Assembly (NCBI RefSeq): GCF_900156655.1
Contig: NZ_FTOG01000005.1
Location: 62,001-126,000, forward strand
DNA: 64,000 nt
Source: Rhodobacter aestuarii
GTDB taxonomy: Bacteria; Pseudomonadota; Alphaproteobacteria; Rhodobacterales; Rhodobacteraceae
Direction: 5' to 3'
Numbering within the stretch: the stretch's first letter is position 1; each line of letters starts with the position of its first letter. The notes under the pieces are model-generated. The model worked only from the letters and a program-made list of their open reading frames with translations. It searched no databases and had not been told where the DNA came from. Below are positions 1-64,000 of the stretch, piece after piece. A program made the position numbers and the translations under genes.

Positions 1-273
1 TGCCGCGCGTTTCGAGCCCGGTGCGGGCAGCAAATGCCCCGCCTTGCGGCCAATGACATAGCCGATCTGGTCGCCCATCAGCGCGCCGCCAAAAGCCGCC
101 AGCGCCACGGGGGCGAGCGCCAAATCCCCCGAGGCGACAAAGGCCCCGGCAGCGATCATCATCAAAGACGAGGGCACGGGCAGCGCCAAACAGCTGAGAA
201 GCGTGGTCAGCCCCACAAGCCAAGGCCCGTAAAGGGGCAGCGCCGCCAAGAACCAATCGGTCAGATCGGTCAT
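1..273 (-). CDS. DedA family membrane protein, N-terminal part (cut by window edge)
   Basis: The first 91 codons of a DedA/SNARE-associated family inner-membrane protein. The rest lies left of the window. The visible part has a hydrophobic segment (about residues 17-45) with the typical Pro-rich re-entrant motif LPVPSSLMM followed by AGAF, and the conserved GDQIGYVIGRKAG motif near residues 68-80. DedA proteins act in membrane lipid or undecaprenyl-phosphate transport and homeostasis; the substrate here cannot be read. The ATG overlaps the stop of the upstream 124-aa gene (ATGA), so the two are probably co-translated. Confidence 0.85.
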   Translation of the reverse strand, partial: MTDLTDWFLAALPLYGPWLVGLTTLLSCLALPVPSSLMMIAAGAFVASGDLALAPVALAAFGGALMGDQIGYVIGRKAGHLLPAPGSKRAA

Positions 274-644
274 GAGCCGGGGTCCGCCTGTTTTGCGGCG
301 ACAAGCGCGGGCAGGCCGGTTTCCAGACGGGCGATCAGATCGGGCAGGGGGACATTGATCTTGCGGGCAATCCGGTCGAGCGTGGGCGGGCCTTTGCCCA
401 CAAGCTCGGGCCCGTTTTCAATGCCCAAAACACCATCCACCTGTTCAACAGGCAGATGCCAACTGCGCGCGATATAGCCCGGGGTCATCCAACCCTCTGG
501 CGCTTGGTGCTGGTGTTCGGGGTTTGCCCAATAAAGCGTGCGCACCACAATCCGCCCACCGAAAAACGCCGCCAAGAGCGCGGCCAGCACAAAGGCAATC
601 AGCGCGCCGCGTTGTTCGCGCCACAATCTGCGCAACGCATTCAT
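270..644 (-). CDS. small membrane-anchored protein of unknown function
   Basis: 124 aa with one N-terminal membrane span (about residues 13-35) after a basic start (MNALRRLWREQRG), so the C-terminal about 85 residues should face the periplasm. That domain is soluble and has no motif I recognise; it contains a Pro-rich stretch (NVPLPDL). Its start overlaps the stop of the VWA gene and its stop overlaps the start of the DedA gene, both as ATGA. It therefore sits in the middle of a translationally coupled set and may assist one of these partners. Confidence 0.75.
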   Translation of the reverse strand: MNALRRLWREQRGALIAFVLAALLAAFFGGRIVVRTLYWANPEHQHQAPEGWMTPGYIARSWHLPVEQVDGVLGIENGPELVGKGPPTLDRIARKINVPLPDLIARLETGLPALVAAKQADPGS

Positions 645-1822
645 CCCAGCACCTTCATCGCGCGGGTGATCCCTTCCAGCGTCAGCGGGAACATGCGGCC
701 CGCGAAGATCTGATCAATCATGCCAATCGACATCGTGTAGGACCAGTGCCGCTCTGGCACCGGGTTGAGCCAGATGTGATCGGGCCATTGTTCCATTGCG
801 CGTTCCAGCCAAAGCGTGCCGGGTTCGGGGTTCCAATGCTCATTCGCGCCGCCGACATGGGTGATTTCGTAAGGTGACATCGAGGCATCGCCGACAAAGA
901 TGCATTTGTAATCTGGCCCGTAGCGATGCAGCACCTCCCATGTTGGGAGTAACTCGCCCCAGCGGCGGTGGTTGTCGCGCCAGACGCCCTCATAGAGGCA
1001 GTTGTGGAAGTAGTAATGTTCAAGGTGTTTGAACTCGGCCCGCGCGGCGGAGAATAGCTCATCCACCAGCGCGATATGGTCATCCATCGAGCCGCCAACA
1101 TCGAGGAAGAGCACGACCTTGACCGCATTATGCCGCTCCGGCCGGGTTTTCACGTCGATATAGCCCGCTTCGGCGGAGGCGCGGATTGTGCCCGGCAGGT
1201 CCAGTTCTTCATGGGCGCCGTGGCGCGCCCATTGCCGCAGCCGTTTGAGCGCCACTTTGATGTTGCGGGTGCCCAGTTCCACCCGGTCATCGAAATCACG
1301 AAATTCGCGTTTGTCCCAGACCTTGACTGCGCGGCGGTGGCGGCTTTCGGCTTGGCCGATGCGCACGCCTTCGGGGTTATAGCCATAAGCGCCAAAAGGG
1401 GAGGTGCCAGCGGTGCCAATCCACTTATTGCCGCCTTGGTGGCGTTTTTGCTGTTCTTTGAGCCGCTCGCGCAGCGTCTCCATCAGCTTTTCAAAACCGC
1501 CCAAAGCCTCGATCTGGGCTTTCTCTTCCTCAGACAGGTGCTTTTCGGCCATTTTGCGCAGCCAATCCTCGGGCAGATCAAGCGCATCAAGAATGGCTTC
1601 TTGAGGAATGGCCTCCAACCCTTTGAAAGATTGCGAAAAAGCTTGATCGAAGCGGTCTAGAAAACGCTCATCTTTCACCATCGCCGCGCGGGCGAAGTAG
1701 TAGAAACCATCCAGATCATAGGTGCAAAGGCCCGCCGCGAGCCCTTCCAGAAAGCCCAAATATTCGCGCGGGCTGACGGGGACGCCAGCCGCGCGGAGGT
1801 TTTCAAAAAAGGGTAAGAACAT
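641..1822 (-). CDS. CoxE-like VWA domain protein
   Basis: 393 aa, related to the COG3825 proteins with a C-terminal von Willebrand factor A domain. The metal-ion-dependent adhesion site DVGGSMDDH begins near residue 241. The N-terminal half is helical and charged (EKAQIEALGGFEKLMETLRE). In related loci such proteins work with a MoxR-type AAA+ ATPase as metal-insertion or assembly chaperones, but no MoxR gene is next to this one. I start at the ATG with GGGGGA five bases upstream; a GTG lies one codon earlier. It lies 46 bases downstream of the DUF2927 gene on the same strand. Confidence 0.85.
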   Translation of the reverse strand: MFLPFFENLRAAGVPVSPREYLGFLEGLAAGLCTYDLDGFYYFARAAMVKDERFLDRFDQAFSQSFKGLEAIPQEAILDALDLPEDWLRKMAEKHLSEEEKAQIEALGGFEKLMETLRERLKEQQKRHQGGNKWIGTAGTSPFGAYGYNPEGVRIGQAESRHRRAVKVWDKREFRDFDDRVELGTRNIKVALKRLRQWARHGAHEELDLPGTIRASAEAGYIDVKTRPERHNAVKVVLFLDVGGSMDDHIALVDELFSAARAEFKHLEHYYFHNCLYEGVWRDNHRRWGELLPTWEVLHRYGPDYKCIFVGDASMSPYEITHVGGANEHWNPEPGTLWLERAMEQWPDHIWLNPVPERHWSYTMSIGMIDQIFAGRMFPLTLEGITRAMKVLG

Positions 1823-1867
1823 CACATCCCCCGCGCCAGTTGCCCGGCGCGGGATTTGCGCGCCGGA

Positions 1868-3346
1868 TCAGCCGCGCCCGGCGCGGGCCAGCGCCGCCAC
1901 TTCGGCGGCCCGAGCGCGCACCGCAGCATCGGAGCCAAAACCGTAACGCGCCCATTGCGCCGAGTCGACCCGTGCTTGCTGTGCCTGCGCCGGATTGCCG
2001 AGCGTGTCATAGGCTTCTGCGCGGATGAAATAGAGCGTCGCCATCAGCGCCGCGTTTTCGCCGCTCAGCGCCGGGGTCATCGCCCGGTTCACCAGTGCAA
2101 TCGCATCTTGCGCACGACCGGCAGAAAGCGCGAAAGCCGCAAGTTGCATATCGACATGGGCCGATTGAATGCCCGCACCCGGGGTGGCGCGATAGATGTT
2201 GCCGGCTTTGGCAAAGGCATTCAGCGCGGTTTCCGGGTCGTTTTGCACGCTCAGGCGGCCAAGCGCGAACCAACCAAAGGCGGCGCGGGTATCGTTCCAG
2301 CCTTGCGCGGCGGCCAAATTGATCGCGCTCATCGCGGCGGCGCGGCGTGCCCCGGTGTTGCCCGGACCAATCGCCCGGTTCACCGCAGACACATAGGCGC
2401 GCGGGGTCGGGTCATCGCGCAAACCACGCACCGCGCCCCCTGCGGGGTTGAGACGCGCAAAGACGGCGGGCAGCTTCGCCTGCACCTCGGGCGCGCTCAT
2501 GCCCGAATGCAACTCGGCTGCATAAGTCGCGCGCAGTTGAATCATGTCATAGCGTGTCAGCACGGTATGGAAGTTGTCATCGTTCCAGACCGAATTCGGC
2601 AGACGGTAGAGGTCATTGAGCGGCCCAAGCGCTTGGCTGGTTTCCTCATGCAGACAGTCGCGCACCTCTTGGGGCGTGGCTTCCGCCGGAATGAAAACCG
2701 TGGCTGAGACGCGCTGCTTCACCTGTGTCCAGTCGCCCCGTGCGGTGCGACGGGCGGCGCGGTAATCGTCCCAGCCGCTGACATTGGGCACCACGAAACA
2801 GGCCGCATTCGGCACTTCGCGCGACATTTGTTTGCGCGGCACGAAGTCGATCTGAATGTGGTTTTGCGCCGAGGCCCCCACCGAGATCGGAACCCCGGCT
2901 TCGCCGCGTAGCCGCGACACGAGCCGCGCCAATTCGCGCGGTGCGCTTGCGGGCGCACCCGCCCCGAGCGAGACCGTGATCGGCCCTTCAAAGCGCGAGA
3001 ATTGCGGGATTGCGCGCCCGGATTCGAGCGAGAAGCTCAATTCCATGAAGTCCCGCGCCAAGGCAGAATTGCTTGGCAGGCTTTCAGGGCGCTGCGCTGG
3101 CAACGACATATCCACGCCCGCTGATGGATCAGCGAGGGGAAGGTCGATGGCTGCCGTTGAGGCCCGAGTGGTGGGCGCATCAATACTGGGCGGGGCTGAC
3201 ATACAGCCCGCCAGCATCACAGCGGCAATCAGCCCGGAGCACCGGGCAATAGAATGAGAGGCCCGCAGCGCATAGCGCTGGGGCCGGACGAATTCCGCGG
3301 TGGCAGCCGCAGAATCCGCCCGGAACGGCAGACAATTCGAACGCAT
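1868..3346 (-). CDS. DUF2927 family lipoprotein with TPR-like C-terminus
   Basis: About 492 aa. A hydrophobic segment ends in a lipobox (LIAAVMLAGC, Cys about residue 48), pointing to a periplasmic lipoprotein. The leader is long, so a later non-ATG start is possible; an upstream ATG at 3424 would give 518 aa. The central part matches DUF2927 as I remember it, with the conserved CLHEETSQALG followed by LNDLYRLPNSVWNDD. The HEExxQ core looks like part of a zincin site. The last about 170 residues are Ala-rich helical repeats resembling TPRs (GWFALGRLSVQNDPETALNA). Function unknown. Confidence 0.75.
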   Translation of the reverse strand: MRSNCLPFRADSAAATAEFVRPQRYALRASHSIARCSGLIAAVMLAGCMSAPPSIDAPTTRASTAAIDLPLADPSAGVDMSLPAQRPESLPSNSALARDFMELSFSLESGRAIPQFSRFEGPITVSLGAGAPASAPRELARLVSRLRGEAGVPISVGASAQNHIQIDFVPRKQMSREVPNAACFVVPNVSGWDDYRAARRTARGDWTQVKQRVSATVFIPAEATPQEVRDCLHEETSQALGPLNDLYRLPNSVWNDDNFHTVLTRYDMIQLRATYAAELHSGMSAPEVQAKLPAVFARLNPAGGAVRGLRDDPTPRAYVSAVNRAIGPGNTGARRAAAMSAINLAAAQGWNDTRAAFGWFALGRLSVQNDPETALNAFAKAGNIYRATPGAGIQSAHVDMQLAAFALSAGRAQDAIALVNRAMTPALSGENAALMATLYFIRAEAYDTLGNPAQAQQARVDSAQWARYGFGSDAAVRARAAEVAALARAGRG

Positions 3347-3424
3347 GGCAGTGCGTATCCCAGGTTTTGTAGGCCACTGTAGGCACAGCGCCGTAACTTC
3401 GACCAGTAATTCTTTGAGTTGCAA

Positions 3425-3774
3425 TGGGATTTTAATAAGGCGGCCCCAGATGTGGTGCCATTAACCTTTCAAACACCCGCCTTATTGTTGCCACAATTGG
3501 GCAGCGCGCGGGGCTTTGGTGCAGATGCGGAAACGCAGCGTTCGGAAACCAAGCCGATCCGGGCAGATTAACGCCGAATCAAGATCATGTTGTTTCTGAT
3601 CTGGAAACACGCATAGCGTGCAAATAATGGAAAATGCTCGCGTTTTTTTGCTTTTCGCGGCGCAAGCCGGAAACATTACCGGCCTTGCCGCAGGCATTGG
3701 CGGGCAAAATGAAAACGCCCCAGCGCAAAGCCGGGGCGTTTTGTGGTGGTCGAGTCGTTGGAGTAACGCGCGCT
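3425..3774. other. intergenic region, 350 bases
   Basis: No supportable gene. It holds the hairpin at 3712-3742 that ends the corrinoid methyltransferase gene, and must contain the promoter of the minus-strand DUF2927 operon. Two copies of TGTAGGC, 10 bases apart, lie just inside the gene's possible upstream extension near 3368-3384. Confidence 0.6.
3712..3742 (-). terminator. rho-independent terminator after the methyltransferase gene
   Basis: Perfect 10-bp arms AAAACGCCCC and GGGGCGTTTT around an 11-base loop. Read on the minus strand, the hairpin is flanked by A and T tracts and lies 33 bases past the methyltransferase stop. Confidence 0.8.
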
Positions 3775-4746
3775 TTAGCGGGCGCGGCGACGTCCACGGC
3801 CCCCGGCCGACGCGGCAGCAGCCGAGGCCTCGGCAAAGGTCGCGCCTTCTTTCATCGCGTCCAGCACTTTGGAGAGTTTGATCCACTCCATCGAGTTGGC
3901 GTCGTGGTCCATCAGCAAGTTGGCGGCGCGGATCGCCTCCATCTCTTGGCTGCGCACCGGGTTCATGATCGCTGAGGTCATGCCTGCGCCAATCGCCATC
4001 GGCAAGAAGGCCCCGTTGACGCCATGACGGTTCGGCAGACCGAAGGAGATGTTCGAAGCGCCGCAGGTGGTGTTCACGCCCAGCTCGGTGCGCAGACGTT
4101 GCACCAGCGTGAAGACCTGACGGCCCGCCGAGGCCATTGCGCCCACCGGCATCACCAGCGGGTCCACCACAATGTCATGCGCCGGGATGCCGAAATCGGC
4201 CGCGCGCTGCACGATCTTTTTCGCCACTTCAAAGCGGACATCGGGGTCTTCCGAAATCCCGGTGTCGTCGTTCGAGATCGCCACGACCGGCACGTTGTAT
4301 TTTTTCACGAGCGGCAGCACGAGTTCGAGACGCTCTTCTTCCCCGGTGACGGAGTTCAACAGCGGGCGGCCCTCACAGGCTTCCAGACCGGCTTCAAGCG
4401 CGGCGGGCACCGAACTGTCGATGCACAGCGGCACATCGGTGATCGCTTGCACGCGGGTGATCAGGTCGCGCATCAGCGGCGGTTCAACGAAGTTGTTGTC
4501 GGCGTAACGCGGATCTTCGGCCATTTTGTTGGAGAAGACAGCGCCCGAGTTGATGTCGAGCACGGTCGCCCCACAGGCCACCTGTTCCAGCGCATCTTTC
4601 TCGACGGTGGTGAAATCGCCCAGCTCCAGCTCGGCGGCCAGTTTTTTGCGGCCCGTCGGGTTGATACGCTCGCCGATCACGCAGAAGGGCTCGTCGAAGC
4701 CGATGGTGACGGTCTTCGTCTTGCTCTCGAGAATGGTGCGGGTCAT
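3775..4746 (-). CDS. methyltetrahydrofolate:corrinoid methyltransferase (pterin-binding domain)
   Basis: 323 aa, DHPS-like TIM barrel of the MetH pterin-binding/AcsE type. The start region has the typical IGERINPTGRK, followed by DINSGAV, CIDSS and the GASNISFGLPNR loop near the C-terminus. These enzymes move the methyl group of methyl-THF to or from a corrinoid protein. With the MetF-like reductase upstream (2-base gap) this forms a C1-folate module. In roseobacters such stand-alone proteins serve as the folate part of a split B12 methionine synthase (from memory of mutant-fitness work). The corrinoid-binding and homocysteine-binding partners are not in the window. The Arg-rich tail (GGRGRRRAR) is unusual. 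Confidence 0.85.
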   Translation of the reverse strand: MTRTILESKTKTVTIGFDEPFCVIGERINPTGRKKLAAELELGDFTTVEKDALEQVACGATVLDINSGAVFSNKMAEDPRYADNNFVEPPLMRDLITRVQAITDVPLCIDSSVPAALEAGLEACEGRPLLNSVTGEEERLELVLPLVKKYNVPVVAISNDDTGISEDPDVRFEVAKKIVQRAADFGIPAHDIVVDPLVMPVGAMASAGRQVFTLVQRLRTELGVNTTCGASNISFGLPNRHGVNGAFLPMAIGAGMTSAIMNPVRSQEMEAIRAANLLMDHDANSMEWIKLSKVLDAMKEGATFAEASAAAASAGGRGRRRAR

Positions 4747-4748
4747 TT

Positions 4749-5639
4749 TCAGCCTTTCACTTGATCTGCGATCCAGGTCGCGTTCGTTTTGATACCGCCG
4801 AGCGGGAAGAAATGCACGGCTTCGATGCCGAAGGCGGGGTTGGCGGCTTTATGCTTCGCCAGTTCTTTCAAGAGTTCGGTCGGCTCCAGCGGCGCGAGCA
4901 GCTTGGTCACGTCTTTGGCGCGTTTTTGCAGCACTTTGAGCGAGGGGCCAACACCGCAAGCGATGGCGTATTTGATCAGCGTTTGCAGCTTGGCCGGGCC
5001 CGCGATGCCAATATGCACCGGCATGGTGATGCCTTCTTCGGCCAGACGGTTCACCCAAGCGATCATCGGACCGGCTTCAAAGGCGAATTGGGTGACAATC
5101 GCGCAATCGGCGTCGGTGGTGTCAGCGAAACGCTGTTTCATATGCAGCGCTTGCATCACCATTTTGTCGCCACCTTTGGGGTCGATGTCGCGGCTGCCTT
5201 CGGGGTGGCCCGCGAAATGGAGCCGCTCAAAGCCCGCAAACGCGCCGGTTTCCACAAGCTGCATTGCATTATCAAGCGTGCCCACCGGCGTGGTCGGCCC
5301 GCCGCCCAGCAGCAGCGCTTGTTTCACATCGGCTTCGCCTTTGTAGCGCGCCACCCAGTCACGCAGTTGCAGCGCGTCGCGCATGATGCGCGCGGGGAAG
5401 TGCGGCATCGGCTCAAAGCCTTCTTCGCGCAGCCGCTTCACCGTGGCGACCATTTCTTCGATCGGCGTGCCTTCGATATGGGCAACATAAACGCGGGTGC
5501 CCGCAGGCAGGAGTTCGCGGAAGTCCGGGATCTTCGCGGCGGTGCGCGGCATCACTTCCATCGAGAACCCCTCGAGGAAAGCAGGCACAGCGCCATTGGT
5601 GGGCGCACTGGTGTCGCGGCGGAAATTCAGAAGGGCCAT
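4749..5639 (-). CDS. methylenetetrahydrofolate reductase-like flavoprotein
   Basis: 296 aa, MetF-superfamily TIM barrel. FSMEVMPRTAAKI carries the N-terminal Glu of the catalytic region, and HFPARIM, LLGGGPTTPVG and the FAGHPEGS loop are family landmarks, as is TQFAFEAGPM. It would interconvert methylene-THF and methyl-THF and feed the methyltransferase immediately downstream. It diverges from canonical MetF at the C-terminus, as other members of this alphaproteobacterial subfamily do. The next gene upstream is only 11 bases away, so the three genes form one operon. Confidence 0.85.
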   Translation of the reverse strand: MALLNFRRDTSAPTNGAVPAFLEGFSMEVMPRTAAKIPDFRELLPAGTRVYVAHIEGTPIEEMVATVKRLREEGFEPMPHFPARIMRDALQLRDWVARYKGEADVKQALLLGGGPTTPVGTLDNAMQLVETGAFAGFERLHFAGHPEGSRDIDPKGGDKMVMQALHMKQRFADTTDADCAIVTQFAFEAGPMIAWVNRLAEEGITMPVHIGIAGPAKLQTLIKYAIACGVGPSLKVLQKRAKDVTKLLAPLEPTELLKELAKHKAANPAFGIEAVHFFPLGGIKTNATWIADQVKG

Positions 5640-5650
5640 GTCTCTCTCCG

Positions 5651-5974
5651 TCAGGTTGTCTGGCTGGGTGGGGCGGCGTTTGCCCAGCCGTCATTGGCAA
5701 TCAACCGGGCCAAAGCCGCGGCATCGTAGTCGGAGAGAACCCGCGCCAGTTCGGCTTCGGCTGCTTCCGCATCCGATCCGTCGCGGGTGCCAATCATCAC
5801 CTTGCGCCATTCTGCAAGATAGGCATCGCTATCCTTTGCGCCCACTTTCATCGCGCAGCGATCAATCGCTTGCTCAAACCGTTCGGGGAGCGGTTTCTTA
5901 ACGCCCCGACGGCCAGAGCCGACAATGATCTGCGCTGGAATGTCGCGCCAGAAGACGATGGTGATATCGGCCAT
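5651..5974 (-). CDS. PF13769 'virulence factor' family small protein
   Basis: 107 aa starting MADITIVFWRDIPAQIIVG, which is characteristic of the family named virulence factor (PF13769, recognised from memory). The name is historical and tells nothing about mechanism. The ATG at 5974 has AAGAGGG upstream; an in-frame extension to 6136 lacks such a site and has poor codon quality. It is the first gene of the C1-folate operon (11 bases before metF). The family is usually found in this setting, so it probably serves folate/corrinoid methyl transfer. No catalytic residues can be assigned. Confidence 0.8.
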   Translation of the reverse strand: MADITIVFWRDIPAQIIVGSGRRGVKKPLPERFEQAIDRCAMKVGAKDSDAYLAEWRKVMIGTRDGSDAEAAEAELARVLSDYDAAALARLIANDGWANAAPPSQTT

Positions 5975-6407
5975 GTGTGATTCCCTCTTGATCCAGCAAT
6001 ACGTGTCAAAACGACGACGCCGGTGACGGATTTCGACATTTTTCGCAAAGTTGGCGACACAGCCACGTTTCCTTACCCGGCTGTTGCATCGCTGCGCATC
6101 CTCGAATTCTGCAAGATGATGATGAGCCTTGCTCACTTGCCGTTAAGGTCAAGGAAGCAGGGGCCGAAGCGTGGGTTTTGCCTTAAAACTTGGTCGCATT
6201 CTTGCTGATTGCGCCGCGGCGCGGACGGCAGGGCCGCGGTGCGCCCGCGTTCTTGCTGCGCAGCGCATCACCGAACCGCTCACAAAATCAGGCAAAATCG
6301 GGCTGCGGGGGCGATGTGACGATCGTCACCATATCGTCACCTGCGCGCTTGATCCTGCCTCCCCCCCGCGCTACCTAGGGGATAACTTGAAATCGGAGGG
6401 CGTGAAG
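5975..6407. other. divergent intergenic region, 433 bases
   Basis: Separates the C1-folate operon (minus) from ppx/gppA (plus). Frames opening here have no ribosome site and rare codons, so I do not call a gene. It contains the palindrome at 6316-6329 and must carry both promoters. Confidence 0.6.
6316..6329. promoter_or_regulatory. 14-bp perfect palindrome GTGACGATCGTCAC
   Basis: A perfect palindrome, followed by another TCGTCACC half-site (6334-6341) in the same orientation as the right arm, 10 bases on. It lies 79-92 bases before the ppx/gppA start, a good place for an operator. The regulator is unknown. Confidence 0.4.
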
Positions 6408-7538
6408 ATGGCGCCCAGGCGTCCTCGGGCTGCGGGCGCGATCCCGAAAAAGGTCGAACGCGCTGCACCCACCCCCGCCGAGTCGGGCGAGCTTTATGCT
6501 GCGCTTGATCTCGGCACCAATAGTTGCCGGATGCTGATTGCCCGACCGAAGGGGGATCAGTTTCAGGTGGTCGACAGCTTTTCGAAAGCTGTCCAGCTCG
6601 GCCAAGGGTTAGAAGCCTCTGGGCGCTTGTCTCGTTCATCTATGGCGCGGACGGTGCAAGCGCTGCAAATTTGCCGCCGTAAGATCGAAAGCCATGGCGT
6701 GAAGCGGATGCGCTTGGTAGCGACCGAGGCCTGCCGCCGGGCGGGCAATGCGCGTGACTTCATCCGTTACGTGCGACGCGAAACCAATCTGCCGCTGGAG
6801 ATCATTCCGCCAGAAGAGGAAGCGCGGCTCGCGGTGATCTCTTGTGCTTCGCTGGTGAAGGCCGAGACCGAGCAGCTTTTGGTCGTGGATATTGGCGGCG
6901 GGTCGACCGAGCTTGTCTGGATCGACATTTCCAAAGTGCCGTGGTGTGACCGCCCGCGCTCGATCATGCGGCTCTCGGGCGGGTTTTCGCAGCCCGAATG
7001 CGATATTCCCTCGGCCCGCGTGGTCGATTGGATTTCCGTGCCGCTTGGGGTGGCCACGCTCAAAGACCAATTCGGCGATGTCGAAGATGACGCCGCGCGG
7101 TTTGCGCTGATGTCTTGGTTCTTCGAAGAGAAACTGGCCGATTTCGCGCCCTATGCATCGGGCACGCCGCAAGCCGGGTTTCAGGTGATTGGCACCTCGG
7201 GCACGGTCACCACGGTTGCCGCCTGCCACCTTGGGCTCAAGCGCTATGATCGCAACCGGGTCGATGGGCTCACCATGACCTCGGGCGAGATTGATGCGGT
7301 GATCCGCTCGTTTTTGAACTTAGGCCCGGATGGGCGGCGCGCGGACCCGCGCATTGGGCGGGATCGGCACACGCTCATTATGTCGGGGGCCGCGATCTTG
7401 CAGGCGTTGATGCGGGTTTGGCCCACAGACCGGATGTCGGTCGCGGACCGTGGCCTGCGCGAAGGGCTGCTTTACGCACAAATGGCCGAAGATGGCGTCT
7501 TAGAAGAAATGAAGCCGATCGAAGGGGAAATGAAATGA
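6408..7538 (+). CDS. Ppx/GppA phosphatase family protein
   Basis: 376 aa, ASKHA-fold exopolyphosphatase/guanosine pentaphosphate phosphatase. Landmarks are the phosphate-1 loop [14 protein letters not shown] (about residues 28-41), [13 protein letters not shown], the phosphate-2 loop [12 protein letters not shown] and [11 protein letters not shown]. The ATG has CGGAGGG seven bases upstream; earlier in-frame ATGs have no such site. The protein lacks the C-terminal HD domain of long Ppx forms. Its stop overlaps the start of rlmE (ATGA), an arrangement common in alphaproteobacteria, so the two are co-translated. Confidence 0.9.
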
Positions 7539-8278
7539 CGAAAACTCCGACCGGCAAGAACACCTCGGGCCGTGGACAGCGCGATCTGCGGGTGCGGGTG
7601 AAAACCGCAAAAGGGCGGAAGCTGTCGTCCACCCTTTGGCTGGAGCGGCAACTGAACGATCCTTATGTGATCCGCGCCAAGAAAGAGGGCTATCGCGGCC
7701 GCGCCGCCTTCAAGATTTTGGAGCTGGATGAAAAGTTCCGCTTCCTTGTGCCGGGCGCACGGGTGGTCGATCTTGGCTGCGCACCGGGCGGTTGGTGCCA
7801 AGTCGCGGTGAAACGCGTCAATGCGCTTGGCGAGAAATCGGGCAAGAAGCGCGGCACCGTGCTGGGCGTTGACCTGCAAGAAGTGGATGCAATCGCCGGG
7901 GCCGAAATCCATCAGCTCGACTTTTTGGAAGATGATGCCGATGAAAAGGTGAAGGGCTGGCTTGGGGGCAATGCCGATGTGGTAATGTCGGATATGGCCG
8001 CCGCCGCTTCGGGCAACCAGCAGGTGGACCACCTGCGCATCATTACGCTTTGCGAGCATGCCGCCTATTTCGCCTTTGATGTGCTGGATGAAGGCGGCAC
8101 CTTTGTCGCCAAAGTGCTGGCGGGCGGGGCCGAGCAGGGGCTGATGACCGTCTTGAAAAAGAATTTCGACAAGGTGGTGAATGTGAAGCCGCCTTCAAGC
8201 CGCAAGGACAGTTCCGAAAAATTCGTTGTGGCGACAGGCTTTCGCGGCAAACGCCATGAAGAGGGGGCGAGTGAGTAG
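7535..8278 (+). CDS. rlmE: 23S rRNA (uridine-2'-O)-methyltransferase RlmE
   Basis: 247 aa, FtsJ/RrmJ family. It methylates U2552 (E. coli numbering) in the A-loop of 23S rRNA during 50S maturation. The SAM motif [16 protein letters not shown] is clear. The K-D-K-E tetrad is represented by Lys in [11 protein letters not shown], Asp in VMSDMAA, Lys in TFVAKVL and Glu in [11 protein letters not shown]. An N-terminal basic extension of about 25 residues ([18 protein letters not shown]) probably helps RNA binding. Start chosen at the ATG overlapping the upstream stop. Confidence 0.93.
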
Positions 8279-8298
8279 CCTTTTGCGACCAAAGTCGT

Positions 8299-8313
8299 AG
8301 AGGTCGCACCTCT
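8299..8313. promoter_or_regulatory. inverted repeat AGAGGT-CGC-ACCTCT
   Basis: Perfect 6+3+6 inverted repeat between rlmE and the GAF-Fis regulator gene, 65-79 bases before the regulator's start. It could be an autoregulatory operator; it has no T-run, so a terminator role is less likely. Confidence 0.35.
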
Positions 8314-8377
8314 TGCGCGAACATCGAAACCGCCTATCCTGCCATTTCGTCGCACCGAAAAGAGGGGAGGCTTTCCG

Positions 8378-9355
8378 ATGCGCAATTCCCGGCCACAGGG
8401 CCGCAATCATGCCGAGATCGTGCAATCGGTCGTCTCCTCTCCGCGTGCGGCGGGGCAGGCGGGTTTTGCCGCCTCTTGGCGGCGCTCGATGATCCATCAC
8501 AAACTTGACCCGGCGGTGCACAAAGCCGGGGAGCGGCTCTCGGCTTCCGAGGTGGCGTTGCGGCGCGAGGCAGCGGGGCTTTTGTTGCAAGTGGCGACGC
8601 CCGTGCTCGACCGTTTGGCCCGCGCGGCTTGTGAGGCGGGCTGTGCGGTCTTCCTCTCTGATGCCGAGGGATTCGTGCTGGATGAACGGATGCGCGAAGG
8701 CGACCGGACCGCTTTTCACGGCTCCAACCTTGCGCCGGGGTCGGATTGGTCCGAGGGCCGCGAGGGCACGAACGGTATTGGCACTTGCTTGGCCGAGGGG
8801 CGCGCGGTGACGGTGTGGCGTGACCAACATTTCCGCGCCAATAACACCGGGCTCACCTGCATGGGCGCGCCGGTCTTTGGCGCGCAGGGCGAATTGGCGG
8901 GGGTGATTGATGTCTCTTCCGCGCGCGAAGATATGACCGAGGGCTATGCCCGCCTTGTGGGGCTCACGGTGCAAGATGCGGCGAGCCGTATTGAATCCGA
9001 TCTTTTCCGTGCCTCCTTTGAAGGGGCGCGCATCCTTTCCACCGGCGGTGCGGAGGATGGACCGCAAGGGGTGATGCTTTTGGCGCTTGACCGCGATGAT
9101 CTGGTGATTGGCGCAACCCGCGCCGCGCGGCGGCACTTGGGGCTTGAAGAAGCGCAGATTGGGCGGCTGCCCGCGAATGATCTTTTCGGCGCGCGGTCGG
9201 AAACCGGCCAAGGCGCGCTGGCCGAGGCGCAGCGGGCCGAGATGGCACGCGCGCTCGCGCGCTCAGGCGGCAATGTCTCTGCCGCAGCGCGCGATCTGGG
9301 CATTGGCCGCGCCACCTTTTACCGCAAAGCGAAAGCGCTCGGGCTGAGCGTTTAA
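8378..9355 (+). CDS. GAF-Fis transcriptional regulator (AcoR-like, no AAA+ domain)
   Basis: 325 aa. The N-terminal half resembles the sensor part of AcoR-type regulators, with a GAF domain at about residues 75-215 (motifs SEGREGTNGIGTCLAEGRAV and NTGLTCMGAPVFG). The last about 45 residues form a Fis-type helix-turn-helix (MARALARSGGNVSAAARDLG then IGRATFYRKAKALGL). The sigma-54-contacting AAA+ domain of true AcoR (GAFTGA loop) is absent, so it cannot activate sigma-54 in the usual way. An aldehyde dehydrogenase of the ExaC/AcoD type lies 0.8 kb downstream and is the probable target. Confidence 0.85.
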   Translation: MRNSRPQGRNHAEIVQSVVSSPRAAGQAGFAASWRRSMIHHKLDPAVHKAGERLSASEVALRREAAGLLLQVATPVLDRLARAACEAGCAVFLSDAEGFVLDERMREGDRTAFHGSNLAPGSDWSEGREGTNGIGTCLAEGRAVTVWRDQHFRANNTGLTCMGAPVFGAQGELAGVIDVSSAREDMTEGYARLVGLTVQDAASRIESDLFRASFEGARILSTGGAEDGPQGVMLLALDRDDLVIGATRAARRHLGLEEAQIGRLPANDLFGARSETGQGALAEAQRAEMARALARSGGNVSAAARDLGIGRATFYRKAKALGLSV

Positions 9356-9371
9356 GGCCAGCCGGGCAGGG

Positions 9372-9409
9372 CGTTGCACCCCACAGCGCGTTTCATACAG
9401 GGTGCAACG
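9372..9409. terminator. inverted repeat CGTTGCACCC / GGGTGCAACG between convergent genes
   Basis: Perfect 10-bp arms, 18-base loop. It overlaps the last codons of the minus-strand DUF1284 gene and follows the regulator gene on the plus strand. No T-run on either strand, so intrinsic termination is only possible, not clear. Confidence 0.35.
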
Positions 9410-9818
9410 GCGTATTGGCGAAGCCCGCAGCGGCCACATCGCGGCACAAACTATCCCATTGGCAATCGCGGCAAGCGGCACGGATCGTATCGGACGCAAA
9501 GGCCGCGCGCAGCGCGGTGATGCGCTCTGCGGTAAGATGTAGTGTCGCCCCCGGCATGATTTCGATGCCCAGCAAGGCGCCCACATCGCGCGCGGCGGCG
9601 GCATCGCGTGCGGTGACGCTACAGCCGTGGCAATGCGGTTCGGGCTCATCGAGCAATGGCGCGCAAATATCATCGGGGCCGGTGACGATCTCAATCTCTT
9701 CGCCTGCACCAAGACGCGGCACGATGGCGGACATATTCACCGTAAAGGCAGGTGTGTAACCGGTGCCCGAATAGCTGAGCATGCACAAAAGGTGATGCGG
9801 TCTGAGCCGGATCGTCAT
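9393..9818 (-). CDS. DUF1284 family protein
   Basis: 141 aa. It opens with MTIRLRPHHLLCMLSYSGTGY, the hallmark of DUF1284, and keeps paired Cys/His motifs (HCHGCSVTARD near the middle, CRDCQWDSLC near the end). These suggest an iron-sulfur or zinc site. Function unknown. The ATG at 9818 was chosen because the family always starts at MTIRLRPHH; the open frame runs further upstream but with poor codon use. It is transcribed divergently from the aldehyde dehydrogenase. Confidence 0.8.
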   Translation of the reverse strand: MTIRLRPHHLLCMLSYSGTGYTPAFTVNMSAIVPRLGAGEEIEIVTGPDDICAPLLDEPEPHCHGCSVTARDAAAARDVGALLGIEIMPGATLHLTAERITALRAAFASDTIRAACRDCQWDSLCRDVAAAGFANTPLHPV

Positions 9819-10131
9819 GCTTGGGCCTTTGCGGGGAGAGGGGAGGGCGTTTGGGGCATCGCTTTTCGTGCTTTTCTGTCCGTCGTGTGATTCCCCGTAG
9901 CCCAGATGACCGCAGTTGGCGCAGCGCTGCAACCGGATCGGTTTCCTGATCTGCCTGCGACAAGCTGCCGCCTTTACCAAAATCTTAATGCTGCAGTTGC
10001 ACCTGTCTCGCCCCTGAAACAGGTGAGGCATAACCTCAGGACAAACCGGCTATGCAATAAGCGCAAGCTGTCGCAAGGTAAGTCCATCAACAGGCTCTGG
10101 GAGGAGCTGGTGACCATCAGGGAGGAATAAG
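9819..10131. other. divergent intergenic region, 313 bases
   Basis: Carries the promoters of the DUF1284 gene and the aldehyde dehydrogenase. The only structure I can support is the pair of inverted repeats at 10000-10038. Confidence 0.6.
10000..10025. promoter_or_regulatory. inverted repeat CACCTGT-N12-ACAGGTG
   Basis: Perfect 7-bp arms 107-132 bases before the aldehyde dehydrogenase start, a typical activator position. A second inverted repeat TGAGG-CATAA-CCTCA (10024-10038) abuts it. Candidate binding sites for the GAF-Fis regulator. Confidence 0.45.
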
Positions 10132-11658
10132 ATGGCCAACGACATGCCGCATGCGTTCAACGGGGTGATGGTGTCGCCCTTCAAACCGCGCTACGAAAAC
10201 TTCATCGGGGGCAAATGGACGCCGCCGGTTGGGGGCCAGTATTTCGACAACATCACGCCGATCACTGGCGAGAAAATCTGTGAAGTTGCCCGCTCGGGTG
10301 CCGCAGATGTGGAACTGGCGCTGGATGCCGCCCATGCGGCCCGCGAAGCTTGGGGCACCACCTCGGCCGCGCATCGCTCCAACGTTCTCTTGAAAATCGC
10401 CGATCGTCTGGAAGAAAACCTCGACCTGCTCGCTGCCGCCGAAACTTGGGACAACGGCAAGCCGATCCGCGAAACCACCGCCGCTGACATTCCGCTGTCG
10501 GTTGACCATTTCCGCTACTTTGCGGGCGTGCTGCGGGGCCAAGAAGGCTCGATGTCGGAAATCGACAACGACACCGTCGCCTACCACTACCACGAGCCGC
10601 TCGGCGTTGTGGGCCAGATCATCCCGTGGAACTTCTCGATCCTGATGGCGGCGTGGAAACTTGCCCCGGCGCTCGCCGCTGGCAACTGCATCGTGATGAA
10701 ACCGGCCGAGCAAACGCCCGCCGCGATCATGGTGCTGATCGACGTGATCAAAGACCTGCTGCCCGCCGGTGTTCTGAACATCGTCAACGGCATGGGCCCC
10801 GATGTTGGCGCGCCGCTTGCCCGTTCGAACCGGATCGCGAAAATCGCCTTCACCGGCTCGACCGAAACTGGCCGCAAAATCATGCAATACGCCACCGAGA
10901 ACCTGATCCCGGTGACGCTGGAGCTTGGCGGCAAATCGCCCAACATCTTCTTCTCCGACGTGATGGCGAAAGACGATGCCTTCTTGGATAAAGCCGTCGA
11001 AGGCTTCGTGCTCTTTGCCTTCAACCAAGGCGAGGTTTGCACCTGCCCGAGCCGCGCGCTTGTGCAAGAAGACATCTATGAAGAGTTCATCGCGCGCTGC
11101 ATTGCCCGCGTGAAAGCGATCAAACAGGGCGACCCGCGTTTGATGGAAACCATGGTCGGCGCGCAGGCGAGCCAAGAGCAGCAAGACAAGATCATGTCTT
11201 ACCTCAAGATTGGCCGTGAAGAAGGCGCGGAAGTGCTGACCGGCGGCGACGCGGCAAGCCTTGGCGGCGATCTGGCGAATGGCTTCTACATCCAGCCGAC
11301 GATCCTCAAAGGCCACAACAAGATGCGGGTCTTCCAAGAAGAGATCTTTGGGCCGGTCGTTTCTGTGACCACCTTCAAAGACGAAGAAGAAGCCCTGCAT
11401 ATCGCCAATGACACGATGTATGGCCTTGGTGCTGGCGTCTGGTCGCGTGACATCAACACCTGCTACCGCTTTGGCCGCCATATCCAAGCGGGCCGTGTTT
11501 GGGTGAACAACTACCACGCCTATCCGGCGCACGCGGCCTTTGGTGGCTACAAACAATCGGGCATCGGGCGTGAAACCCACAAAATGATGCTCGACCACTA
11601 CCAGCAAACCAAAAACATGCTGGTCAGCTACAACCCGAACAAGCTGGGCTTCTTCTGA
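10132..11658 (+). CDS. NAD-dependent aldehyde dehydrogenase (ExaC/AcoD type)
   Basis: 508 aa, full-length ALDH superfamily. It has the NAD-binding [20 protein letters not shown], the [11 protein letters not shown] loop, the general-base region LELGGKSPN and the catalytic Cys in [17 protein letters not shown]-terminal [10 protein letters not shown] and [19 protein letters not shown] fit the acetaldehyde/chloroacetaldehyde dehydrogenase subgroup that works with alcohol or acetoin catabolism. A strong ribosome site (GGGAGGAATAAG) precedes the ATG. Codon use is strongly biased (AAC, ATC, CTG), suggesting high expression. Regulation by the upstream GAF-Fis protein is inferred from position. Confidence 0.92.
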
Positions 11659-11680
11659 TCCTTCCCATCCGCCCAGCTTT

Positions 11681-11712
11681 GGCCGCTCCTTCCCGGGGGC
11701 GGCCATTTTCAT
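11681..11712 (+). terminator. terminator after the aldehyde dehydrogenase
   Basis: GGCCGC and GCGGCC arms (with further G-C pairing inside) followed by ATTTTCATTT, 22 bases past the stop. Confidence 0.65.
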
Positions 11713-11737
11713 TTGCATCGAATGCCACGTATTATCG

Positions 11738-11757
11738 CCTTGTCATTCTGAACAAGG
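11738..11757. promoter_or_regulatory. inverted repeat CCTTGT-N8-ACAAGG before the chemoreceptor gene
   Basis: 6-bp perfect arms, 62-81 bases before the chemoreceptor start. Possible operator; could also be chance. Confidence 0.25.
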
Positions 11758-11818
11758 GAAACCGCTTCTTAGGCTTGTTTGCTTAGCCTTCCCGGCGTCC
11801 GAGTTCGGGAGTTTTCGT

Positions 11819-14050
11819 ATGTCCCTCCGCAAACAGATCCTGCTTTTGCCTGTCGTTGCCGCATTGATCGGCGTGTTGCTTGTCTCCGCCGGAATGGTGC
11901 TTGTAGGGCAGCAAACGCTTGAAGCCGCTTACGACAATGAACGTGCCGTAAATGAAGAAACGCTGCGTCTGGCGTTGATTGGTAAAGAAACCGAAGCGCT
12001 GTCTATGGCGCGGGTTTTGGCCGCGATCCCCGCGCTGCAAGAAGCCGCCGCGAACCGCGATGATATGGCGATCGAGGCGATTTTGGCGAAAGCCTATGAT
12101 GATCTTGTGGCCCAAACCGGGCTCAAGCAGATGCAATTCCATACTCCGCCTGCGACCTCGCTTATTCGGCTGCACAAGCTGTCGAAGCGCGGCGATGATC
12201 TGAGCCCGTTCCGCCAGACCGTGGTGGACGCCAACCGCGACGAAGTCTCTGTCATGGGGCTGGAGCGTGGCGTCGCCGGTGTGGGCGCACGCGGCATCGC
12301 CTCGGTGCGCTGGCAGGGCAAACATGTCGGCACCGTCGAGGTGGGCTTTGACATGGATGTGAAATTCCTCGGCGAGATGGCCGCGAATACCGGGAAGATG
12401 TACGAGTATTATGTGGTGCCCAGTGCGGATGTGGCCGCCTCGACCGGGGAAGCTTTGGCGAAGATCGAGCGCACGGCAGATACCACCGGCGCACCGCCAA
12501 TGCTGGACAGCGCGCAGATCAAGCAGGTGCTGGAAACCGGCTCGGTGGATGTCGAACATGATTTCGAAGGCGAGGCCTATATTGGCCGTGCCATCGCGGT
12601 GAAAGATTTCTCTGGCGGGATTGCAGGGATTTATGTGGTTGCCGGCAAGAACCATTTGGCCGCGCAGCTTTTAGCGAACGAAATCAAAATGATGGGCGTC
12701 TCTGTTGTGTTGGCGCTGGCCTTTGCCTTCGCCTTTGCATGGGGTTACGGAAGCCGCATCGTCAATTGCATTTCGCGGATGTCGCAAACGACCCGGGCAA
12801 TTGCCGAGGGCGATACCAATGTTGAAGTGCAGGGGCTGAATCGCAATGATGAGATCGGCGCGATGGCCAAGGCGCTGCAGGTGTTCAAAGCCAATCTGCA
12901 AGAAAATGCCCGGATGCAGGCCACGATTGCCGAAGAAGAGGCGGCTTTGAAAGCCGCTGAGGCTGCGCGCATCGCACAAGAAGAAGCGGCTCGCGCGGAA
13001 CGCGAGCAGGCGGAAGCCGAGATGATCGAACGCCGCCGTCAACGCGAGATCGCGGCGCAAGAAGAGGCCGAACGTCAGGCGGTTGAGGCACAAGCGCGGC
13101 TGGCCGATCAGGAACGCGTGGTCAGCGCCTTGGCGCATGGCTTGCAGGCTTTGGCCGATGGTCATATCTGCGCGCGCATCCACGACCCGCTGCCGGGCGA
13201 CTATGATGTGCTGCGGCAAAACTTCAATGCTGCGCTCGAAAAGCTTTGCGGGGCGATGCAGCATATTGATGACAGCGCGGTGCGGGTGGATGAAGAGGCG
13301 GCGCGTTTGGCCGATGCCTCGACCCGGTTGTCGCATAATGCCGAGCAAAACGCGGCAGCTTTGGAAGAAACGGCTGCGGCGCTAAATGAATTGACCAGTT
13401 CGGTCTCTTCGGCGGCGGAAGGGGCTGTGAGCGCGCGCAAAATGGCAGATACGGCTCGCGACAATGCCGAAAACGGCGCGAATGTGGTGAAAGAGGCGGT
13501 CTCGGCGATGGCGGAGATTGAAACCTCGTCTGAGGCGATTTCGCGGATCACCCATGTGATCGAAGAGATTGCCTTCCAAACCAATCTCTTGGCGCTGAAC
13601 GCAGGGGTTGAGGCCGCGCGGGCGGGCGAAGCCGGACGGGGCTTTGCGGTCGTGGCTTCTGAGGTGCGGGCGCTGGCGCAGCGCGCCTCGGATGCGGCAC
13701 GTGAAATCTCGGATCTGATCACCACTTCCACCACGCAGGTGCAGGGCGGGGTGAAGCTGGTGGGCCGCACCGGCGAGGCGCTCGATCATATTCTGACCTC
13801 GGTGCGTGATATTCATGCGCGGATGGGTGAGATCGCCTCTTCTGCTGAAGAGCAGGCGCGCGGCATCGTCGAGATCAATGGTGCGGTGATGCAGCTTGAT
13901 CAGACCACGCAGCATATGGCCAATATGACCGATCAAACGGCGGCATCGGGCCGGGCGCTGGCGATGGAAGGCACGCAGCTTAAACAGACGGTCGAGACCT
14001 TCGATCTCAAGAAAGATGCGGTAAGTGCCGCCACGGCCTCTGCAGCCTGA
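11819..14050 (+). CDS. methyl-accepting chemotaxis protein with dCache_3-like sensor
   Basis: 743 aa. TM1 about residues 8-30; periplasmic sensor about 35-285 containing [20 protein letters not shown] and [11 protein letters not shown], the mark of the dCache_3 sensor; TM2 about 292-312; HAMP about 313-365. A long Glu/Ala/Arg-rich coiled coil follows (about 366-445), then a second HAMP-like unit ([19 protein letters not shown]) and the signalling domain. Its hairpin tip is [20 protein letters not shown]. No C-terminal CheR-docking pentapeptide is present. It signals through CheA/CheW; the ligand is unknown. No che genes are nearby. Confidence 0.92.
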
Positions 14051-14073
14051 TCTGCTCAGTCTGTGATGAAAAC

Positions 14074-14093
14074 GGGGCGCCCTTGGGCGCCCC
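14074..14093. terminator. bidirectional terminator between chemoreceptor and YqhA genes
   Basis: GGGGCGCCC / GGGCGCCCC arms followed by TTTCGATTTTT on the plus strand and AAAAC mirrored for the minus strand. Both genes converge here. Confidence 0.7.
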
Positions 14094-14123
14094 TTTCGAT
14101 TTTTGCCAATGCGCTGCGCAGGC

Positions 14124-14675
14124 TTAATGCGCGGTGTCTTCGCCTTTTTTGACCGGCGGATATTTGGCGTTTTTCTTCAGTGTTTTGGCGTGGTTCGTGA
14201 TCCAATCCATCGCCGCCAAAAGAACGCCAGAGATCACGAACACCAGATGGATCACCACCATCCAGATGATCTTTTCTTGCGGATATTTATCGAGATCCAT
14301 GAACACCTTCAGCAGATGGATCCCCGAGATCGCCACGATCGAGGCCACCAATTTTAGCTTGAGCGTTGAAAAGTCGACCTCGCCCTGCCAATCGGGCCGG
14401 TCTTCGTGATCGCCGGTATCCATGCGCGAGACGAAATTCTCATAGCCCGAGAAAATGACGATGAGCAGAAGGTTCGCCGCAAGGCTGAGGTCAATCAGCG
14501 ACAGCGCCCCCATCACCGCGTGATCCACATCGAGATGCGGGACTTCCAGCGCAAAGTGATAAAGCTCCAGCGCAAAGGCCCAAAGCAGGATCGCCAAGAC
14601 CGTAACAAGGCCCAAATACATCGGCGCCATCAGCCAGCGACTGGCAAACAGCACCCGTTCAATTGCGCGTTCCAT
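14124..14675 (-). CDS. UPF0114/YqhA family membrane protein
   Basis: 183 aa, four membrane spans. It keeps family motifs MERAIERVLFASRWLMAP, LIDLSLAANLLLIVIFSGYE and NFVSRMD, and the KLKLVASIVAISGIHLLK segment. Function is not established; distantly related small membrane proteins have been discussed as channels. It lies downstream of the AraC regulator gene on the same strand, across a 108-base gap that holds a 15-base direct repeat. Confidence 0.85.
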   Translation of the reverse strand: MERAIERVLFASRWLMAPMYLGLVTVLAILLWAFALELYHFALEVPHLDVDHAVMGALSLIDLSLAANLLLIVIFSGYENFVSRMDTGDHEDRPDWQGEVDFSTLKLKLVASIVAISGIHLLKVFMDLDKYPQEKIIWMVVIHLVFVISGVLLAAMDWITNHAKTLKKNAKYPPVKKGEDTAH

Positions 14676-14709
14676 GAAATTCCCCCTGAAAAAGCGCGGG
14701 CCAAGCCCG

Positions 14710-14727
14710 GACGCAATGTCTTGCGTC
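14710..14727. promoter_or_regulatory. inverted repeat GACGCA-N6-TGCGTC upstream of yqhA-like gene
   Basis: Perfect 6-bp arms 35-52 bases before the start of the YqhA-like gene, overlapping the expected promoter position. Confidence 0.35.
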
Positions 14728-14751
14728 TAGATACGCATCAGGGGCCCCCAT

Positions 14752-14785
14752 GCAAAGATATTTGTCTTTAGCAAAGCTATTTGTC
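14752..14785. promoter_or_regulatory. 15-base direct repeat, 19-base period (candidate AraC-type operator)
   Basis: GCAAAGATATTTGTC (14752-14766) and GCAAAGCTATTTGTC (14771-14785) differ at one base and start 19 bases apart. AraC-family proteins often bind such tandem sites. It sits between the AraC-type gene, whose stop codon it touches, and the YqhA-like gene. Confidence 0.5.
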
Positions 14786-15695
14786 AGCCGCCGCGACGAA
14801 ACTGCGAGGGCGTTTTGCCGATTTTGCTATGGAAGGCGCGGGTGAAATAGGCGGGGCTGGTGAAGCCCAAGGTTTCCGCGATCTCTTTCACCGGGGCACG
14901 GGTTTCCGAGAGCAGCCTGCGCGCCTCATAAAGGCGGCGTTCTTGCAAAAGCTCCGACGCTGCGCGGCCGCAATTGGCGCGGCAGGCGCGGGTCAAGTGT
15001 GTGGGCGTGACCCCTAGCTGCGCGGCATAATCGCTGACCGTATGACCGGTGCGGAAATCGCGCTCCAAAAGCGCAGAATAGCGCGCCACCAGCTTCCGGG
15101 TCGGGCCAGCGGGTCGGGTTTCGGCGGGCAGGGCTTCGCTTTGGCGCTCAATCACCACACTCAAAAGCCCCAGATAATGGCTCGCCGCGCGGTCTGCACC
15201 GGGGCGCCCGCTTTCCAATTCGCGGGTGACGGAATCGATCAACCCGGTGAGTTCGGCTTGCGCGGCGGTATCACGGATCCGCAAATGCTGCGCAGCATGG
15301 GGCAGCGCCAAATCCGTATTGCGGCCAAAAAAGACAGCCATGCCATGGGTTTGCAAGCCGACCTCAAAAGCGTGCATGACCCCTGCGGGGATGAAGGCCG
15401 CCGTATAGGGACCATAGCCGCGTGTGACGCCACCCATGGTGATCCGGCCCTGACCACGGGTGAACCACAAAAGATAGGGTTCTGAAAGCGCGCGCATCGC
15501 CTCCACCCGCCAGCGCCCGCCTTGGGTGAGGCGCGCGAGCGGCACCACACGCGGCGCCGAAGGCGCCTCGGGCAACAGCGTCGTGCGCGGTTTTGCGGGC
15601 GCAGAACTCGCCTTGGACGCGGGCTTGTCATCAGGTCGCGCGGGCGCGGTCTGCGTCGCCATTTGCGACAACGGAGGGGCGTTGAACAGTTTCAC
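14784..15695 (-). CDS. AraC family transcriptional regulator
   Basis: 303 aa. Residues about 50-165 form a cupin-type ligand domain (PYLLWFTRGQGRITMGGV, then FIPAGVMHAFEVGLQTHGM). The last about 100 residues are two helix-turn-helix units, including YAAQLGVTPTHLTRACR and IAETLGFTSPAYFTRAFHSK with the usual FRRGG end. A low-complexity N-terminal stretch (Ala/Pro/Lys, residues 13-48) is unusual. ATG codons at residues 1 and 12 are both possible. The ligand is unknown; the direct repeat downstream suggests control of the YqhA-like gene. Confidence 0.88.
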   Translation of the reverse strand: MKLFNAPPLSQMATQTAPARPDDKPASKASSAPAKPRTTLLPEAPSAPRVVPLARLTQGGRWRVEAMRALSEPYLLWFTRGQGRITMGGVTRGYGPYTAAFIPAGVMHAFEVGLQTHGMAVFFGRNTDLALPHAAQHLRIRDTAAQAELTGLIDSVTRELESGRPGADRAASHYLGLLSVVIERQSEALPAETRPAGPTRKLVARYSALLERDFRTGHTVSDYAAQLGVTPTHLTRACRANCGRAASELLQERRLYEARRLLSETRAPVKEIAETLGFTSPAYFTRAFHSKIGKTPSQFRRGG

Positions 15696-15787
15696 GGGGC
15701 AGCTATCCGAATAGCGGAAATCGCTTTAAGAATAGGGGCGAGCAGCTTGTTATTGCAACGAAAATTAAGGGGATCGGCGGGTTTCTG

Positions 15788-16678
15788 TTAGCCGCGCAGG
15801 ATATTGTGCCAGTCTTTCATGCGAGCACGAAACCATGTGCGTTGGCGCTTGGCATATTGGCGCGAAGCGGCCTTGGCGCGGGTGATCGCTTCGTCCAAAT
15901 CCAGTTCGCCGCGCAAATAAGCCACCAATTCCGGCGCCCCAATCGCGCGCGCCCAAAGGGCGGTTTCGTCCCAAATCGGCAGCACCGCGCGGACCTCGTC
16001 TAGTGCGCCATGCTCCATCATCAGATCAAAGCGCCGGTCGATCCGCTCGGCCAAAGTATCGCGGTCCATCTGCACCACAAATGCGGCGCAGTCGGTGAGC
16101 GGCAGCAGGGGCGGGGGCGTGTCATCTTGCCAAGCGGCCAAACCGCGCCCGGTGGCCTGCATCACCTCCCACGCGCGCTGCACGCGCATTGGGTTCAGCG
16201 GATCGACCCGTGCAGCCGTGGCGGGGTCAAGTTCGGATAGCATGCCCTCATGCCCCTCGGCCATGCGCCGTGAATCGGCCAGTTCGCGCACTTCGGGCGG
16301 GGTTGCGGGGATCTCGGCCAGTCCCTCGGTCAGCGCGGTGAAATAAAGCCCCGTGCCCCCCGTGATGATCGGTCGCGGCCCGGTGCCCGCGCGATGGGCA
16401 GCAAGAATAGGCGCAAGCGCGCGCAGCCAATGCCCGACGGAGTATTCTTGCCCCGGCGCAAGGTGCCCATAGAGCAAATGCGGCGCGCGGGCCTCTTCTT
16501 CTACGGAGGGGCGCGCAGAGAGCACTTGCCAGCAATTCCAGATCTGAAGCGCATCGGCATTCACCACAACGCCGCCAGATTGCGTTGCAATATCAAGTGC
16601 TAAAGCCGATTTCCCGCTGGCGGTCGGCCCCGCGATCAGCACCGGGCGGTCGGCGGGCAGTGTTGCAAGATCGAACAT
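15788..16678 (-). CDS. miaA: tRNA dimethylallyltransferase MiaA
   Basis: 296 aa. P-loop [16 protein letters not shown] near residues 16-31, NADALQIW where the family has DSxQ/DAx[15 protein letters not shown], and the C-terminal [14 protein letters not shown] motif that contacts the anticodon loop. It adds the dimethylallyl group to A37 of tRNAs reading UNN codons, using DMAPP from the MEP pathway (dxr is in this window). It is divergent from pyrH, with a 98-base gap. Confidence 0.93.
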
Positions 16679-16776
16679 TTGCCTCCCCCTCAGGCGCGCG
16701 CGGCGGGTTGTATCTGGCGCTCATTTGCGACATTTTGCGCGGCAATGACAACCCGAGATCAGATCGAGGAACCGCG

Positions 16777-17511
16777 ATGAGCGACGCTGCCGAGCCGAGT
16801 GTGAAATACAAGCGTGTGTTGTTGAAGATTTCCGGTGAGGCATTGATGGGGGACCAAGGCTACGGCCTGCATCCGCCGACCGTTGCCCGGATCGCGCGCG
16901 AAGTGAAATCGGTCCATGATATGGGCGTCGAGATTTGCATGGTGATTGGCGGCGGCAACATCTTCCGCGGGCTTGCGGGCTCTGCGCAGGGGATGGAGCG
17001 CACCACCGCCGATTACATGGGGATGCTGGCCACGGTGCTCAATGCGCTTGGGATGCAAGCCCAGCTTGAGGCGCTTGGTATCCACACCAGAGTGATTTCG
17101 GCGATTCCGATGGATCAGGTCTGCGAGCCCTACATTCGTCGCCGCGCCGTGCGTCACCTTGAAAAAAAACGCATTTGCGTGTTTGCGGCGGGCACCGGCA
17201 ACCCCTATTTCACCACCGATACGGCGGCGACGCTCCGCGCCAATGAAATGGCCTGTGAAGCGATTTTCATGGGCAAAAACGGGGTTGATGGGGTCTATGA
17301 CATGGACCCGAAAAAGCACCCTGAGGCGAAGCGTTACGAGACCGTCAGCTATGACGAGGTTTTGCAAAAGAACCTTGGCGTCATGGATGCTTCGGCAATT
17401 GCGCTTGCGCGCGATAACAACCTGCCGATCATCGTCTTCCCGCTTGATGAGCCGGGCGGCTTTAAAGGCATTTTGGCTGGCAAAGGCACCTATACCCGCG
17501 TTCAGGGGTGA
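16777..17511 (+). CDS. pyrH: UMP kinase
   Basis: 244 aa, amino-acid-kinase fold: [24 protein letters not shown], the UMP site [30 protein letters not shown] and [12 protein letters not shown]. It makes UDP from UMP with ATP. First gene of the conserved envelope cluster; rpsB-tsf, which often precede it, are not upstream here (miaA is divergent). The ATG at 16777 follows GAGGA; an in-frame ATG at 16585 lies inside miaA and is rejected. Confidence 0.95.
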
Positions 17512-17621
17512 TTTGGGGCAAATTGCGATGACGCAGGGGCAGGGTGTGCGCGCTTGGCCCCTATCCATTCGCGCGCCGTGCCACTATAGAGAAACAGACT
17601 GACAAGACCCGGGGGGAACCC

Positions 17622-18185
17622 ATGTCCGAAGAAATCGAAATCGACACCGATGACCTTGAACGCCGCATGGATGGGGCGATGCATGCGCTCAAACATGAAT
17701 TTGGCACCCTGCGCACCGGCCGTGCCTCTGCCACGATGGTGGAGCCGATCATGGTCGATGCCTATGGCTCGATGACGCCGATCAACCAAGTTGGCACGAT
17801 CAACGTGCCCGAGCCGCGCATGGTCACCGTAAACGTCTGGGATAAGGGCCTGATTGCCAAAGTCGAAAAGGCGATCCGCGAATCTGGTCTGGGCATCAAC
17901 CCGCAGACCAACGGGCCGATCATCATGCTGCCGATCCCGGAACTGAACGAAGAGCGCCGCCGCGAGTTGACCAAGGTCGCCGCGCAATATGCCGAACATG
18001 CCCGTGTCGCCATTCGCAACGTGCGCCGCGATGGTATGGATCAGGTGAAAAAGGCCAAATCCAACGGCATGTCGGAAGATGACCAGAAATTCTGGGAATC
18101 CGAGATCGAAGATCTGACCAAAAAGCACATCGGCTTGGTCGATAAGGCGCTTGAAGACAAGCAAGCGGAGATCATGCAGGTCTAA
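17622..18185 (+). CDS. frr: ribosome recycling factor
   Basis: 187 aa, full-length [23 protein letters not shown], the hinge region, [19 protein letters not shown] and [20 protein letters not shown]. With EF-G it splits post-termination ribosomes. GGGGGGAACCC gives the ribosome site for the ATG at 17622. A TATAGA hexamer at 17585-17590 may be a -10 element for an extra promoter inside the cluster, but no good -35 is spaced to it. Confidence 0.95.
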
Positions 18186-18205
18186 GACCTGCGGAAAGGC
18201 AGTTC

Positions 18206-18958
18206 ATGGCCGCGACCGAGCCCAGCTCTGAGCCAGCGACCGGGGGCGGCATCACCGATTACGGGGTGCCGCATGTCGCCATCATTATGGATGGCAACGG
18301 CCGTTGGGCCAAACAGCGCGGCTGGCCGCGGCTGGTCGGCCATAGAAAGGGCGCAGAACGGGTGAAAGAAATCGCCCGGGCCTGCCCCGATCTTGGGGTG
18401 AAATACCTCACGGTCTATGCTTTTTCGACCGAGAACTGGAAGCGCTCGACCGAGGAAGTGCTGGGGCTGATGGCGCTGTTCGCGCGCTACATTCAGCGCG
18501 AGGCAGATGCGCTTTCTGCCGAAGGGGTGCGGATGCGCTTCATCGGCAACCGTGAACCGCTTGATCCGAAGCTGGTCGCGCTGATGGAAGGGATCGAGGC
18601 GCGAACCTCGGGCAATTGCCGGCTCAATCTGACGGTCGCCATCAACTATGGCGGGCGTGATGAATTGCGCCGCGCGGCCGCAGCTTTGGCGGCCGAAATC
18701 GCGGCGGGTCGTGCGCCGGACAGCGTCACCGAAGCCGATCTTGAGGCCTATCTGGATACCGCTGGGTTGCCCGATCCGGATTTGGTGATCCGCACTTCGG
18801 GCGAGACGCGGACCTCCAACTTCTTGCCGTGGCAAGCGGCTTATTCCGAATATGAATTCACGCCGACGCTTTGGCCTGATTTCACGCCGCAAAAGATGGC
18901 GGGAATTTTGGCCGATTTCGCCACACGTGATCGGCGTTTTGGCGGAGTGAAAGCATGA
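18206..18958 (+). CDS. uppS: undecaprenyl diphosphate synthase
   Basis: 250 aa cis-prenyltransferase. HVAIIMDGNGRWAKQRG holds the catalytic Asp; YAFSTENWKRS, NYGGRDEL and RTSGETRTSNFLPWQ complete the signature. It builds C55-PP, the lipid carrier for peptidoglycan and O-antigen, from FPP and IPP. The first about 20 residues are a variable extension. The stop overlaps the cdsA start (ATGA). Confidence 0.95.
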   Translation: MAATEPSSEPATGGGITDYGVPHVAIIMDGNGRWAKQRGWPRLVGHRKGAERVKEIARACPDLGVKYLTVYAFSTENWKRSTEEVLGLMALFARYIQREADALSAEGVRMRFIGNREPLDPKLVALMEGIEARTSGNCRLNLTVAINYGGRDELRRAAAALAAEIAAGRAPDSVTEADLEAYLDTAGLPDPDLVIRTSGETRTSNFLPWQAAYSEYEFTPTLWPDFTPQKMAGILADFATRDRRFGGVKA

Positions 18959-19746
18959 GTGCGAATTGGTCCGATCTGCGCGCGCGCACCCTTTCGGGGA
19001 TCGCCATGGTCGCCGTGGGCGGCTTTGCGATTTGGTGGGGCGGGGTGGTCTTTGGGCTTCTGGCCGCGCTGGTCGTCACGCTGATGATCTGGGAATTGGC
19101 GCAGATGACGACACCCGAGGGCGTGTCGGGTCTGCATGCGAAAGCGCTGGCGGCTTTTGCTGGGGCGCTCACGCTTTTGGTGCTGTTTGTGCCCAATGCC
19201 ATCACCCGGATCGCGCTTTTGCTCCCGGTGATCGTGGGCACGCTGCTGCCGCGCCGCGACAAGCCGATTTTTGCCGCTTACGCGTTTTTTGTCATGGCGA
19301 CGGGCTATGCGTTGATCATGTTGCACCATTGGATTGGCGCGCTTGGGATTTTGTGGCTCGTGGCGGTGGTCGTGGCCTCGGATGTGGCGGGCTATTTTGC
19401 GGGCCGCGCGCTTGGCGGGCCAAAGTTCTGGCCGCGCTTTTCGCCGAAAAAAACCTGGTCTGGCACCGTGGCGGGCTGGATCGGCGCGGCGGGGATCGGC
19501 GCGCTGTTCTGGGTGATTGGCATGGGCAGCGCGGTGCTGATCCCGCTCTCTGCACTTATCGCCTTTTCCGGCCAAATGGGCGACATCGCCGAAAGCGCGA
19601 TCAAGCGCCGCATGGGTGTGAAAGACAGCTCCAACCTTATTCCGGGGCATGGCGGGCTACTGGATCGCTTTGATGCGCTGATTGGCGCAGTTTCCATTCT
19701 GCTCCTGATCTATCCTCTATTGCCGCAGAACTTTTTCGGAGGATAA
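18955..19746 (+). CDS. cdsA: phosphatidate cytidylyltransferase CdsA
   Basis: 263 aa, about eight membrane spans. The C-terminal signature SAIKRRMGVKDSSNLIPGHG followed by GLLDRFD is complete. It makes CDP-diacylglycerol, the precursor of all phospholipids. The typical DVAGYFAGRALGGP and PKKTWSGTVAG segments are present. Overlaps uppS by four bases; dxr follows after three bases. Confidence 0.94.
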   Translation: MSANWSDLRARTLSGIAMVAVGGFAIWWGGVVFGLLAALVVTLMIWELAQMTTPEGVSGLHAKALAAFAGALTLLVLFVPNAITRIALLLPVIVGTLLPRRDKPIFAAYAFFVMATGYALIMLHHWIGALGILWLVAVVVASDVAGYFAGRALGGPKFWPRFSPKKTWSGTVAGWIGAAGIGALFWVIGMGSAVLIPLSALIAFSGQMGDIAESAIKRRMGVKDSSNLIPGHGGLLDRFDALIGAVSILLLIYPLLPQNFFGG

Positions 19747-19749
19747 GTC

Positions 19750-20922
19750 ATGCGACGCGTTTCGGTTTTTGGGGCCACCGGCTCGATCGGGGTCAATACG
19801 CTTGATCTGATCGCCCGCCGTCCGGGCGCGTTTCAGGTGGTGGCCCTGTCGGGTGGGCGCAATGTGAAATTGCTTGCCGAGCAGGCGCGCCAATTCAACG
19901 CCGAACTGGCCGTAACCGCGCATGAAGAGTGCCTACCCGCATTGCGCGATGCGCTTGCGGGCACGGGAACCGAGGTTGCCGCAGGCACGCAGGCTTTGGT
20001 CGAGGCCGCGCTGCGTCCCGCTGATTGGGTGATGAGCGCTATCGTCGGCGCAGCGGGCTTGGCGCCGGGGTTTGCCGCGCTCTCGCAAGGCACGACGCTC
20101 GCGCTTGCGAACAAAGAATCGCTCGTCACCGCCGGGCCGCTTTTGCTGGCCGAGGCGAAAAAACACGGCGCGCGCATCTTGCCCGTCGATAGTGAACACT
20201 CTGCCGTGTTCCAAGCTTTGGTGGGCGAGGATATGGCCGCGGTGGAGCGGGTGATCATCACCGCCTCTGGCGGGGCATTCCGCGATTGGCCGCTCGAAAA
20301 GCTGAAAGACGCGACGGTTGCGCAAGCCTCCACCCACCCGAACTGGGCAATGGGGCAGCGCATCACCATCGACAGTGCCTCAATGTTCAACAAGGCGATG
20401 GAGCTAATTGAAACCAAAGAGTTCTTTGGCCTGCCGCCGGAAAAGATCGAAACCATCGTGCATCCGGAATCGCTGATCCATGCGCTCGTGGGCTTCAAAG
20501 ACGGTGCGCTGATGGCGCATCTGGGCGCGCCCGATATGCGCCATGCGATTGGCTATGCGCTCAACTGGCCCGAACGTGAAGATCTGCCGGTGGAACGGCT
20601 CGACCTTGCCAAAATCGCTGCGCTCACCTTCCGCGCGCCTGATGAGGTGCGCTTCCCGGCGCTGCGGCTTGCGCGCGAAACGATGGATATGGGCGGCACG
20701 GCGGGCGCGGCTTTCAACGCCGCGAAAGAAGCCGCATTGGACGCCTTCATCGGTGAAGAAATCGGTTTTCTGGCCATGACCACGCTCGTTGACCAAGTGC
20801 TTTCGGAAATGACTGCGCGCCATGACCTTGGCAAACCGCTTTCCGATCTCGATATGGTCTATGAGACCGACGCCACGGCGCGCGCCCTTGCACGCCAGAT
20901 GATCCCGAGCCTGAGGACCTGA
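19750..20922 (+). CDS. dxr: 1-deoxy-D-xylulose-5-phosphate reductoisomerase
   Basis: 390 aa. NADPH motif SVFGATGSIGVNTLDLI, ALANKESLVTAGP, the metal/substrate motif LPVDSEHSAVFQ, ASGGAFRDW, the TIDSASMFNKAMELIE catalytic segment and VHPESLIHALV. It commits carbon to the MEP isoprenoid pathway, which supplies UppS (upstream) and MiaA. Length is normal. Confidence 0.96.
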   Translation: MRRVSVFGATGSIGVNTLDLIARRPGAFQVVALSGGRNVKLLAEQARQFNAELAVTAHEECLPALRDALAGTGTEVAAGTQALVEAALRPADWVMSAIVGAAGLAPGFAALSQGTTLALANKESLVTAGPLLLAEAKKHGARILPVDSEHSAVFQALVGEDMAAVERVIITASGGAFRDWPLEKLKDATVAQASTHPNWAMGQRITIDSASMFNKAMELIETKEFFGLPPEKIETIVHPESLIHALVGFKDGALMAHLGAPDMRHAIGYALNWPEREDLPVERLDLAKIAALTFRAPDEVRFPALRLARETMDMGGTAGAAFNAAKEAALDAFIGEEIGFLAMTTLVDQVLSEMTARHDLGKPLSDLDMVYETDATARALARQMIPSLRT

Positions 20923-20925
20923 CCC

Positions 20926-22263
20926 TTGGAATTCCTGCCCGATTTCGGCAACCTGCTTTACACCATCATCGCCTTCATCCTTGCGCTTTCCGTGATCGTT
21001 ACGGTGCATGAATACGGCCATTACATCATTGGCCGGATTTGCGGCATCAAGGCCGAGGCGTTCTCGATCGGCTTTGGCCCGACGCTGATCAGCCGCAAAG
21101 ACAAACATGGCACCGTCTGGAAACTTTCGGCGATCCCGGCGGGGGGCTATGTGAAGTTTCTGGGCGATGCCAATGCGGCGTCCGCAGGCGCTGACGAAGG
21201 TGCGATGGCGGCGCTGAGCGCAGCCGAGCGGCGGCAAACCATGCATGGTGCTCCGCTTTGGGCGCGTGCCGCCACGGTCGCGGCGGGCCCTGCATTCAAC
21301 TTCATCTTGTCGATCTTCGTCTTTGGGGCGGCGATCTGGTGGCAGGGCACGGCCGTTGAGCCGCCGCGCGTGGCCGAGATTGTCGCGCTGCCGAATGGCT
21401 CGGGCGATCTGCGCCCCGGTGATGCGGTGCTCGCCATCGAAGGCGTGGATCTGCCCGATTACAGCGCGTTGATGGACATTTCCACACCCGAAGCGCCGTT
21501 CCTGACCTATCGCATCAACCGCGATGGCGCGGATATGGAGGTCGAAGGGCCGCAAATCGCGCCGCCGCGTGCCGATCAGGTGGTACCGCAATCGGCGGGC
21601 TATGAGGCGGGGTTGTTGGCGGGCGATGTGATCACCGCGATTAATGGGCAAGAGATTTGGCGCTTCGAAGACATCGTAGCCGCCGTCGATGCCACCAAAG
21701 GCGCGCCGCTGGATTTGCAAATCTGGCGCCCCGGCGAGGATGGCACGAGCGAGACCCTGAACATCACGCTTTCGCCCAAAATCATCGACATTCCGCAAGC
21801 CGATGGCAGCTTTACCAGCGACTATAAGATCGGGCTGATGGCGGGGATGGGCTTTTCGCCCGAAACCGAGCGTGGCGGCGTTGGCGAGGCGCTTGTGAAC
21901 GGCACCAAACAGACCTGGCGCACCGTCACCGCCTCTGTCTCGGCGATCGAGAATATGGTCTTGGGCAATATCTCGAGCTGTAACCTGCGCGGTGCGATTG
22001 GCATTGCCGAAGGGTCGGCGGCGGCGGCCAAATCTGGCTTGGCCGATTTCATCTGGTTTATCGCGCTTTTGTCCACCGCTGTGGGCTTTATCAACCTGAT
22101 GCCGATTCCCGTGCTGGATGGCGGTCATTTGATGTTCCACCTGTGGGAAGGCATCACTGGCAAGCCGCCGTCAGATCGTGTGATGTCGATGATGGTCTCG
22201 GTCGGTCTTGCGCTGGTGCTGAGCCTGATGGCCTTTGGCCTTTGGAACGACATCTCTTGCTAA
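20926..22263 (+). CDS. rseP: site-2 zinc protease RseP
   Basis: 445 aa inner-membrane metalloprotease. The zinc motif TVHEYGHYIIG lies in the first span, NLMPIPVLDGGHLMF in a C-terminal span supplies the third ligand, and a PDZ domain lies between (about residues 195-280, PQSAGYEAGLLAGDVI). It performs the second cleavage of anti-sigma factors and clears signal peptides. The start is TTG at 20926, the only suitable start before the first span, three bases after the dxr stop. A start needing TTG implies weak, coupled translation. Confidence 0.92.
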   Translation: MEFLPDFGNLLYTIIAFILALSVIVTVHEYGHYIIGRICGIKAEAFSIGFGPTLISRKDKHGTVWKLSAIPAGGYVKFLGDANAASAGADEGAMAALSAAERRQTMHGAPLWARAATVAAGPAFNFILSIFVFGAAIWWQGTAVEPPRVAEIVALPNGSGDLRPGDAVLAIEGVDLPDYSALMDISTPEAPFLTYRINRDGADMEVEGPQIAPPRADQVVPQSAGYEAGLLAGDVITAINGQEIWRFEDIVAAVDATKGAPLDLQIWRPGEDGTSETLNITLSPKIIDIPQADGSFTSDYKIGLMAGMGFSPETERGGVGEALVNGTKQTWRTVTASVSAIENMVLGNISSCNLRGAIGIAEGSAAAAKSGLADFIWFIALLSTAVGFINLMPIPVLDGGHLMFHLWEGITGKPPSDRVMSMMVSVGLALVLSLMAFGLWNDISC

Positions 22264-22383
22264 AAGAGACGCTTTCGCGCTTGGCCTTTCGGCTCGGCGC
22301 AAAAGCCTCATTTTCGCCATATTCAGCCGCATTTGCGCCGCAATAGAGGGGTAACCCGATCCTGACGGATAGGGAGCACTCTC

Positions 22384-22557
22384 ATGACGATGGTTCTGGC
22401 AGAAGGTTATCGCGGCTTGTCGCTGGTGTGGGATCTCACGCTGGACCGTCTGTTGATGCCCGCCGCGATCATGGTCGCGCTTTCCGGGGCCGCCGTGATC
22501 GGCGTGCAATTGCATGAGATGATGGGCCCGATGGCGCCCGCCTCATACCAGCTTTAA
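22384..22557 (+). CDS. 57-aa single-span membrane protein
   Basis: A short frame with a good ribosome site (AGGGAGC, six bases before ATG). The protein starts MTMVLAEGYRGLSLVWDL, has one hydrophobic span (about residues 24-43, LLMPAAIMVALSGAAVIGVQ) and a polar tail. It lies between rseP and bamA on the same strand, in the envelope cluster. No family recognised. Codon use is like its neighbours. Confidence 0.65.
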   Translation: MTMVLAEGYRGLSLVWDLTLDRLLMPAAIMVALSGAAVIGVQLHEMMGPMAPASYQL

Positions 22558-22609
22558 GACCTCTTTCCCACAGCGCTTCACTCTATCGCCGCTTGGCCGC
22601 TCAGTCGCT

Positions 22610-22638
22610 TTGACAAGGCCGTTCTTTCTCGCTAGTCA
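22610..22638 (+). promoter_or_regulatory. sigma-70-type promoter for bamA
   Basis: TTGACA (22610-22615), a 17-base spacer and TAGTCA (22633-22638), about 39 bases before the chosen bamA start. This gives bamA-skp-fabZ-lpxA-lpxI-lpxB its own promoter inside the larger cluster. Confidence 0.55.
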
Positions 22639-22676
22639 CAAACAAGATGTTGCAAAGACACTGGCGGGGTAAAGGG

Positions 22677-25073
22677 ATGACGAACCGGCTGCAGGGCGCA
22701 AAACCCACGGCGAAAACGCGCAGGCTTGGCCATCGCGCACGGGTTTTGGCGACGACCACCTTCCTTGCCGTTGCGGCGCCGATTGCCTTTGTGGGCGCGC
22801 CGGTCTTGGCGCAAAGCTATTCCTTCCAAAAGGTCGTGATCGAGGGCAACGAGCGCGTTGAACCCGAAACGATCCTTGGGTTTGCGGCCATCGGCAAAGG
22901 TCAAAGCCTTGGGGCCGGGGCGCTCAACGATGCCTATCAGCGCCTTCAAGGCTCGGGGCTTTTCCAAAGCGTTGAACTGATCCCGCGCGGCGCGACGCTG
23001 ACGATCAAGGTGCAAGAATTCCCGACGGTGAACGTGGTCGATTTTGAGGGCAACAAAGCGCTCAAAGACGAAATCCTCTCCACGGTCGTGAAAACGCAAC
23101 CGCGTCGCATTTTCTCGCCTGCCTTGGTTGAAGCGGATGCTGCGGCGATTGCGCAGGGCTACGCCGAGGCGGGGCGTTTGAACGTCCGCGTCGATCCGAA
23201 AGTGATCAAGCGCTCAGGCAACCGCGTCGACGTGGTGTTTGAGATCAAGGAAGGCGCCGTTTCCGAGGTGAACCGCATCACCTTTACCGGCAACCGCTCC
23301 TATTCCGATCGCCGCCTGCGCGACGTGCTGGGAACGAAACAAGCGGGCATTTTGCACCGCCTTATTCAGCGCGACAATTTCGTGGCCGACCGGGTTGCGC
23401 TGGACCGGCAGATGCTGCTCGATTTCTACCGCTCGCGTGGCTACCCCGATGTGGAAGTGACGGGTGTTTCTTCGGAAATGACCCGCGACCGCGAAGGGTT
23501 CTTCATGACCTTCAACATCCGCGAGGGCCAGCAATACCACTTCGGCACCACCACGGTTGTCTCTGAAGTGAGCGAGCTGGATGCTGCGGATTTCGAAGGA
23601 CTGATCAAAATCCGCGATGGCGCGATCTATTCGCCGGCCGCTCTCGACTATGCTGTGACCCGGATGGAAGAGGTCGCGCTGCGCCAAGGCGCGAATTTCG
23701 TCCGCGTCGATCCGCGCATCACGCGCGATCCGCGCACGCAAACGCTCAATGTCGAATTCGCGCTGGTGCGCGGTCAGCGCGTCTTTGTTGAGCGCATTGA
23801 TATTGAGGGCAACACCACGACGCTCGACTCGGTGGTGCGGCGGGAGTTCAACACGGTCGAAGGGGACCCCTTCAACCCGCGTGAAATTCGCAATTCGGCG
23901 GAACGTATCCGCGCGCTTGGGTTCTTCTCGAAAGCGGATGTCGAATCGCGCCAAGGCTCTAGTGCCGATCAGGTTGTGGTCGACGTGAACGTCGAGGAAC
24001 AGCCCACTGGTTCGCTGAGCTTCGGGGCGAGCTATGGTGCCTCGCAAGGCTTCGGGGTCAACGCCTCGTTGGAAGAAAGCAACTTCCTTGGGCGCGGGCA
24101 ATATCTGGGCGTTTCGATCGGGACGACCGCTGACAACCAGAGCAACTCGATCGACTTCATCGAACCGCATCTTCTTGGGCGCGACCTGAAGGGCCGCATC
24201 CGGCTGTGGTACAATACGTCGGAAAGCGACAGCACCGACTTCGACACGAAGATGTATGGGATTTCGCCCTCGATCGAATTCCCGATCGCGCGGAACTCGC
24301 GGCTGGAATTGCGCTACACTTGGGCCAGCAACGAGCTGAGCGGGGTGACGAGCCAAGCTGATGCTGTGGCGGATGCGGATATCGATGACAACTACTGGTC
24401 TTCTTGGGCGCTTGAGCAAGAAGAAGGTAAGCGCGACAGCTCTGCCATCGGCTATACCTACACCTATGACACGCGCCGCACCGGGATCGACCCGCGCTAC
24501 GGCTTCACCTTCCGCCTGAGCCAAGATTTGTATGGTCTGGGGGGAGATGTTGAAGCGCTTAAAACCACCGCGCTGTTGCGTGCAGAGAGGAAGGTCTTCC
24601 ATGAAGACGTGATCTTGCGGGCGGAGCTTGAAGGTGGGGCGATTGCCGCACGTGGCGGCACCGCGCTCACGATCTTGGATCGCTTCTCGGGCAATGGCAA
24701 AATTCGTGGCTTCGAAAGCTATGGCTATGGCCCGCGTGATAATGCCGCCAACAACGAAGATGCGATGGGCGGCAAGTATTTCGCTGCGCTGCGCCTTGAA
24801 AGCGAATTCCCCGTGGGGCTTCCCGAGGAATACGGCATTCATGGCGGCCTCTTCTTCGATGCGGGCTCGGTCTGGGGGCTTGATAACACCGGTGGTGGGG
24901 CCACAGGCGGTAATGAGATTGATGACGGTTTCAATCTGCGCACGGCGGTCGGCTTCTCGGTGTTCTGGGATTCGGCGCTTGGCCCGCTGCGGTTGAACTT
25001 CTCGAAAGCGCTTCAGAAAGAAGACTATGACCTTGAGCAAAGCTTCGATCTGACGATCTCGACGAAGTTCTGA
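22677..25073 (+). CDS. bamA: outer-membrane assembly factor BamA
   Basis: 798 aa. A signal peptide with a basic n-region (TAKTRRLGHR) ends at about residue 46 (APVLAQ). Five POTRA domains cover about 48-440 and a 16-strand barrel the rest, ending in the outer-membrane signature TISTKF with terminal Phe. It folds beta-barrel proteins into the outer membrane. The RGF-type motif of the barrel loop is seen as KIRGFESYGYGPRD. I start at the ATG at 22677 behind GGGG; an ATG at 22647 would add 10 residues without a ribosome site. Confidence 0.95.
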   Translation: MTNRLQGAKPTAKTRRLGHRARVLATTTFLAVAAPIAFVGAPVLAQSYSFQKVVIEGNERVEPETILGFAAIGKGQSLGAGALNDAYQRLQGSGLFQSVELIPRGATLTIKVQEFPTVNVVDFEGNKALKDEILSTVVKTQPRRIFSPALVEADAAAIAQGYAEAGRLNVRVDPKVIKRSGNRVDVVFEIKEGAVSEVNRITFTGNRSYSDRRLRDVLGTKQAGILHRLIQRDNFVADRVALDRQMLLDFYRSRGYPDVEVTGVSSEMTRDREGFFMTFNIREGQQYHFGTTTVVSEVSELDAADFEGLIKIRDGAIYSPAALDYAVTRMEEVALRQGANFVRVDPRITRDPRTQTLNVEFALVRGQRVFVERIDIEGNTTTLDSVVRREFNTVEGDPFNPREIRNSAERIRALGFFSKADVESRQGSSADQVVVDVNVEEQPTGSLSFGASYGASQGFGVNASLEESNFLGRGQYLGVSIGTTADNQSNSIDFIEPHLLGRDLKGRIRLWYNTSESDSTDFDTKMYGISPSIEFPIARNSRLELRYTWASNELSGVTSQADAVADADIDDNYWSSWALEQEEGKRDSSAIGYTYTYDTRRTGIDPRYGFTFRLSQDLYGLGGDVEALKTTALLRAERKVFHEDVILRAELEGGAIAARGGTALTILDRFSGNGKIRGFESYGYGPRDNAANNEDAMGGKYFAALRLESEFPVGLPEEYGIHGGLFFDAGSVWGLDNTGGGATGGNEIDDGFNLRTAVGFSVFWDSALGPLRLNFSKALQKEDYDLEQSFDLTISTKF

Positions 25074-25080
25074 GCGGCGC

Positions 25081-25770
25081 ATGCGAGGCATTTGTCCGCA
25101 TATCTTTGCAAGGCCGGGGGGGCTCCCCGGCCTTTTGCGCGCGAGCCTTTTGGGTGTTGCGCTGTTGCTTCCCATCGCTGTGCCCGTATCCGCGCAAGAT
25201 GGGGCAGGGGCGCATGCGCCGCTTCCGGTGCTGACCATGGATGTGGAAGGGCTTTTTGAGCGCACGCTCTGGGGCAAACGCATCATGTCCGAACTCGCTG
25301 CGGAATCTGCGGCGCTCACGGCGGAAAACAACCGTATCGCCGATGATCTGATCGCCGAGGAAAAATCGCTGACGGATCGTCGTGCTTCGCTTGCCCCGGG
25401 GGCCTTTCGCGCCGAGGCCGATGCTTTTGACGAACGCGCGACCGGGATCCGCAATGCGCAACGCGCGAAATCTCAGGCGTTGAGCCAAAGCTTTGAAAAC
25501 CAGCGGCAGGCTTTTTACACCACCGTTGCGCCTTTGATGGATGAGTTTTTGGCCTCGCGTGGGGCTGTGGTGCTGCTTGATCGGCGGGCGATCATTCGCG
25601 GGCTTGAGGCGGCTGACATCACCGATGAACTGGTCGATATGGTCAATGCGCGCATGGGCGACGGCTTGACGCAGTCCCTGCCAGACACACCCGCCCCATT
25701 GGGTGATCTGCCTGCGCCGATGCCGCAACCCCCAAGCTTACCCGACACTACGCGCCCCTCTGGGAATTGA
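25081..25770 (+). CDS. skp: OmpH/Skp-family periplasmic chaperone
   Basis: 229 aa. A signal peptide ends near residue 38 (VPVSAQ). An OmpH domain follows, with the helical arms rich in Glu/Ala/Arg (about residues 75-150) and the conserved core FYTTVAPLMDEFLASRGAVV. A Pro-rich tail (about 195-229) replaces the usual short end. It carries outer-membrane proteins across the periplasm to BamA, seven bases upstream. Confidence 0.88.
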   Translation: MRGICPHIFARPGGLPGLLRASLLGVALLLPIAVPVSAQDGAGAHAPLPVLTMDVEGLFERTLWGKRIMSELAAESAALTAENNRIADDLIAEEKSLTDRRASLAPGAFRAEADAFDERATGIRNAQRAKSQALSQSFENQRQAFYTTVAPLMDEFLASRGAVVLLDRRAIIRGLEAADITDELVDMVNARMGDGLTQSLPDTPAPLGDLPAPMPQPPSLPDTTRPSGN

Positions 25771-25852
25771 CGTGGCGACGGCGCGCCTTGAAAACCGCGC
25801 CCGGCAAGGCTAGCAAAGCCAAAAGGCTGACCCGTTTCAGGAAGGACCGAAG

Positions 25853-26314
25853 ATGAGCGACCCCGCACCCTATACCTCTGCCGATCTGAGCCTGATCAAG
25901 CGGATTATCCCGCATCGCTACCCGTTCTTGATGGTCGATAAAGTGCGCGACATCGTCCCCTTTGAAAGCGCGGTCGGGATCAAGTGCATCACCAACAACG
26001 AACCGCAATTCACCGGTCACTTCCCGGAAGAGCCGGTGATGCCCGGTGTGATGATCGTCGAGGCGATGGCGCAAACCGCGGCCGTGGTTGTTGGCATTTC
26101 GATGAATGTGATCGACAAACCCTTGGGCACCTATTTCATGGCGCTTGATGCGTGCAAATTCCGCCGTAAGGTGGTGCCGGGCGATGTGCTGGAAATGAAA
26201 GTCACAGTGAAACGCGGTGGCGGCAAAGTCTGGAAGTTCTTGGGCGAATCCTTCGTTGAGGGTGAATTGGCCGCGAGCGCCGAATTCACCGCGATGATGG
26301 ATCTGAAAGGCTGA
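25853..26314 (+). CDS. fabZ: (3R)-hydroxyacyl-ACP dehydratase FabZ
   Basis: 153 aa hot-dog-fold enzyme. The catalytic His is in [11 protein letters not shown] and the catalytic Glu in [11 protein letters not shown]. It dehydrates beta-hydroxyacyl-ACP in fatty acid elongation and competes with LpxA for hydroxyacyl-ACP. lpxD, which normally lies between skp and fabZ, is missing here. lpxA follows after two bases. Confidence 0.95.
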
Positions 26315-26316
26315 GT

Positions 26317-27111
26317 ATGAGCAGCGACGCGCAGGCATGTATCCACCCCTCGGCGGTGATCGAGGAAGGTGCCAGCATCGGCCCGGGCTGTAAAATTGGC
26401 CCGTTTTGCCATATTGGCGCGCAGGTGAAGCTTGCGGCGAATGTTGAGCTGAAATCGCATGTGGTGATTGCGGGCAATACTACGGTGGGCGAGGGAACGG
26501 TTGTCTTTCCCTTCGCTTCGCTCGGCCAGATCCCGCAAGATCTGAAATATCGCGGCGAGGAAACGCGGCTGGAAATTGGCGCGCGCAACCGTATCCGCGA
26601 ATATGTCACGATGAACTGCGGCACAGAAGGCGGCGGCGGGCTCACCAAAGTGGGCGATGATGGGCTTTTCATGGCGAACAGCCATGTGGCGCATGATGTG
26701 CAAATTGGCGACCGGGTGATTTTGGTGAATTCCGTCGCCGTGGCGGGCCATTGCGTGCTTGAAGATGATGTGATCATCGGCGGGTTGTCGGGCGTGCACC
26801 AGTGGGTGCGCATCGGGCATGGGGCGATCATCGGCGCTTTGTCGATGGTGACGGCTGATGTGATCCCGCATGGGCTGGTGGCTGGGCCACGCGCTGCGCT
26901 TGAAGGGCTCAACCTTGTCGGGCTGAAGCGGCGCGGCGTGGCGCGCAGCGACATTAGCGCGCTGCGTGCGATGTTCACCGAACTGGGCGCGGGCAATTTC
27001 CGTGACCAAGCCCGCAAGCTTTCGGACGAAGGCAGCGAGAGCGACATGGTGCGCGAAGTGCTCGATTTCATCCTTGGTCCGTCGGACCGCAGCTTCCTGA
27101 CGCCGCAATGA
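26317..27111 (+). CDS. lpxA: acyl-ACP-UDP-N-acetylglucosamine O-acyltransferase LpxA
   Basis: 264 aa. The left-handed beta-helix hexapeptide repeats run over residues 5-190 (IHPSAVIEEGASIGPGCKIG onward), and the catalytic His lies in MANSHVAHDVQIGD. A C-terminal helical domain closes the protein (ARSDISALRAMFTEL). It catalyses the first step of lipid A synthesis. Overlaps lpxI by four bases. Confidence 0.95.
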   Translation: MSSDAQACIHPSAVIEEGASIGPGCKIGPFCHIGAQVKLAANVELKSHVVIAGNTTVGEGTVVFPFASLGQIPQDLKYRGEETRLEIGARNRIREYVTMNCGTEGGGGLTKVGDDGLFMANSHVAHDVQIGDRVILVNSVAVAGHCVLEDDVIIGGLSGVHQWVRIGHGAIIGALSMVTADVIPHGLVAGPRAALEGLNLVGLKRRGVARSDISALRAMFTELGAGNFRDQARKLSDEGSESDMVREVLDFILGPSDRSFLTPQ

Positions 27112-27932
27112 GCGGGGCGGGGGCTATTGGCGCGGAAACCGCGCTGATTGCGGGGCAGGGCAGCCTGCCGGCCCGGCTTGTGGCCGCAGCGCCCGAAATG
27201 CTCGTTTGTGTGCCCGAAGGCGCGCCCGCGCCGGTCAAGGGCATTGGTGTGTTGCATTTCCGGGTCGAGCGGCTGGTGCCTTTGTTTGACGCTTTGGCCG
27301 AGCGTGGCATCACCCGGGTGTGCTTGGCGGGCGCGATGCAGCGTCCTAAGCTTGAACCCGAGATGTTTGACGCCCGCACTGCTTCCTTGGTGCCGCGCCT
27401 TGTCGGCGCGATGCAGGCGGGGGATGACGCCACGCTTCGCGCAGTGATCGGGCTCTTTGAAGAGTTCGGCTTTGAGGTGATTGGCGCGGACGCGATCTGC
27501 CCTGATCTGGTTCCGGTTGAGGGGCTGATCTGTGGCACCCTGACCGAGGAAGACAGAGCCGATGCCGAACGCGCGGCTGAGATCGTTTCCGCCCTTGGCG
27601 CGGTGGATGTGGGACAAGGCGCGGTGGTGGCGCGGGGGCTGTGTTTGGCAGTTGAAGCGCTTCCCGGCACCGATGCGATGCTCGATTTTGTCGCCGCGCA
27701 TCGCGCGCTTGCGCCGGGCGCCAAGACCGGGGTGTTTTTCAAAGCGCCGAAACCCGGCCAGGACCGCCGTATTGACCTGCCCGCGATTGGCCCCAACACC
27801 GTGGCCAAAGCCGCTGCCGCAGGTTTGGCGGGCATCGTCTTTGAAGCGGGCGGCGTTTTGCTGATTGATCGAGACGCCACCGTGCAAGCCGCCGAAGCGG
27901 CGGGCATATTCCTGTGGGGCCGCAGCGCATGA
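27108..27932 (+). CDS. lpxI: UDP-2,3-diacylglucosamine diphosphatase LpxI
   Basis: 274 aa, DUF1009 family. LpxI replaces LpxH in alphaproteobacteria; it hydrolyses UDP-diacyl-GlcN to lipid X. Recognised from the N-terminal ALIAGQGSLPARLV, the CLAGAMQRPKL motif, VVARGLCLAVEALPGTDAML and the C-terminal IDLPAIGPNTV. Position between lpxA and lpxB, with four-base overlaps on both sides, supports the call. Confidence 0.93.
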   Translation: MSGAGAIGAETALIAGQGSLPARLVAAAPEMLVCVPEGAPAPVKGIGVLHFRVERLVPLFDALAERGITRVCLAGAMQRPKLEPEMFDARTASLVPRLVGAMQAGDDATLRAVIGLFEEFGFEVIGADAICPDLVPVEGLICGTLTEEDRADAERAAEIVSALGAVDVGQGAVVARGLCLAVEALPGTDAMLDFVAAHRALAPGAKTGVFFKAPKPGQDRRIDLPAIGPNTVAKAAAAGLAGIVFEAGGVLLIDRDATVQAAEAAGIFLWGRSA

Positions 27933-29077
27933 AGCTGTTCCTCCTCGCCGGTGAAGCCTCGGGGGATAAGCTTGGTGCTGCGCTGATGGCGGCGATGAAA
28001 GACCTCGCGCCCGGCGTGGAATTTGCCGGGATCGGCGGGCCGGAGATGGAGGCCGAGGGGCTGACAAGCCTGTTCCCGATGCAGGAGCTGTCGGTGATGG
28101 GCATTGCCGAAGTGCTGCCCAAATACCGCGCCTTGAAGCGCCGCATTGCCGAGACCGCGCAGGCGGTCAGTGCCTTTGCCCCCGATGCGCTCATCACCAT
28201 CGACAGCCCCGATTTTTGCCTGCGCGTTGCGCATTTGGTGAAAGAAGCCAATCCCGCGCAGAAAACCGTGCATTATGTGGCGCCCTCTGTCTGGGCATGG
28301 CGGCCAAAGCGCGCGACCAAAATGGCGAAAGTGATCGACCATGTGCTCGCCCTTTTGCCCTTTGAGCCGCCCTATATGACCGCAGCCGGGATGAGTTGCG
28401 ATTTTGTCGGCCATCCGGTGGTGGCAGAACCCCGCGCCACTGAGGCCGAGGCGGCCGAGTTTCGCGAAACCTTCATGATCGGCCCTGATCAGCCCTTAGC
28501 TCTGTGCCTGCCCGGCTCGCGCGCGGGGGAGGTCAAACGCCTTGGCCCGCGTTTTGACGAGGCGCTGATGCGGCTGCGTGACCGTGAACCGGGGCTGCGC
28601 GTTGTGGTGCCCACGGTCAAAGGCGTGGCGAAACTGGTGCGCGATATGACGGCGCGCTGGCCCGTTGCGCCGATTGTGGTGGAGGCCACGGCCGACAAAC
28701 GCGCCGCCTTTGCTGCGGCGGATCTGGCGCTCGCGGCCTCTGGCACCGTCAGCCTCGAATTGGCCGCGAGCCGCACACCGATGGTGATTGGCTATGACGC
28801 CAATTTTCTGTCGTGGCATATTATCTCGCGGCTCTTGCGGGTGGATACGGTGACGCTGGTCAACCTCGTGTCTGAGACCCGCGCCGTGCCCGAATTCCTT
28901 GGCCCCGCCTGCAAGCCCGGCGCGATGTCGGGCGCGCTTTTGGAACTGCTCGAAAACCCCACCAAACGCAAAGCGCAGCTAGACGCGATGGAGCGCACCA
29001 TGCAGCGCCTTGGCGCGGGCGGCGAGCCACCGGGGCTGCGCGCGGCGCGCTCTGTTTTGGCGTTTTTGAACCGTTAG
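27929..29077 (+). CDS. lpxB: lipid-A-disaccharide synthase LpxB
   Basis: 382 aa GT-B glycosyltransferase. LLAGEASGDKLGAALM at the N-terminus, SVMGIAEVLP, the VAPSVWAWRPKRATKM motif, DFVGHPVV, CLPGSRAGEVKRL and ALAASGTVSLELAA. It joins lipid X and UDP-diacyl-GlcN. Start is the ATG overlapping the lpxI stop. Its stop codon overlaps the stop of the convergent pxpA gene by four bases, leaving no room for a terminator. Confidence 0.95.
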   Translation: MKLFLLAGEASGDKLGAALMAAMKDLAPGVEFAGIGGPEMEAEGLTSLFPMQELSVMGIAEVLPKYRALKRRIAETAQAVSAFAPDALITIDSPDFCLRVAHLVKEANPAQKTVHYVAPSVWAWRPKRATKMAKVIDHVLALLPFEPPYMTAAGMSCDFVGHPVVAEPRATEAEAAEFRETFMIGPDQPLALCLPGSRAGEVKRLGPRFDEALMRLRDREPGLRVVVPTVKGVAKLVRDMTARWPVAPIVVEATADKRAAFAAADLALAASGTVSLELAASRTPMVIGYDANFLSWHIISRLLRVDTVTLVNLVSETRAVPEFLGPACKPGAMSGALLELLENPTKRKAQLDAMERTMQRLGAGGEPPGLRAARSVLAFLNR

Positions 29078-29811
29078 AACCGCGCGAGCGTCACTCCCGC
29101 CGCTTGCAATTGCGCGCGCAAGGCCCGCGCCATTTCCAGCGCTTCGGCAGTATCTCCATGCAGGCAGATCGTGTCGATCTTCGCCGGGATCCGATGGCCG
29201 CTTTTGGCGATGATTGCGCCCGCGCGCAGCATCGTCAAAATCCGCTCTGCGGCGGCGCCGGCGGCATGCAGCACCGCGCCGGGCAGGGAGCGGTCCATGA
29301 GCGTCGCATCATCATTATAGGTGCGGTCGGCGAAAATCTCGCCCACCCAAGCGGCCTCCATCTCGCGCGCTGCGGCTTCTTGCGCGGTGGCGGCGAGCAC
29401 CATGATTTTCAGGTCCGGCACTACGTCGAGCGCGGCTTTGTAGCAGGTGCGTGCAAGGGCGGCATCTTCGGAGGCCATATTGGCCAGCGCCCCGTGCAGC
29501 TTGAAATGATTGAGCTTTAGCCCGTTGGCCTGCGCCACCGCCTGCATCGCCCCGGTTTGATAGGTGATGAGGTCAGTGATTTCGTTCACGCTCAGCGCCA
29601 TCCGCGTGCGGCCAAAATTCGCCCGGTCGTCAAAGCCCGGATGCACGCCCAGCCCAACGCCTTTGTCCGCAGCCATCCGCAGCACCCGCGCCATCTCAAG
29701 CGGCCCGCCCGCATGCAGCCCCGCGCAGATGTTGGCCGAGGTCACCACATCGCAAAGCGCATCGTCCGCCCCCGCGCCTTCGCCCATATCGGCATTCAGA
29801 TCGGTGTTCAT
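29074..29811 (-). CDS. pxpA: 5-oxoprolinase subunit PxpA
   Basis: 245 aa, LamB/YcsF family, deacetylase-like TIM-barrel fold. N-terminal MNTDLNADMGEGAGADD carries the metal-binding Asp/Glu pattern; SANICAGLHAGGPLEM, GVHPGFDDRANFGR and NHFKLHGALANM are family motifs. With PxpB/C it hydrolyses 5-oxoproline (pyroglutamate) to glutamate using ATP. Last gene of a six-gene coupled run; its ATG overlaps the pxpC stop (ATGA). Confidence 0.93.
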   Translation of the reverse strand: MNTDLNADMGEGAGADDALCDVVTSANICAGLHAGGPLEMARVLRMAADKGVGLGVHPGFDDRANFGRTRMALSVNEITDLITYQTGAMQAVAQANGLKLNHFKLHGALANMASEDAALARTCYKAALDVVPDLKIMVLAATAQEAAAREMEAAWVGEIFADRTYNDDATLMDRSLPGAVLHAAGAAAERILTMLRAGAIIAKSGHRIPAKIDTICLHGDTAEALEMARALRAQLQAAGVTLARF

Positions 29812-30821
29812 AGATCCTCCTCATCGCCGCGCACCACGCCCGAGATCAGTTGGTAACTGAGCAGATCGGCAATGTCATGGGGGTCACGGATCAGCGGTTG
29901 CAGCGCTTTGCGAAGCTGGGCAAGGAGGGCGGGTTCTTCGGGCGAAAGCGCCTCTGCCTCTGCGAGCGTGACCGGGGCAAGTCGCAGCGCCGTGCCGGGG
30001 CGGGCTTGCGCGGCAATCGGCAGATCGGCGGGGATCACCGTGCCCAATCGCGGATAGCCGCCAATGCTTTGACAGTCCGCGAGCAAGATCGTGGGTTGGC
30101 CGGAGCCGGTGGTTTGCACATCGCCCGGCGTGATGAAATCCGATAAAAGCCCCGCCGTTTGGCTGGCAAAGGGCGCGCCCTCATGCGTCAGCGCCACGCC
30201 TTGACGGCTGCCAGCGCCTGCGCGAAACGGGGTGGCAAAGGCGCGGGTGCGGGTCGCTGCATCAAACAACTCTGTCTGTGGCCCCGGCATCACGCGCAAG
30301 ATGCCGCCTTGGAAACGCGGTTCAAGCGGCAGGCGCTGCGCGGGGGTATCGGGCGCAGGGTCGGGACCGAGGGGGAGGCACATGCCCGCGTTCACCACCG
30401 TGCCAAGTCCGGCGCTTGCCAGCGTCGCGCGCGCCCCGAGTTGCAATGGCGTGGCAATGCCACCGGCAAAGGAGATGTAGCCATAAATTCCCGCCTCTGC
30501 GGGGCCGATTTCCAGCACCTCGCCCGGCGCTAACGTGTGGCTTGCGTTCCAAAGCAGCGCGCGGCCTGCAAGGCTTGCCCGCATCGGTGCGCCGGTCAGC
30601 GCGATGCGGGTGGGGCAAGTCGCGCGAAACCGTCCGCCGGTGAGCGGCATTTCCAAACAAGCTTGCGGGGTGGTATGGTCCAGAAGCGCTGCTGCCTCCC
30701 ATAAAGCGCGGCGATCTGCGGCCCCGCCGATGGAAAGGCCAAGCGCGGTGAAACCGGGCCGCCCGAGGTCTTGGACGGTGATTTGTGACGTGACCGCAAG
30801 CACTTCGAGCGCATTCGTCAT
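29808..30821 (-). CDS. pxpC: 5-oxoprolinase subunit PxpC
   Basis: 337 aa, biotin-dependent-carboxyltransferase-like (KipA/YbgK) domain. Motifs QDLGRPGFTALGLSIGGAAD, the LEMPLTGGRF strand and YISFAGGIATPLQLGARATL. Together with PxpB it phosphorylates 5-oxoproline for PxpA. ATGA overlaps on both sides. The end is slightly extended compared with YbgK. Confidence 0.92.
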   Translation of the reverse strand: MTNALEVLAVTSQITVQDLGRPGFTALGLSIGGAADRRALWEAAALLDHTTPQACLEMPLTGGRFRATCPTRIALTGAPMRASLAGRALLWNASHTLAPGEVLEIGPAEAGIYGYISFAGGIATPLQLGARATLASAGLGTVVNAGMCLPLGPDPAPDTPAQRLPLEPRFQGGILRVMPGPQTELFDAATRTRAFATPFRAGAGSRQGVALTHEGAPFASQTAGLLSDFITPGDVQTTGSGQPTILLADCQSIGGYPRLGTVIPADLPIAAQARPGTALRLAPVTLAEAEALSPEEPALLAQLRKALQPLIRDPHDIADLLSYQLISGVVRGDEEDL

Positions 30822-31540
30822 TTCGGAAAACTCCGAATGGCGCCACCCATCGGGTCACCCGTGGCCTCAAGCGCGCTGATTTCCGCCTCAGTCGCCTCTG
30901 TGAACCGCAGCCGATCACCGGGGCGCAGTAGAAACGGGTCTTCGGCCCCCGGTGCAAAGGGGCGCAAAGCGCAGCGGCCAAGCGCGCGCCAGCCTGTTGG
31001 GGAGGTTTTGGCAAAAAGCACGATCTGGCGGATCGCGGTGGTGATCGTGCCCGGCGCGACTTGGGGGCTGAGGTCCGGCATGCGCGGCATGTCCCAATGC
31101 GCCGGGAGCATCCCCAGATAGGGCTGGCCGGGGGCGAAGCCCAAGGCGAGCACGCGTAACTCCATGTTGCAAAGCTCTGAAATGATGTCTGTTTCGCTGC
31201 GCCCAGCCCGTTGTGCGACCTCGATGAGTTGCGGGCCAGCAGTGCCGCCAAAGCAGGCGGGCACCAGAAAATGCCGCGGCGCGGGCAGGCGTGGCGCGGG
31301 GGCGGCGAGACGTTCTTGCAGCGCGCTCACAAGGTCCGCCCGCGCGGTTTCGCTGCGCAGAAAACGCAGCAAAACAGAGCCAAGCCCCGGCGCAACCTCG
31401 CATTGTCCGGGCAGCGGATCGGCCTCAAGTGCGGCGGCCAAAGCTTGTGCGGCAAGGTTTGCATCGTCGGAAAACTGGGTCGTAAAGCGCACCAGCACCC
31501 CATCGAGACCGAGGGGCAGAATTTCGGGGGTGTCAGGCAT
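30818..31540 (-). CDS. pxpB: 5-oxoprolinase subunit PxpB
   Basis: 240 aa, KipI/YbgJ (allophanate hydrolase subunit 1) family. FLVPACFGGTAGPQL, the LRVLALGFAPGQPYLGML motif and the ATPTGW-like KTSPTGWRALGRC are recognisable. Start is the ATG that shares one base with the stop of the transglutaminase gene (TGATG), with GGAAG upstream. This junction ties the oxoprolinase genes to the peptide-modification genes. Confidence 0.92.
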   Translation of the reverse strand: MPDTPEILPLGLDGVLVRFTTQFSDDANLAAQALAAALEADPLPGQCEVAPGLGSVLLRFLRSETARADLVSALQERLAAPAPRLPAPRHFLVPACFGGTAGPQLIEVAQRAGRSETDIISELCNMELRVLALGFAPGQPYLGMLPAHWDMPRMPDLSPQVAPGTITTAIRQIVLFAKTSPTGWRALGRCALRPFAPGAEDPFLLRPGDRLRFTEATEAEISALEATGDPMGGAIRSFPK

Positions 31541-32421
31541 CAATCTTCCAGCGGCAGCACATCGACCGATTGGCTGGTATCGGCCCCACCTGCCGAGCGC
31601 AACGCCCCGCGCACCGGGGCCACATCATCATAATCGCGCCCGACGGCGACGGTGATGTAATCTTCGCCCGCCGGTTGGTCATTCGTCGGGTCATATTCGA
31701 TCCAGCCCATTTCCCGGCCCGCCCAAGCGCGTACCCAAGCATGCATCGCATCCGCGCCTTCAAGCCGGGGTTCGCCCGGCGGCGGGAAGGTGCGCAAAAA
31801 GCCCGAGACATAACCCGCCGGAATGCCAATGCCGCGCAAAGCCGCAATCATCACATGAGTGAAATCTTGGCACACGCCGCGCCGGTTCACGAAAGCCTCG
31901 CGCATTGGCGTGTCAACGGTTGTGGCCTCGGCATCAAAGGTCATGCGGTGGTAAAGCGCGTGGCCAATTGCGGCAACGGCAGAGGCCGCCGTGGCATTGC
32001 GCGGGCAGGCGGCGCGGGCAAAGGCGGTGATTTCGGAACAGGGGGTCACGCGCGGCGAGGCGCCCAGAAAGTGATGCGGGGCCGCAGGCGAAAGCGTCAT
32101 CTCGGCGGTGATCTCGGCTTGCAGGTCATGCAGTGGCGGCGAAAGATCCAGTGGTTCGGGCGCGGCCAAGCGGTCCACCCGTGCGCTAAGTTCAAATTGC
32201 GCCTCGGCCACCGGGTGATGCCACGCCACCGAGGTCATCCAATTGCCAAAGAAATCCGGGAGGTCACGGCGTTCTTCGGGGGTAGGGGTTACGGTGAGCC
32301 GCCGGGTCCAGACCCGCTGGCGCCCCGGTATTTCGGCTGGCAACAGCCGCAGCAGGTTGCGCAAATGGTCCGAGGGAGCGGCATAGGCGTAATCAATGCT
32401 CAGGCGGATATCATAGCGCAT
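31540..32421 (-). CDS. transglutaminase-like cysteine peptidase family protein
   Basis: 293 aa. An N-terminal beta domain (Bact_transglu_N; MRYDIRLSIDYAYAAPSDHL) is followed by the papain-like core with the triad Cys in RRGVCQDFTHVMIAALRGIG, His in GADAMHAWVRAW and Asp in IEYDPTNDQPAG. Bacterial relatives are thought to be peptidases rather than cross-linkers. I start at the ATG at 32421 behind GGTGAG; a GTG at 32430 would overlap the upstream stop. No signal peptide, so cytoplasmic. It always accompanies ATP-grasp/alpha-E genes, as here. Confidence 0.88.
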   Translation of the reverse strand: MRYDIRLSIDYAYAAPSDHLRNLLRLLPAEIPGRQRVWTRRLTVTPTPEERRDLPDFFGNWMTSVAWHHPVAEAQFELSARVDRLAAPEPLDLSPPLHDLQAEITAEMTLSPAAPHHFLGASPRVTPCSEITAFARAACPRNATAASAVAAIGHALYHRMTFDAEATTVDTPMREAFVNRRGVCQDFTHVMIAALRGIGIPAGYVSGFLRTFPPPGEPRLEGADAMHAWVRAWAGREMGWIEYDPTNDQPAGEDYITVAVGRDYDDVAPVRGALRSAGGADTSQSVDVLPLED

Positions 32422-32426
32422 GGGGC

Positions 32427-34838
32427 TCACCGCAGATAGCGTTGCGAAACGAGGTTTGAGACATCGGCCAATTCGCCGCGCATCTCAATCAGCCGTTCCG
32501 TGGTGATATCATCAGGGCTTGCCACCGAAAGCAGGCTTTCGACCGGCACGATGGCCCGCGATAGTGCCGCCAAGCGCCCCTTTTCGCGTGCATAGGGCAG
32601 ATCGGCGGCCAAAGTGCGCAGCCGCCCCACTTGGAACAGAAGCGAGCGTGGGTTGTCGCCATCAAGGGCAAGCAGGTCCACCACCGTGTCGCGCGATCGC
32701 TCCATCCGGTAGCGGCGCTGATGGGTGATCACGCTGTCGCCCACTTCAATCGCGATATCAAGCGCCCCGGTTGGCGCACCGGGGTCGGCAAAGGTGGCAA
32801 GCACGGCGGAAAGCGCATCGGCACGTTCAAGCGCGCGACCAAAGCTGAGGAAGGTCCACCCTGAGAAGCGATACATATTTTCATGCACAAGACCAGAAAA
32901 CCCGGTGATCTTGCGCAACAGCACCGACATGGCGCGGGCGGAATCATCGCCCGGCTGCGCGGTTTGGTGCATTTGCCGCGCGGTTTTCGCCAAATCTCCA
33001 AGCGCCGACCAACCATCGGTCGAGAAACGGTCGCGCACCTTAGAGGCGCAGGCCCGCGCGGCCTCAAGCCGGTCAATCAAGGCGCTTGGCACCGGCTCTT
33101 TCAGGTCGATCCCATAGCCTTCAAGGAAGTGCCGCAACAGTCGCAGCCGCGCATCTTCGGTGTTGTCGGTGGCGGCAAGGCGCAAATGATAGGCGCGGAT
33201 CAGCCGGATCGCATCTTCGGTGCGTTCCACATAGCGCCCGAGCCAGAACAGGTTATCCGCCGCACGGGCGGGCAAAATACCGGGCGAGGCGCGGCGCACC
33301 CCGCGCGAGGGGCGCGGCAACAGCGTGTCTTGGCGCACCGGGCGGTCGCCCACCACCCAGACATCGGCCACTGCACCGCCGCGCTGCATGGCCAGCGCGG
33401 TCGTGTCGCCCGAGCGGCCAATTCGGGCATAGCCGCCCTTCATAAAGATCCAACGGCCATTGGCATCGCGCGCGGCAAAGACCCGTACCGTCATCGGGCG
33501 CGGCTCAATTCGGTGTTGGCCTTCGCCCGTATCCACCCATGCGGGCGTGGTCGAAAGCGTCACCGCCTCTTGGCCGACCAGCATGTTGCCTTCTGCCTCC
33601 AGCCATTCGGCAATCGAGGCGCGGGCCGAGCCCCGGAACGCACCGCCAAGCGCGGTGGTGGCGCCCAGATCAAAGGGCAGATCGCAGGCATAGGCCGAGC
33701 CGATCATCATGTGTTCGGCATTGTCGCGTACATAGGCGCGCTCGGACCCGCCGCCGCACCACCAAGTCGCGATATTGGGTAGCTTGAGCGGCCCGCCGGT
33801 CAGCACCTGACAGATGCGCGGCATGAAGGCGAGCATGGCGCGCATCTCAAGCACACCCGAACCCAGCGCATTGACCATCGCCAGATTGCCCGCGCGCACC
33901 GCCTCTACCAGCCCCGGCGTGCCGATACGGGAGGTGGCGTCAAGCTCCACCGGATCGGCGAAGGTCGCGTCAATGCGGCGCCACAAAACGCCCAAAGGCT
34001 GCGGGCCTTCGATGGTGCGCACCATTGCTTGCGCGTCTTGCACCAAAAGATCTTCGCCTTCCAAAAGCGGCAAGCCCAGATAGCGCGCGATATAGGTATG
34101 TTCGTAATAGGTGTCGTTCGAGGGGCCGGGGGTCAGGATCGCCGTCGCCCGTTCGCGCCCGCCGCTGCCTTGGGCCACTTGTTCGAGCGCTGCACGAAAG
34201 GCGCCGAAATAGCCCGCAAGGCGGTGGATATGGGCGCGTGGAAACCGTTCGGGGAAAATCCGGCCTGTGGCCATGCGGTTTTCCAGCGCGAAGCCCGCGC
34301 CAGAGGGCGCATTGGTGCGATCGCCGAGCACGAACCAGCCGCCATCGGGCGAGCGGCCAATTTCAAAGGCGATCACATGCAGGTAATGCCCGCCGCGCGG
34401 GGTCGCCCCCACCATCGGGCGCAGCCATTGTTTGGAGCCGGCAATCAGTTCGGCGGGCAAATGGCCGTCGCTGACCAATTTGCCGGGGCCGTAAAGATCG
34501 GCCACCACCGCTTCCAGCAAATCCGCGCGTTGCGTGAGCCCGGCGCAGATCGTGTCCCATTCCTTTTCATGCAAAATGACCGGGATATGCGAGAGCGGCC
34601 AAGCGCGCTCGCTCAGCGGCTCGTTCGAATAGTGGCGAAAGAACACCCCGGCATCGCGCAGATATTGATCGGCGCGTTCAAACCTCGCCGTGACCTCGGC
34701 CGGGGAGAGCCGTGCGAAACGATCCACAAAGCGGCGCCACACGGGGCGCATTTCGCCCGCGGCATCAAACAGTTCATCCGCCACCCCCGGACGAAGGTGA
34801 TAGGCCTCAAACAGATTGGGGGTGGGGTTGGCGGTCAT
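32427..34838 (-). CDS. circularly permuted ATP-grasp ligase fused to alpha-E domain
   Basis: 803 aa. Residues about 1-500 are a circularly permuted ATP-grasp domain (former DUF404/DUF407; AYHLRPGVADELFDAAGEMR, GDRTNAPSGAGFALENRMAT, ILTPGPSNDTYYEHTYIARY). Residues about 522-803 are an alpha-E helical domain (DUF403; LPARAADNLFWLGRYVERTE). In many genomes these are two genes; here they are fused. Comparative genomics of amidoligases predicts that such pairs make a peptide or peptide tag with the neighbouring transglutaminase peptidases. No substrate is proven. 18 bases separate it from the 1147-aa gene. Confidence 0.88.
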   Translation of the reverse strand: MTANPTPNLFEAYHLRPGVADELFDAAGEMRPVWRRFVDRFARLSPAEVTARFERADQYLRDAGVFFRHYSNEPLSERAWPLSHIPVILHEKEWDTICAGLTQRADLLEAVVADLYGPGKLVSDGHLPAELIAGSKQWLRPMVGATPRGGHYLHVIAFEIGRSPDGGWFVLGDRTNAPSGAGFALENRMATGRIFPERFPRAHIHRLAGYFGAFRAALEQVAQGSGGRERATAILTPGPSNDTYYEHTYIARYLGLPLLEGEDLLVQDAQAMVRTIEGPQPLGVLWRRIDATFADPVELDATSRIGTPGLVEAVRAGNLAMVNALGSGVLEMRAMLAFMPRICQVLTGGPLKLPNIATWWCGGGSERAYVRDNAEHMMIGSAYACDLPFDLGATTALGGAFRGSARASIAEWLEAEGNMLVGQEAVTLSTTPAWVDTGEGQHRIEPRPMTVRVFAARDANGRWIFMKGGYARIGRSGDTTALAMQRGGAVADVWVVGDRPVRQDTLLPRPSRGVRRASPGILPARAADNLFWLGRYVERTEDAIRLIRAYHLRLAATDNTEDARLRLLRHFLEGYGIDLKEPVPSALIDRLEAARACASKVRDRFSTDGWSALGDLAKTARQMHQTAQPGDDSARAMSVLLRKITGFSGLVHENMYRFSGWTFLSFGRALERADALSAVLATFADPGAPTGALDIAIEVGDSVITHQRRYRMERSRDTVVDLLALDGDNPRSLLFQVGRLRTLAADLPYAREKGRLAALSRAIVPVESLLSVASPDDITTERLIEMRGELADVSNLVSQRYLR

Positions 34839-34856
34839 GGCTCACATCTTTTTGCC

Positions 34857-37800
34857 TCACTCAAGCCCGATGGGGCGGCGCAGGTCAAGCGTCAACGGAA
34901 ACTCCGGATGTGGCACCTCGGGGGCTGGGGTATAACTGCCACCGCTATGGCCATATGGTTCAAACCGCGCCAAGCGCCGTGCCTCAGCCTCATAGGCATT
35001 GACGGGGAAGGTGTCATAATTGCGCCCACCGGGATGCGCGACGTGATAGGTGCAGCCCGCCAAAGCGCGCCCGGTCCATGTGTCATAGATGTCAAAGACC
35101 AAGGGCGTGTTGACCGGCAATACAGGATGCAAAGCGGCGGGCGGTTGCCACGCTTTGAACCGCACCCCCGCGACCGAAGTGCCAGAGGTTTGCGTGCGCG
35201 CAAGCGGCACCGGGCGTTGGTTGCACATCACGGTGTAACGGTCTTGGTGCAGCGAGGTCAGTTTCACCTGCAACCGCTCAACCGAGCTATCGGTGTAGCG
35301 CACCGTGCCGCCAATCGCGCCGGTCTCGCCCAGCACATGCCAAGGCTCTAAAGCTTGGCGCAGTTCCAGATGCACGCCCTCGGCCTCCACCTGCCCGCAG
35401 AAGGGGAAGCGGAATTCAGATTGCGCCTCAAACCAGACCGGGTCGAAGTCAAAGCCATGCTGGCGCAGATCGGCAAGCAGGCTCAGCAGGTCTTCCCACA
35501 GGTAATGCGGCAGCATGAAACGGTCATGCAGCACTGTGCCCCAACGCACGGGGCGGCCCTTCACCGGCGCATTCCAGCACCGCGCGATGAGCGCGCGGAG
35601 AAGCAGTTGCTGGGCAAGGCTCATGCGCGGATGCGGCGGCATTTCAAAGCCACGGAACTCCACGAGCCCGAGCCGCCCTGTGGGGCCATCGGGGGAGTAA
35701 AGCTTGTCGATGCAAATCTCGGCGCGATGGGTGTTGCCGGTCACATCAATCAGCATGTTGCGTAGCAGCCGGTCCACCAGCCACGGCGGCGGCAGCGGGC
35801 CACCCCCCACCGGATCGCCAATTTGCGACAACGCGATTTCCAGCTCATAAAGCGTGTCGTGGCGCGCCTCATCAATGCGCGGGGCTTGGGAGGTCGGGCC
35901 GATGAACAGGCCCGAGAACAGATAGCTCAGGCAAGGATGGCGCTGCCAAATCAGTATCAGCGATTTCAGCACATCGGGGCGGCGCAGGAACGGGCTATCA
36001 TTCGGCGTTGCGCCCCCCACAACCACATGGTTGCCGCCCCCCGTTCCGGTATGGCGGCCATCAATCATGAATTTATCCGCGCCAAGGCGGGAATTGCGCG
36101 CCTCTTCATAAATCGCCTCGGTGGTGGCGACGCAATCTTCCCACGAATGCGCGGGGTGGATGTTCACCTCGATCACGCCGGGGTCGGGGGCGACGCGGAT
36201 CACGTTGAGGCGCGGGTCATGCGGCGGCGCGTAGCCTTCGATATGAATGGGCAGGTTCAACTCTTCCGCCGTCGCCTCGGCGCTGGCGATCAGATCCAGA
36301 TAATCTTCCAGCGTGTCGCAAGGCGGCATGAAGAGGCAAAGTTTTCCGTCGCGCGGCTCCAGCGTCAGCGCCGTGCGCACCGCGCCGCCCGATGGGTCTG
36401 TGCCCGCGCCCAGATGCGTGTCTTGCGGCTGCATTGCTTGGCGTTCGGCCTCTGGCGCACCGGGGATCGACCCCTGCGCATGGCCGGGCGTGACAGGGGG
36501 CAGCATTGCCTCCCGCTCGGCTTCCTCTTGCGCCAAACGGTCAATTTCGGCCTGCACCGCGCGGCGGCGCTCGGCCACGGCGGCGTGGAAATCGGGCAGG
36601 GGGGCCAGCTCCACCGTCGGGTCCGCCGGGTAAGCATAGGGGTAGGCGGCAGGCGGAATATAGGGCAGCGCGCCTAAAGGCAGCCGGAAGCCCACCGGGC
36701 TATCGCCGGGAATGAGGAAGATATGCCCGCGCCGGGGTTTCCACAGCTCCGAGCGCCAGCGCGCAGGCTTGTCGGCGGCTTGCCACATCGGCTGAATGGG
36801 CAACACATAGCCAGAGGGTTCGGTGAGGCCACGGTTGAAGACCTTCGCGTAACGCGCGCGATCTTCTGGGTTTTTCAGCTTTGAGTTCTGCGGCGAGACA
36901 TTCGGCGGCAGGTTCGCTTCTTTCAAGATCCACTCGCCGGGATCTTCATAGGCAGGTTGGGCAAAGGCCGGGTCTAGGCCCAATTTCTCGGCAAAGGTGG
37001 CCATGAATTGACCGGCCTCCTTCGCCCCCAAGGGCTGGGGCGCGGCCTCGTGCGCGACCAAATCGGGGTTGCGCCAGACCGGCTGGCCATCGCGGCGCCA
37101 GTAGAGCGAAAAGGTCCAACGCGGCAGGCTTTCGCCCGGATACCACTTGCCTTGGCCGTAATGCAAAAAGCCGCCCGGCGCGAAGCGATGCCGCAAGCGG
37201 CGGATCAGATCATCGGCGAGGCCGCGTTTTTGCGGCCCGACCGCTTTTGTGTTCCATTCCGCCGATTGGAAATCATCCACCGAGACGAAAGTGGGCTCGC
37301 CCCCCATCGTGAGCCGCACATCGCCTGCAGCAAGCGTTTCATCGACTTTGCGGCCAAGCGTGTTGAGCCGATCCCATGCCTCATCGGAAAACGGCTTGGT
37401 GATGCGTGGGTGTTCGGCCACGCGTTTGACCTGCATGTCAAACTCAAAGCCGACCTCCGGCGCACCCGCCGAGGAAAAGCCCCCCGCAATCGGCGCGGCA
37501 TTGCGGTAATGCGGCGTGGCGGCCAGCGGAATATGGCTTTCCCCCGCCAGCAGGCCCGAGGTCGGGTCCAGTCCCACCCAGCCCGCGCCGGGCAGGAACA
37601 CCTCAACCCAAGCATGCAGATCGGTGAAATCCACCTCGGTGCCAGAGGGGCCATCGAGCGCTTTCACATCAGGGGCGAGTTGGATCAGATAGCCCGAGAC
37701 AAAGCGCGCCGCAAAGCCCAAGTGGCGCAACACCTGTACCAAAAGCCAAGAGGAATCACGGCACGAGCCAGAGGCTTTTTCCAGCGTTTCATCAGGTGTT

Positions 37801-38300
37801 TGTACGCCCGGCTCCATGCGGATCGTGTAATTCACCTCGTTCGAGATGCGCGCATTCAGCGCGACCAGAAAATCTACCGTGCGGGTTTGGGTAAAATCCA
37901 CCGTGCCAATGAATTGCGCGAGCCGCGGGCCCTCGGGTTCGGGCGTGCGATAGATGCTCAGGTCTTCGCGCAGCTCCTCAGGGTAGTCAAAGGGCCAAAG
38001 CTCGGCGCTTTCCTCCAAGAAGAAGTCAAACGGGTTATAGACCGTCATATCAGCGACCAGATCGACCTCGATCTTGAATTCCGTCACCGGCTCGGGGAAC
38101 ACAAATCGCGCCAGCCAATTGCCATAGGGGTCTTGCTGGTGGTTCACAAAATGCCCGCCGGGGCTCACCTTCAGGCTGTGCGAAATCACCCGCGTGCGCG
38201 AATGCGGTGCCGGGCGCAGCCGGATGATTTGCGGGCCCAATGTCACCGGGCGGTCATAAGTGTAATGTGTAAGGTGATGAATGGATGCGTGGATCGCCAT
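34857..38300 (-). CDS. transglutaminase-like domain fused to DUF2126 amidoligase
   Basis: 1147 aa. Residues 1-320 repeat the transglutaminase plan: [20 protein letters not shown] at the N-terminus, Cys in [20 protein letters not shown], His in [11 protein letters not shown], Asp in [10 protein letters not shown]. The rest is DUF2126, classed as a putative amidoligase with a glutamine-synthetase-like fold ([53 protein letters not shown]). A Glu/Arg coiled insert (about 590-650) separates two parts of DUF2126. Start ATG at 38300 gives the family-typical MAIHASIHH; the frame runs further upstream into the regulatory region. First gene of the six-gene run. Confidence 0.9.
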
Positions 38301-38415
38301 GAAAGTCCCCTGTCCTTGGCCCGACTTTAGGCGGGCTACGCGTCGGTGCCATGTCAAAGCGTCACTTTTCATCTTTAGGCTGTGGAATTTCGGGCAGGTG
38401 CCTAAAAATTGAACG

Positions 38416-38426
38416 CTGCAGTGCAG
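38416..38426. promoter_or_regulatory. CTGC-AGT-GCAG site (PhaR-type operator)
   Basis: Matches the CTGC-N3-GCAG sequence reported for the PHA-responsive repressor PhaR of Rhodobacter (from memory). A second, weaker copy, CTGC-AAAT-GCAA, lies at 38459-38470, 43 bases on. Both lie upstream of the phasin gene and also upstream of the divergent transglutaminase/amidoligase operon. Confidence 0.55.
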
Positions 38427-38512
38427 CATTTTTGCCGGAGCACACGTAAAAAGCGATGCTGCAAATGCAAAAACGTGCTAGCGTAAGGCATCGCACCAGG
38501 GGAGGAATTGCG

Positions 38513-38869
38513 ATGGTTAAGGCACCCACTAAGACTGAGACGACAGCTTCGGTGATGGATGCGTGGTCGATGATGTTCGCACCACAAGCGCGTATGGCCG
38601 AGGCGATGATCGGGCAAAATATCGAAATGCTCGATTTCATCAAAACCCGGTTCGAGCGGGACAAGGCGATGCTTCGCGAATTGGCCGAGGCGTCTGATCC
38701 GATCGAAGCGGCAAAGCTTTGGCAAGATTTTTGGAGCCGGTTGTTCACCGATTATTCGGTGGAAACGACTAAGCTGGCTTCGCATGCCGGAGAGATTGCC
38801 GAAACGGCCTTGCGCAGCGCCACCGAGGAGGGCGCGGCGCTCATGACGATGGTCGCCAAAAAGGCTTGA
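38513..38869 (+). CDS. phaP: phasin family protein
   Basis: 118 aa, almost entirely helical and amphipathic, with the phasin-like spacing MIGQNIEMLDFIKTRFERDK and LWQDFWSRLFTDYSVETTKL. No signal peptide. Phasins coat polyhydroxyalkanoate granules. The ATG follows GGGGAGG. The gene precedes phaC by 104 bases, with a hairpin between, which would allow the coat protein to be made in excess over the synthase. Family assignment rests on composition and context. Confidence 0.75.
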   Translation: MVKAPTKTETTASVMDAWSMMFAPQARMAEAMIGQNIEMLDFIKTRFERDKAMLRELAEASDPIEAAKLWQDFWSRLFTDYSVETTKLASHAGEIAETALRSATEEGAALMTMVAKKA

Positions 38870-38910
38870 GCTAAGCTCCCCCACAGGGGCTCTCACGTCT
38901 TGCAAAGGAA

Positions 38911-38946
38911 AGGGGCGGGCGGTTCGCCGCCCCCCGAAATATCGGG
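38911..38946 (+). terminator. G/C-rich hairpins between phasin gene and phaC
   Basis: GGGGCGG (38912-38918) pairs with CCGCCCC (38927-38933); a second small hairpin CCCGA-AATA-TCGGG follows (38933-38946). No T-run, so probably partial termination or 3' end protection of the phasin mRNA. Confidence 0.4.
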
Positions 38947-38973
38947 CGTGCCCGCCCGTTTCACGAGGAAGAC

Positions 38974-40725
38974 ATGACTGCCCCTGCAAAGATCCGCCCC
39001 GAGGCGGAACCGGCACTGGATGAAGCCGGTTTCCGTCGTTTCGACCGTATGGTTCACGCTCTGATGGGCAAGGCAGAGGGGGGGCTTTCACCAGTCTCTC
39101 TGTGGCTGGCTTGGGCAGATTGGGCCTCGCATATGGCGATGAGCCCGGGCAAACAGGCCGAGGTCGGCTTTAACGCCATGGCGCGCGCGCAAAAACTGGC
39201 GGCAGAGGTGCAATGCCAGTTGAAAGGCGGGCGGCTTGATGGCGAGGCTTGTGTGGAGCCGATCAAATCTGATCGCCGCTTTGCGAGCCCCGATTGGCTG
39301 ACTTTTCCCTATTCCCTTTACGCCCAAGGCTTTTTGGCCACGCAAGCTTGGTGGCAAGAGACCGCGACCGGGCTTTCGGGCGTTGAGAAAAAGCACGAGC
39401 AATTGGTGGAGTTTTACGGGCGGCAAATGCTCGACATGCTGTCGCCTTCGAACTTTTTGGCCACCAACCCCGCACTGATCGCCCGCACCCAAGAAGAGGG
39501 TGGGCAGAACCTTGTGCGCGGCTGGAAACATATGGCCGAAGACATGCGCCATGCGCTTTTCCATGACGAAGAGGCCCCCGCCTTTACCCCCGGCGAGAAT
39601 GTCGCCGTGACTGACGGCAAGGTGGTGTTCCGCAATCGGTTGATTGAGCTGATCCAATACACCCCGGTCACCGATAAGGTGCATCCGGTGCCGCTGATGA
39701 TCGTGCCGGCGTGGATCATGAAATACTATATCCTTGATCTGACGCCGCCCGAAAGCCTGATTGGCTGGCTCGTGGAGCAGGGCTTTACGGTCTTCTGCAT
39801 CAGCTGGAAAAATCCCGAAGAAAACGACCGAGATCTTGGGTTTGACGATTACCGCGAATTGGGCGTGATGGCGGCGCTCGATGCGATTGGCAAAATCACC
39901 GGTGCGCCGAAGGTGCATGGGCTTGGCTATTGCTTGGGCGGCACGCTCCTTTCGGTGGCCGCCGCTGCGATGGCGCGGGATGGCGATGATCGTCTTGCCT
40001 CGCTTACCATGCTCGCCGCGCAGGTGGATTTCACCGAAGCGGGGGAATTGAGCCTCTTCACCAATGAAGACCAGCTTGCCCTTCTGGAAGATATGATGTG
40101 GCAAGAGGGGTTCTTGGACAAATCCGCGATGGCGGGCACCTTCTCGATGCTGAAATCGAAAGACCTAGTGTGGTCCAAGATGGTGCATGATTACATGCTG
40201 GGTGAGCGCGATGCCGCCTCGGCGCTGGGGGCTTGGTCGCAAGATGCGACGCGGATGCCCTATAAGATGCATTCGGAATATCTGCGCCATCTGTTCTTGA
40301 ACAATGATCTGGCTGACGGTCGGATGGAGGCGGGCGGCGCGCATGTGATGTTGCGCGACGTGCGCTGCCCGGTTTTTGCCGTGGCCACCGAAAACGACCA
40401 TATCGCGCCATGGCATTCGGTCTTCAAACTGACATGGCTGATGGGGGGCGAGGTGAGCTTCGCGCTGGTTTCGGGTGGGCATAACACCGGGATTGTTGCG
40501 CCGCCCGGCAGCCCGCGCGCCAAATATCGGCTGCTCACCCATGTGCATGGCCAGCCGCATCCCGGCCCCGAAGATTGGGCCGGTGCGGTGGAAAAAGTCG
40601 CGGGTTCGTGGTGGGGCGCTTGGGGCGAATGGCTGCGCGCCAAAGGCGGTGGCGAAGAAATCACGCCCCCCGCGCTTGGCAAAAGCCTTGGCGCGGCCCC
40701 AGGGCGCTATGTGCTCGGCCGCTAA
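38974..40725 (+). CDS. phaC: class I poly(3-hydroxyalkanoate) synthase
   Basis: 583 aa. The N-terminal domain (about 1-215) is followed by the alpha/beta-hydrolase core: lipase-like box GLGYCLGGTLLSVAAA with the catalytic Cys, Asp in ATENDHIAPWHSVFKL, and the catalytic His in SGGHNTGIVAPPG. VPAWIMKYYILDLTPPESLI and the following QGFTVFCISWKNP are class I landmarks. It polymerises (R)-3-hydroxyacyl-CoA on granules. phaA/B, phaZ and phaR are not in the window. Confidence 0.95.
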   Translation: MTAPAKIRPEAEPALDEAGFRRFDRMVHALMGKAEGGLSPVSLWLAWADWASHMAMSPGKQAEVGFNAMARAQKLAAEVQCQLKGGRLDGEACVEPIKSDRRFASPDWLTFPYSLYAQGFLATQAWWQETATGLSGVEKKHEQLVEFYGRQMLDMLSPSNFLATNPALIARTQEEGGQNLVRGWKHMAEDMRHALFHDEEAPAFTPGENVAVTDGKVVFRNRLIELIQYTPVTDKVHPVPLMIVPAWIMKYYILDLTPPESLIGWLVEQGFTVFCISWKNPEENDRDLGFDDYRELGVMAALDAIGKITGAPKVHGLGYCLGGTLLSVAAAAMARDGDDRLASLTMLAAQVDFTEAGELSLFTNEDQLALLEDMMWQEGFLDKSAMAGTFSMLKSKDLVWSKMVHDYMLGERDAASALGAWSQDATRMPYKMHSEYLRHLFLNNDLADGRMEAGGAHVMLRDVRCPVFAVATENDHIAPWHSVFKLTWLMGGEVSFALVSGGHNTGIVAPPGSPRAKYRLLTHVHGQPHPGPEDWAGAVEKVAGSWWGAWGEWLRAKGGGEEITPPALGKSLGAAPGRYVLGR

Positions 40726-40746
40726 GGCGCCATCGCAGACACAAAA

Positions 40747-40772
40747 AAGGGCGGTCCCGTGGGGCCGCCCTT
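40747..40772. terminator. bidirectional terminator between phaC and pgk
   Basis: AAGGGCGG / CCGCCCTT arms plus inner CCC/GGG pairing, A-run on the left and TTCTGTTT on the right, between convergent genes. Confidence 0.75.
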
Positions 40773-40794
40773 CTGTTTGGCCATGATGCCAAAC

Positions 40795-41985
40795 TTATTT
40801 CATCAGCGCAGCCACGCCGGGTAGTTCTTTGCCTTCCATCCATTCAAGGAAGGCGCCGCCTGCTGTGGAGATATAGCTGAAGTCGTCTGCGGCACCGGCT
40901 TTATTGAGTGCGGCCACGGTATCCCCGCCGCCCGCAACCGAGGTCAGCTTGCCATCTTGGGTGAGTTCCGCTGCCTTTTGTGCCGCCGCATTCGTGGCCG
41001 CATCGAAGGGCGCAATTTCAAAGGCCCCGAGCGGACCGTTCCAGATCAGCGTTTTCGAGGCTTCGAACACAGTGGCGATTTCTTCGACCGATTTCGGACC
41101 CGCGTCCAAAATCATCGCATCGCTCGGGCAGTCGGTGTTTGGCACGGTTTCGTTTTCGGCATTGGCTTTGAACTCGCGCGCCACCACCACATCAACCGGC
41201 AGGTGGATCGCGCAGCCAGCGGTTTTTGCTTTTTCCAAGATATCTCGCGCGGTCTCGGCCATTTCACGTTCGGCCAAGGATTTGCCCACGTCGATGCCTT
41301 GCGCCACCAAGAAGGTGTTGGCCATGCCGCCGCCGATGACGAGGTGATCGACCTTGCTCACAAGGTTGCCCAGAAGGTCGAGCTTGGTCGACACTTTCGC
41401 GCCGCCCACAACGGCACAGACCGGGCGCACCGGGGCCCCAAGCGCGGCTTCAAGCGCTTTGAGTTCGGCTTCCATCAAACGGCCCGCAGCCGAGGGCAAG
41501 ATATGCGCCACGCCTTCGGTCGAGCTGTGCGCACGGTGCGCCGCAGAGAAAGCATCGTTCACATAGACCTCACCGAGTGCCGCCATGGCCGCGCTCAGTT
41601 CCGGGTCGTTTTTCTCTTCGCCCGCATGGAAACGGGTGTTTTCCAAAAGCAGCACTTCGCCCGCTTCAAGCGCGGCGACAGCGGTTTTCGCCGGGCCACC
41701 GATGCAGTCTTCGGCAAATTTCACCGGCGCACCCAGCGCCTTTTCCAGTTCCGGCACCAAGGGGCGCAGGCTCATTTCCGGCACCACTTGGCCTTTCGGG
41801 CGGCCAAAGTGCGCGAGCAGCACGGGTTTGCCGCCCTTGGCGAGGATGTCTTTCACCGTCGGCACGATCTTGAGGATCCGCGTCGCATCGGTCACCACGC
41901 CGTTTTCCACCGGCACGTTGATGTCGACGCGCACCAGCGCGACCTTGCCCGCCAGTTCCACCTCGTCGAGCGTTTTCCAAGCCAT
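40795..41985 (-). CDS. pgk: phosphoglycerate kinase
   Basis: 396 aa, normal length. [52 protein letters not shown] and the nucleotide loop [12 protein letters not shown]. It transfers phosphate between 1,3-bisphosphoglycerate and ADP. The ATG at 41985 has AGGAG seven bases upstream; the ATG six bases earlier is too close to that site. gap, usually adjacent, is 18 kb away. Confidence 0.96.
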
Positions 41986-42122
41986 AGTCATTCTCCTGAT
42001 GTCTGCGCGTGGCGGGGGCCGTCCACCCGCGGCTGGCGCAAACTTGCCCCGATGCGCAGCCCCCGTCAACGCCCCGCGTGGTCTTCACGCGAGGCGTTTC
42101 GCATTCGTTAGAGGGTGTCAGG

Positions 42123-42539
42123 TCACTTCGGTGTGTAAATATACGTGTTGCCCTCCCAAGAGATCACGTAGCAGCTGTTTTCGTTCACCCGCATAACGTC
42201 GGAACGTTGGTGTTGCGTGCGGGATTCTGCATCCGCTGCTTTTAAGTTAGCTCCGGAGCAATAGGGGATCGAAACCAGTTGGTAGCCTTTGTCTCGAAGG
42301 CATATCTCGTTCGTTTTCGCGCGAATTTGGGTGTTGGTGTCGACTGAGTAGAGGCCGGTGTACGGGCCCCAAGAAACTTGAGTATTGGTCGGTACCTGCC
42401 GGGTAGACTCCGCTTGACAAAAAACTGTATCGCGCTCGTAGCGGTCAAACGTAACCCCATTTTTGACTGGAACAGTCGTGGCCTCACAGCCTCCTAAAAC
42501 TGCCACTAATGGGAGAATCATAATCTTTGCTAACTTCAT
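42123..42539 (-). CDS. small lipoprotein of unknown function, AT-rich
   Basis: 138 aa. Lipobox LVAVLGGC puts the acylated Cys at residue 18. Mature part is polar, with four more Cys (FCQAE, ICLRD, YCSGA, SCYVI) that could pair. No family recognised. Base composition is clearly lower in GC than the flanking genes, with codons such as TTA, ATA and AGA that neighbours avoid; this suggests recent acquisition or weak expression. Lies alone between pgk and the cyclophilins. Confidence 0.7.
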   Translation of the reverse strand: MKLAKIMILPLVAVLGGCEATTVPVKNGVTFDRYERDTVFCQAESTRQVPTNTQVSWGPYTGLYSVDTNTQIRAKTNEICLRDKGYQLVSIPYCSGANLKAADAESRTQHQRSDVMRVNENSCYVISWEGNTYIYTPK

Positions 42540-42791
42540 GGTGGTCTCGGTTATTGAATATTACCCTTTGATAACAAGATGATATGGGTGTGTTTGTTGC
42601 GCAAAAGTTACTGGTATTTCGATTTGGCTGCGACATATTGTCATGCTTGTTTTGGCGTTTGATGGTTCGGCTTGGATTGAGGTGTTGGGACGGAGGACTG
42701 TCCATGCGGTCGTGAAAATCGACCCACGCTTTGCCCTTTTCAGCCGCGCGCACAGTGCTTAAGTTGCGCCCAGACCAATCAGGAGAGCCCC

Positions 42792-43298
42792 ATGGCCGAT
42801 ATCAAAGACCCCGAGAACACCATCATCATCACCCTCAAAGATGGCCCCGTGGTGATTGAGCTGCTCAGCGACGTTGCGCCGGGCCATTGCGAGCGGATGA
42901 AACAGCTTGCCCGCGACGGTGCCTATGACAACGTCGCTTTCCACCGCGTGATCGAAGGGTTCATGGCGCAAACTGGCGATGTTGAACACGCCAATATGGA
43001 AAAAGACTACAACCCGCGTCGCGCCGGTACGGGCGGGTCGCAATACCCTGATCTGAAAGCCGAATTCTCCAAACTGCCGCATGATCGTGGCACCCTTGGG
43101 GCGGCGCGTTCGATGAACCCGAACTCGGCCAACAGCCAGTTCTTCATCAACTTCTCCGACAACCATTTCCTCAACGGCCAATACACCGTCTATGGCCGCG
43201 TGATTGAGGGCATGGAGCATGTCGACAAAATCGCCCGTGGCGAGCCGCCGGCAAGCCCGGACCGCATGATCTCGGTGAAGGTGGCGGCGGATGCGTAA
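42792..43298 (+). CDS. ppiB: cytoplasmic peptidyl-prolyl isomerase (cyclophilin)
   Basis: 168 aa cyclophilin without signal peptide. AFHRVIEGFMAQTGDVE, NSANSQFFINFSDNHFLNGQ and YTVYGRVIEGMEHVDKIARG hold the active-site Arg, Phe, Gln and His/Leu positions. It speeds cis-trans isomerisation of Xaa-Pro bonds. CAGGAGAG precedes the ATG. It overlaps the next cyclophilin gene by eight bases. Confidence 0.93.
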   Translation: MADIKDPENTIIITLKDGPVVIELLSDVAPGHCERMKQLARDGAYDNVAFHRVIEGFMAQTGDVEHANMEKDYNPRRAGTGGSQYPDLKAEFSKLPHDRGTLGAARSMNPNSANSQFFINFSDNHFLNGQYTVYGRVIEGMEHVDKIARGEPPASPDRMISVKVAADA

Positions 43299-43872
43299 GC
43301 TTCTCGCAGCTGGTGTGCTGGCCTTTGCGGCCAGCACTGCTTTCGCGCAAGATGGCACCACCGCGCCCGATGGGCCGGGGCCGAACCTCGTGCTCGAAAT
43401 CGGGGGCGAAACCTCGGGCCGCGTGGTCATTGACCTGCTGCCCGATGTCGCGCCCCAGCATGTGGAGCGGATCACCCAATTGGCCAATGAGCACGCCTAT
43501 GATGACGTGGTGTTTCACCGCGTGATCGGCGGTTTCATGGCGCAAACGGGCGATGTGCAGTTCGGTAAGCGGGGCGGCGATATTCAAATGGCGGGCATGG
43601 GCGGCTCGAAATACGGCGATCTTCCGGCTGAATTCTCGAACCGGTCGTTCACCCGTGGCATGGTCGGCATGGCGCGTTCGGCGGACCCCAATTCCGCCAA
43701 CAGCCAGTTCTTCATCATGTTTGAACCGGCGCCGCATCTGGATGGCCAATACACCATCGTCGGTCATGTGATCGAGGGGATGGAGGTCGTTGATACGATC
43801 AAGAAAGGCCCGCCGCAGCTCAACGGGCTGGTGGAAGACCCCGATTACATCGTGACTGCGACGGTCGAATAA
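43291..43872 (+). CDS. ppiA: periplasmic peptidyl-prolyl isomerase (cyclophilin)
   Basis: 193 aa. Signal peptide MRKLLAAGVLAFAASTAFA, cleaved before QDG, then a complete cyclophilin domain (VFHRVIGGFMAQTGDVQ, NSANSQFFIMFEPAPHLDGQ). It is the exported twin of the upstream protein; the two share most active-site motifs and are clearly a tandem duplication in which one copy gained a signal peptide. Co-translated with the first by the eight-base overlap. Confidence 0.93.
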   Translation: MRKLLAAGVLAFAASTAFAQDGTTAPDGPGPNLVLEIGGETSGRVVIDLLPDVAPQHVERITQLANEHAYDDVVFHRVIGGFMAQTGDVQFGKRGGDIQMAGMGGSKYGDLPAEFSNRSFTRGMVGMARSADPNSANSQFFIMFEPAPHLDGQYTIVGHVIEGMEVVDTIKKGPPQLNGLVEDPDYIVTATVE

Positions 43873-43917
43873 ACCGGGCGGCAAGGGGGCTTGGCCCCTC
43901 TTGGCCTGAACCAAAAA

Positions 43918-43947
43918 GAAAGGGCGCCCATATTGGAGCGCCCTTTT
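43918..43947. terminator. terminator after the cyclophilin pair
   Basis: AAAGGGCGC / GCGCCCTTTT arms around an internal loop, ending in a T-run on the plus strand. Confidence 0.75.
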
Positions 43948-43960
43948 GCATTTCATCTTG

Positions 43961-43997
43961 CCCGAAATATCCCGGGGGTGCGGGGGCAGCGCCCCCG
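43961..43997. repeat. CCCGAAATATC element with GC hairpin
   Basis: CCCGAAATATC (43961-43971) leads into the hairpin CGGGGGC-AGC-GCCCCCG (43981-43997). The same 11 bases occur at 38933-38943. Elements of this look are frequent between Rhodobacteraceae genes (from memory). It lies 21 bases past the tyrS stop on the minus strand. Confidence 0.45.
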
Positions 43998-44017
43998 TCG
44001 CACTTACCCAGTCGTTT

Positions 44018-45268
44018 TTAGCCCAGTTGCACCAGCGCATGGCGTTTTTTGCCCGCGCTCAGTTTTACCGGCTCTGCCAGATCGGCGGGGGTGAACATGC
44101 GCCCCGCATCGGTGCAGGTCTCGTCATTCACTTTCAGCCCGCCCTCGGCAATCAGCCGCTTGCCGTCTTTGCCGGTCTTCGCCAACCCCGAGCGCACCAC
44201 AAGCTGCGCCAAGCTGATGCCCTCGCCCAATTCAGCCGCGGGCAGGTTCAGCGTCGGTAGGTCATCGCCCACGCCGCCCTTTTCAAACACTTCGCGCGCG
44301 GTGGCCTCGGCGGCTGCGGCGGCCTCGGCCCCGTGCAGGAGCGTGGTCACCTCATTGGCGAGGATGATCTTCGCGCCATTGATCTCAGACCCTTCGAGCT
44401 TGCCCAAGCGCTCGCATTCTTCCACCGGCAGATCGGTGTAGAGCTTGAGGAAGCGGCCGACATCGGCATCGGTCGTGTTACGCCAGAACTGCCAGAATTC
44501 GTAAGGCGAAAGCATCTCGCCCGAAAGCCAGACCGCGCCGCCTTGGCTCTTGCCCATCTTGCGGCCATCCGAAGTGGTCAAAAGCGGCGTCGTCAGCCCG
44601 TAAATCTCACGGTCGCAGACACGGCGCGTGAGGTCGATCCCGTTGATGATATTGCCCCATTGATCCGAGCCGCCCATCTGCAACAGGCACTCATAGCGCC
44701 GGTTGAGTTCAAGGAAGTCATAGGCTTGCAAGATCATGTAGTTGAATTCGAGGAAGCTGAGCGATTGCTCGCGATCAAGTCGCGACTTCACCGATTCAAA
44801 GCTGAGCATCCGGTTGACCGAGAAATGCCGCCCGATATCGCGCAGGAACTCGAGGTAGTTCAGCCCGTCGAGCCATTCGGCATTGTTGCGCATCATCGCG
44901 CCATTGCCGCTGTCGCTATAGTCCAAATACCGCGCAAAGACGCGCTGCATGCCCGCGATGTTTTCATCGATCTTTTCGGGCGTCAGCAGCGGGCGTTCTT
45001 CGGAGCGGAAGCTCGGATCGCCCACTTTCGTGGTGCCGCCGCCCATCAAGGTGATCGGGCGGTTGCCGGTTTTTTGGAACCAGCGCAGCAGCATGATGTT
45101 GAGCAAATGCCCCACATGCAAGCTCGCGGCGGTGGCATCATAGCCGATATAGGCTGTCACCATGCCGCGCGCGAGCGCCGCGTCGAGTTCTTGCAAATCG
45201 GTGCAATCGGCGAGGAATCCGCGCTCGATAATCACGCGCAGGAATTCCGATTTCGGGTGATAGGTCAT
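44018..45268 (-). CDS. tyrS: tyrosyl-tRNA synthetase
   Basis: 416 aa class I synthetase. HIGH-type motif SLHVGHL, KMSKS-type motif KMGKSQGG, substrate site [11 protein letters not shown], and a C-terminal S4 RNA-binding domain (about 350-416, [20 protein letters not shown]). ATG at 45268 with AAGGA eight bases upstream; the long in-frame extension is antisense to anmK and rejected. Divergent from anmK. Confidence 0.95.
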
Positions 45269-45327
45269 CGTGCTTGTTCCTTTGGCTTGGCCATGCGTAT
45301 ATCGGCCGAAACTCCAAAGGGGAAGCC

Positions 45328-46455
45328 ATGTTAAAGGCGCAGCCGGTCTGGGCGCTTGGCGCAATGTCGGGAACCTCGCTTGACGGGGTGGATGTGGCTG
45401 CGCTGCGCACCGATGGGGTGGAAATTCTCGACTTTGGGCCCGCCCTTTACCGGGCCTATAGCGCGGCGGAACGTGCGGTGATTCACACGGCCTTGGGCGC
45501 TTGGCCCGGTGCGCCGGGGGTAGAGGCTGCCGCCGAGGTGGTGGAAACCGCCCATGCCGAGGTGCTAAGCGATTTGCTGGCGCGCTGCCCCGAGGCGGAA
45601 TTGGTGGGCTTTCACGGTCAAACGCTGGCGCATGATCCTTTGGGGCTGACGGGCGCGCCGCGCACGCATCAGGCGGGTGATGGCGATTTGCTGGCCGAAG
45701 TGTTGGGCCGCACTGTGGTGTGGGATTTCCGCAGCTCTGATGTGGAACTGGGCGGGCAGGGTGCGCCTTTGGCGCCGTTTTTCCATTTTGCCTGCGCGAC
45801 ATGGGCGGGGCTCACCGCGCCGTTGGTGTTTTTGAATTTGGGCGGTGTCGGCAATGTCACCTTTGTGGACCCGCGCGCGGCGGGGCCAGAGGTGAAAGGC
45901 GCCTGTTTGGCCTTTGACACCGGGCCCGCCAATGCGCCGATCAATGATCTGATGCAGGCGCGGCTTGGGAAGGGCTATGACGAAGGTGGCGCACTGGCGC
46001 AAGCGGGCCGGGTGGATGAGGCCTTTGTTGAGCGCTTTCTGAACCACAGCTATTTCTTAAAAGTGCCGCCGAAATCTTTGGACCGAAATGATTTTGCGCA
46101 AGCGCTCTCGGGTGTGGAGGCGCTCTCTGACGCTGATGCCGCGGCCACGCTCACCGCTTGCGCTGCGGCTGCCGTGGCGCGCGGGTTTGAGCATTTCCCA
46201 ACTGCGCCAGCAGCGGTTTACGTGGCAGGCGGCGGGCGGCTAAACGTGGCCTTGATGGCGGAGCTTGCGCGGCGGCTGCCCTGCGCTGTGGCCCCTGTGG
46301 AAGACCTTGGGCTTGATGGCGATATGCTGGAGGCGCAGGCCTTTGCCTATTTGGCGGTGCGGGTGGCGCGCGGCTTGCCGACCTCTGGCCCGTCAACCAC
46401 GGGCGTTGCGGCGCTTGTGGGCGGGGGCCGCGTCTCCAAGCCGCAGGGAATATAA
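45328..46455 (+). CDS. anmK: anhydro-N-acetylmuramic acid kinase
   Basis: 375 aa ASKHA-fold kinase. [20 protein letters not shown] opens the protein; [31 protein letters not shown] and [17 protein letters not shown] are family signatures. It phosphorylates anhydro-MurNAc to MurNAc-6-P in cell-wall recycling. ATG at 45328 after AAAGGGGAAG. The 59-base gap to tyrS carries both promoters. Confidence 0.95.
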
Positions 46456-46506
46456 GACGGAAACGGCGCAGCCTTTCGTTCCATAAGCGAATGACAGGAG
46501 GATGCC

Positions 46507-46968
46507 ATGACGACTTCTGCTTCCACCCCGCGCCCGCCGTTTTCCAACCGTGCAACCGCTGTGTTTTTGGCGGGCTTCACCTTCCTTGGGTTGGCGCTTT
46601 CGGGCCTTGCTATTGCCTTGGCCCCGGCGGGCAGGCTTGCGACACAACTCCATTGGACGCTTTTGGGGCTGAGCCGCGCGCAATGGGAGAGCCTGCACCT
46701 GACGCTGGGGATGTTCTTTCTGCTCGCCGCAGGCTGGCACATCTGGCTGCATTGGTCGGTGATCACCAACCTGCTGTGGTCGGCCCGTGCGCGCGTAATT
46801 TGCCACCGCCGTGAGGTGGGGCTGGCGCTTGTTTTGGTGGGCGCGTTGAGCGCTTTGGCGATTGCCGATCTGCCGCCCGCCAACTGGCTCACTGACACGT
46901 CAGACTATTTCAAACGTAGCTTCTGGGGGGATCTGCCGCCCCTTGACCAAGGCCACCGTCGCCCGTAA
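46507..46968 (+). CDS. DUF4405 family membrane protein
   Basis: 153 aa with three or four membrane spans. QWESLHLTLGMFFLLAAGWH then IWLHWSVITN is the DUF4405 core, with His residues that could bind heme as in small b-type cytochromes. An ATG after CAGGAGGATGCC is a strong start. Function unknown. It follows anmK by 51 bases on the same strand. Confidence 0.8.
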   Translation: MTTSASTPRPPFSNRATAVFLAGFTFLGLALSGLAIALAPAGRLATQLHWTLLGLSRAQWESLHLTLGMFFLLAAGWHIWLHWSVITNLLWSARARVICHRREVGLALVLVGALSALAIADLPPANWLTDTSDYFKRSFWGDLPPLDQGHRRP

Positions 46969-47074
46969 ACGGCCCAAGCCGAAAAACGTAAGACCGGTCA
47001 GGTTATCCCGGTCACCGCCCACAAGCGGGAGTTAGTCGATCTCGATCCCACGGCGCTGCATTCGAGGGAGACAG

Positions 47075-47344
47075 ATGCAAAAACCGGACCCGAAACGTGA
47101 AAAGCTCACGATCATTGTCGCACAGGTGTTCATTTCCTGCCTGATGGCGCTGTTGATGACCTTTTTCTTTGCCGTGCTGCCCGAGGCACTGCGCACCCAT
47201 TTCGCGCCCGGTTGGGGCTGGATTTGGCTGCGCGATTGGCTCACGGCTTGGCCGGTGGCCTTTATCCTGTCGCTTGGCGTGGGGCCGCTGGCGTTCAAAC
47301 TGTCGTTTTGGCTGCTGCACCCGCGGCGTTTGAACGAGGGCTGA
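47075..47344 (+). CDS. DUF2798 family small membrane protein
   Basis: 89 aa with two membrane spans (about 12-35, 55-80) and the DUF2798-like pattern QVFISCLMALLMTFFFAVLP, WLTAWPVAFILSLGVGPLA. GAGGGAGA precedes the ATG. Function unknown. Its stop codon directly abuts the stop of the convergent cupin gene with no base between them. Confidence 0.78.
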   Translation: MQKPDPKREKLTIIVAQVFISCLMALLMTFFFAVLPEALRTHFAPGWGWIWLRDWLTAWPVAFILSLGVGPLAFKLSFWLLHPRRLNEG

Positions 47345-47785
47345 TCACCGAACAACCTCACCGGGGATATCAAACCCCGGCGCGGCCAACTCGAACCCTT
47401 CAAACCGGAAGGCGGGGGAGACGGTGCAGCTTACGAGCGTCCACGCCCCCAGCGTGCGCGCGGCTTGCCAGTGATGCGGCGGCACGATGCCTTGCACAGT
47501 GTCGCCTGCGAGCACATCGGGGCCAAGGCGAAGCGCGGTTGCGGGGCCTGCCTCGGTCTCGGCCAAGCGCAACTCAAGCGGCGCGCCTGCGTGATAGTGC
47601 CAAATCTCGGCAGCATCGACGCGGTGCCAATGGCTGCTTTCCCCGGCCTTGAGCAAGAACAAGATCGCGGTGCCCGCCGGGCGGGTGCCCCCGGTCGCTT
47701 CCGCGATCCATGTCTGGCGATACCAGCCGCCCTCCGGATGGGGCGCAAGATTGAGTTTTTGGATGATCTGATCGGCTTCGGTCAT
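47345..47785 (-). CDS. DUF985 family cupin protein
   Basis: 146 aa. Family motif NLAPHPEGGWYRQTW, then the cupin strands SSHWHRVDAAEIWHYHAGAP with metal-ligand-like His and Glu residues, and PPHHWQAARTLGAWTLVSCT. RmlC-like fold; enzymatic role unknown. ATG at 47785 with AAGGGGGG upstream. Confidence 0.88.
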   Translation of the reverse strand: MTEADQIIQKLNLAPHPEGGWYRQTWIAEATGGTRPAGTAILFLLKAGESSHWHRVDAAEIWHYHAGAPLELRLAETEAGPATALRLGPDVLAGDTVQGIVPPHHWQAARTLGAWTLVSCTVSPAFRFEGFELAAPGFDIPGEVVR

Positions 47786-47826
47786 AGTCCCCCCTTTGCG
47801 CCAGAGTAGCGGTCCATTTGCAAAAG

Positions 47827-47861
47827 AAAACCCCGCCAAGGCGCAGGCCCGGCGGGGTTTT
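47827..47861 (-). terminator. terminator of eno
   Basis: Perfect 11-bp arms AAAACCCCGCC / GGCGGGGTTTT, 13-base loop, 22 bases past the eno stop on the minus strand. It also overlaps the start region of the DUF985 gene. Confidence 0.85.
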
Positions 47862-47882
47862 CAAATCGGTTTGCAGTGGCCC

Positions 47883-49187
<1,305 letters not shown>

Positions 49188-49265
49188 CTATAGACCTATG
49201 CTGCCGCTGCGAAAAGGGTGTTGTTAGCGATAACTCACCTGTTAGCGCCCGAGGTGACGCGTTTT

Positions 49266-50162
49266 TCAGACGGTTCCGGCGGCGGCCGCTGCGCGGGCGC
49301 GCGCACGTTCCCGCGCGAGCGTATAAAGGCCCGAGCCAACAATGATCAGACCGCCGACAAGCGTCCATATATCGGGCTTTTCGGCAAAGACGGTCCAGCC
49401 GATGATCAGCGCAAAAATCAGCCGCGTGTAGCGGAAGGGGGTGATCACCGCGACCTCGCCAAGCCGCATCGCAGCAATGAGCGCGTAATAGCCCGCCGTG
49501 CCAAAAACTAGGGCTGCACAAAGCTGGGCATAATCGGTGAGGCTGGGCGCAAGGAAGGCACCTTGGAATTGCAACAGCAGCGCGCCTGCCGGAATGCAGG
49601 TGGCAAAGCCATAGGTGGCAAGCTGCATCGAGGTGATCGAACGCGGCACGCGGCGGGTAATCACATCGCGCGCGGCCAAGCCCACGACCGCAACGACGGC
49701 GAAAAGGGAGAGGATCGAGAACCCCTCGGTGCCGGGGCGGATCACCACCAGCACGCCCAGAAAACCGACCATAATCGCCGACCAGCGCCGCCAGCCAACT
49801 TGTTCGCCCAAAAACAGCGCCGCACCGAGCGTGACGGCCAGCGGTGTGGCTTGCAAAATCGCCGAAGCCTCGGCCAGCGGTGTGAAGGCGATGGCGCAGA
49901 CAAAGGCGAGCGTGCCCACCAATTCGCCGAAATTGCGGCCAATAACTGCGGGTGCCAGCAGATCGCGTGAAAACAGCCGGTCGCCCTTGCGCAAGGCCAG
50001 CGCGGCAAAGATCAAAGTGCCGCCGACGCCCATCAGCATCAGCACCTCGCCGACCGGCATATGCTGGCTCAGACGTTTGACGAACAAATCTTCCATGGCG
50101 AAACCGGCCATTGCCGCCACCATCAAAAGACTACCCCGGAAGTTTTCGACACCATTGCTCAT
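49266..50162 (-). CDS. EamA-family (DMT) transporter
   Basis: 298 aa, ten predicted spans in two EamA repeats (about 10-140 and 155-290); YYALIAAMRLGEVAVITPFR and LAEASAILQATPLAVTLGAA are family-like. It probably exports metabolites; substrate unknown. Neither the ATG at 50162 nor a GTG at 50219 has a good ribosome site; I chose the ATG because it places the first span at the usual distance. It follows selO on the same strand. Confidence 0.85.
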   Translation of the reverse strand: MSNGVENFRGSLLMVAAMAGFAMEDLFVKRLSQHMPVGEVLMLMGVGGTLIFAALALRKGDRLFSRDLLAPAVIGRNFGELVGTLAFVCAIAFTPLAEASAILQATPLAVTLGAALFLGEQVGWRRWSAIMVGFLGVLVVIRPGTEGFSILSLFAVVAVVGLAARDVITRRVPRSITSMQLATYGFATCIPAGALLLQFQGAFLAPSLTDYAQLCAALVFGTAGYYALIAAMRLGEVAVITPFRYTRLIFALIIGWTVFAEKPDIWTLVGGLIIVGSGLYTLARERARARAAAAAGTV

Positions 50163-50231
50163 GCGCCGGGCTTTGCCAAAGCGCGCGGGCGGCGTAAAGC
50201 GCGCGATTGTATCCGCCACAAGATCGCGCGT

Positions 50232-51653
50232 TTAGGTGCCGCAGAAGGTGCGGGTGACACGCTCGTCATGGCTTGGTGCGGCTTCCAAATCGGCAAAGCT
50301 GTCGTCGGGCGTGAAGGGCGCTGCCAAGGCTGCGTTGAGCCTGTGGAACGGCGCAAAATCACCCTCCACGGCGGCGGCGATCATGTCTTCCACCCGGTGG
50401 TTGCGGGGGATGCGCACGGGGTTGGCTGCAGCCATCACCGCTGCCGGGTCAGCCTCGCGTTCCAGCCGCGCGCGCCAGTCCGGCTCCCAAGTGTCAAAGG
50501 CTTGGGGTTCAGTAAATTCTTCCCGTGCGGTTCCGGTGCTAAGCCCCCGGAAGGTGCGGGTAAAGTCGGCCACCTCGGTCGCCATGCGGTTCAGCAGGCT
50601 TTCGATCAAGGGCAGGTCGTCTTGCGTGGCACTGGCTAGCCCGATCTTGCGGCCCATGCGGGCGAGCCATTCGGCCTGATAGACGGGTGCGAAATCATCA
50701 AGCACCGCTTGCGCTTGCTCTACCGCTGCATCGCCCTTGCCCATCAGCGGCAACAGGCACGAGCCAAGCTGCGCGAGGTTCCAAAGCGCGATTTGCGGCT
50801 GATTGGCATAGGCATAGCGGCCCCGCACGTCGATCGAGGAAAACACCTTTTTCGGGTGGTATTCATCCACGAAGGCGCAGGGGCCGTAGTCGATCGTCTC
50901 GCCCGAGAGCGCGCAATTGTCAGTGTTCATCACACCATGGATGAAGCCGAAAGACATCCACCCCGCGACGAGCTTTGCCTGCGCTTGGGTGACGGCGGCC
51001 AGCAGGTCGCGCGCGGTTTTGCCATCGGGGAAATGGCGCGAAAGTGTGTAATGGCAAAGGGTTGCAAGTGCTTCTTCATCACCACGCGCGGCGAAATATT
51101 CAAAGGTGCCGACGCGGATATGGCTTGCGGCGACGCGTGCGATCACCGCGCCGGGGCGCGGAAACCCATCGCGAAACACGTTTTGCCCGGTGGTGACGGC
51201 GGCAAGTGCGCGGGTGGTGGGCAGGCCCAGTGCGGCCATCGCCTCTGAAAGCACATATTCGCGCAAGACCGGGCCAAGCCAGGCCCGGCCATCGCCGCCG
51301 CGCGAAAACGGCGTGCGGCCCGCACCTTTCAGCGTCAGGTCAAACCGCGCGCCATCGGGGGCGACAAGTTCGCCCAGCAAAATCGCGCGCCCATCGCCCA
51401 GTTGTGGCACGAAGCCGCCAAACTGATGCCCCGCATAGGCTTGAGCAATCGGCGTTGCGCCTTCAGGCACCAGATTGCCCGCGAACATCGCCGTGCCCTC
51501 GGCGCTTTGCAACGCGTCGAGATCCAGCCCCAGCCGTGCGGCCAAGGCTTGGTTCACGGCAACGGGGCCGGGGGCTGCCACCGGGCTGGGCGGCAGCGCG
51601 GCATAGAATTTTTCGGGCAGGCGGGCGTAGGTATTGTCAAATGGAAGGCGCAT
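50232..51653 (-). CDS. selO: protein adenylyltransferase SelO
   Basis: 473 aa pseudokinase-fold AMPylase (UPF0061). Start RLPFDNTYARLPEKFY; YAGHQFGGFVPQLGDGRAI, LKGAGRTPFSRGGDGRAWLG, the metal-binding HGVMNTDNCALSGETIDYGP and the C-terminal FCGT, whose Cys forms the redox bond reported for SelO (a selenocysteine in some eukaryotes). It transfers AMP to Ser/Thr/Tyr of proteins in redox stress. The start is the ATG at 51653 rather than the TTG six codons earlier. Confidence 0.93.
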   Translation of the reverse strand: MRLPFDNTYARLPEKFYAALPPSPVAAPGPVAVNQALAARLGLDLDALQSAEGTAMFAGNLVPEGATPIAQAYAGHQFGGFVPQLGDGRAILLGELVAPDGARFDLTLKGAGRTPFSRGGDGRAWLGPVLREYVLSEAMAALGLPTTRALAAVTTGQNVFRDGFPRPGAVIARVAASHIRVGTFEYFAARGDEEALATLCHYTLSRHFPDGKTARDLLAAVTQAQAKLVAGWMSFGFIHGVMNTDNCALSGETIDYGPCAFVDEYHPKKVFSSIDVRGRYAYANQPQIALWNLAQLGSCLLPLMGKGDAAVEQAQAVLDDFAPVYQAEWLARMGRKIGLASATQDDLPLIESLLNRMATEVADFTRTFRGLSTGTAREEFTEPQAFDTWEPDWRARLEREADPAAVMAAANPVRIPRNHRVEDMIAAAVEGDFAPFHRLNAALAAPFTPDDSFADLEAAPSHDERVTRTFCGT

Positions 51654-51689
51654 CGGCCTTACCTGATGCAAGGCCGCGCTCTTTCAAGG

Positions 51690-52625
51690 TCAAAGCCGTG
51701 CAAGACGTTCCGTCAGCAGCGTGTAAAACCCTTTGGCATCGACATCGCCCATGAACATCGCATTCGGTTTGCGCGGGCTCACCCGCCACCAATCGGCCAC
51801 GGTCATGCCCATCGTCAGTTCGGACTGCGTCTCAATCGCCACGTTGATATGACGCCCGGTGAAGAGATCAGGCTCGATCAAATAGGCGATCACGCAAGGG
51901 TCATGCAGCGGCGCGCCATCGGCACCATATTTCGCCATATCGAAGCGCTCAAAGAAATCTGTCCAGCTGGCGACGGCATGGCCAACCGGCGTGCCAAGGT
52001 TGCGAAACGCCTCGATCCGGGCGCGGGTGGTGAGCACTTTATGAGTGACATCAAGCGGCATCACGACAATAGAGATGCCCGATTTAAACACAATATCAGC
52101 CGCTTGTGGGTCAACGTAAATATTGAACTCGGCTGCGGGGGTCACGTTGCCGCCTTCAAAGAAGCCACCGCCCATCAGCACGATCTCATCCACACGCTCG
52201 ACAATATCGGGCGCTTGATTGAAGGCCGTCGCAATGTTCGTCAGCGGGCCAAGCGGGCAGAGCGTCACCGTGCCGGGCGGCTCATTGCGCAGGGTTTCAA
52301 TGATGAAATCGACCGCGTGTTGCTCTTGCAATTTCATCTTGGGCAGTGGCAGCGAAATCCCATCCAGCCCGGTTTTGCCATGCACATATTCTGCGGTGAC
52401 AAGCGCGCGCTCCATCGGCTTATCGCAGCCCGCAAAGACCTTGATCTCGGTGCGGCCGGCCAATTCGCACACGATCCGGGCATTGCGCGCGGTCAGATCC
52501 AGCGGCACGTTCCCCGCCACACAGGTGATCCCCAAAATCTCAAGCTCGGGGCTCGCCAGCGCCAACAAAATGGCCACGGCATCGTCTTGTCCGGGATCGG
52601 TGTCGATAATGATCTTTCGCGTCAT
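51690..52625 (-). CDS. ribonucleoside hydrolase (IUNH family)
   Basis: 311 aa. Ca-binding motif IIIDTDPGQDDAVAILLA at the N-terminus, CVAGNVPLDLTARNA, CPLGPLTNIATA, LMGGGFFEGGNVTPAAEFNI and the His in HDPCVIAYLIEP. It cleaves the N-glycosidic bond of nucleosides for salvage; base preference cannot be read. ATG at 52625 after AAAGGAG. selO follows 36 bases downstream. A sigma-54-like site lies upstream. Confidence 0.93.
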   Translation of the reverse strand: MTRKIIIDTDPGQDDAVAILLALASPELEILGITCVAGNVPLDLTARNARIVCELAGRTEIKVFAGCDKPMERALVTAEYVHGKTGLDGISLPLPKMKLQEQHAVDFIIETLRNEPPGTVTLCPLGPLTNIATAFNQAPDIVERVDEIVLMGGGFFEGGNVTPAAEFNIYVDPQAADIVFKSGISIVVMPLDVTHKVLTTRARIEAFRNLGTPVGHAVASWTDFFERFDMAKYGADGAPLHDPCVIAYLIEPDLFTGRHINVAIETQSELTMGMTVADWWRVSPRKPNAMFMGDVDAKGFYTLLTERLARL

Positions 52626-52686
52626 GGGCACTCCTTTTGGCACAAAATGTAGTGCTGCGCCGCAGAAGTCCATATTCCATGAACAC

Positions 52687-52701
52687 GCCCAAAACGTGCC
52701 A
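52687..52701 (-). promoter_or_regulatory. sigma-54-like promoter before the nucleoside hydrolase gene
   Basis: On the minus strand: TGGCACG-TTTT-GGGC. GG (-24) and GC (-12) are correctly spaced and the -24 half is perfect, while the -12 half differs (GGGC for TTGC). The leader would be about 50 bases. Confidence 0.4.
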
Positions 52702-52820
52702 CATTTGATGGTTAACAAATTCTCAATGGCGCAGAGCAGGCGCCGCGTTCCAGTGTCTTCTTGTGTTCCCGGAAACCCTCATTAGGCCGGTACAAAGCCG
52801 GCAGCAGGCAGGCTCACCTA

Positions 52821-53597
52821 ATGCAGACGCAACATCTTTTTCTGATCCCCCCGATGTTTGACACACTGGGCAGCGCAGTGGCGCGCTCTTTGGCACAGGG
52901 GCAGGGGCGCCTGGTCGCGGCGGGATATGGCATGGCGGCACTGGGGCCCGTGGAGGGGGCAGGCGTGATCGTCGATCAGGCGATCTTTGGGCGTGCGGGC
53001 GCGGGGCTAAAGGGCTTCTTTCCGCTGGCGGGCGCGCGGGCGCGGGCGATGGCGGAAATGCTCGATGGCCCGGTGGGGCGGATCGTGGTGCCGATGATGG
53101 CACTTGATCAAGCTTACCCGATGCTGTGGCGCCAACAGGCAATCCGCCGGGTGATGCCCGATTTTGATGGGCTCGGCCCGAAATTTTGTCGCTTCAAGCG
53201 CGGTTGGGCCGAGGTGGTCGAAGATCTGATCGCCGCCTTCGCGCCCGAAGAGGTGGTGGTTCTGCATGCGCCTGTGTCAAGCGCGCAGGTGCTGTCGGCG
53301 CTGGTCCCCGATGCCGGTCTGGCGGCGATTGAGCCGGTGTCAAACGTGATCCCGGATACGGCCATTGCAATGTTGCAACGGCTCTATCGTCAAGGGGTCG
53401 AGGTTCCGCCCAAACAAGTGATGCGGATGATCGAGCAACACCAACATGCGCTGCAACCCGCGCCTTTGGCGCAATTTGCGCCCGAGGATCGCGCTGAGAT
53501 GCGCCGCCATTTCGCAACCGAGATGGAGCGTCTCGCGGCCATGCCGCATGTGCGGATCGGCCTTGATGGGCTCGATTTCGCGAATGCTGCGCAATAA
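52821..53597 (+). CDS. conserved-looking alpha/beta protein of unknown function
   Basis: 258 aa, starting MQTQHLFLIPPMFDTLGSAV. No signal peptide or membrane span. Alternating strands and helices suggest a Rossmann-like fold, but no P-loop or catalytic motif is seen. Notable segments: MPDFDGLGPKFCRFKRGWAE, VVVLHAPVSSAQVLSALVPD. Codon use is normal, so I believe it is real. I chose the ATG at 52821; an upstream ATG (52761) adds 20 low-quality residues. Converges with the ABC-F gene. Confidence 0.7.
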   Translation: MQTQHLFLIPPMFDTLGSAVARSLAQGQGRLVAAGYGMAALGPVEGAGVIVDQAIFGRAGAGLKGFFPLAGARARAMAEMLDGPVGRIVVPMMALDQAYPMLWRQQAIRRVMPDFDGLGPKFCRFKRGWAEVVEDLIAAFAPEEVVVLHAPVSSAQVLSALVPDAGLAAIEPVSNVIPDTAIAMLQRLYRQGVEVPPKQVMRMIEQHQHALQPAPLAQFAPEDRAEMRRHFATEMERLAAMPHVRIGLDGLDFANAAQ

Positions 53598-53612
53598 ATG
53601 GGGCAGGCGGGC

Positions 53613-55478
53613 TTAGCCCGCCATCGCCACCTCAAGCGCTTCGAGCGCTTCCATCCACAATTCTTCGGCCCGCCCCATCGCTTCGCGCGCCTCGGCGTGT
53701 TTCAAAAGCCACTTGTCCCGCTCGACTGCGCGAGAGGCTTCATAAAGCTCGGGGTCGGCGAGCTTTTCATCCAGCTTGGCCAGCATCTCAGTCAGCTTTT
53801 CCACCCGCTCTTCGCATTTGCGCGCCTCGGCCCGCAGCGCCAAGATTTTCTCGCGTGAGGGTTGGGCGGGTTTTTCCTTGGTCGGTTTTTCGGCGGCTTT
53901 GGCGGGTTTGTCGTCCGGGTCACCGGCCAGAAGTTCGGCGCGATAGGCTTCCAAATCCGCCGCATAGGGCGCAACTGCCCCGCCCTTCACCAGCCAAAGC
54001 CTGTCCGCCACAAGGCCCAAAAGGTGCATGTCGTGGCTGACCAAGATCACTGCGCCCGAATAGGCGGTGAGTGCTTCAACGAGCGCCTCGCGGCTTTCGA
54101 TATCAAGGTGGTTCGTCGGTTCGTCGAGAATGAGCAGATGCGGCGCATCAAGCGTGGCCAAAAGCAGCGAAAGCCGCGCCTTTTGCCCGCCCGAAAGCTT
54201 GCCCACTTCGGTTTCCGCTTGATCGGCCAAAAGCCCAAAGCCCGCCAGCCGCGCGCGCAGTTTCGAGGGGTGCTCCTCGGGGCGCAGCCGTTGCAGATGC
54301 AGCAAAGGCGTCGCGCCAAGGTCCAACTCATCCACCTGATGCTGCGCAAAATAGCCGATCCGCAGCTTGGAAGACCGCGCAATCCGGCCCTCGCAGACCT
54401 CAAGCTTGCCCGCCAAAAGTTTGGAGAGCGTCGATTTCCCCTCACCATTGCGGCCCAAAAGCGCGATCCGGTCATCTTGGTCGATGCGCAGATTGAGGCG
54501 GCGCAGGATCGGCTTGCCGCCATAGCCAACTGCCGCGCTATCAAGCGTGATGATCGGGGGCGAAAGTTGCTCGGGCGTCGGGAAGGTGAAAACCTGTTTC
54601 GCGGCCTCTTCGGGCGCGGTGATCGGCTCCATCTTTTCGAGCATCTTCACGCGCGCCTGCGCCTGCGCCGCCTTGGTCGCCTTGGCTTTGAAGCGATCGA
54701 CGAAGCTTTGCAGATGCGCGCGCCGCGCCTCTTGTTTCTTCGCCGCTGCCGCAAGGTTGGCCCGCGCCGCCGCGCGTTGGCGGGCGAATTGGTCGTAAGG
54801 CCCGTTCCACAGCGTCAGCTTGCGGTTTTCCAAATGTAGGATCGAGCCCACCGCGCGGTTCAAAAGCCCGCGGTCGTGGGAGATGATAATCACCGTATGC
54901 GGGTAGCGCGTGAGGTACTGCTCCAGCCAAAGCGCGCCCTCAAGGTCGAGGTAGTTCGTCGGCTCGTCGAGCAGAAGCAGATCGGGCTGGGCAAACAGCA
55001 CGCCCGCCAAAGCCACCCGCATCCGCCAGCCGCCCGAGAAATCGGAACAGGGGCGCTGCTGTGCTTCGGCATCAAAGCCAAGGCCGCGCAAAATGGCACT
55101 GGCGCGGGCTTCGGCCGACCACGCCTCAATATCGGCAAGCCGCGTTTGCACCTCGGCAATGCGGGCCGGGTCCGTTGCGGTTTCTGCTTCGGCCAAAAGG
55201 CTGGCGCGTTCGGTATCGGCTTCCAGCACCGTATTAAGCAGGCTGGTGGAGGACGAGGGCACCTCTTGCGCGACGCCGCCAATGCGGGCGCGGACGGGCA
55301 GGGTGATCTCACCCGATTCCAGTGCGATCTCGCCCCGGATCAACCGAAAGAGCGTGGTCTTCCCGGCACCATTGGCGCCAACAAGGCCGACTTTATGGCC
55401 GGTGGGAATACGGGCAGAGGCGCCTTCAAACAGCGGGCGGCCTTCGATGGCATAGGTGATGGCGTCAAGTGTGAGCAT
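53613..55478 (-). CDS. ABC-F family ATPase (Uup/YheS type)
   Basis: 621 aa with two ATPase domains and no membrane span. Walker A GLVGANGAGKTTLFRLI and LLGRNGEGKSTLSKLL; signatures FSGGWRMRVALAGVLF and LSGGQKARLSLLL; Walker B LLLLDEPTNYLDLEG and LLILDEPTNHLDIES. A linker of Ala/Arg/Lys helices lies between (about 250-300), and a C-terminal Lys/Glu coiled coil (about 530-600) follows a Pro/Lys-rich segment. Such proteins act on ribosomes. ATG at 55478; the frame upstream lacks support. Confidence 0.93.
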   Translation of the reverse strand: MLTLDAITYAIEGRPLFEGASARIPTGHKVGLVGANGAGKTTLFRLIRGEIALESGEITLPVRARIGGVAQEVPSSSTSLLNTVLEADTERASLLAEAETATDPARIAEVQTRLADIEAWSAEARASAILRGLGFDAEAQQRPCSDFSGGWRMRVALAGVLFAQPDLLLLDEPTNYLDLEGALWLEQYLTRYPHTVIIISHDRGLLNRAVGSILHLENRKLTLWNGPYDQFARQRAAARANLAAAAKKQEARRAHLQSFVDRFKAKATKAAQAQARVKMLEKMEPITAPEEAAKQVFTFPTPEQLSPPIITLDSAAVGYGGKPILRRLNLRIDQDDRIALLGRNGEGKSTLSKLLAGKLEVCEGRIARSSKLRIGYFAQHQVDELDLGATPLLHLQRLRPEEHPSKLRARLAGFGLLADQAETEVGKLSGGQKARLSLLLATLDAPHLLILDEPTNHLDIESREALVEALTAYSGAVILVSHDMHLLGLVADRLWLVKGGAVAPYAADLEAYRAELLAGDPDDKPAKAAEKPTKEKPAQPSREKILALRAEARKCEERVEKLTEMLAKLDEKLADPELYEASRAVERDKWLLKHAEAREAMGRAEELWMEALEALEVAMAG

Positions 55479-55736
55479 GCAAGCGCTGTGCCTGAGGTGC
55501 GCGCGCGCGTCAATGCCGGGTGTGGGCTCTTGTGTCGCTTGGCGCAAAGGGCAAAACCGGGTTAGGGTCATTTGTTGCTGCCGCATTGCATCTTTTTCGC
55601 GCAATTGTCGCATGGTTTGACCAAAACGGCAGTCATGCGGGGCTTTTCAACTTCGTTGCCCCATGCTAGCAGGCGCCAGAGATTTTCCTGACCGTGGGAT
55701 CAATACCCCGGTCCCCAACCTGAGAGGCTTCCCCTC

Positions 55737-56159
55737 ATGGCCATCGAACGCACGCTGTCGATCATCAAACCCGATGCCACCCGTCGCAACCTCACCGGCA
55801 AAATCAATGCCAAATTCGAGGAAGCCGGTCTGCGCATCGTCGCGCAAAAACGCATCAAGCTGAGCCTCGAGCAAGCTGGCAAATTCTATGAAGTCCACAA
55901 AGAACGCCCCTTCTACGGCGAACTGTGCGAATTCATGGCGTCCGAGCCGGTTGTTGTGCAAGTGCTCGAAGGCGAAGGCGCGATTGCCAAAAACCGTGAA
56001 GTGATGGGCGCGACCAACCCGGCGAACGCCGATGACGGCACCATCCGCAAAGAATTCGCCCTTTCGGTTGGCGAAAACTCGGTCCATGGCTCGGATGCGC
56101 CGGAAACCGCTGCGGTGGAAATCGCCTTCTTCTTCTCGGGCCTCGAACTGGTCGGCTAA
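55737..56159 (+). CDS. ndk: nucleoside diphosphate kinase
   Basis: 140 aa, complete. [20 protein letters not shown], the [15 protein letters not shown] loop, [18 protein letters not shown] and the catalytic His in [19 protein letters not shown]. Balances NTP pools by moving phosphate between nucleotides. GAGAGG precedes the ATG. Confidence 0.97.
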
Positions 56160-56183
56160 TCCGATCTTCGATGCTTAAGGTTT

Positions 56184-56216
56184 AAGGGCTGCCCTTATGG
56201 GTGGCCCTTTTCTTTT
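56184..56216 (+). terminator. terminator of ndk
   Basis: AAGGGC-T-GCCC / GGGT-G-GCCCTT stem followed by TTCTTTT, 24 bases past the stop. Confidence 0.75.
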
Positions 56217-56298
56217 GCGCCCCTTGCGAGGCAAAGAAAAACCGCGCCGACAGGGTCGGAGCGGTGGGCCATAAAATGGCGGTCATAGAAGAGTTTGG

Positions 56299-56330
56299 TT
56301 TGCCGAGTCTTGCAAGACCGCTTCGGCAAA
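56299..56330. repeat. nested inverted repeat with palindrome GTCTTGCAAGAC
   Basis: Outer arms TTTGCCGA (56299-56306) and TCGGCAAA (56323-56330) enclose the perfect 12-bp palindrome GTCTTGCAAGAC (56307-56318). It lies between ndk and the 53-aa gene, downstream of the latter. Could be a terminator-like 3' structure or an operator. Confidence 0.5.
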
Positions 56331-56421
56331 TCCGCTCTCACTGAGGGGCGAGAACAGGGCAGGGGGTGCGCAGGGCCGTCGCGCGGGCCAACGCGGCCCG
56401 CAGCACCACATTGCGCAAAAC

Positions 56422-56583
56422 TTAGATCGAGGCCCAGTCGGTGATCCGGGTCATGCCCGGTTGCGTGGGCTTCGTGGCAGAGCCTTGCTGCTGCACCGAA
56501 GTGGATTTCGCCGATTGCTGGACTTGCAAGCCTTCCTGCTGCTGGCTGGCCGCGCTCATCCCCATTTGCACCGTGTTTTGCAT
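56422..56583 (-). CDS. 53-aa Gln/Ser-rich small protein
   Basis: A short frame with ribosome site GACGAGG eight bases before ATG. The protein (MQNTVQMGMSAASQQQEGLQ...) is rich in Gln, Ser and Thr, ends TRITDWASI, and has no membrane span or Cys. No family recognised. The plus-strand frame across the same bases is Cys-rich and lacks a ribosome site, so I prefer this one. It is alone in a region of about 660 bases between ndk and the Rrf2 gene. Confidence 0.5.
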   Translation of the reverse strand: MQNTVQMGMSAASQQQEGLQVQQSAKSTSVQQQGSATKPTQPGMTRITDWASI

Positions 56584-56826
56584 ATCATTGCCTCGTCAAC
56601 TTGGTCGCCATTACCCCCTCACGGGGCGCCTGGATTGTGGCGACACTATGACGCAGGTAGCCTGAACTGACAGCATGGTCAATTCACGATGAATGACAGC
56701 CGTGTGACACCCTGTGAGGGATGCGCAAAAGTCACGGATCGGCATGAAAAACCCCCGCAAAATCAGCGAGGGTGGTTAAAAAGTTTAACCAAATTGCAGG
56801 TTTAACGCAACCAGGCCGAAGCGGCC
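56584..56826. other. intergenic region upstream of the 53-aa gene
   Basis: Holds the terminator at 56747-56777 and, next to it, GGTTAAAAAGTTTAACC (56773-56789), an AT-rich inverted repeat. No other gene seen. Confidence 0.5.
56747..56777 (-). terminator. terminator of the Rrf2 gene
   Basis: On the minus strand: CCCTCGC stem, loop TGATTTT, then GCGGGGG followed by five T; 50 bases past the Rrf2 stop. Confidence 0.7.
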
Positions 56827-57348
56827 TTATTCGGCGGGCGTGGTCGCTGGTTGCGCAGACGACTCATCGCTGCGCTTGCGTGCGGGGCTGCCACATAGCG
56901 AGACGCGGGGCTGCCCGGACATGTGCAGCAGATGCTCGAGCGCACCGTTGTCGCGCACCATATCGCCCAAAGTGTGGCGGTCCATTGCGCTGTAGAACGC
57001 CTCAACCCCAGCCTCGAGCGCATCGCGGAAACGGCAGGCATTTGCCAGCGGGCAAGAGTTGGTATCTGCGTCAAAGCATTCGACGAAGGGCAGGGACGCC
57101 TCAAAGGTGCGCAGCACTTCGCCGACACCGATGCTGTCCATTTCGCGCGCCAATCGTAACCCGCCTGAGCGCCCGCGTTGCGTTTCCACAAAGCCACGTT
57201 GGGCCAAGGTGTTCACAACTTGCGCAAGGTGGTTTTCCGAGGCGTTGCAGGCTTCGGCGATTTCATGTTTGCGAACGATCCTGTCACTGTTCACGGCACA
57301 GAACATCAGGGTGCGCATCGCCAGGTTGGTCCGAGTCGTCAGTCGCAT
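56827..57348 (-). CDS. Rrf2 family regulator, NsrR-like with three cluster-type cysteines
   Basis: 173 aa. Winged helix at about residues 1-85: RLTTRTNLAMRTLMFCAVNS, the recognition-helix region ASENHLAQVVNTLAQRGFVE and the wing TQRGRSGGLRLA. The sensor loop has Cys at about 93, 101 and 107 (CFDADTNSCPLANAC), the C-x7-C-x5-C pattern of NsrR-type iron-sulfur nitric oxide sensors. A polar tail of about 35 residues with another Cys (SLCGSPARK) is extra. It faces the TehA/SLAC1-type gene divergently, so that gene is a likely target. Confidence 0.85.
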   Translation of the reverse strand: MRLTTRTNLAMRTLMFCAVNSDRIVRKHEIAEACNASENHLAQVVNTLAQRGFVETQRGRSGGLRLAREMDSIGVGEVLRTFEASLPFVECFDADTNSCPLANACRFRDALEAGVEAFYSAMDRHTLGDMVRDNGALEHLLHMSGQPRVSLCGSPARKRSDESSAQPATTPAE

Positions 57349-57673
57349 GCTGGCTCCGATTTCCCGAGGGGTTTAAGGCATGTCGCAGATACTTTATTGA
57401 GATATGTCATGAGTTATTGGCAAAAGACAGTGAAACACTGTCCTTGCGTCAATATGTCTGAACGATGCTTCTTTTCTTGTATGCATGAATTGCAATGTTA
57501 TAACGGCGCTGCGATGCGGCGGATTTCCGCGCTCTGCGCCCGGGGGCAGAACAGCCCACTGCGGCAGGAGGCGGGATTGCGCGGCTGCATCTGTTCACCC
57601 CATTTTGGGCCCCGTGACGGGCTTGCCACTTCCTGACACGTTGACCCGCAGCTGACGGCATCGAGGACTTCGC
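57349..57673. other. divergent regulatory region, 325 bases
   Basis: Between the Rrf2 regulator and the SLAC1-type channel gene. It contains the perfect inverted repeat at 57426-57442, and ATGCATGAATTGCAAT (57481-57496), which has TGCA half-sites. The half nearer the channel gene has no clear signal; an antisense frame there shows no coding quality. Confidence 0.55.
57426..57442. promoter_or_regulatory. inverted repeat GACAGTG-AAA-CACTGTC
   Basis: Perfect 7+3+7 dyad, 78-94 bases upstream of the Rrf2 gene and in the promoter region shared with the channel gene. Best candidate in the window for a specific repressor site. Confidence 0.5.
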
Positions 57674-58666
57674 ATGACAGCATCCCCCACCGCCGCGCCG
57701 CATACCGAAAGCCGGTTGGCGCATTTTCCGATCACCTTTTACGCCACCACCATGGGCTTTGGCGGGCTGACGCTGGCGCTGCGCGCGGCGGCAAAGCCGC
57801 TTGGGCTCGGGCCGCTGCCTTACCAAGTGATGTTGGGTGTTACGGCGACAGCGTTCGTGCTGATTTCGCTGTTCTACCTCGCCAAGGCGCTGACGCATTG
57901 GAAAGAGGTTTATGCCGAATGGCATCACCCGATCCGGCTGTCGTTCTTTCCGACGATTTCGGTTTCGATGCTGCTGCTCTCCATTGGCTTGATGACCGTA
58001 TCGCAACCTGCGGCGCTTGCGCTTTGGGGCGTGGGCACCACGCTTCAAGGCATTTTGACGATTGCCGTGGTGACGAACTGGATCGGCACTCGCTCATTCC
58101 AGCACGGTCACCTCAACCCGGCATGGTTCATCCCGGCGGTTGGGAACGTGATCGTGCCGGTCGCTGGCGCGCAGCTTGGCTTTACTGAGATTTCTTGGCT
58201 CTTCTTCTCGGCGGGCATGATGTTTTGGGTGATCTTGCTCACTCTCGTCTTCAACCGTCTGGTGTTCCACGATCCGCTGCCGGGGCGGTTGCAGCCGACG
58301 CTGGTGATCATGATCGCGCCGCCTGCGGTGGCCTTTATCTCTTGGGTGCGCTTGACGATGGGCGAAGGGGCAGAGGTCGATGCGATGGGGCATATCATGC
58401 TCTCGCTCGCCTATGTCTTTGCTGCGCTGGTGGCGGTGCAACTGCCGCGCATTCTGCGGCTGCCCTTTGCGATGTCGTTCTGGGCGCTCAGCTTCCCCGT
58501 CGCGGCGCTGACCATTGCGACGCTGCTTTACGCCGAACTCAGCCATTCGATGGTGCACCAATATATGGGCACGGGGTTCTTGGGGCTGTTGGTCGTGCTG
58601 ATCGCCGGGCTAGTTGTGCGCACGCTTTTGGGCATTGTCCGCGGCGAAATTTGCAAGCCGGAATAA
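57674..58666 (+). CDS. SLAC1/TehA family (TDT) anion channel or transporter
   Basis: 330 aa with ten predicted membrane spans. The N-terminal FPITFYATTMGFGGLTLALR and the internal GTRSFQHGHLNPAWFIPAVG match the tellurite-resistance/dicarboxylate transporter family, in which a conserved Phe gates the pore. Substrate may be a small anion; tellurite resistance by TehA-like proteins is a side effect. Its regulator is probably the divergent Rrf2 protein. Confidence 0.88.
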   Translation: MTASPTAAPHTESRLAHFPITFYATTMGFGGLTLALRAAAKPLGLGPLPYQVMLGVTATAFVLISLFYLAKALTHWKEVYAEWHHPIRLSFFPTISVSMLLLSIGLMTVSQPAALALWGVGTTLQGILTIAVVTNWIGTRSFQHGHLNPAWFIPAVGNVIVPVAGAQLGFTEISWLFFSAGMMFWVILLTLVFNRLVFHDPLPGRLQPTLVIMIAPPAVAFISWVRLTMGEGAEVDAMGHIMLSLAYVFAALVAVQLPRILRLPFAMSFWALSFPVAALTIATLLYAELSHSMVHQYMGTGFLGLLVVLIAGLVVRTLLGIVRGEICKPE

Positions 58667-58690
58667 GCGCGCTTCTGCTGCTGTCACAGG

Positions 58691-58720
58691 AAAGGCCCCC
58701 ACTTGCGCGGGGGCCTTTTT
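58691..58720 (+). terminator. terminator of the channel gene
   Basis: AAAGGCCCCC / GGGGGCCTTTTT with an 8-base loop, 25 bases past the stop. Confidence 0.85.
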
Positions 58721-58814
58721 CATTATCCGAAACGACAAAGGGGGCCCGCAGGCCCCCAGGTGGTGTCGAGAGTGGTTCAGGGATTATTATCGTGCGTGGT
58801 GGAGAAACGAAAAC

Positions 58815-58997
58815 TCAGTGGCCATAGACCGCGCGATGCGCGAGTTGCGGCGCCTCTTCCGGGCAGATGCCAAGGTCGCAGCACAGCCGCGGCGAGAGCC
58901 GGGCGATCTCATTCAGCGTATGCGCGTAGCGGGCGCGTTTTTCGACGGCAGACAACATGCGAGAGAAGAGGGCGGACATCGGTTCGGCTTTCGGCAT
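58815..58997 (-). CDS. DUF1127-like small protein
   Basis: 60 aa. The C-terminal part RYAHTLNEIARLSPRLCCDL then GICPEEAPQLA fits the DUF1127 pattern (Leu-rich helix then D-x-G-[IL]), with two adjacent Cys not usual in the family. Small DUF1127 proteins in alphaproteobacteria take part in RNA turnover and phosphate or stress responses (CcaF1 in Rhodobacter). No strong ribosome site; ATG codons at residues 1 and 7 are both possible. Confidence 0.6.
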   Translation of the reverse strand: MPKAEPMSALFSRMLSAVEKRARYAHTLNEIARLSPRLCCDLGICPEEAPQLAHRAVYGH

Positions 58998-59121
58998 TGG
59001 CTTATGTGGTCACTTTTTCTGACCGGAACATGCGCTTTCTTGCCCAGCACAACAACCGATGATCCGGCATTGCCGCGATGCGGCGCCTGCAATGGTTGCC
59101 CCAACCGCAAGCCCGCCATGC

Positions 59122-59151
59122 AAAAGGGGCAGCCCGAAAGCTGCCCCTCTT
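59122..59151 (-). terminator. terminator of gap
   Basis: GGGGCAGC / GCTGCCCC arms with a 6-base loop flanked by AAAA and TCTTT, 40 bases past the gap stop on the minus strand. Confidence 0.75.
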
Positions 59152-59188
59152 TGGTTCGGTCATCTGCCGGGGCGGATGGCCCCATAGA

Positions 59189-60193
59189 TTATTTGATCAG
59201 CTTGCCCATCGCCACGGCGGTGTCGGCCATGCGGTTCGAGAAGCCCCATTCGTTGTCGTACCACGACAGGATGCGGACCATTTTGCCTTCCATGACCTTG
59301 GTTTGATCCATGTGGAACACCGAGGAATGGGGGTCATGGTTGAAGTCGGTCGAGACGTTTTTGAGCTTGGTGTAGCCCAGCACGCCTTTGAGCGGGCCAT
59401 CGGCGGCAGCTTCAATCGCGGCGTTGACTTCTTCCACCGTGGTGTCGCGTTTGGCTTCAAACACCAGATCCACAACCGAGACGTTCGGGGTCGGCACGCG
59501 GATCGCAACGCCGTCGAGTTTGCCTTTGAGTTCCGGCAGCACGAGGCCCACGGCTTTCGCGGCACCCGTCGAGGTCGGGATCATCGAAAGCGCGGCGGCG
59601 CGGGCGCGATACAGGTCTTTGTGCATCGTGTCGAGCGTCGGCTGGTCGCCGGTGTAGCTGTGGATCGTGGTCATGAAGCCTTTTTCGATGCCGATCGCAT
59701 CGTTGAGGACTTTCGCGACCGGGCTGAGGCAGTTGGTGGTGCACGAGGCGTTCGACACGACGATGTCATCGGCGGTCAGCGTTTCGTGGTTCACACCGAA
59801 GACGATGGTTTTATCCGCGCCGTCGCCGGGGGCCGAGATCAGCACACGCTTCACGCCGCTTTGCAGGTGGGCTTGGCATTTCTCTTTCGAGGTGAAAATC
59901 CCCGTGCATTCCATCGCGATATCAACATCGCCCCAAGGCAGGTCCGCCGGGTTGCGGATCGCGGTGACTTTGATTTTGCCACGGCCAACGTCGATCCAGT
60001 CTTCGCCAGTCGTCACAGTGGCCGGGAATTTGCCATGCACGCTATCAAATTGCAGCAGATGGGCGTTGGTTTCCACCGGGCCGAGGTCGTTGATCGCAAC
60101 CACTTCAATATCGGTCCGTCCCGATTCGATGATCGCCCGCAACACGTTGCGCCCGATACGACCGAATCCGTTGATCGCTACCTTAACCGCCAT
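59189..60193 (-). CDS. gap: glyceraldehyde-3-phosphate dehydrogenase
   Basis: 334 aa, complete. NAD motif [15 protein letters not shown], catalytic [28 protein letters not shown] and [13 protein letters not shown]. The Asp in [11 protein letters not shown] suggests NAD preference. I choose the ATG at 60193, six bases after AAGGAG; the ATG at 60199 is too close. A 47-aa membrane protein gene lies upstream on the same strand. Confidence 0.96.
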
Positions 60194-60338
60194 CTTCATC
60201 TCCTTTTGACTCTATCTCTGAGGGCCGCGGGCACCCTTCGACATGACGGGCAAAAGGTCAACAGAAGACTGCGCTTTGAGGCGCTTTCAGAGGCGATTCC
60301 ATGAAGTTGAAGGGGGCATGCAAAACTGGCCTGCAGCG

Positions 60339-60482
60339 TCAACGCCAGAAGGCCATCCATTCGGTCAATTTCATCATCTCTTTGGCCAGAAATAAGCTGG
60401 CGCTACCATGCAGCATCACCGCATCCACGCCAAAGAACAGCACCACCAGCACCGCAAGCCCGATAGCGATTTGGTTGGTCAT
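60339..60482 (-). CDS. 47-aa single-span membrane protein upstream of gap
   Basis: Found by reading the gap between fliG and gap. Ribosome site GGGGGAGC five bases before ATG. The protein MTNQIAIGLAVLVVLFFGVD... has one span (about residues 5-24) and an amphipathic tail ending TEWMAFWR. Neighbouring bases fit codon use. It lies 146 bases before gap and might be co-transcribed. No known family. Confidence 0.6.
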   Translation of the reverse strand: MTNQIAIGLAVLVVLFFGVDAVMLHGSASLFLAKEMMKLTEWMAFWR

Positions 60483-60569
60483 AAAGCTCCCCCGTCGCCC
60501 CCTGCGCCGTGGCGGCGCGCGGTGACGATAGACGAAGCGCGGGGCAGGGGAAAGGCGCGCGGCGGCGCC

Positions 60570-61625
60570 TTATTCGCCATCCTCGGCCACAAGGAAGATC
60601 TCGCCATTGGCTTCGAGTTCACGAATGGCGCCGACGATCTCGTTCATCGCCTCTTCGATGTCTTTTTCTTTCGGTTTCTTGAGGTTCGCGATCTCGTCGC
60701 GCAGGTTTTGCGCCATGCGTTGCGACATGTTCGACAAGATGAACTCGGCCGATTTCTCGTTTTCGCCTTTGGCACCCGCCAGCGCGACAATAAGCTTGGC
60801 CTGATCGACCGCGCGCAGGATTTTGGGAATGTCGCGGGTTTCGATCCGGCTCGGGATATTGGTGAAGGTGAAGATCGCTTTGCGCACTTGATCGGCAAAG
60901 ATCTTGTCTTCTTCGTCCAGCCCTTCCAGCACCGAATTGCGCGTGGCTGCGGGAGAATAGTTCAAGATCGCGCCGACGCGCTCCACCGGCCCGGTTTCAA
61001 AAGCTTTGGCCGGTTGTGCATCGAGTTGGCTGGCAAGCGCGGTGCCGATCCGGTGCACGGTTTCGGGGGCCACATTGCCGGTGAGCGAGACCGCATAGGC
61101 CAGCTTGCGCGCCTTTTCAGAGGCCACTTTTGATAGCAATTCCGCTGAGCGCGCGACGGTCAGCTTCGACAGCATCACCGCGCCAACTTCGATACTTTCT
61201 TCTTGCAGCACCGGCAGCAAAAGATCGGTCGAAAGCCCGGTGATCCGTTCCCACGGATCGGCGCGCGAGGTGCCCGAGGCCATCCGGCGCAAACGGGTTG
61301 CCGCCGAAGCCGAAAGCTGCCCCTCAAGCAGTTTCAGTGCGCCATCAATGCCGCCGGGGAAGGCGATGCCAACAGCTTCCAACTCGGTGCAGAATTCTTC
61401 GATCACCTCGACCATCGTTTCGCGGTCGATCAGGCGCAATTCGGCAATCGTTTCGGCCAGTTGCGTTTGCTGATCATCGGTCAGTTCTTCGAGCGGCAGT
61501 TTCAGCCCTTCGGTGGCCAGCAATTGCACCACGACCGCCGCTTTTTGACGACGAGACAGCACCGGGCGCGAGGCACCGGGGCGGGTGAGCGGGCCGAGGG
61601 CCGATTGGGGGGCGATGGCGTTCAC
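60570..61625 (-). CDS. fliG: flagellar motor switch protein FliG
   Basis: 351 aa. PF14842/PF14841/PF01706-type three-part layout; AEFILSNMSQRMAQNLRDEI and the C-terminal charged torque helices (ARKLAYAVSLTGNVAPETVH earlier, DIPKILRAVDQAKLIVALAG) identify it. It is the rotor protein that couples to the stator. No other flagellar gene is in the window, so it is separated from the main cluster, or this is a second copy (Rhodobacter strains often carry two flagellar sets). Confidence 0.88.
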   Translation of the reverse strand: MNAIAPQSALGPLTRPGASRPVLSRRQKAAVVVQLLATEGLKLPLEELTDDQQTQLAETIAELRLIDRETMVEVIEEFCTELEAVGIAFPGGIDGALKLLEGQLSASAATRLRRMASGTSRADPWERITGLSTDLLLPVLQEESIEVGAVMLSKLTVARSAELLSKVASEKARKLAYAVSLTGNVAPETVHRIGTALASQLDAQPAKAFETGPVERVGAILNYSPAATRNSVLEGLDEEDKIFADQVRKAIFTFTNIPSRIETRDIPKILRAVDQAKLIVALAGAKGENEKSAEFILSNMSQRMAQNLRDEIANLKKPKEKDIEEAMNEIVGAIRELEANGEIFLVAEDGE

Positions 61626-61704
61626 GCGCGACTCCGAATTCTGTTCCGGGTCACTCTCGCAGTCAGCCGTTAAGCGGCGGTTATCGGCGCTTTGGCATTT
61701 CCTC

Positions 61705-61866
61705 TCAACTTGAGGGAATTACGCAGCTTTTTGTCTTTTCATCCCAATGCTGTCCTTCTGGACAGGTCAACTTGGCACGGTCCGCGCAATCCTGCGCAGA
61801 GGCGGCTAGGGGCGCCACAATCAACGCGGGAAAAAGCAAAAGCGCCGCGAGGTGTTTCGGTGTCAT
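61705..61866 (-). CDS. 53-aa secreted Cys-containing protein
   Basis: Short frame with ribosome site GGGAGAG before ATG. A signal peptide (MTPKHLAALLLFPALIVAPL) is followed by AASAQDC; the mature about 27 residues hold three Cys in DCADRAKLTCPEGQHWDEKT-KSC, resembling the Cys spacing of a chitin-binding-type or conotoxin-like fold. Ends IPSS. Lies between purB and fliG on the same strand. No recognised family. Confidence 0.6.
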   Translation of the reverse strand: MTPKHLAALLLFPALIVAPLAASAQDCADRAKLTCPEGQHWDEKTKSCVIPSS

Positions 61867-61940
61867 CTTTCTCTCCCTTGCAAAGGGAAAGCGTCACCCG
61901 AATCGCCCCGCGGCACCAAATCACATCTTAAAGGGTGGGC

Positions 61941-63245
61941 CTAGGCGCCAAACACCCGTTTGAAGATCGTGTCGACATGTTTGGTGTGATAGCCAAGGTC
62001 GAATTTCTCTTCAATTTCCGTCGGGCTCAGCGCCGCAGTCACTTCTGCATCTTTCAGAAGCTCTTCTTTGAAGTCAGCGCCTTGTTCCCAGACCTTCATC
62101 GCATTGCGTTGCACAAGGCGATAGGCGTCTTCACGGCTCACGCCCGCTTGCGTCAGCGCCAAAAGCACCCGTTGCGACATGACCAAGCCTTTGAACTTGT
62201 TCATGTTGCGCAGCATGTTCTCGGGGTAGATCACCAGGTTTTCGACCACACCGGCCAAGCGGTTGAGCGCGAAATCAAGGGTGATCGTCGCATCGGGGCC
62301 AATGCCACGCTCGACCGAGCTGTGCGAGATATCGCGCTCATGCCACAGCGCGACGTTTTCCATCGCCGGCACCACGCACATGCGCACGAGGCGGGCAAGG
62401 CCGGTCAGGTTTTCGGTGAGCACCGGGTTGCGTTTGTGCGGCATCGCCGAGGAGCCTTTTTGGCCTTTCGAGAAGAACTCTTCGGCCTCCAGCACCTCGG
62501 TGCGTTGCATGTGGCGGATTTCGATGGCGACGTTTTCGATGCTCGAGGCGATCACGCCCAGCGTGGCAAAGAACATCGCATGACGGTCACGCGGGATGAC
62601 TTGGGTCGAGATCGGCTCGGGCTTCAGGCCCAGTTGCGCGCAGACATGCTCTTCGACGCTCGGGTCGATGTTGGCGAAGGTGCCGACGGCACCCGAAATC
62701 GCGCCGGTCGCCACTTCTTCGCGGGCATTGGCGAGGCGGGCGCGGTTGCGGTCCATCTCGGCATAGAAGCGCGCGAAGGTCAGGCCCATCGTCGTGGGTT
62801 CCGCGTGAATGCCGTGGCTGCGGCCAATGCGGACGGTATCTTTGTGTTCGAGCGCGCGCTTTTTAAGCGCCGCCAGCACACGGTCCATATCGGCAAGCAG
62901 AATATCCGCCGTGCGCACCAGTTGGATGTTGAGCGTGGTATCGAGCACATCCGACGAGGTCATGCCTTGGTGCACGAAGCGCGCATCTTCCGAACCGATA
63001 TGCTCGGCCAAATGCGTCAGGAAGGCGATCACGTCATGTTTGGTGACCGCTTCGATCTCGTCGATCCGGGCGACATCAAACTCAACATCCTTGGCCTTCC
63101 AAACGGCCTCGGCATTGGCTTTCGGGATCACGCCAAGGGCGGCTTGCGCGTCGCAGGCATGGGCCTCAATCTCATACCAGATTTTGAACTTGGTGGCGGG
63201 TTCCCAGATGTCGACCATCTCTTTGCGGGCATAGCGCGGGATCAT
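61941..63245 (-). CDS. purB: adenylosuccinate lyase
   Basis: 434 aa, class I of the fumarase/aspartase fold. Signature SSAMPHKRNPVLTENL with the catalytic Ser loop, HQGMTSSDVLDTTLNIQL, RSHGIHAEPTTMGL. It cleaves SAICAR and adenylosuccinate. ATG at 63245 after AGAGG; the frame upstream has no support. Lies upstream of the small secreted protein gene on the same strand. Confidence 0.96.
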   Translation of the reverse strand: MIPRYARKEMVDIWEPATKFKIWYEIEAHACDAQAALGVIPKANAEAVWKAKDVEFDVARIDEIEAVTKHDVIAFLTHLAEHIGSEDARFVHQGMTSSDVLDTTLNIQLVRTADILLADMDRVLAALKKRALEHKDTVRIGRSHGIHAEPTTMGLTFARFYAEMDRNRARLANAREEVATGAISGAVGTFANIDPSVEEHVCAQLGLKPEPISTQVIPRDRHAMFFATLGVIASSIENVAIEIRHMQRTEVLEAEEFFSKGQKGSSAMPHKRNPVLTENLTGLARLVRMCVVPAMENVALWHERDISHSSVERGIGPDATITLDFALNRLAGVVENLVIYPENMLRNMNKFKGLVMSQRVLLALTQAGVSREDAYRLVQRNAMKVWEQGADFKEELLKDAEVTAALSPTEIEEKFDLGYHTKHVDTIFKRVFGA

Positions 63246-63332
63246 GGACAGGCCTCTTGCTTGTGACGGAGTTGGGCGGTTGATAGACCGGGCCAGCCTT
63301 TTGGGCAAGGGATGCGGCAAGACGAGGCAAGA

Positions 63333-63749
63333 ATGACGCGCGCAATTACGGATTTTGAGGGCTCTTGGCAGATCAGCCGCAGCATTGATGACCGCTTCGG
63401 CGGGCAAAAAGCGGCGTTTGAGGGTACGGCCACGTTAATTCCTTGCCAAGATGGGTCTTGGAAATGGGAAGAGAGTGGCTATCTGACATTAGGAGAGGAT
63501 GCCCCGATCAAAGCCACGCGGATCTATTACTGGCGCCCGGCGCCGCCGCAGATTGAGGTGTTCTTTGAAGACGGGCGGCCGTTTCACAGTTTTGACCCTT
63601 CGGGGGCGGATACGGCGGCCCATTGGTGTGACCCCGATGATTACCGGGCCCAGTATGAGTTCAAAGATTGGCCGCAATGGCAGGCCATCTGGCGGGTGAA
63701 AGGCCCGCTCAAGGATTATGAAATGATCTCGCGCTACACTCGCGCGTGA
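63333..63749 (+). CDS. DUF6314 family protein
   Basis: 138 aa, beta-rich. FEGSWQISRSIDDRFGG near the N-terminus, TRIYYWRPAPPQIEVFFEDG, RPFHSFD and WRVKGPLKDYEMISRYTRA at the C-terminus match DUF6314 (lipocalin-like) as I remember it. No signal peptide. ATG at 63333 after CGAGG; an ATG at 63312 adds seven residues. Function unknown. Divergent from purB. Confidence 0.8.
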   Translation: MTRAITDFEGSWQISRSIDDRFGGQKAAFEGTATLIPCQDGSWKWEESGYLTLGEDAPIKATRIYYWRPAPPQIEVFFEDGRPFHSFDPSGADTAAHWCDPDDYRAQYEFKDWPQWQAIWRVKGPLKDYEMISRYTRA

Positions 63750-64000
63750 CACCGCTCTTTGCCGCCCGGCAGAGGCACCCCCGGAGCGCCTCCGGTCGGA
63801 TCGAGGGATGGCGACTTAGCTCTCGTACCCGATAGCTCTGGGGGTGCAGCGTGTCCAAAACTACAGACCTCCTCACAAACTCCCAGATGCTGCATTGCCG
63901 CAGCGCGCTTGTGCCGCCGCAGCGGGGCAGGGAGGTTGTATCTTGGGCCAAAATCGGTAACTCAGGGTCAAGGAAGACCGAAGGCAGGGAGAAACGCGAT
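63750..64000. other. right-end non-coding stretch with strong RNA-like structure
   Basis: No convincing frame; the antisense frame 63709-63951 is Arg/Cys/Ser-rich and unlike neighbours. Contains the long hairpin at 63775-63847, a smaller hairpin with TGCC / GGCA arms just before it (63760-63774), and complementary ACCTCC and GGGAGGTT further on. Confidence 0.5.
63775..63847. ncRNA. possible small structured RNA (13-bp closing stem)
   Basis: GCACCCCCGGAGC (63775-63787) pairs over all 13 positions with GCTCTGGGGGTGC (63835-63847), one G-U pair, enclosing a 47-base loop with further TCGAG/CTCGTA-type pairing. No match to tRNA, SRP RNA core (GGAAGCAGCC absent), RNase P or tmRNA. Strand undetermined. 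Confidence 0.35.

What the first reader, a model, noticed from the sequence alone, without database searches (positions are those of the whole stretch)
29074..38300. A peptide ligase/peptidase set is translationally wired to 5-oxoprolinase
Sequence: six minus-strand genes run 1147-aa transglutaminase/DUF2126 fusion, 803-aa ATP-grasp/alpha-E fusion, transglutaminase, pxpB, pxpC, pxpA. Junctions are 18 bases, 5 bases, one shared base (TGATG), and two ATGA overlaps. Knowledge: DUF2126 and circularly permuted ATP-grasp are predicted amidoligases; PxpABC turns pyroglutamate into glutamate. Inference: the two ligases and two peptidases build and clip a (gamma-)glutamyl-type peptide or tag whose breakdown releases pyroglutamate, which PxpABC recycles. 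I do not recall this link being described.
Basis: partly seen in the sequence, partly recalled or inferred. Interest (0 to 1): 0.78.

Follow-up and report, generated by a model that had tools for sequence, protein, structure and literature searches.

The report
Peptide-ligase cassette fused to 5-oxoprolinase operon
In one group of Rhodobacter-like bacteria, a known but poorly understood peptide-making gene cassette is followed without a gap by the genes that recycle pyroglutamate; the two look like neighbours through one old change of gene order rather than parts of one pathway, because each half is found, kept and lost without the other.

Summary
In detail: six minus-strand genes (38300-29074) with the stated sizes, domains and junctions. 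The first three are a conserved cassette: transglutaminase/DUF2126, circularly permuted ATP-grasp/Alpha-E, transglutaminase (TG). The last three are a pxpBCA (5-oxoprolinase-type) unit. The order is not peculiar to this strain: pxpB lies directly behind TG in 11 of 17 cassette-bearing genomes of the genus (18 searched). Elsewhere it was not seen: 0 of 15 other Pseudomonadota genomes holding both DUF2126 and PxpA, and 34 of 49 cassette genomes lack PxpA; co-occurrence is not above chance (p = 0.44). Within the genus each half also occurs alone at the same site beside lpxB, and trees are compatible with one ancestral placement and later losses. The overlapping TG/pxpB junction is confined to the seven closest species. 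Structure models point DUF2126 towards glutamine synthetases (moderately) and the ATP-grasp part towards glutathione synthetases, so a glutamyl peptide stays chemically possible, but nothing shown links it to pyroglutamate. Best reading: two known units sharing one transcription unit in one lineage.

The parts
34857..38300 (-). Transglutaminase-like domain fused to DUF2126 (putative amidoligase), 1147 aa
   Evidence: Pfam PF08379/PF01841/PF09899; model of residues 270-1147 pLDDT 75.4, pTM 0.76; fold matches to glutamine synthetases
32427..34838 (-). Circularly permuted ATP-grasp ligase fused to Alpha-E helical domain, 803 aa
31540..32421 (-). Stand-alone transglutaminase-like cysteine peptidase or transamidase (TG), 293 aa; Cys184, His227, Asp244
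   Evidence: PF01841/PF08379; the three residues invariant in 30 of 30 aligned
30818..31540 (-). pxpB-like (CT_C_D); its ATG shares one base with the TG stop codon (TGATG)
   Evidence: PF02682; below the TIGR00370 equivalog cut-off; relatives 5dud YbgJ, 2phc
29808..30821 (-). pxpC-like (CT_A_B), ATGA overlap with pxpB
   Evidence: PF02626; below the NF045499 cut-off; relative 5dud YbgK
29074..29811 (-). pxpA (LamB_YcsF), ATGA overlap with pxpC; the only PF03746 match in this genome
   Evidence: PF03746; NF003814 above cut-off; single match in own genome
27914..29077 (+). lpxB, convergent and overlapping pxpA by 4 bases; landmark of the locus in 18 of 18 genus genomes
   Evidence: LpxB; TIGR00215 above cut-off; synteny

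Best explanation
Two known, functionally separate units share one transcription unit in one lineage. (1) The DUF2126 / ATP-grasp-Alpha-E / transglutaminase cassette: two ligases activate a carboxylate as an acyl phosphate and join it to an amine to build an unknown peptide or amide, and the transglutaminase-type cysteine enzymes cleave or transfer it (inferred from folds and family; product unknown). (2) pxpBCA: PxpB/PxpC phosphorylate 5-oxoproline and PxpA opens it to glutamate, a general salvage of the 5-oxoproline that arises spontaneously from glutamate and glutamine (inferred from family). In the ancestor of this genus pxpBCA came to lie between the cassette and lpxB; in the R. capsulatus group the gap then closed to an overlap (inferred from the trees). 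The consequence is probably co-transcription (inferred), not a shared pathway.
For: No pxp hit in 76 of 80 cassette loci, within the stretch held (9 of the 80 hold under 2.5 kb behind TG and one has no TG), and in 20 of 20 diverse Pseudomonadota stretches. 34 of 49 cassette genomes outside the genus lack PxpA; of the 15 with both, 12 have them on different contigs and 3 on one contig, nearest 64 kb. Co-occurrence over 159 genomes: odds ratio 1.36, p = 0.44. In the genus, cassette-lpxB without pxp in 6 genomes, and pxpBCA-lpxB without the cassette in G006; the same in Pseudothioclava, which was not among the 18. Locus-type pxp is one clade (100/99); the adjacency label needs 4 changes on the cassette tree against 8.4 shuffled. 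The pxpB/C overlap is present in 7 of 7 pxp units examined without the cassette. 5-oxoproline forms spontaneously, and B. subtilis pxp mutants accumulate it (PMC13274462, passages seen).
Against: The arrangement is kept in 11 of 17 cassette-bearing genomes of the genus, down to about 74% identity of the ATP-grasp protein (L004), and the junction is an overlap in seven species, which could reflect selection for co-expression. In this genome the operon carries the only PxpA. All 6 genus genomes that lack pxp at this site keep at least one PxpA elsewhere. The two ligase folds resemble those of enzymes that make glutamyl compounds. No transcript data were available.
Confidence: 0.72

Rival explanations
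1. One reading: ligases build a (gamma-)glutamyl peptide or tag, the transglutaminase-type peptidases cut it, pyroglutamate is released and PxpABC recycles it.
For: Glutamine-synthetase-like fold for DUF2126, moderate, glutathione-synthetase-like fold for the ATP-grasp part, intact Cys-His-Asp in the separate TG, conserved gene order in 11 genomes.
Against: No PxpA in 34 of 49 cassette genomes outside the genus, adjacency in 0 of 15 with both; chance-level co-occurrence; either half found alone at the same site in the genus.
Confidence: 0.08
2. Side-product repair: an amidoligase of glutamine-synthetase type forms gamma-glutamyl phosphate that cyclises to 5-oxoproline when no acceptor is at hand, and the co-expressed PxpABC returns it to glutamate.
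For: Glutamine-synthetase-like fold. A review describes autocyclisation of gamma-glutamyl phosphate of gamma-GCS to 5-oxoproline and its return to Glu by OPLAH (PMC10741565, passages seen).
Against: The substrate of DUF2126 is unknown; the cassette lives without PxpA in 34 of 49 genomes outside the genus; the same review says there is currently no evidence for either proposed 5-oxoproline source in glutathione-synthetase deficiency.
Confidence: 0.08
3. Selected co-regulation without a shared metabolite: both units serve nitrogen or amino-acid salvage and profit from one promoter in this genus.
For: Retention in 11 genomes and overlapping junction in seven; Anbu of the related operon is reported up under nitrogen limitation (PMC5666114 and PMC6376114, passages seen); 5-oxoproline can serve as nitrogen source in B. 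subtilis and C. glutamicum (PMC13274462, passages).
Against: Either half is missing alone in several genomes; lpxB stays at the same site in 18 of 18 genus genomes whatever its neighbour, so slow reshuffling alone could explain retention.
Confidence: 0.12

Closest known systems
DUF2126 / ATP-grasp-Alpha-E / transglutaminase peptide-synthesis cassette (this domain set is credited by later papers to Iyer et al. 2009, which is not held and was not read; that it covers DUF2126 is recalled)
   Same: Same domains, same order, short gaps: in the 80 loci the gap before the ATP-grasp gene has median 18 bases and the gap before TG median 4 (79 values each, the first including two spurious pairings).
   Different: Here followed by pxpBCA; that extension was seen in one genus only.
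Anbu operon (ATP-grasp, Alpha-E, transglutaminase, Anbu)
   Same: Related ligase, Alpha-E and transglutaminase domains.
   Different: No Anbu here; ATP-grasp and Alpha-E are fused and DUF2126 is added. The same genome holds a separate four-gene Anbu operon (L104).
PxpABC prokaryotic 5-oxoprolinase
   Same: All three subunit families, contiguous, in B-C-A order with overlaps.
   Different: PxpB and PxpC score under the NCBIfam equivalog cut-offs; neither direct neighbour of the unit is a transporter gene, unlike pxpTABC of C. glutamicum (PMC13274462, passages).
RloABC of Pseudomonas aeruginosa
   Same: ATP-grasp protein, transglutaminase-domain protein and peptidase in one operon (PMC12239564, passages).
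   Different: RloB is an inactive membrane-bound transglutaminase and RloA a secreted retropepsin; the word alpha-E does not occur in that paper's text.

Membership tests
DUF2126 / ATP-grasp-Alpha-E / transglutaminase cassette | The three proteins with their domains in one same-strand run | tested here: met
DUF2126 / ATP-grasp-Alpha-E / transglutaminase cassette | Conserved together in other genera | tested here: met
   All three proteins in 77 of 80 loci (missing: DUF2126 in L033 and L035, TG in L078, all at contig ends). Fused-type ATP-grasp hit over 300 bits beside DUF2126 in 18 of 20 diverse stretches.
DUF2126 / ATP-grasp-Alpha-E / transglutaminase cassette | Peptide or amide ligase and peptidase activity | not testable with these tools
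   Only fold and residue evidence
Glutamine-synthetase superfamily (DUF2126) | Catalytic-domain fold | tested here: inconclusive
Glutathione-synthetase-like ATP-grasp ligases | Fold of the ATP-grasp part | tested here: met
PxpABC 5-oxoprolinase | LamB_YcsF + CT_C_D + CT_A_B encoded together | tested here: met
PxpABC 5-oxoprolinase | NCBIfam equivalog score for PxpB and PxpC | tested here: not met
   94.4 against 145.55 and 139.7 against 500; PxpA passes a subfamily model, 270.1 against 226. Hence called PxpABC-type only.
PxpABC 5-oxoprolinase | ATP-dependent 5-oxoproline hydrolysis | not testable with these tools
   needs an assay or a growth test
Anbu operon | Anbu gene in the operon | tested here: not met
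   None among the six genes; the genome's two PF00227 matches lie on other contigs

The most novel reading that the evidence does not exclude
In this genus the operon encodes a bacterial gamma-glutamyl cycle for an unknown compound: a glutamine-synthetase-fold ligase and a glutathione-synthetase-fold ligase make a glutamyl peptide, two transglutaminase-fold enzymes cut or transfer it, and PxpABC returns the 5-oxoproline formed by cutting or by cyclisation of gamma-glutamyl phosphate to glutamate; elsewhere the same cassette relies on unlinked or unrelated 5-oxoprolinases.
Probability: 0.1. Interest if true: 0.7.

Novelty: new variant of a known kind. Interest (0 to 1): 0.3.

Why it matters
I know of no established product of this cassette (recalled; no held paper contains the word DUF2126). 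If pyroglutamate release could be tied to it, the substrate problem would become testable by 5-oxoproline measurements in a genetically tractable species of this genus. If not, as the comparison suggests, the case warns that translational overlap in one genome and its relatives may be one historical event and weak evidence for a pathway.

Tried and rejected
Rejected: one-strain artefact (pxpB directly behind TG in 11 of 17 cassette-bearing genus genomes). Rejected: Anbu as part of this operon. Rejected: a general cassette-pxp link in Pseudomonadota.

Literature: no held paper contains the word DUF2126. Of the 6 held papers with at least 3 of YcsF, 5-oxoprolinase, transglutaminase, ATP-grasp and amidoligase, none contained YcsF or 5-oxoprolinase. 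Other searches. Iyer 2009 and Niehaus 2017 are not held, so I cannot say that the link was never noted there. Of the papers cited I saw passages only (also 84 and 85, which did not help).

Weak spots: the cassette tree is a 'quick' tree under a simple model, and counts of changes cannot tell gain from loss. In one search four distant second-copy rows served as outgroup, some with short matched pieces, and the program warned of long branches meeting; the clade of locus-type pxp is starred, its inner order partly open. My simple gene caller was poor on this high-GC DNA and was not used for conclusions. In one search the DUF2126 query paired with the TG gene in L033 and L035, which lack DUF2126, so two of the first-gap values are probably spurious; L042 and L049 have about 2 kb between DUF2126 and the ATP-grasp ORF.

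Full report
Observation. The window lies in a 3.84-Mb genome (G000, contig C7). By protein similarity it is a Rhodobacter close to strain TJ_12: 93% identity of the 803-aa protein. The three downstream genes are of the PxpB, PxpC and PxpA families, but PxpB and PxpC fall under NCBIfam's equivalog cut-offs, so 5-oxoprolinase activity is a family-level inference.

What the first half is. DUF2126 / ATP-grasp-Alpha-E / transglutaminase (TG) is a conserved cassette. In the best 80 loci kept from public genomes all three proteins are present in 77; the three exceptions lie at contig ends. Gaps are short: median 18 bases before the ATP-grasp gene and 4 before TG, 79 values each, two of the first probably spurious. 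In 20 diverse Pseudomonadota stretches, 18 show a fused-type ATP-grasp hit above 300 bits near DUF2126, and 7 of the 20 also carry a second ATP-grasp hit of 219-242 bits, the size seen for the Anbu-type protein of this genome (236 bits). That recurring neighbour shows that the method can find linkages; pxp was in 0 of the 20. Papers describe the related Anbu operon as a putative peptide-synthesis or tagging system and credit Iyer et al. 2009 (PMC5666114, PMC6376114, PMC3597751; passages), which is not held. In one of them the ATP-grasp protein of an Anbu operon released phosphate from ATP, but no Anbu peptidase activity and no specific interaction of the operon's proteins was found (PMC6376114).

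What the second half is. pxpBCA with the 4-base pxpB/pxpC overlap occurs without the cassette beside it in 7 of 7 units examined (G005, G006, G008, Pseudothioclava, Celeribacter, Thioclava, Tropicimonas). Hence the internal overlaps say nothing about the cassette. 5-oxoproline arises spontaneously from glutamate and glutamine, and B. subtilis pxp mutants accumulate it (PMC13274462, passages), so a cell needs no special source to keep pxp.

How far the link reaches. All 18 genomes returned for the genus were searched: 18 have PxpA and 17 have DUF2126. In 11 of these 17 pxpB lies directly behind TG: G000, G001, G002, G003 (R. capsulatus), G007, G009, G011, G012, G014, G015, G016. In G014 and G015 the rest of the pxp unit was found at the end of another contig. 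In the other six (G004, G005, G008, G010, G013, G017) TG converges directly on lpxB without pxp, and PxpA is elsewhere in the genome. G004 and G013 were read from loci L008 and L005, whose genomes show the same PxpA places. In G006 DUF2126 is absent and pxpBCA converges on lpxB. Pseudothioclava, not among the 18, also has pxpBCA beside lpxB while its cassette is on a different contig. lpxB is at this site in 18 of 18 genus genomes (in G014 and G015 beside pxpA on the second contig), so slow reshuffling by itself preserves neighbours here.

Outside the genus. Of the 80 loci four carry pxp within the stretch held: L002, L003, L004, L007, all genus members (contig lengths and places). Nine of the 80 hold under 2.5 kb behind TG (L002 among them) and one has no TG, so absence is tested in 70, of which three carry pxp. 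Of 160 Pseudomonadota genomes 50 (own included) have DUF2126; of the 49 others, 15 have PxpA: 12 on a different contig from DUF2126, 3 on the same contig, nearest 64 kb. PxpA is in 43 of 160. Without the own genome the two-by-two table is 15, 34, 27, 83: odds ratio 1.36, p = 0.44. Genomes are related, so this p is a rough guide, but there is no sign of coupling.

History. On the tree of the three cassette proteins (25 rows) the adjacency label needs four changes, against 8.4 for shuffled labels: adjacent species are clustered but interleaved with others. On the PxpBCA tree (22 rows) the locus-type pxp, including G006 and Pseudothioclava, forms one clade (100/99), and the stand-alone pxp of G005 and G008 lies outside it. 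G006, without the cassette, is sister to G007, which has it. The simplest account is one ancestral order, cassette-pxpBCA-lpxB, followed by separate losses or moves of either half; the counts do not prove the direction. The TG-pxpB junction is an overlap of 1 or 4 bases in the window and six relatives, the R. capsulatus group, and a gap of 31-45 bases in G007, G011, G012 and G015.

Verdict. The coupling is real as gene order and probably as a transcript in one genus, but the comparison speaks against a general pathway from ligases through peptidases to pyroglutamate. The folds leave a glutamyl-peptide version open, and the side-product idea (gamma-glutamyl phosphate cyclising to 5-oxoproline, described for gamma-GCS in PMC10741565, passages) is the most reasonable metabolic form of it. 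I give either metabolic form about 8%. Within the held library I found no mention of the link in the listings and passages seen; two key papers are not held, so this is not proof of absence.

Noticed in passing
window 29074-29077: pxpA (minus) and lpxB (plus) overlap convergently by 4 bases at their stop codons.
   Followed up: partly
L104 9697-13668 (G000 contig C9): The same genome carries a separate four-gene Anbu operon (ATP-grasp, Alpha-E, transglutaminase, Anbu) besides the DUF2126 cassette.
   Followed up: partly
L036, L048, L054, L161, L162, L164, L165, L167, L168, L172: In these loci the DUF2126 cassette lies within the same stretch as a second, Anbu-type ATP-grasp hit, a recurring neighbourhood that may mean joint function of the two sets.
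   Followed up: no
L042, L049 (Amaricoccus): About 2 kb lie between DUF2126 and the ATP-grasp ORF, unlike the usual gap of some 18 bases.
   Followed up: no
window 38456-40725 (+): A phasin ORF (38456-38869, PF09361 29 bits over the cut-off 24.9) and a PhaC-family PHA synthase (38974-40725; NCBIfam class I model 516 bits, under its cut-off 623) lie upstream and divergent from the cassette.
   Followed up: no
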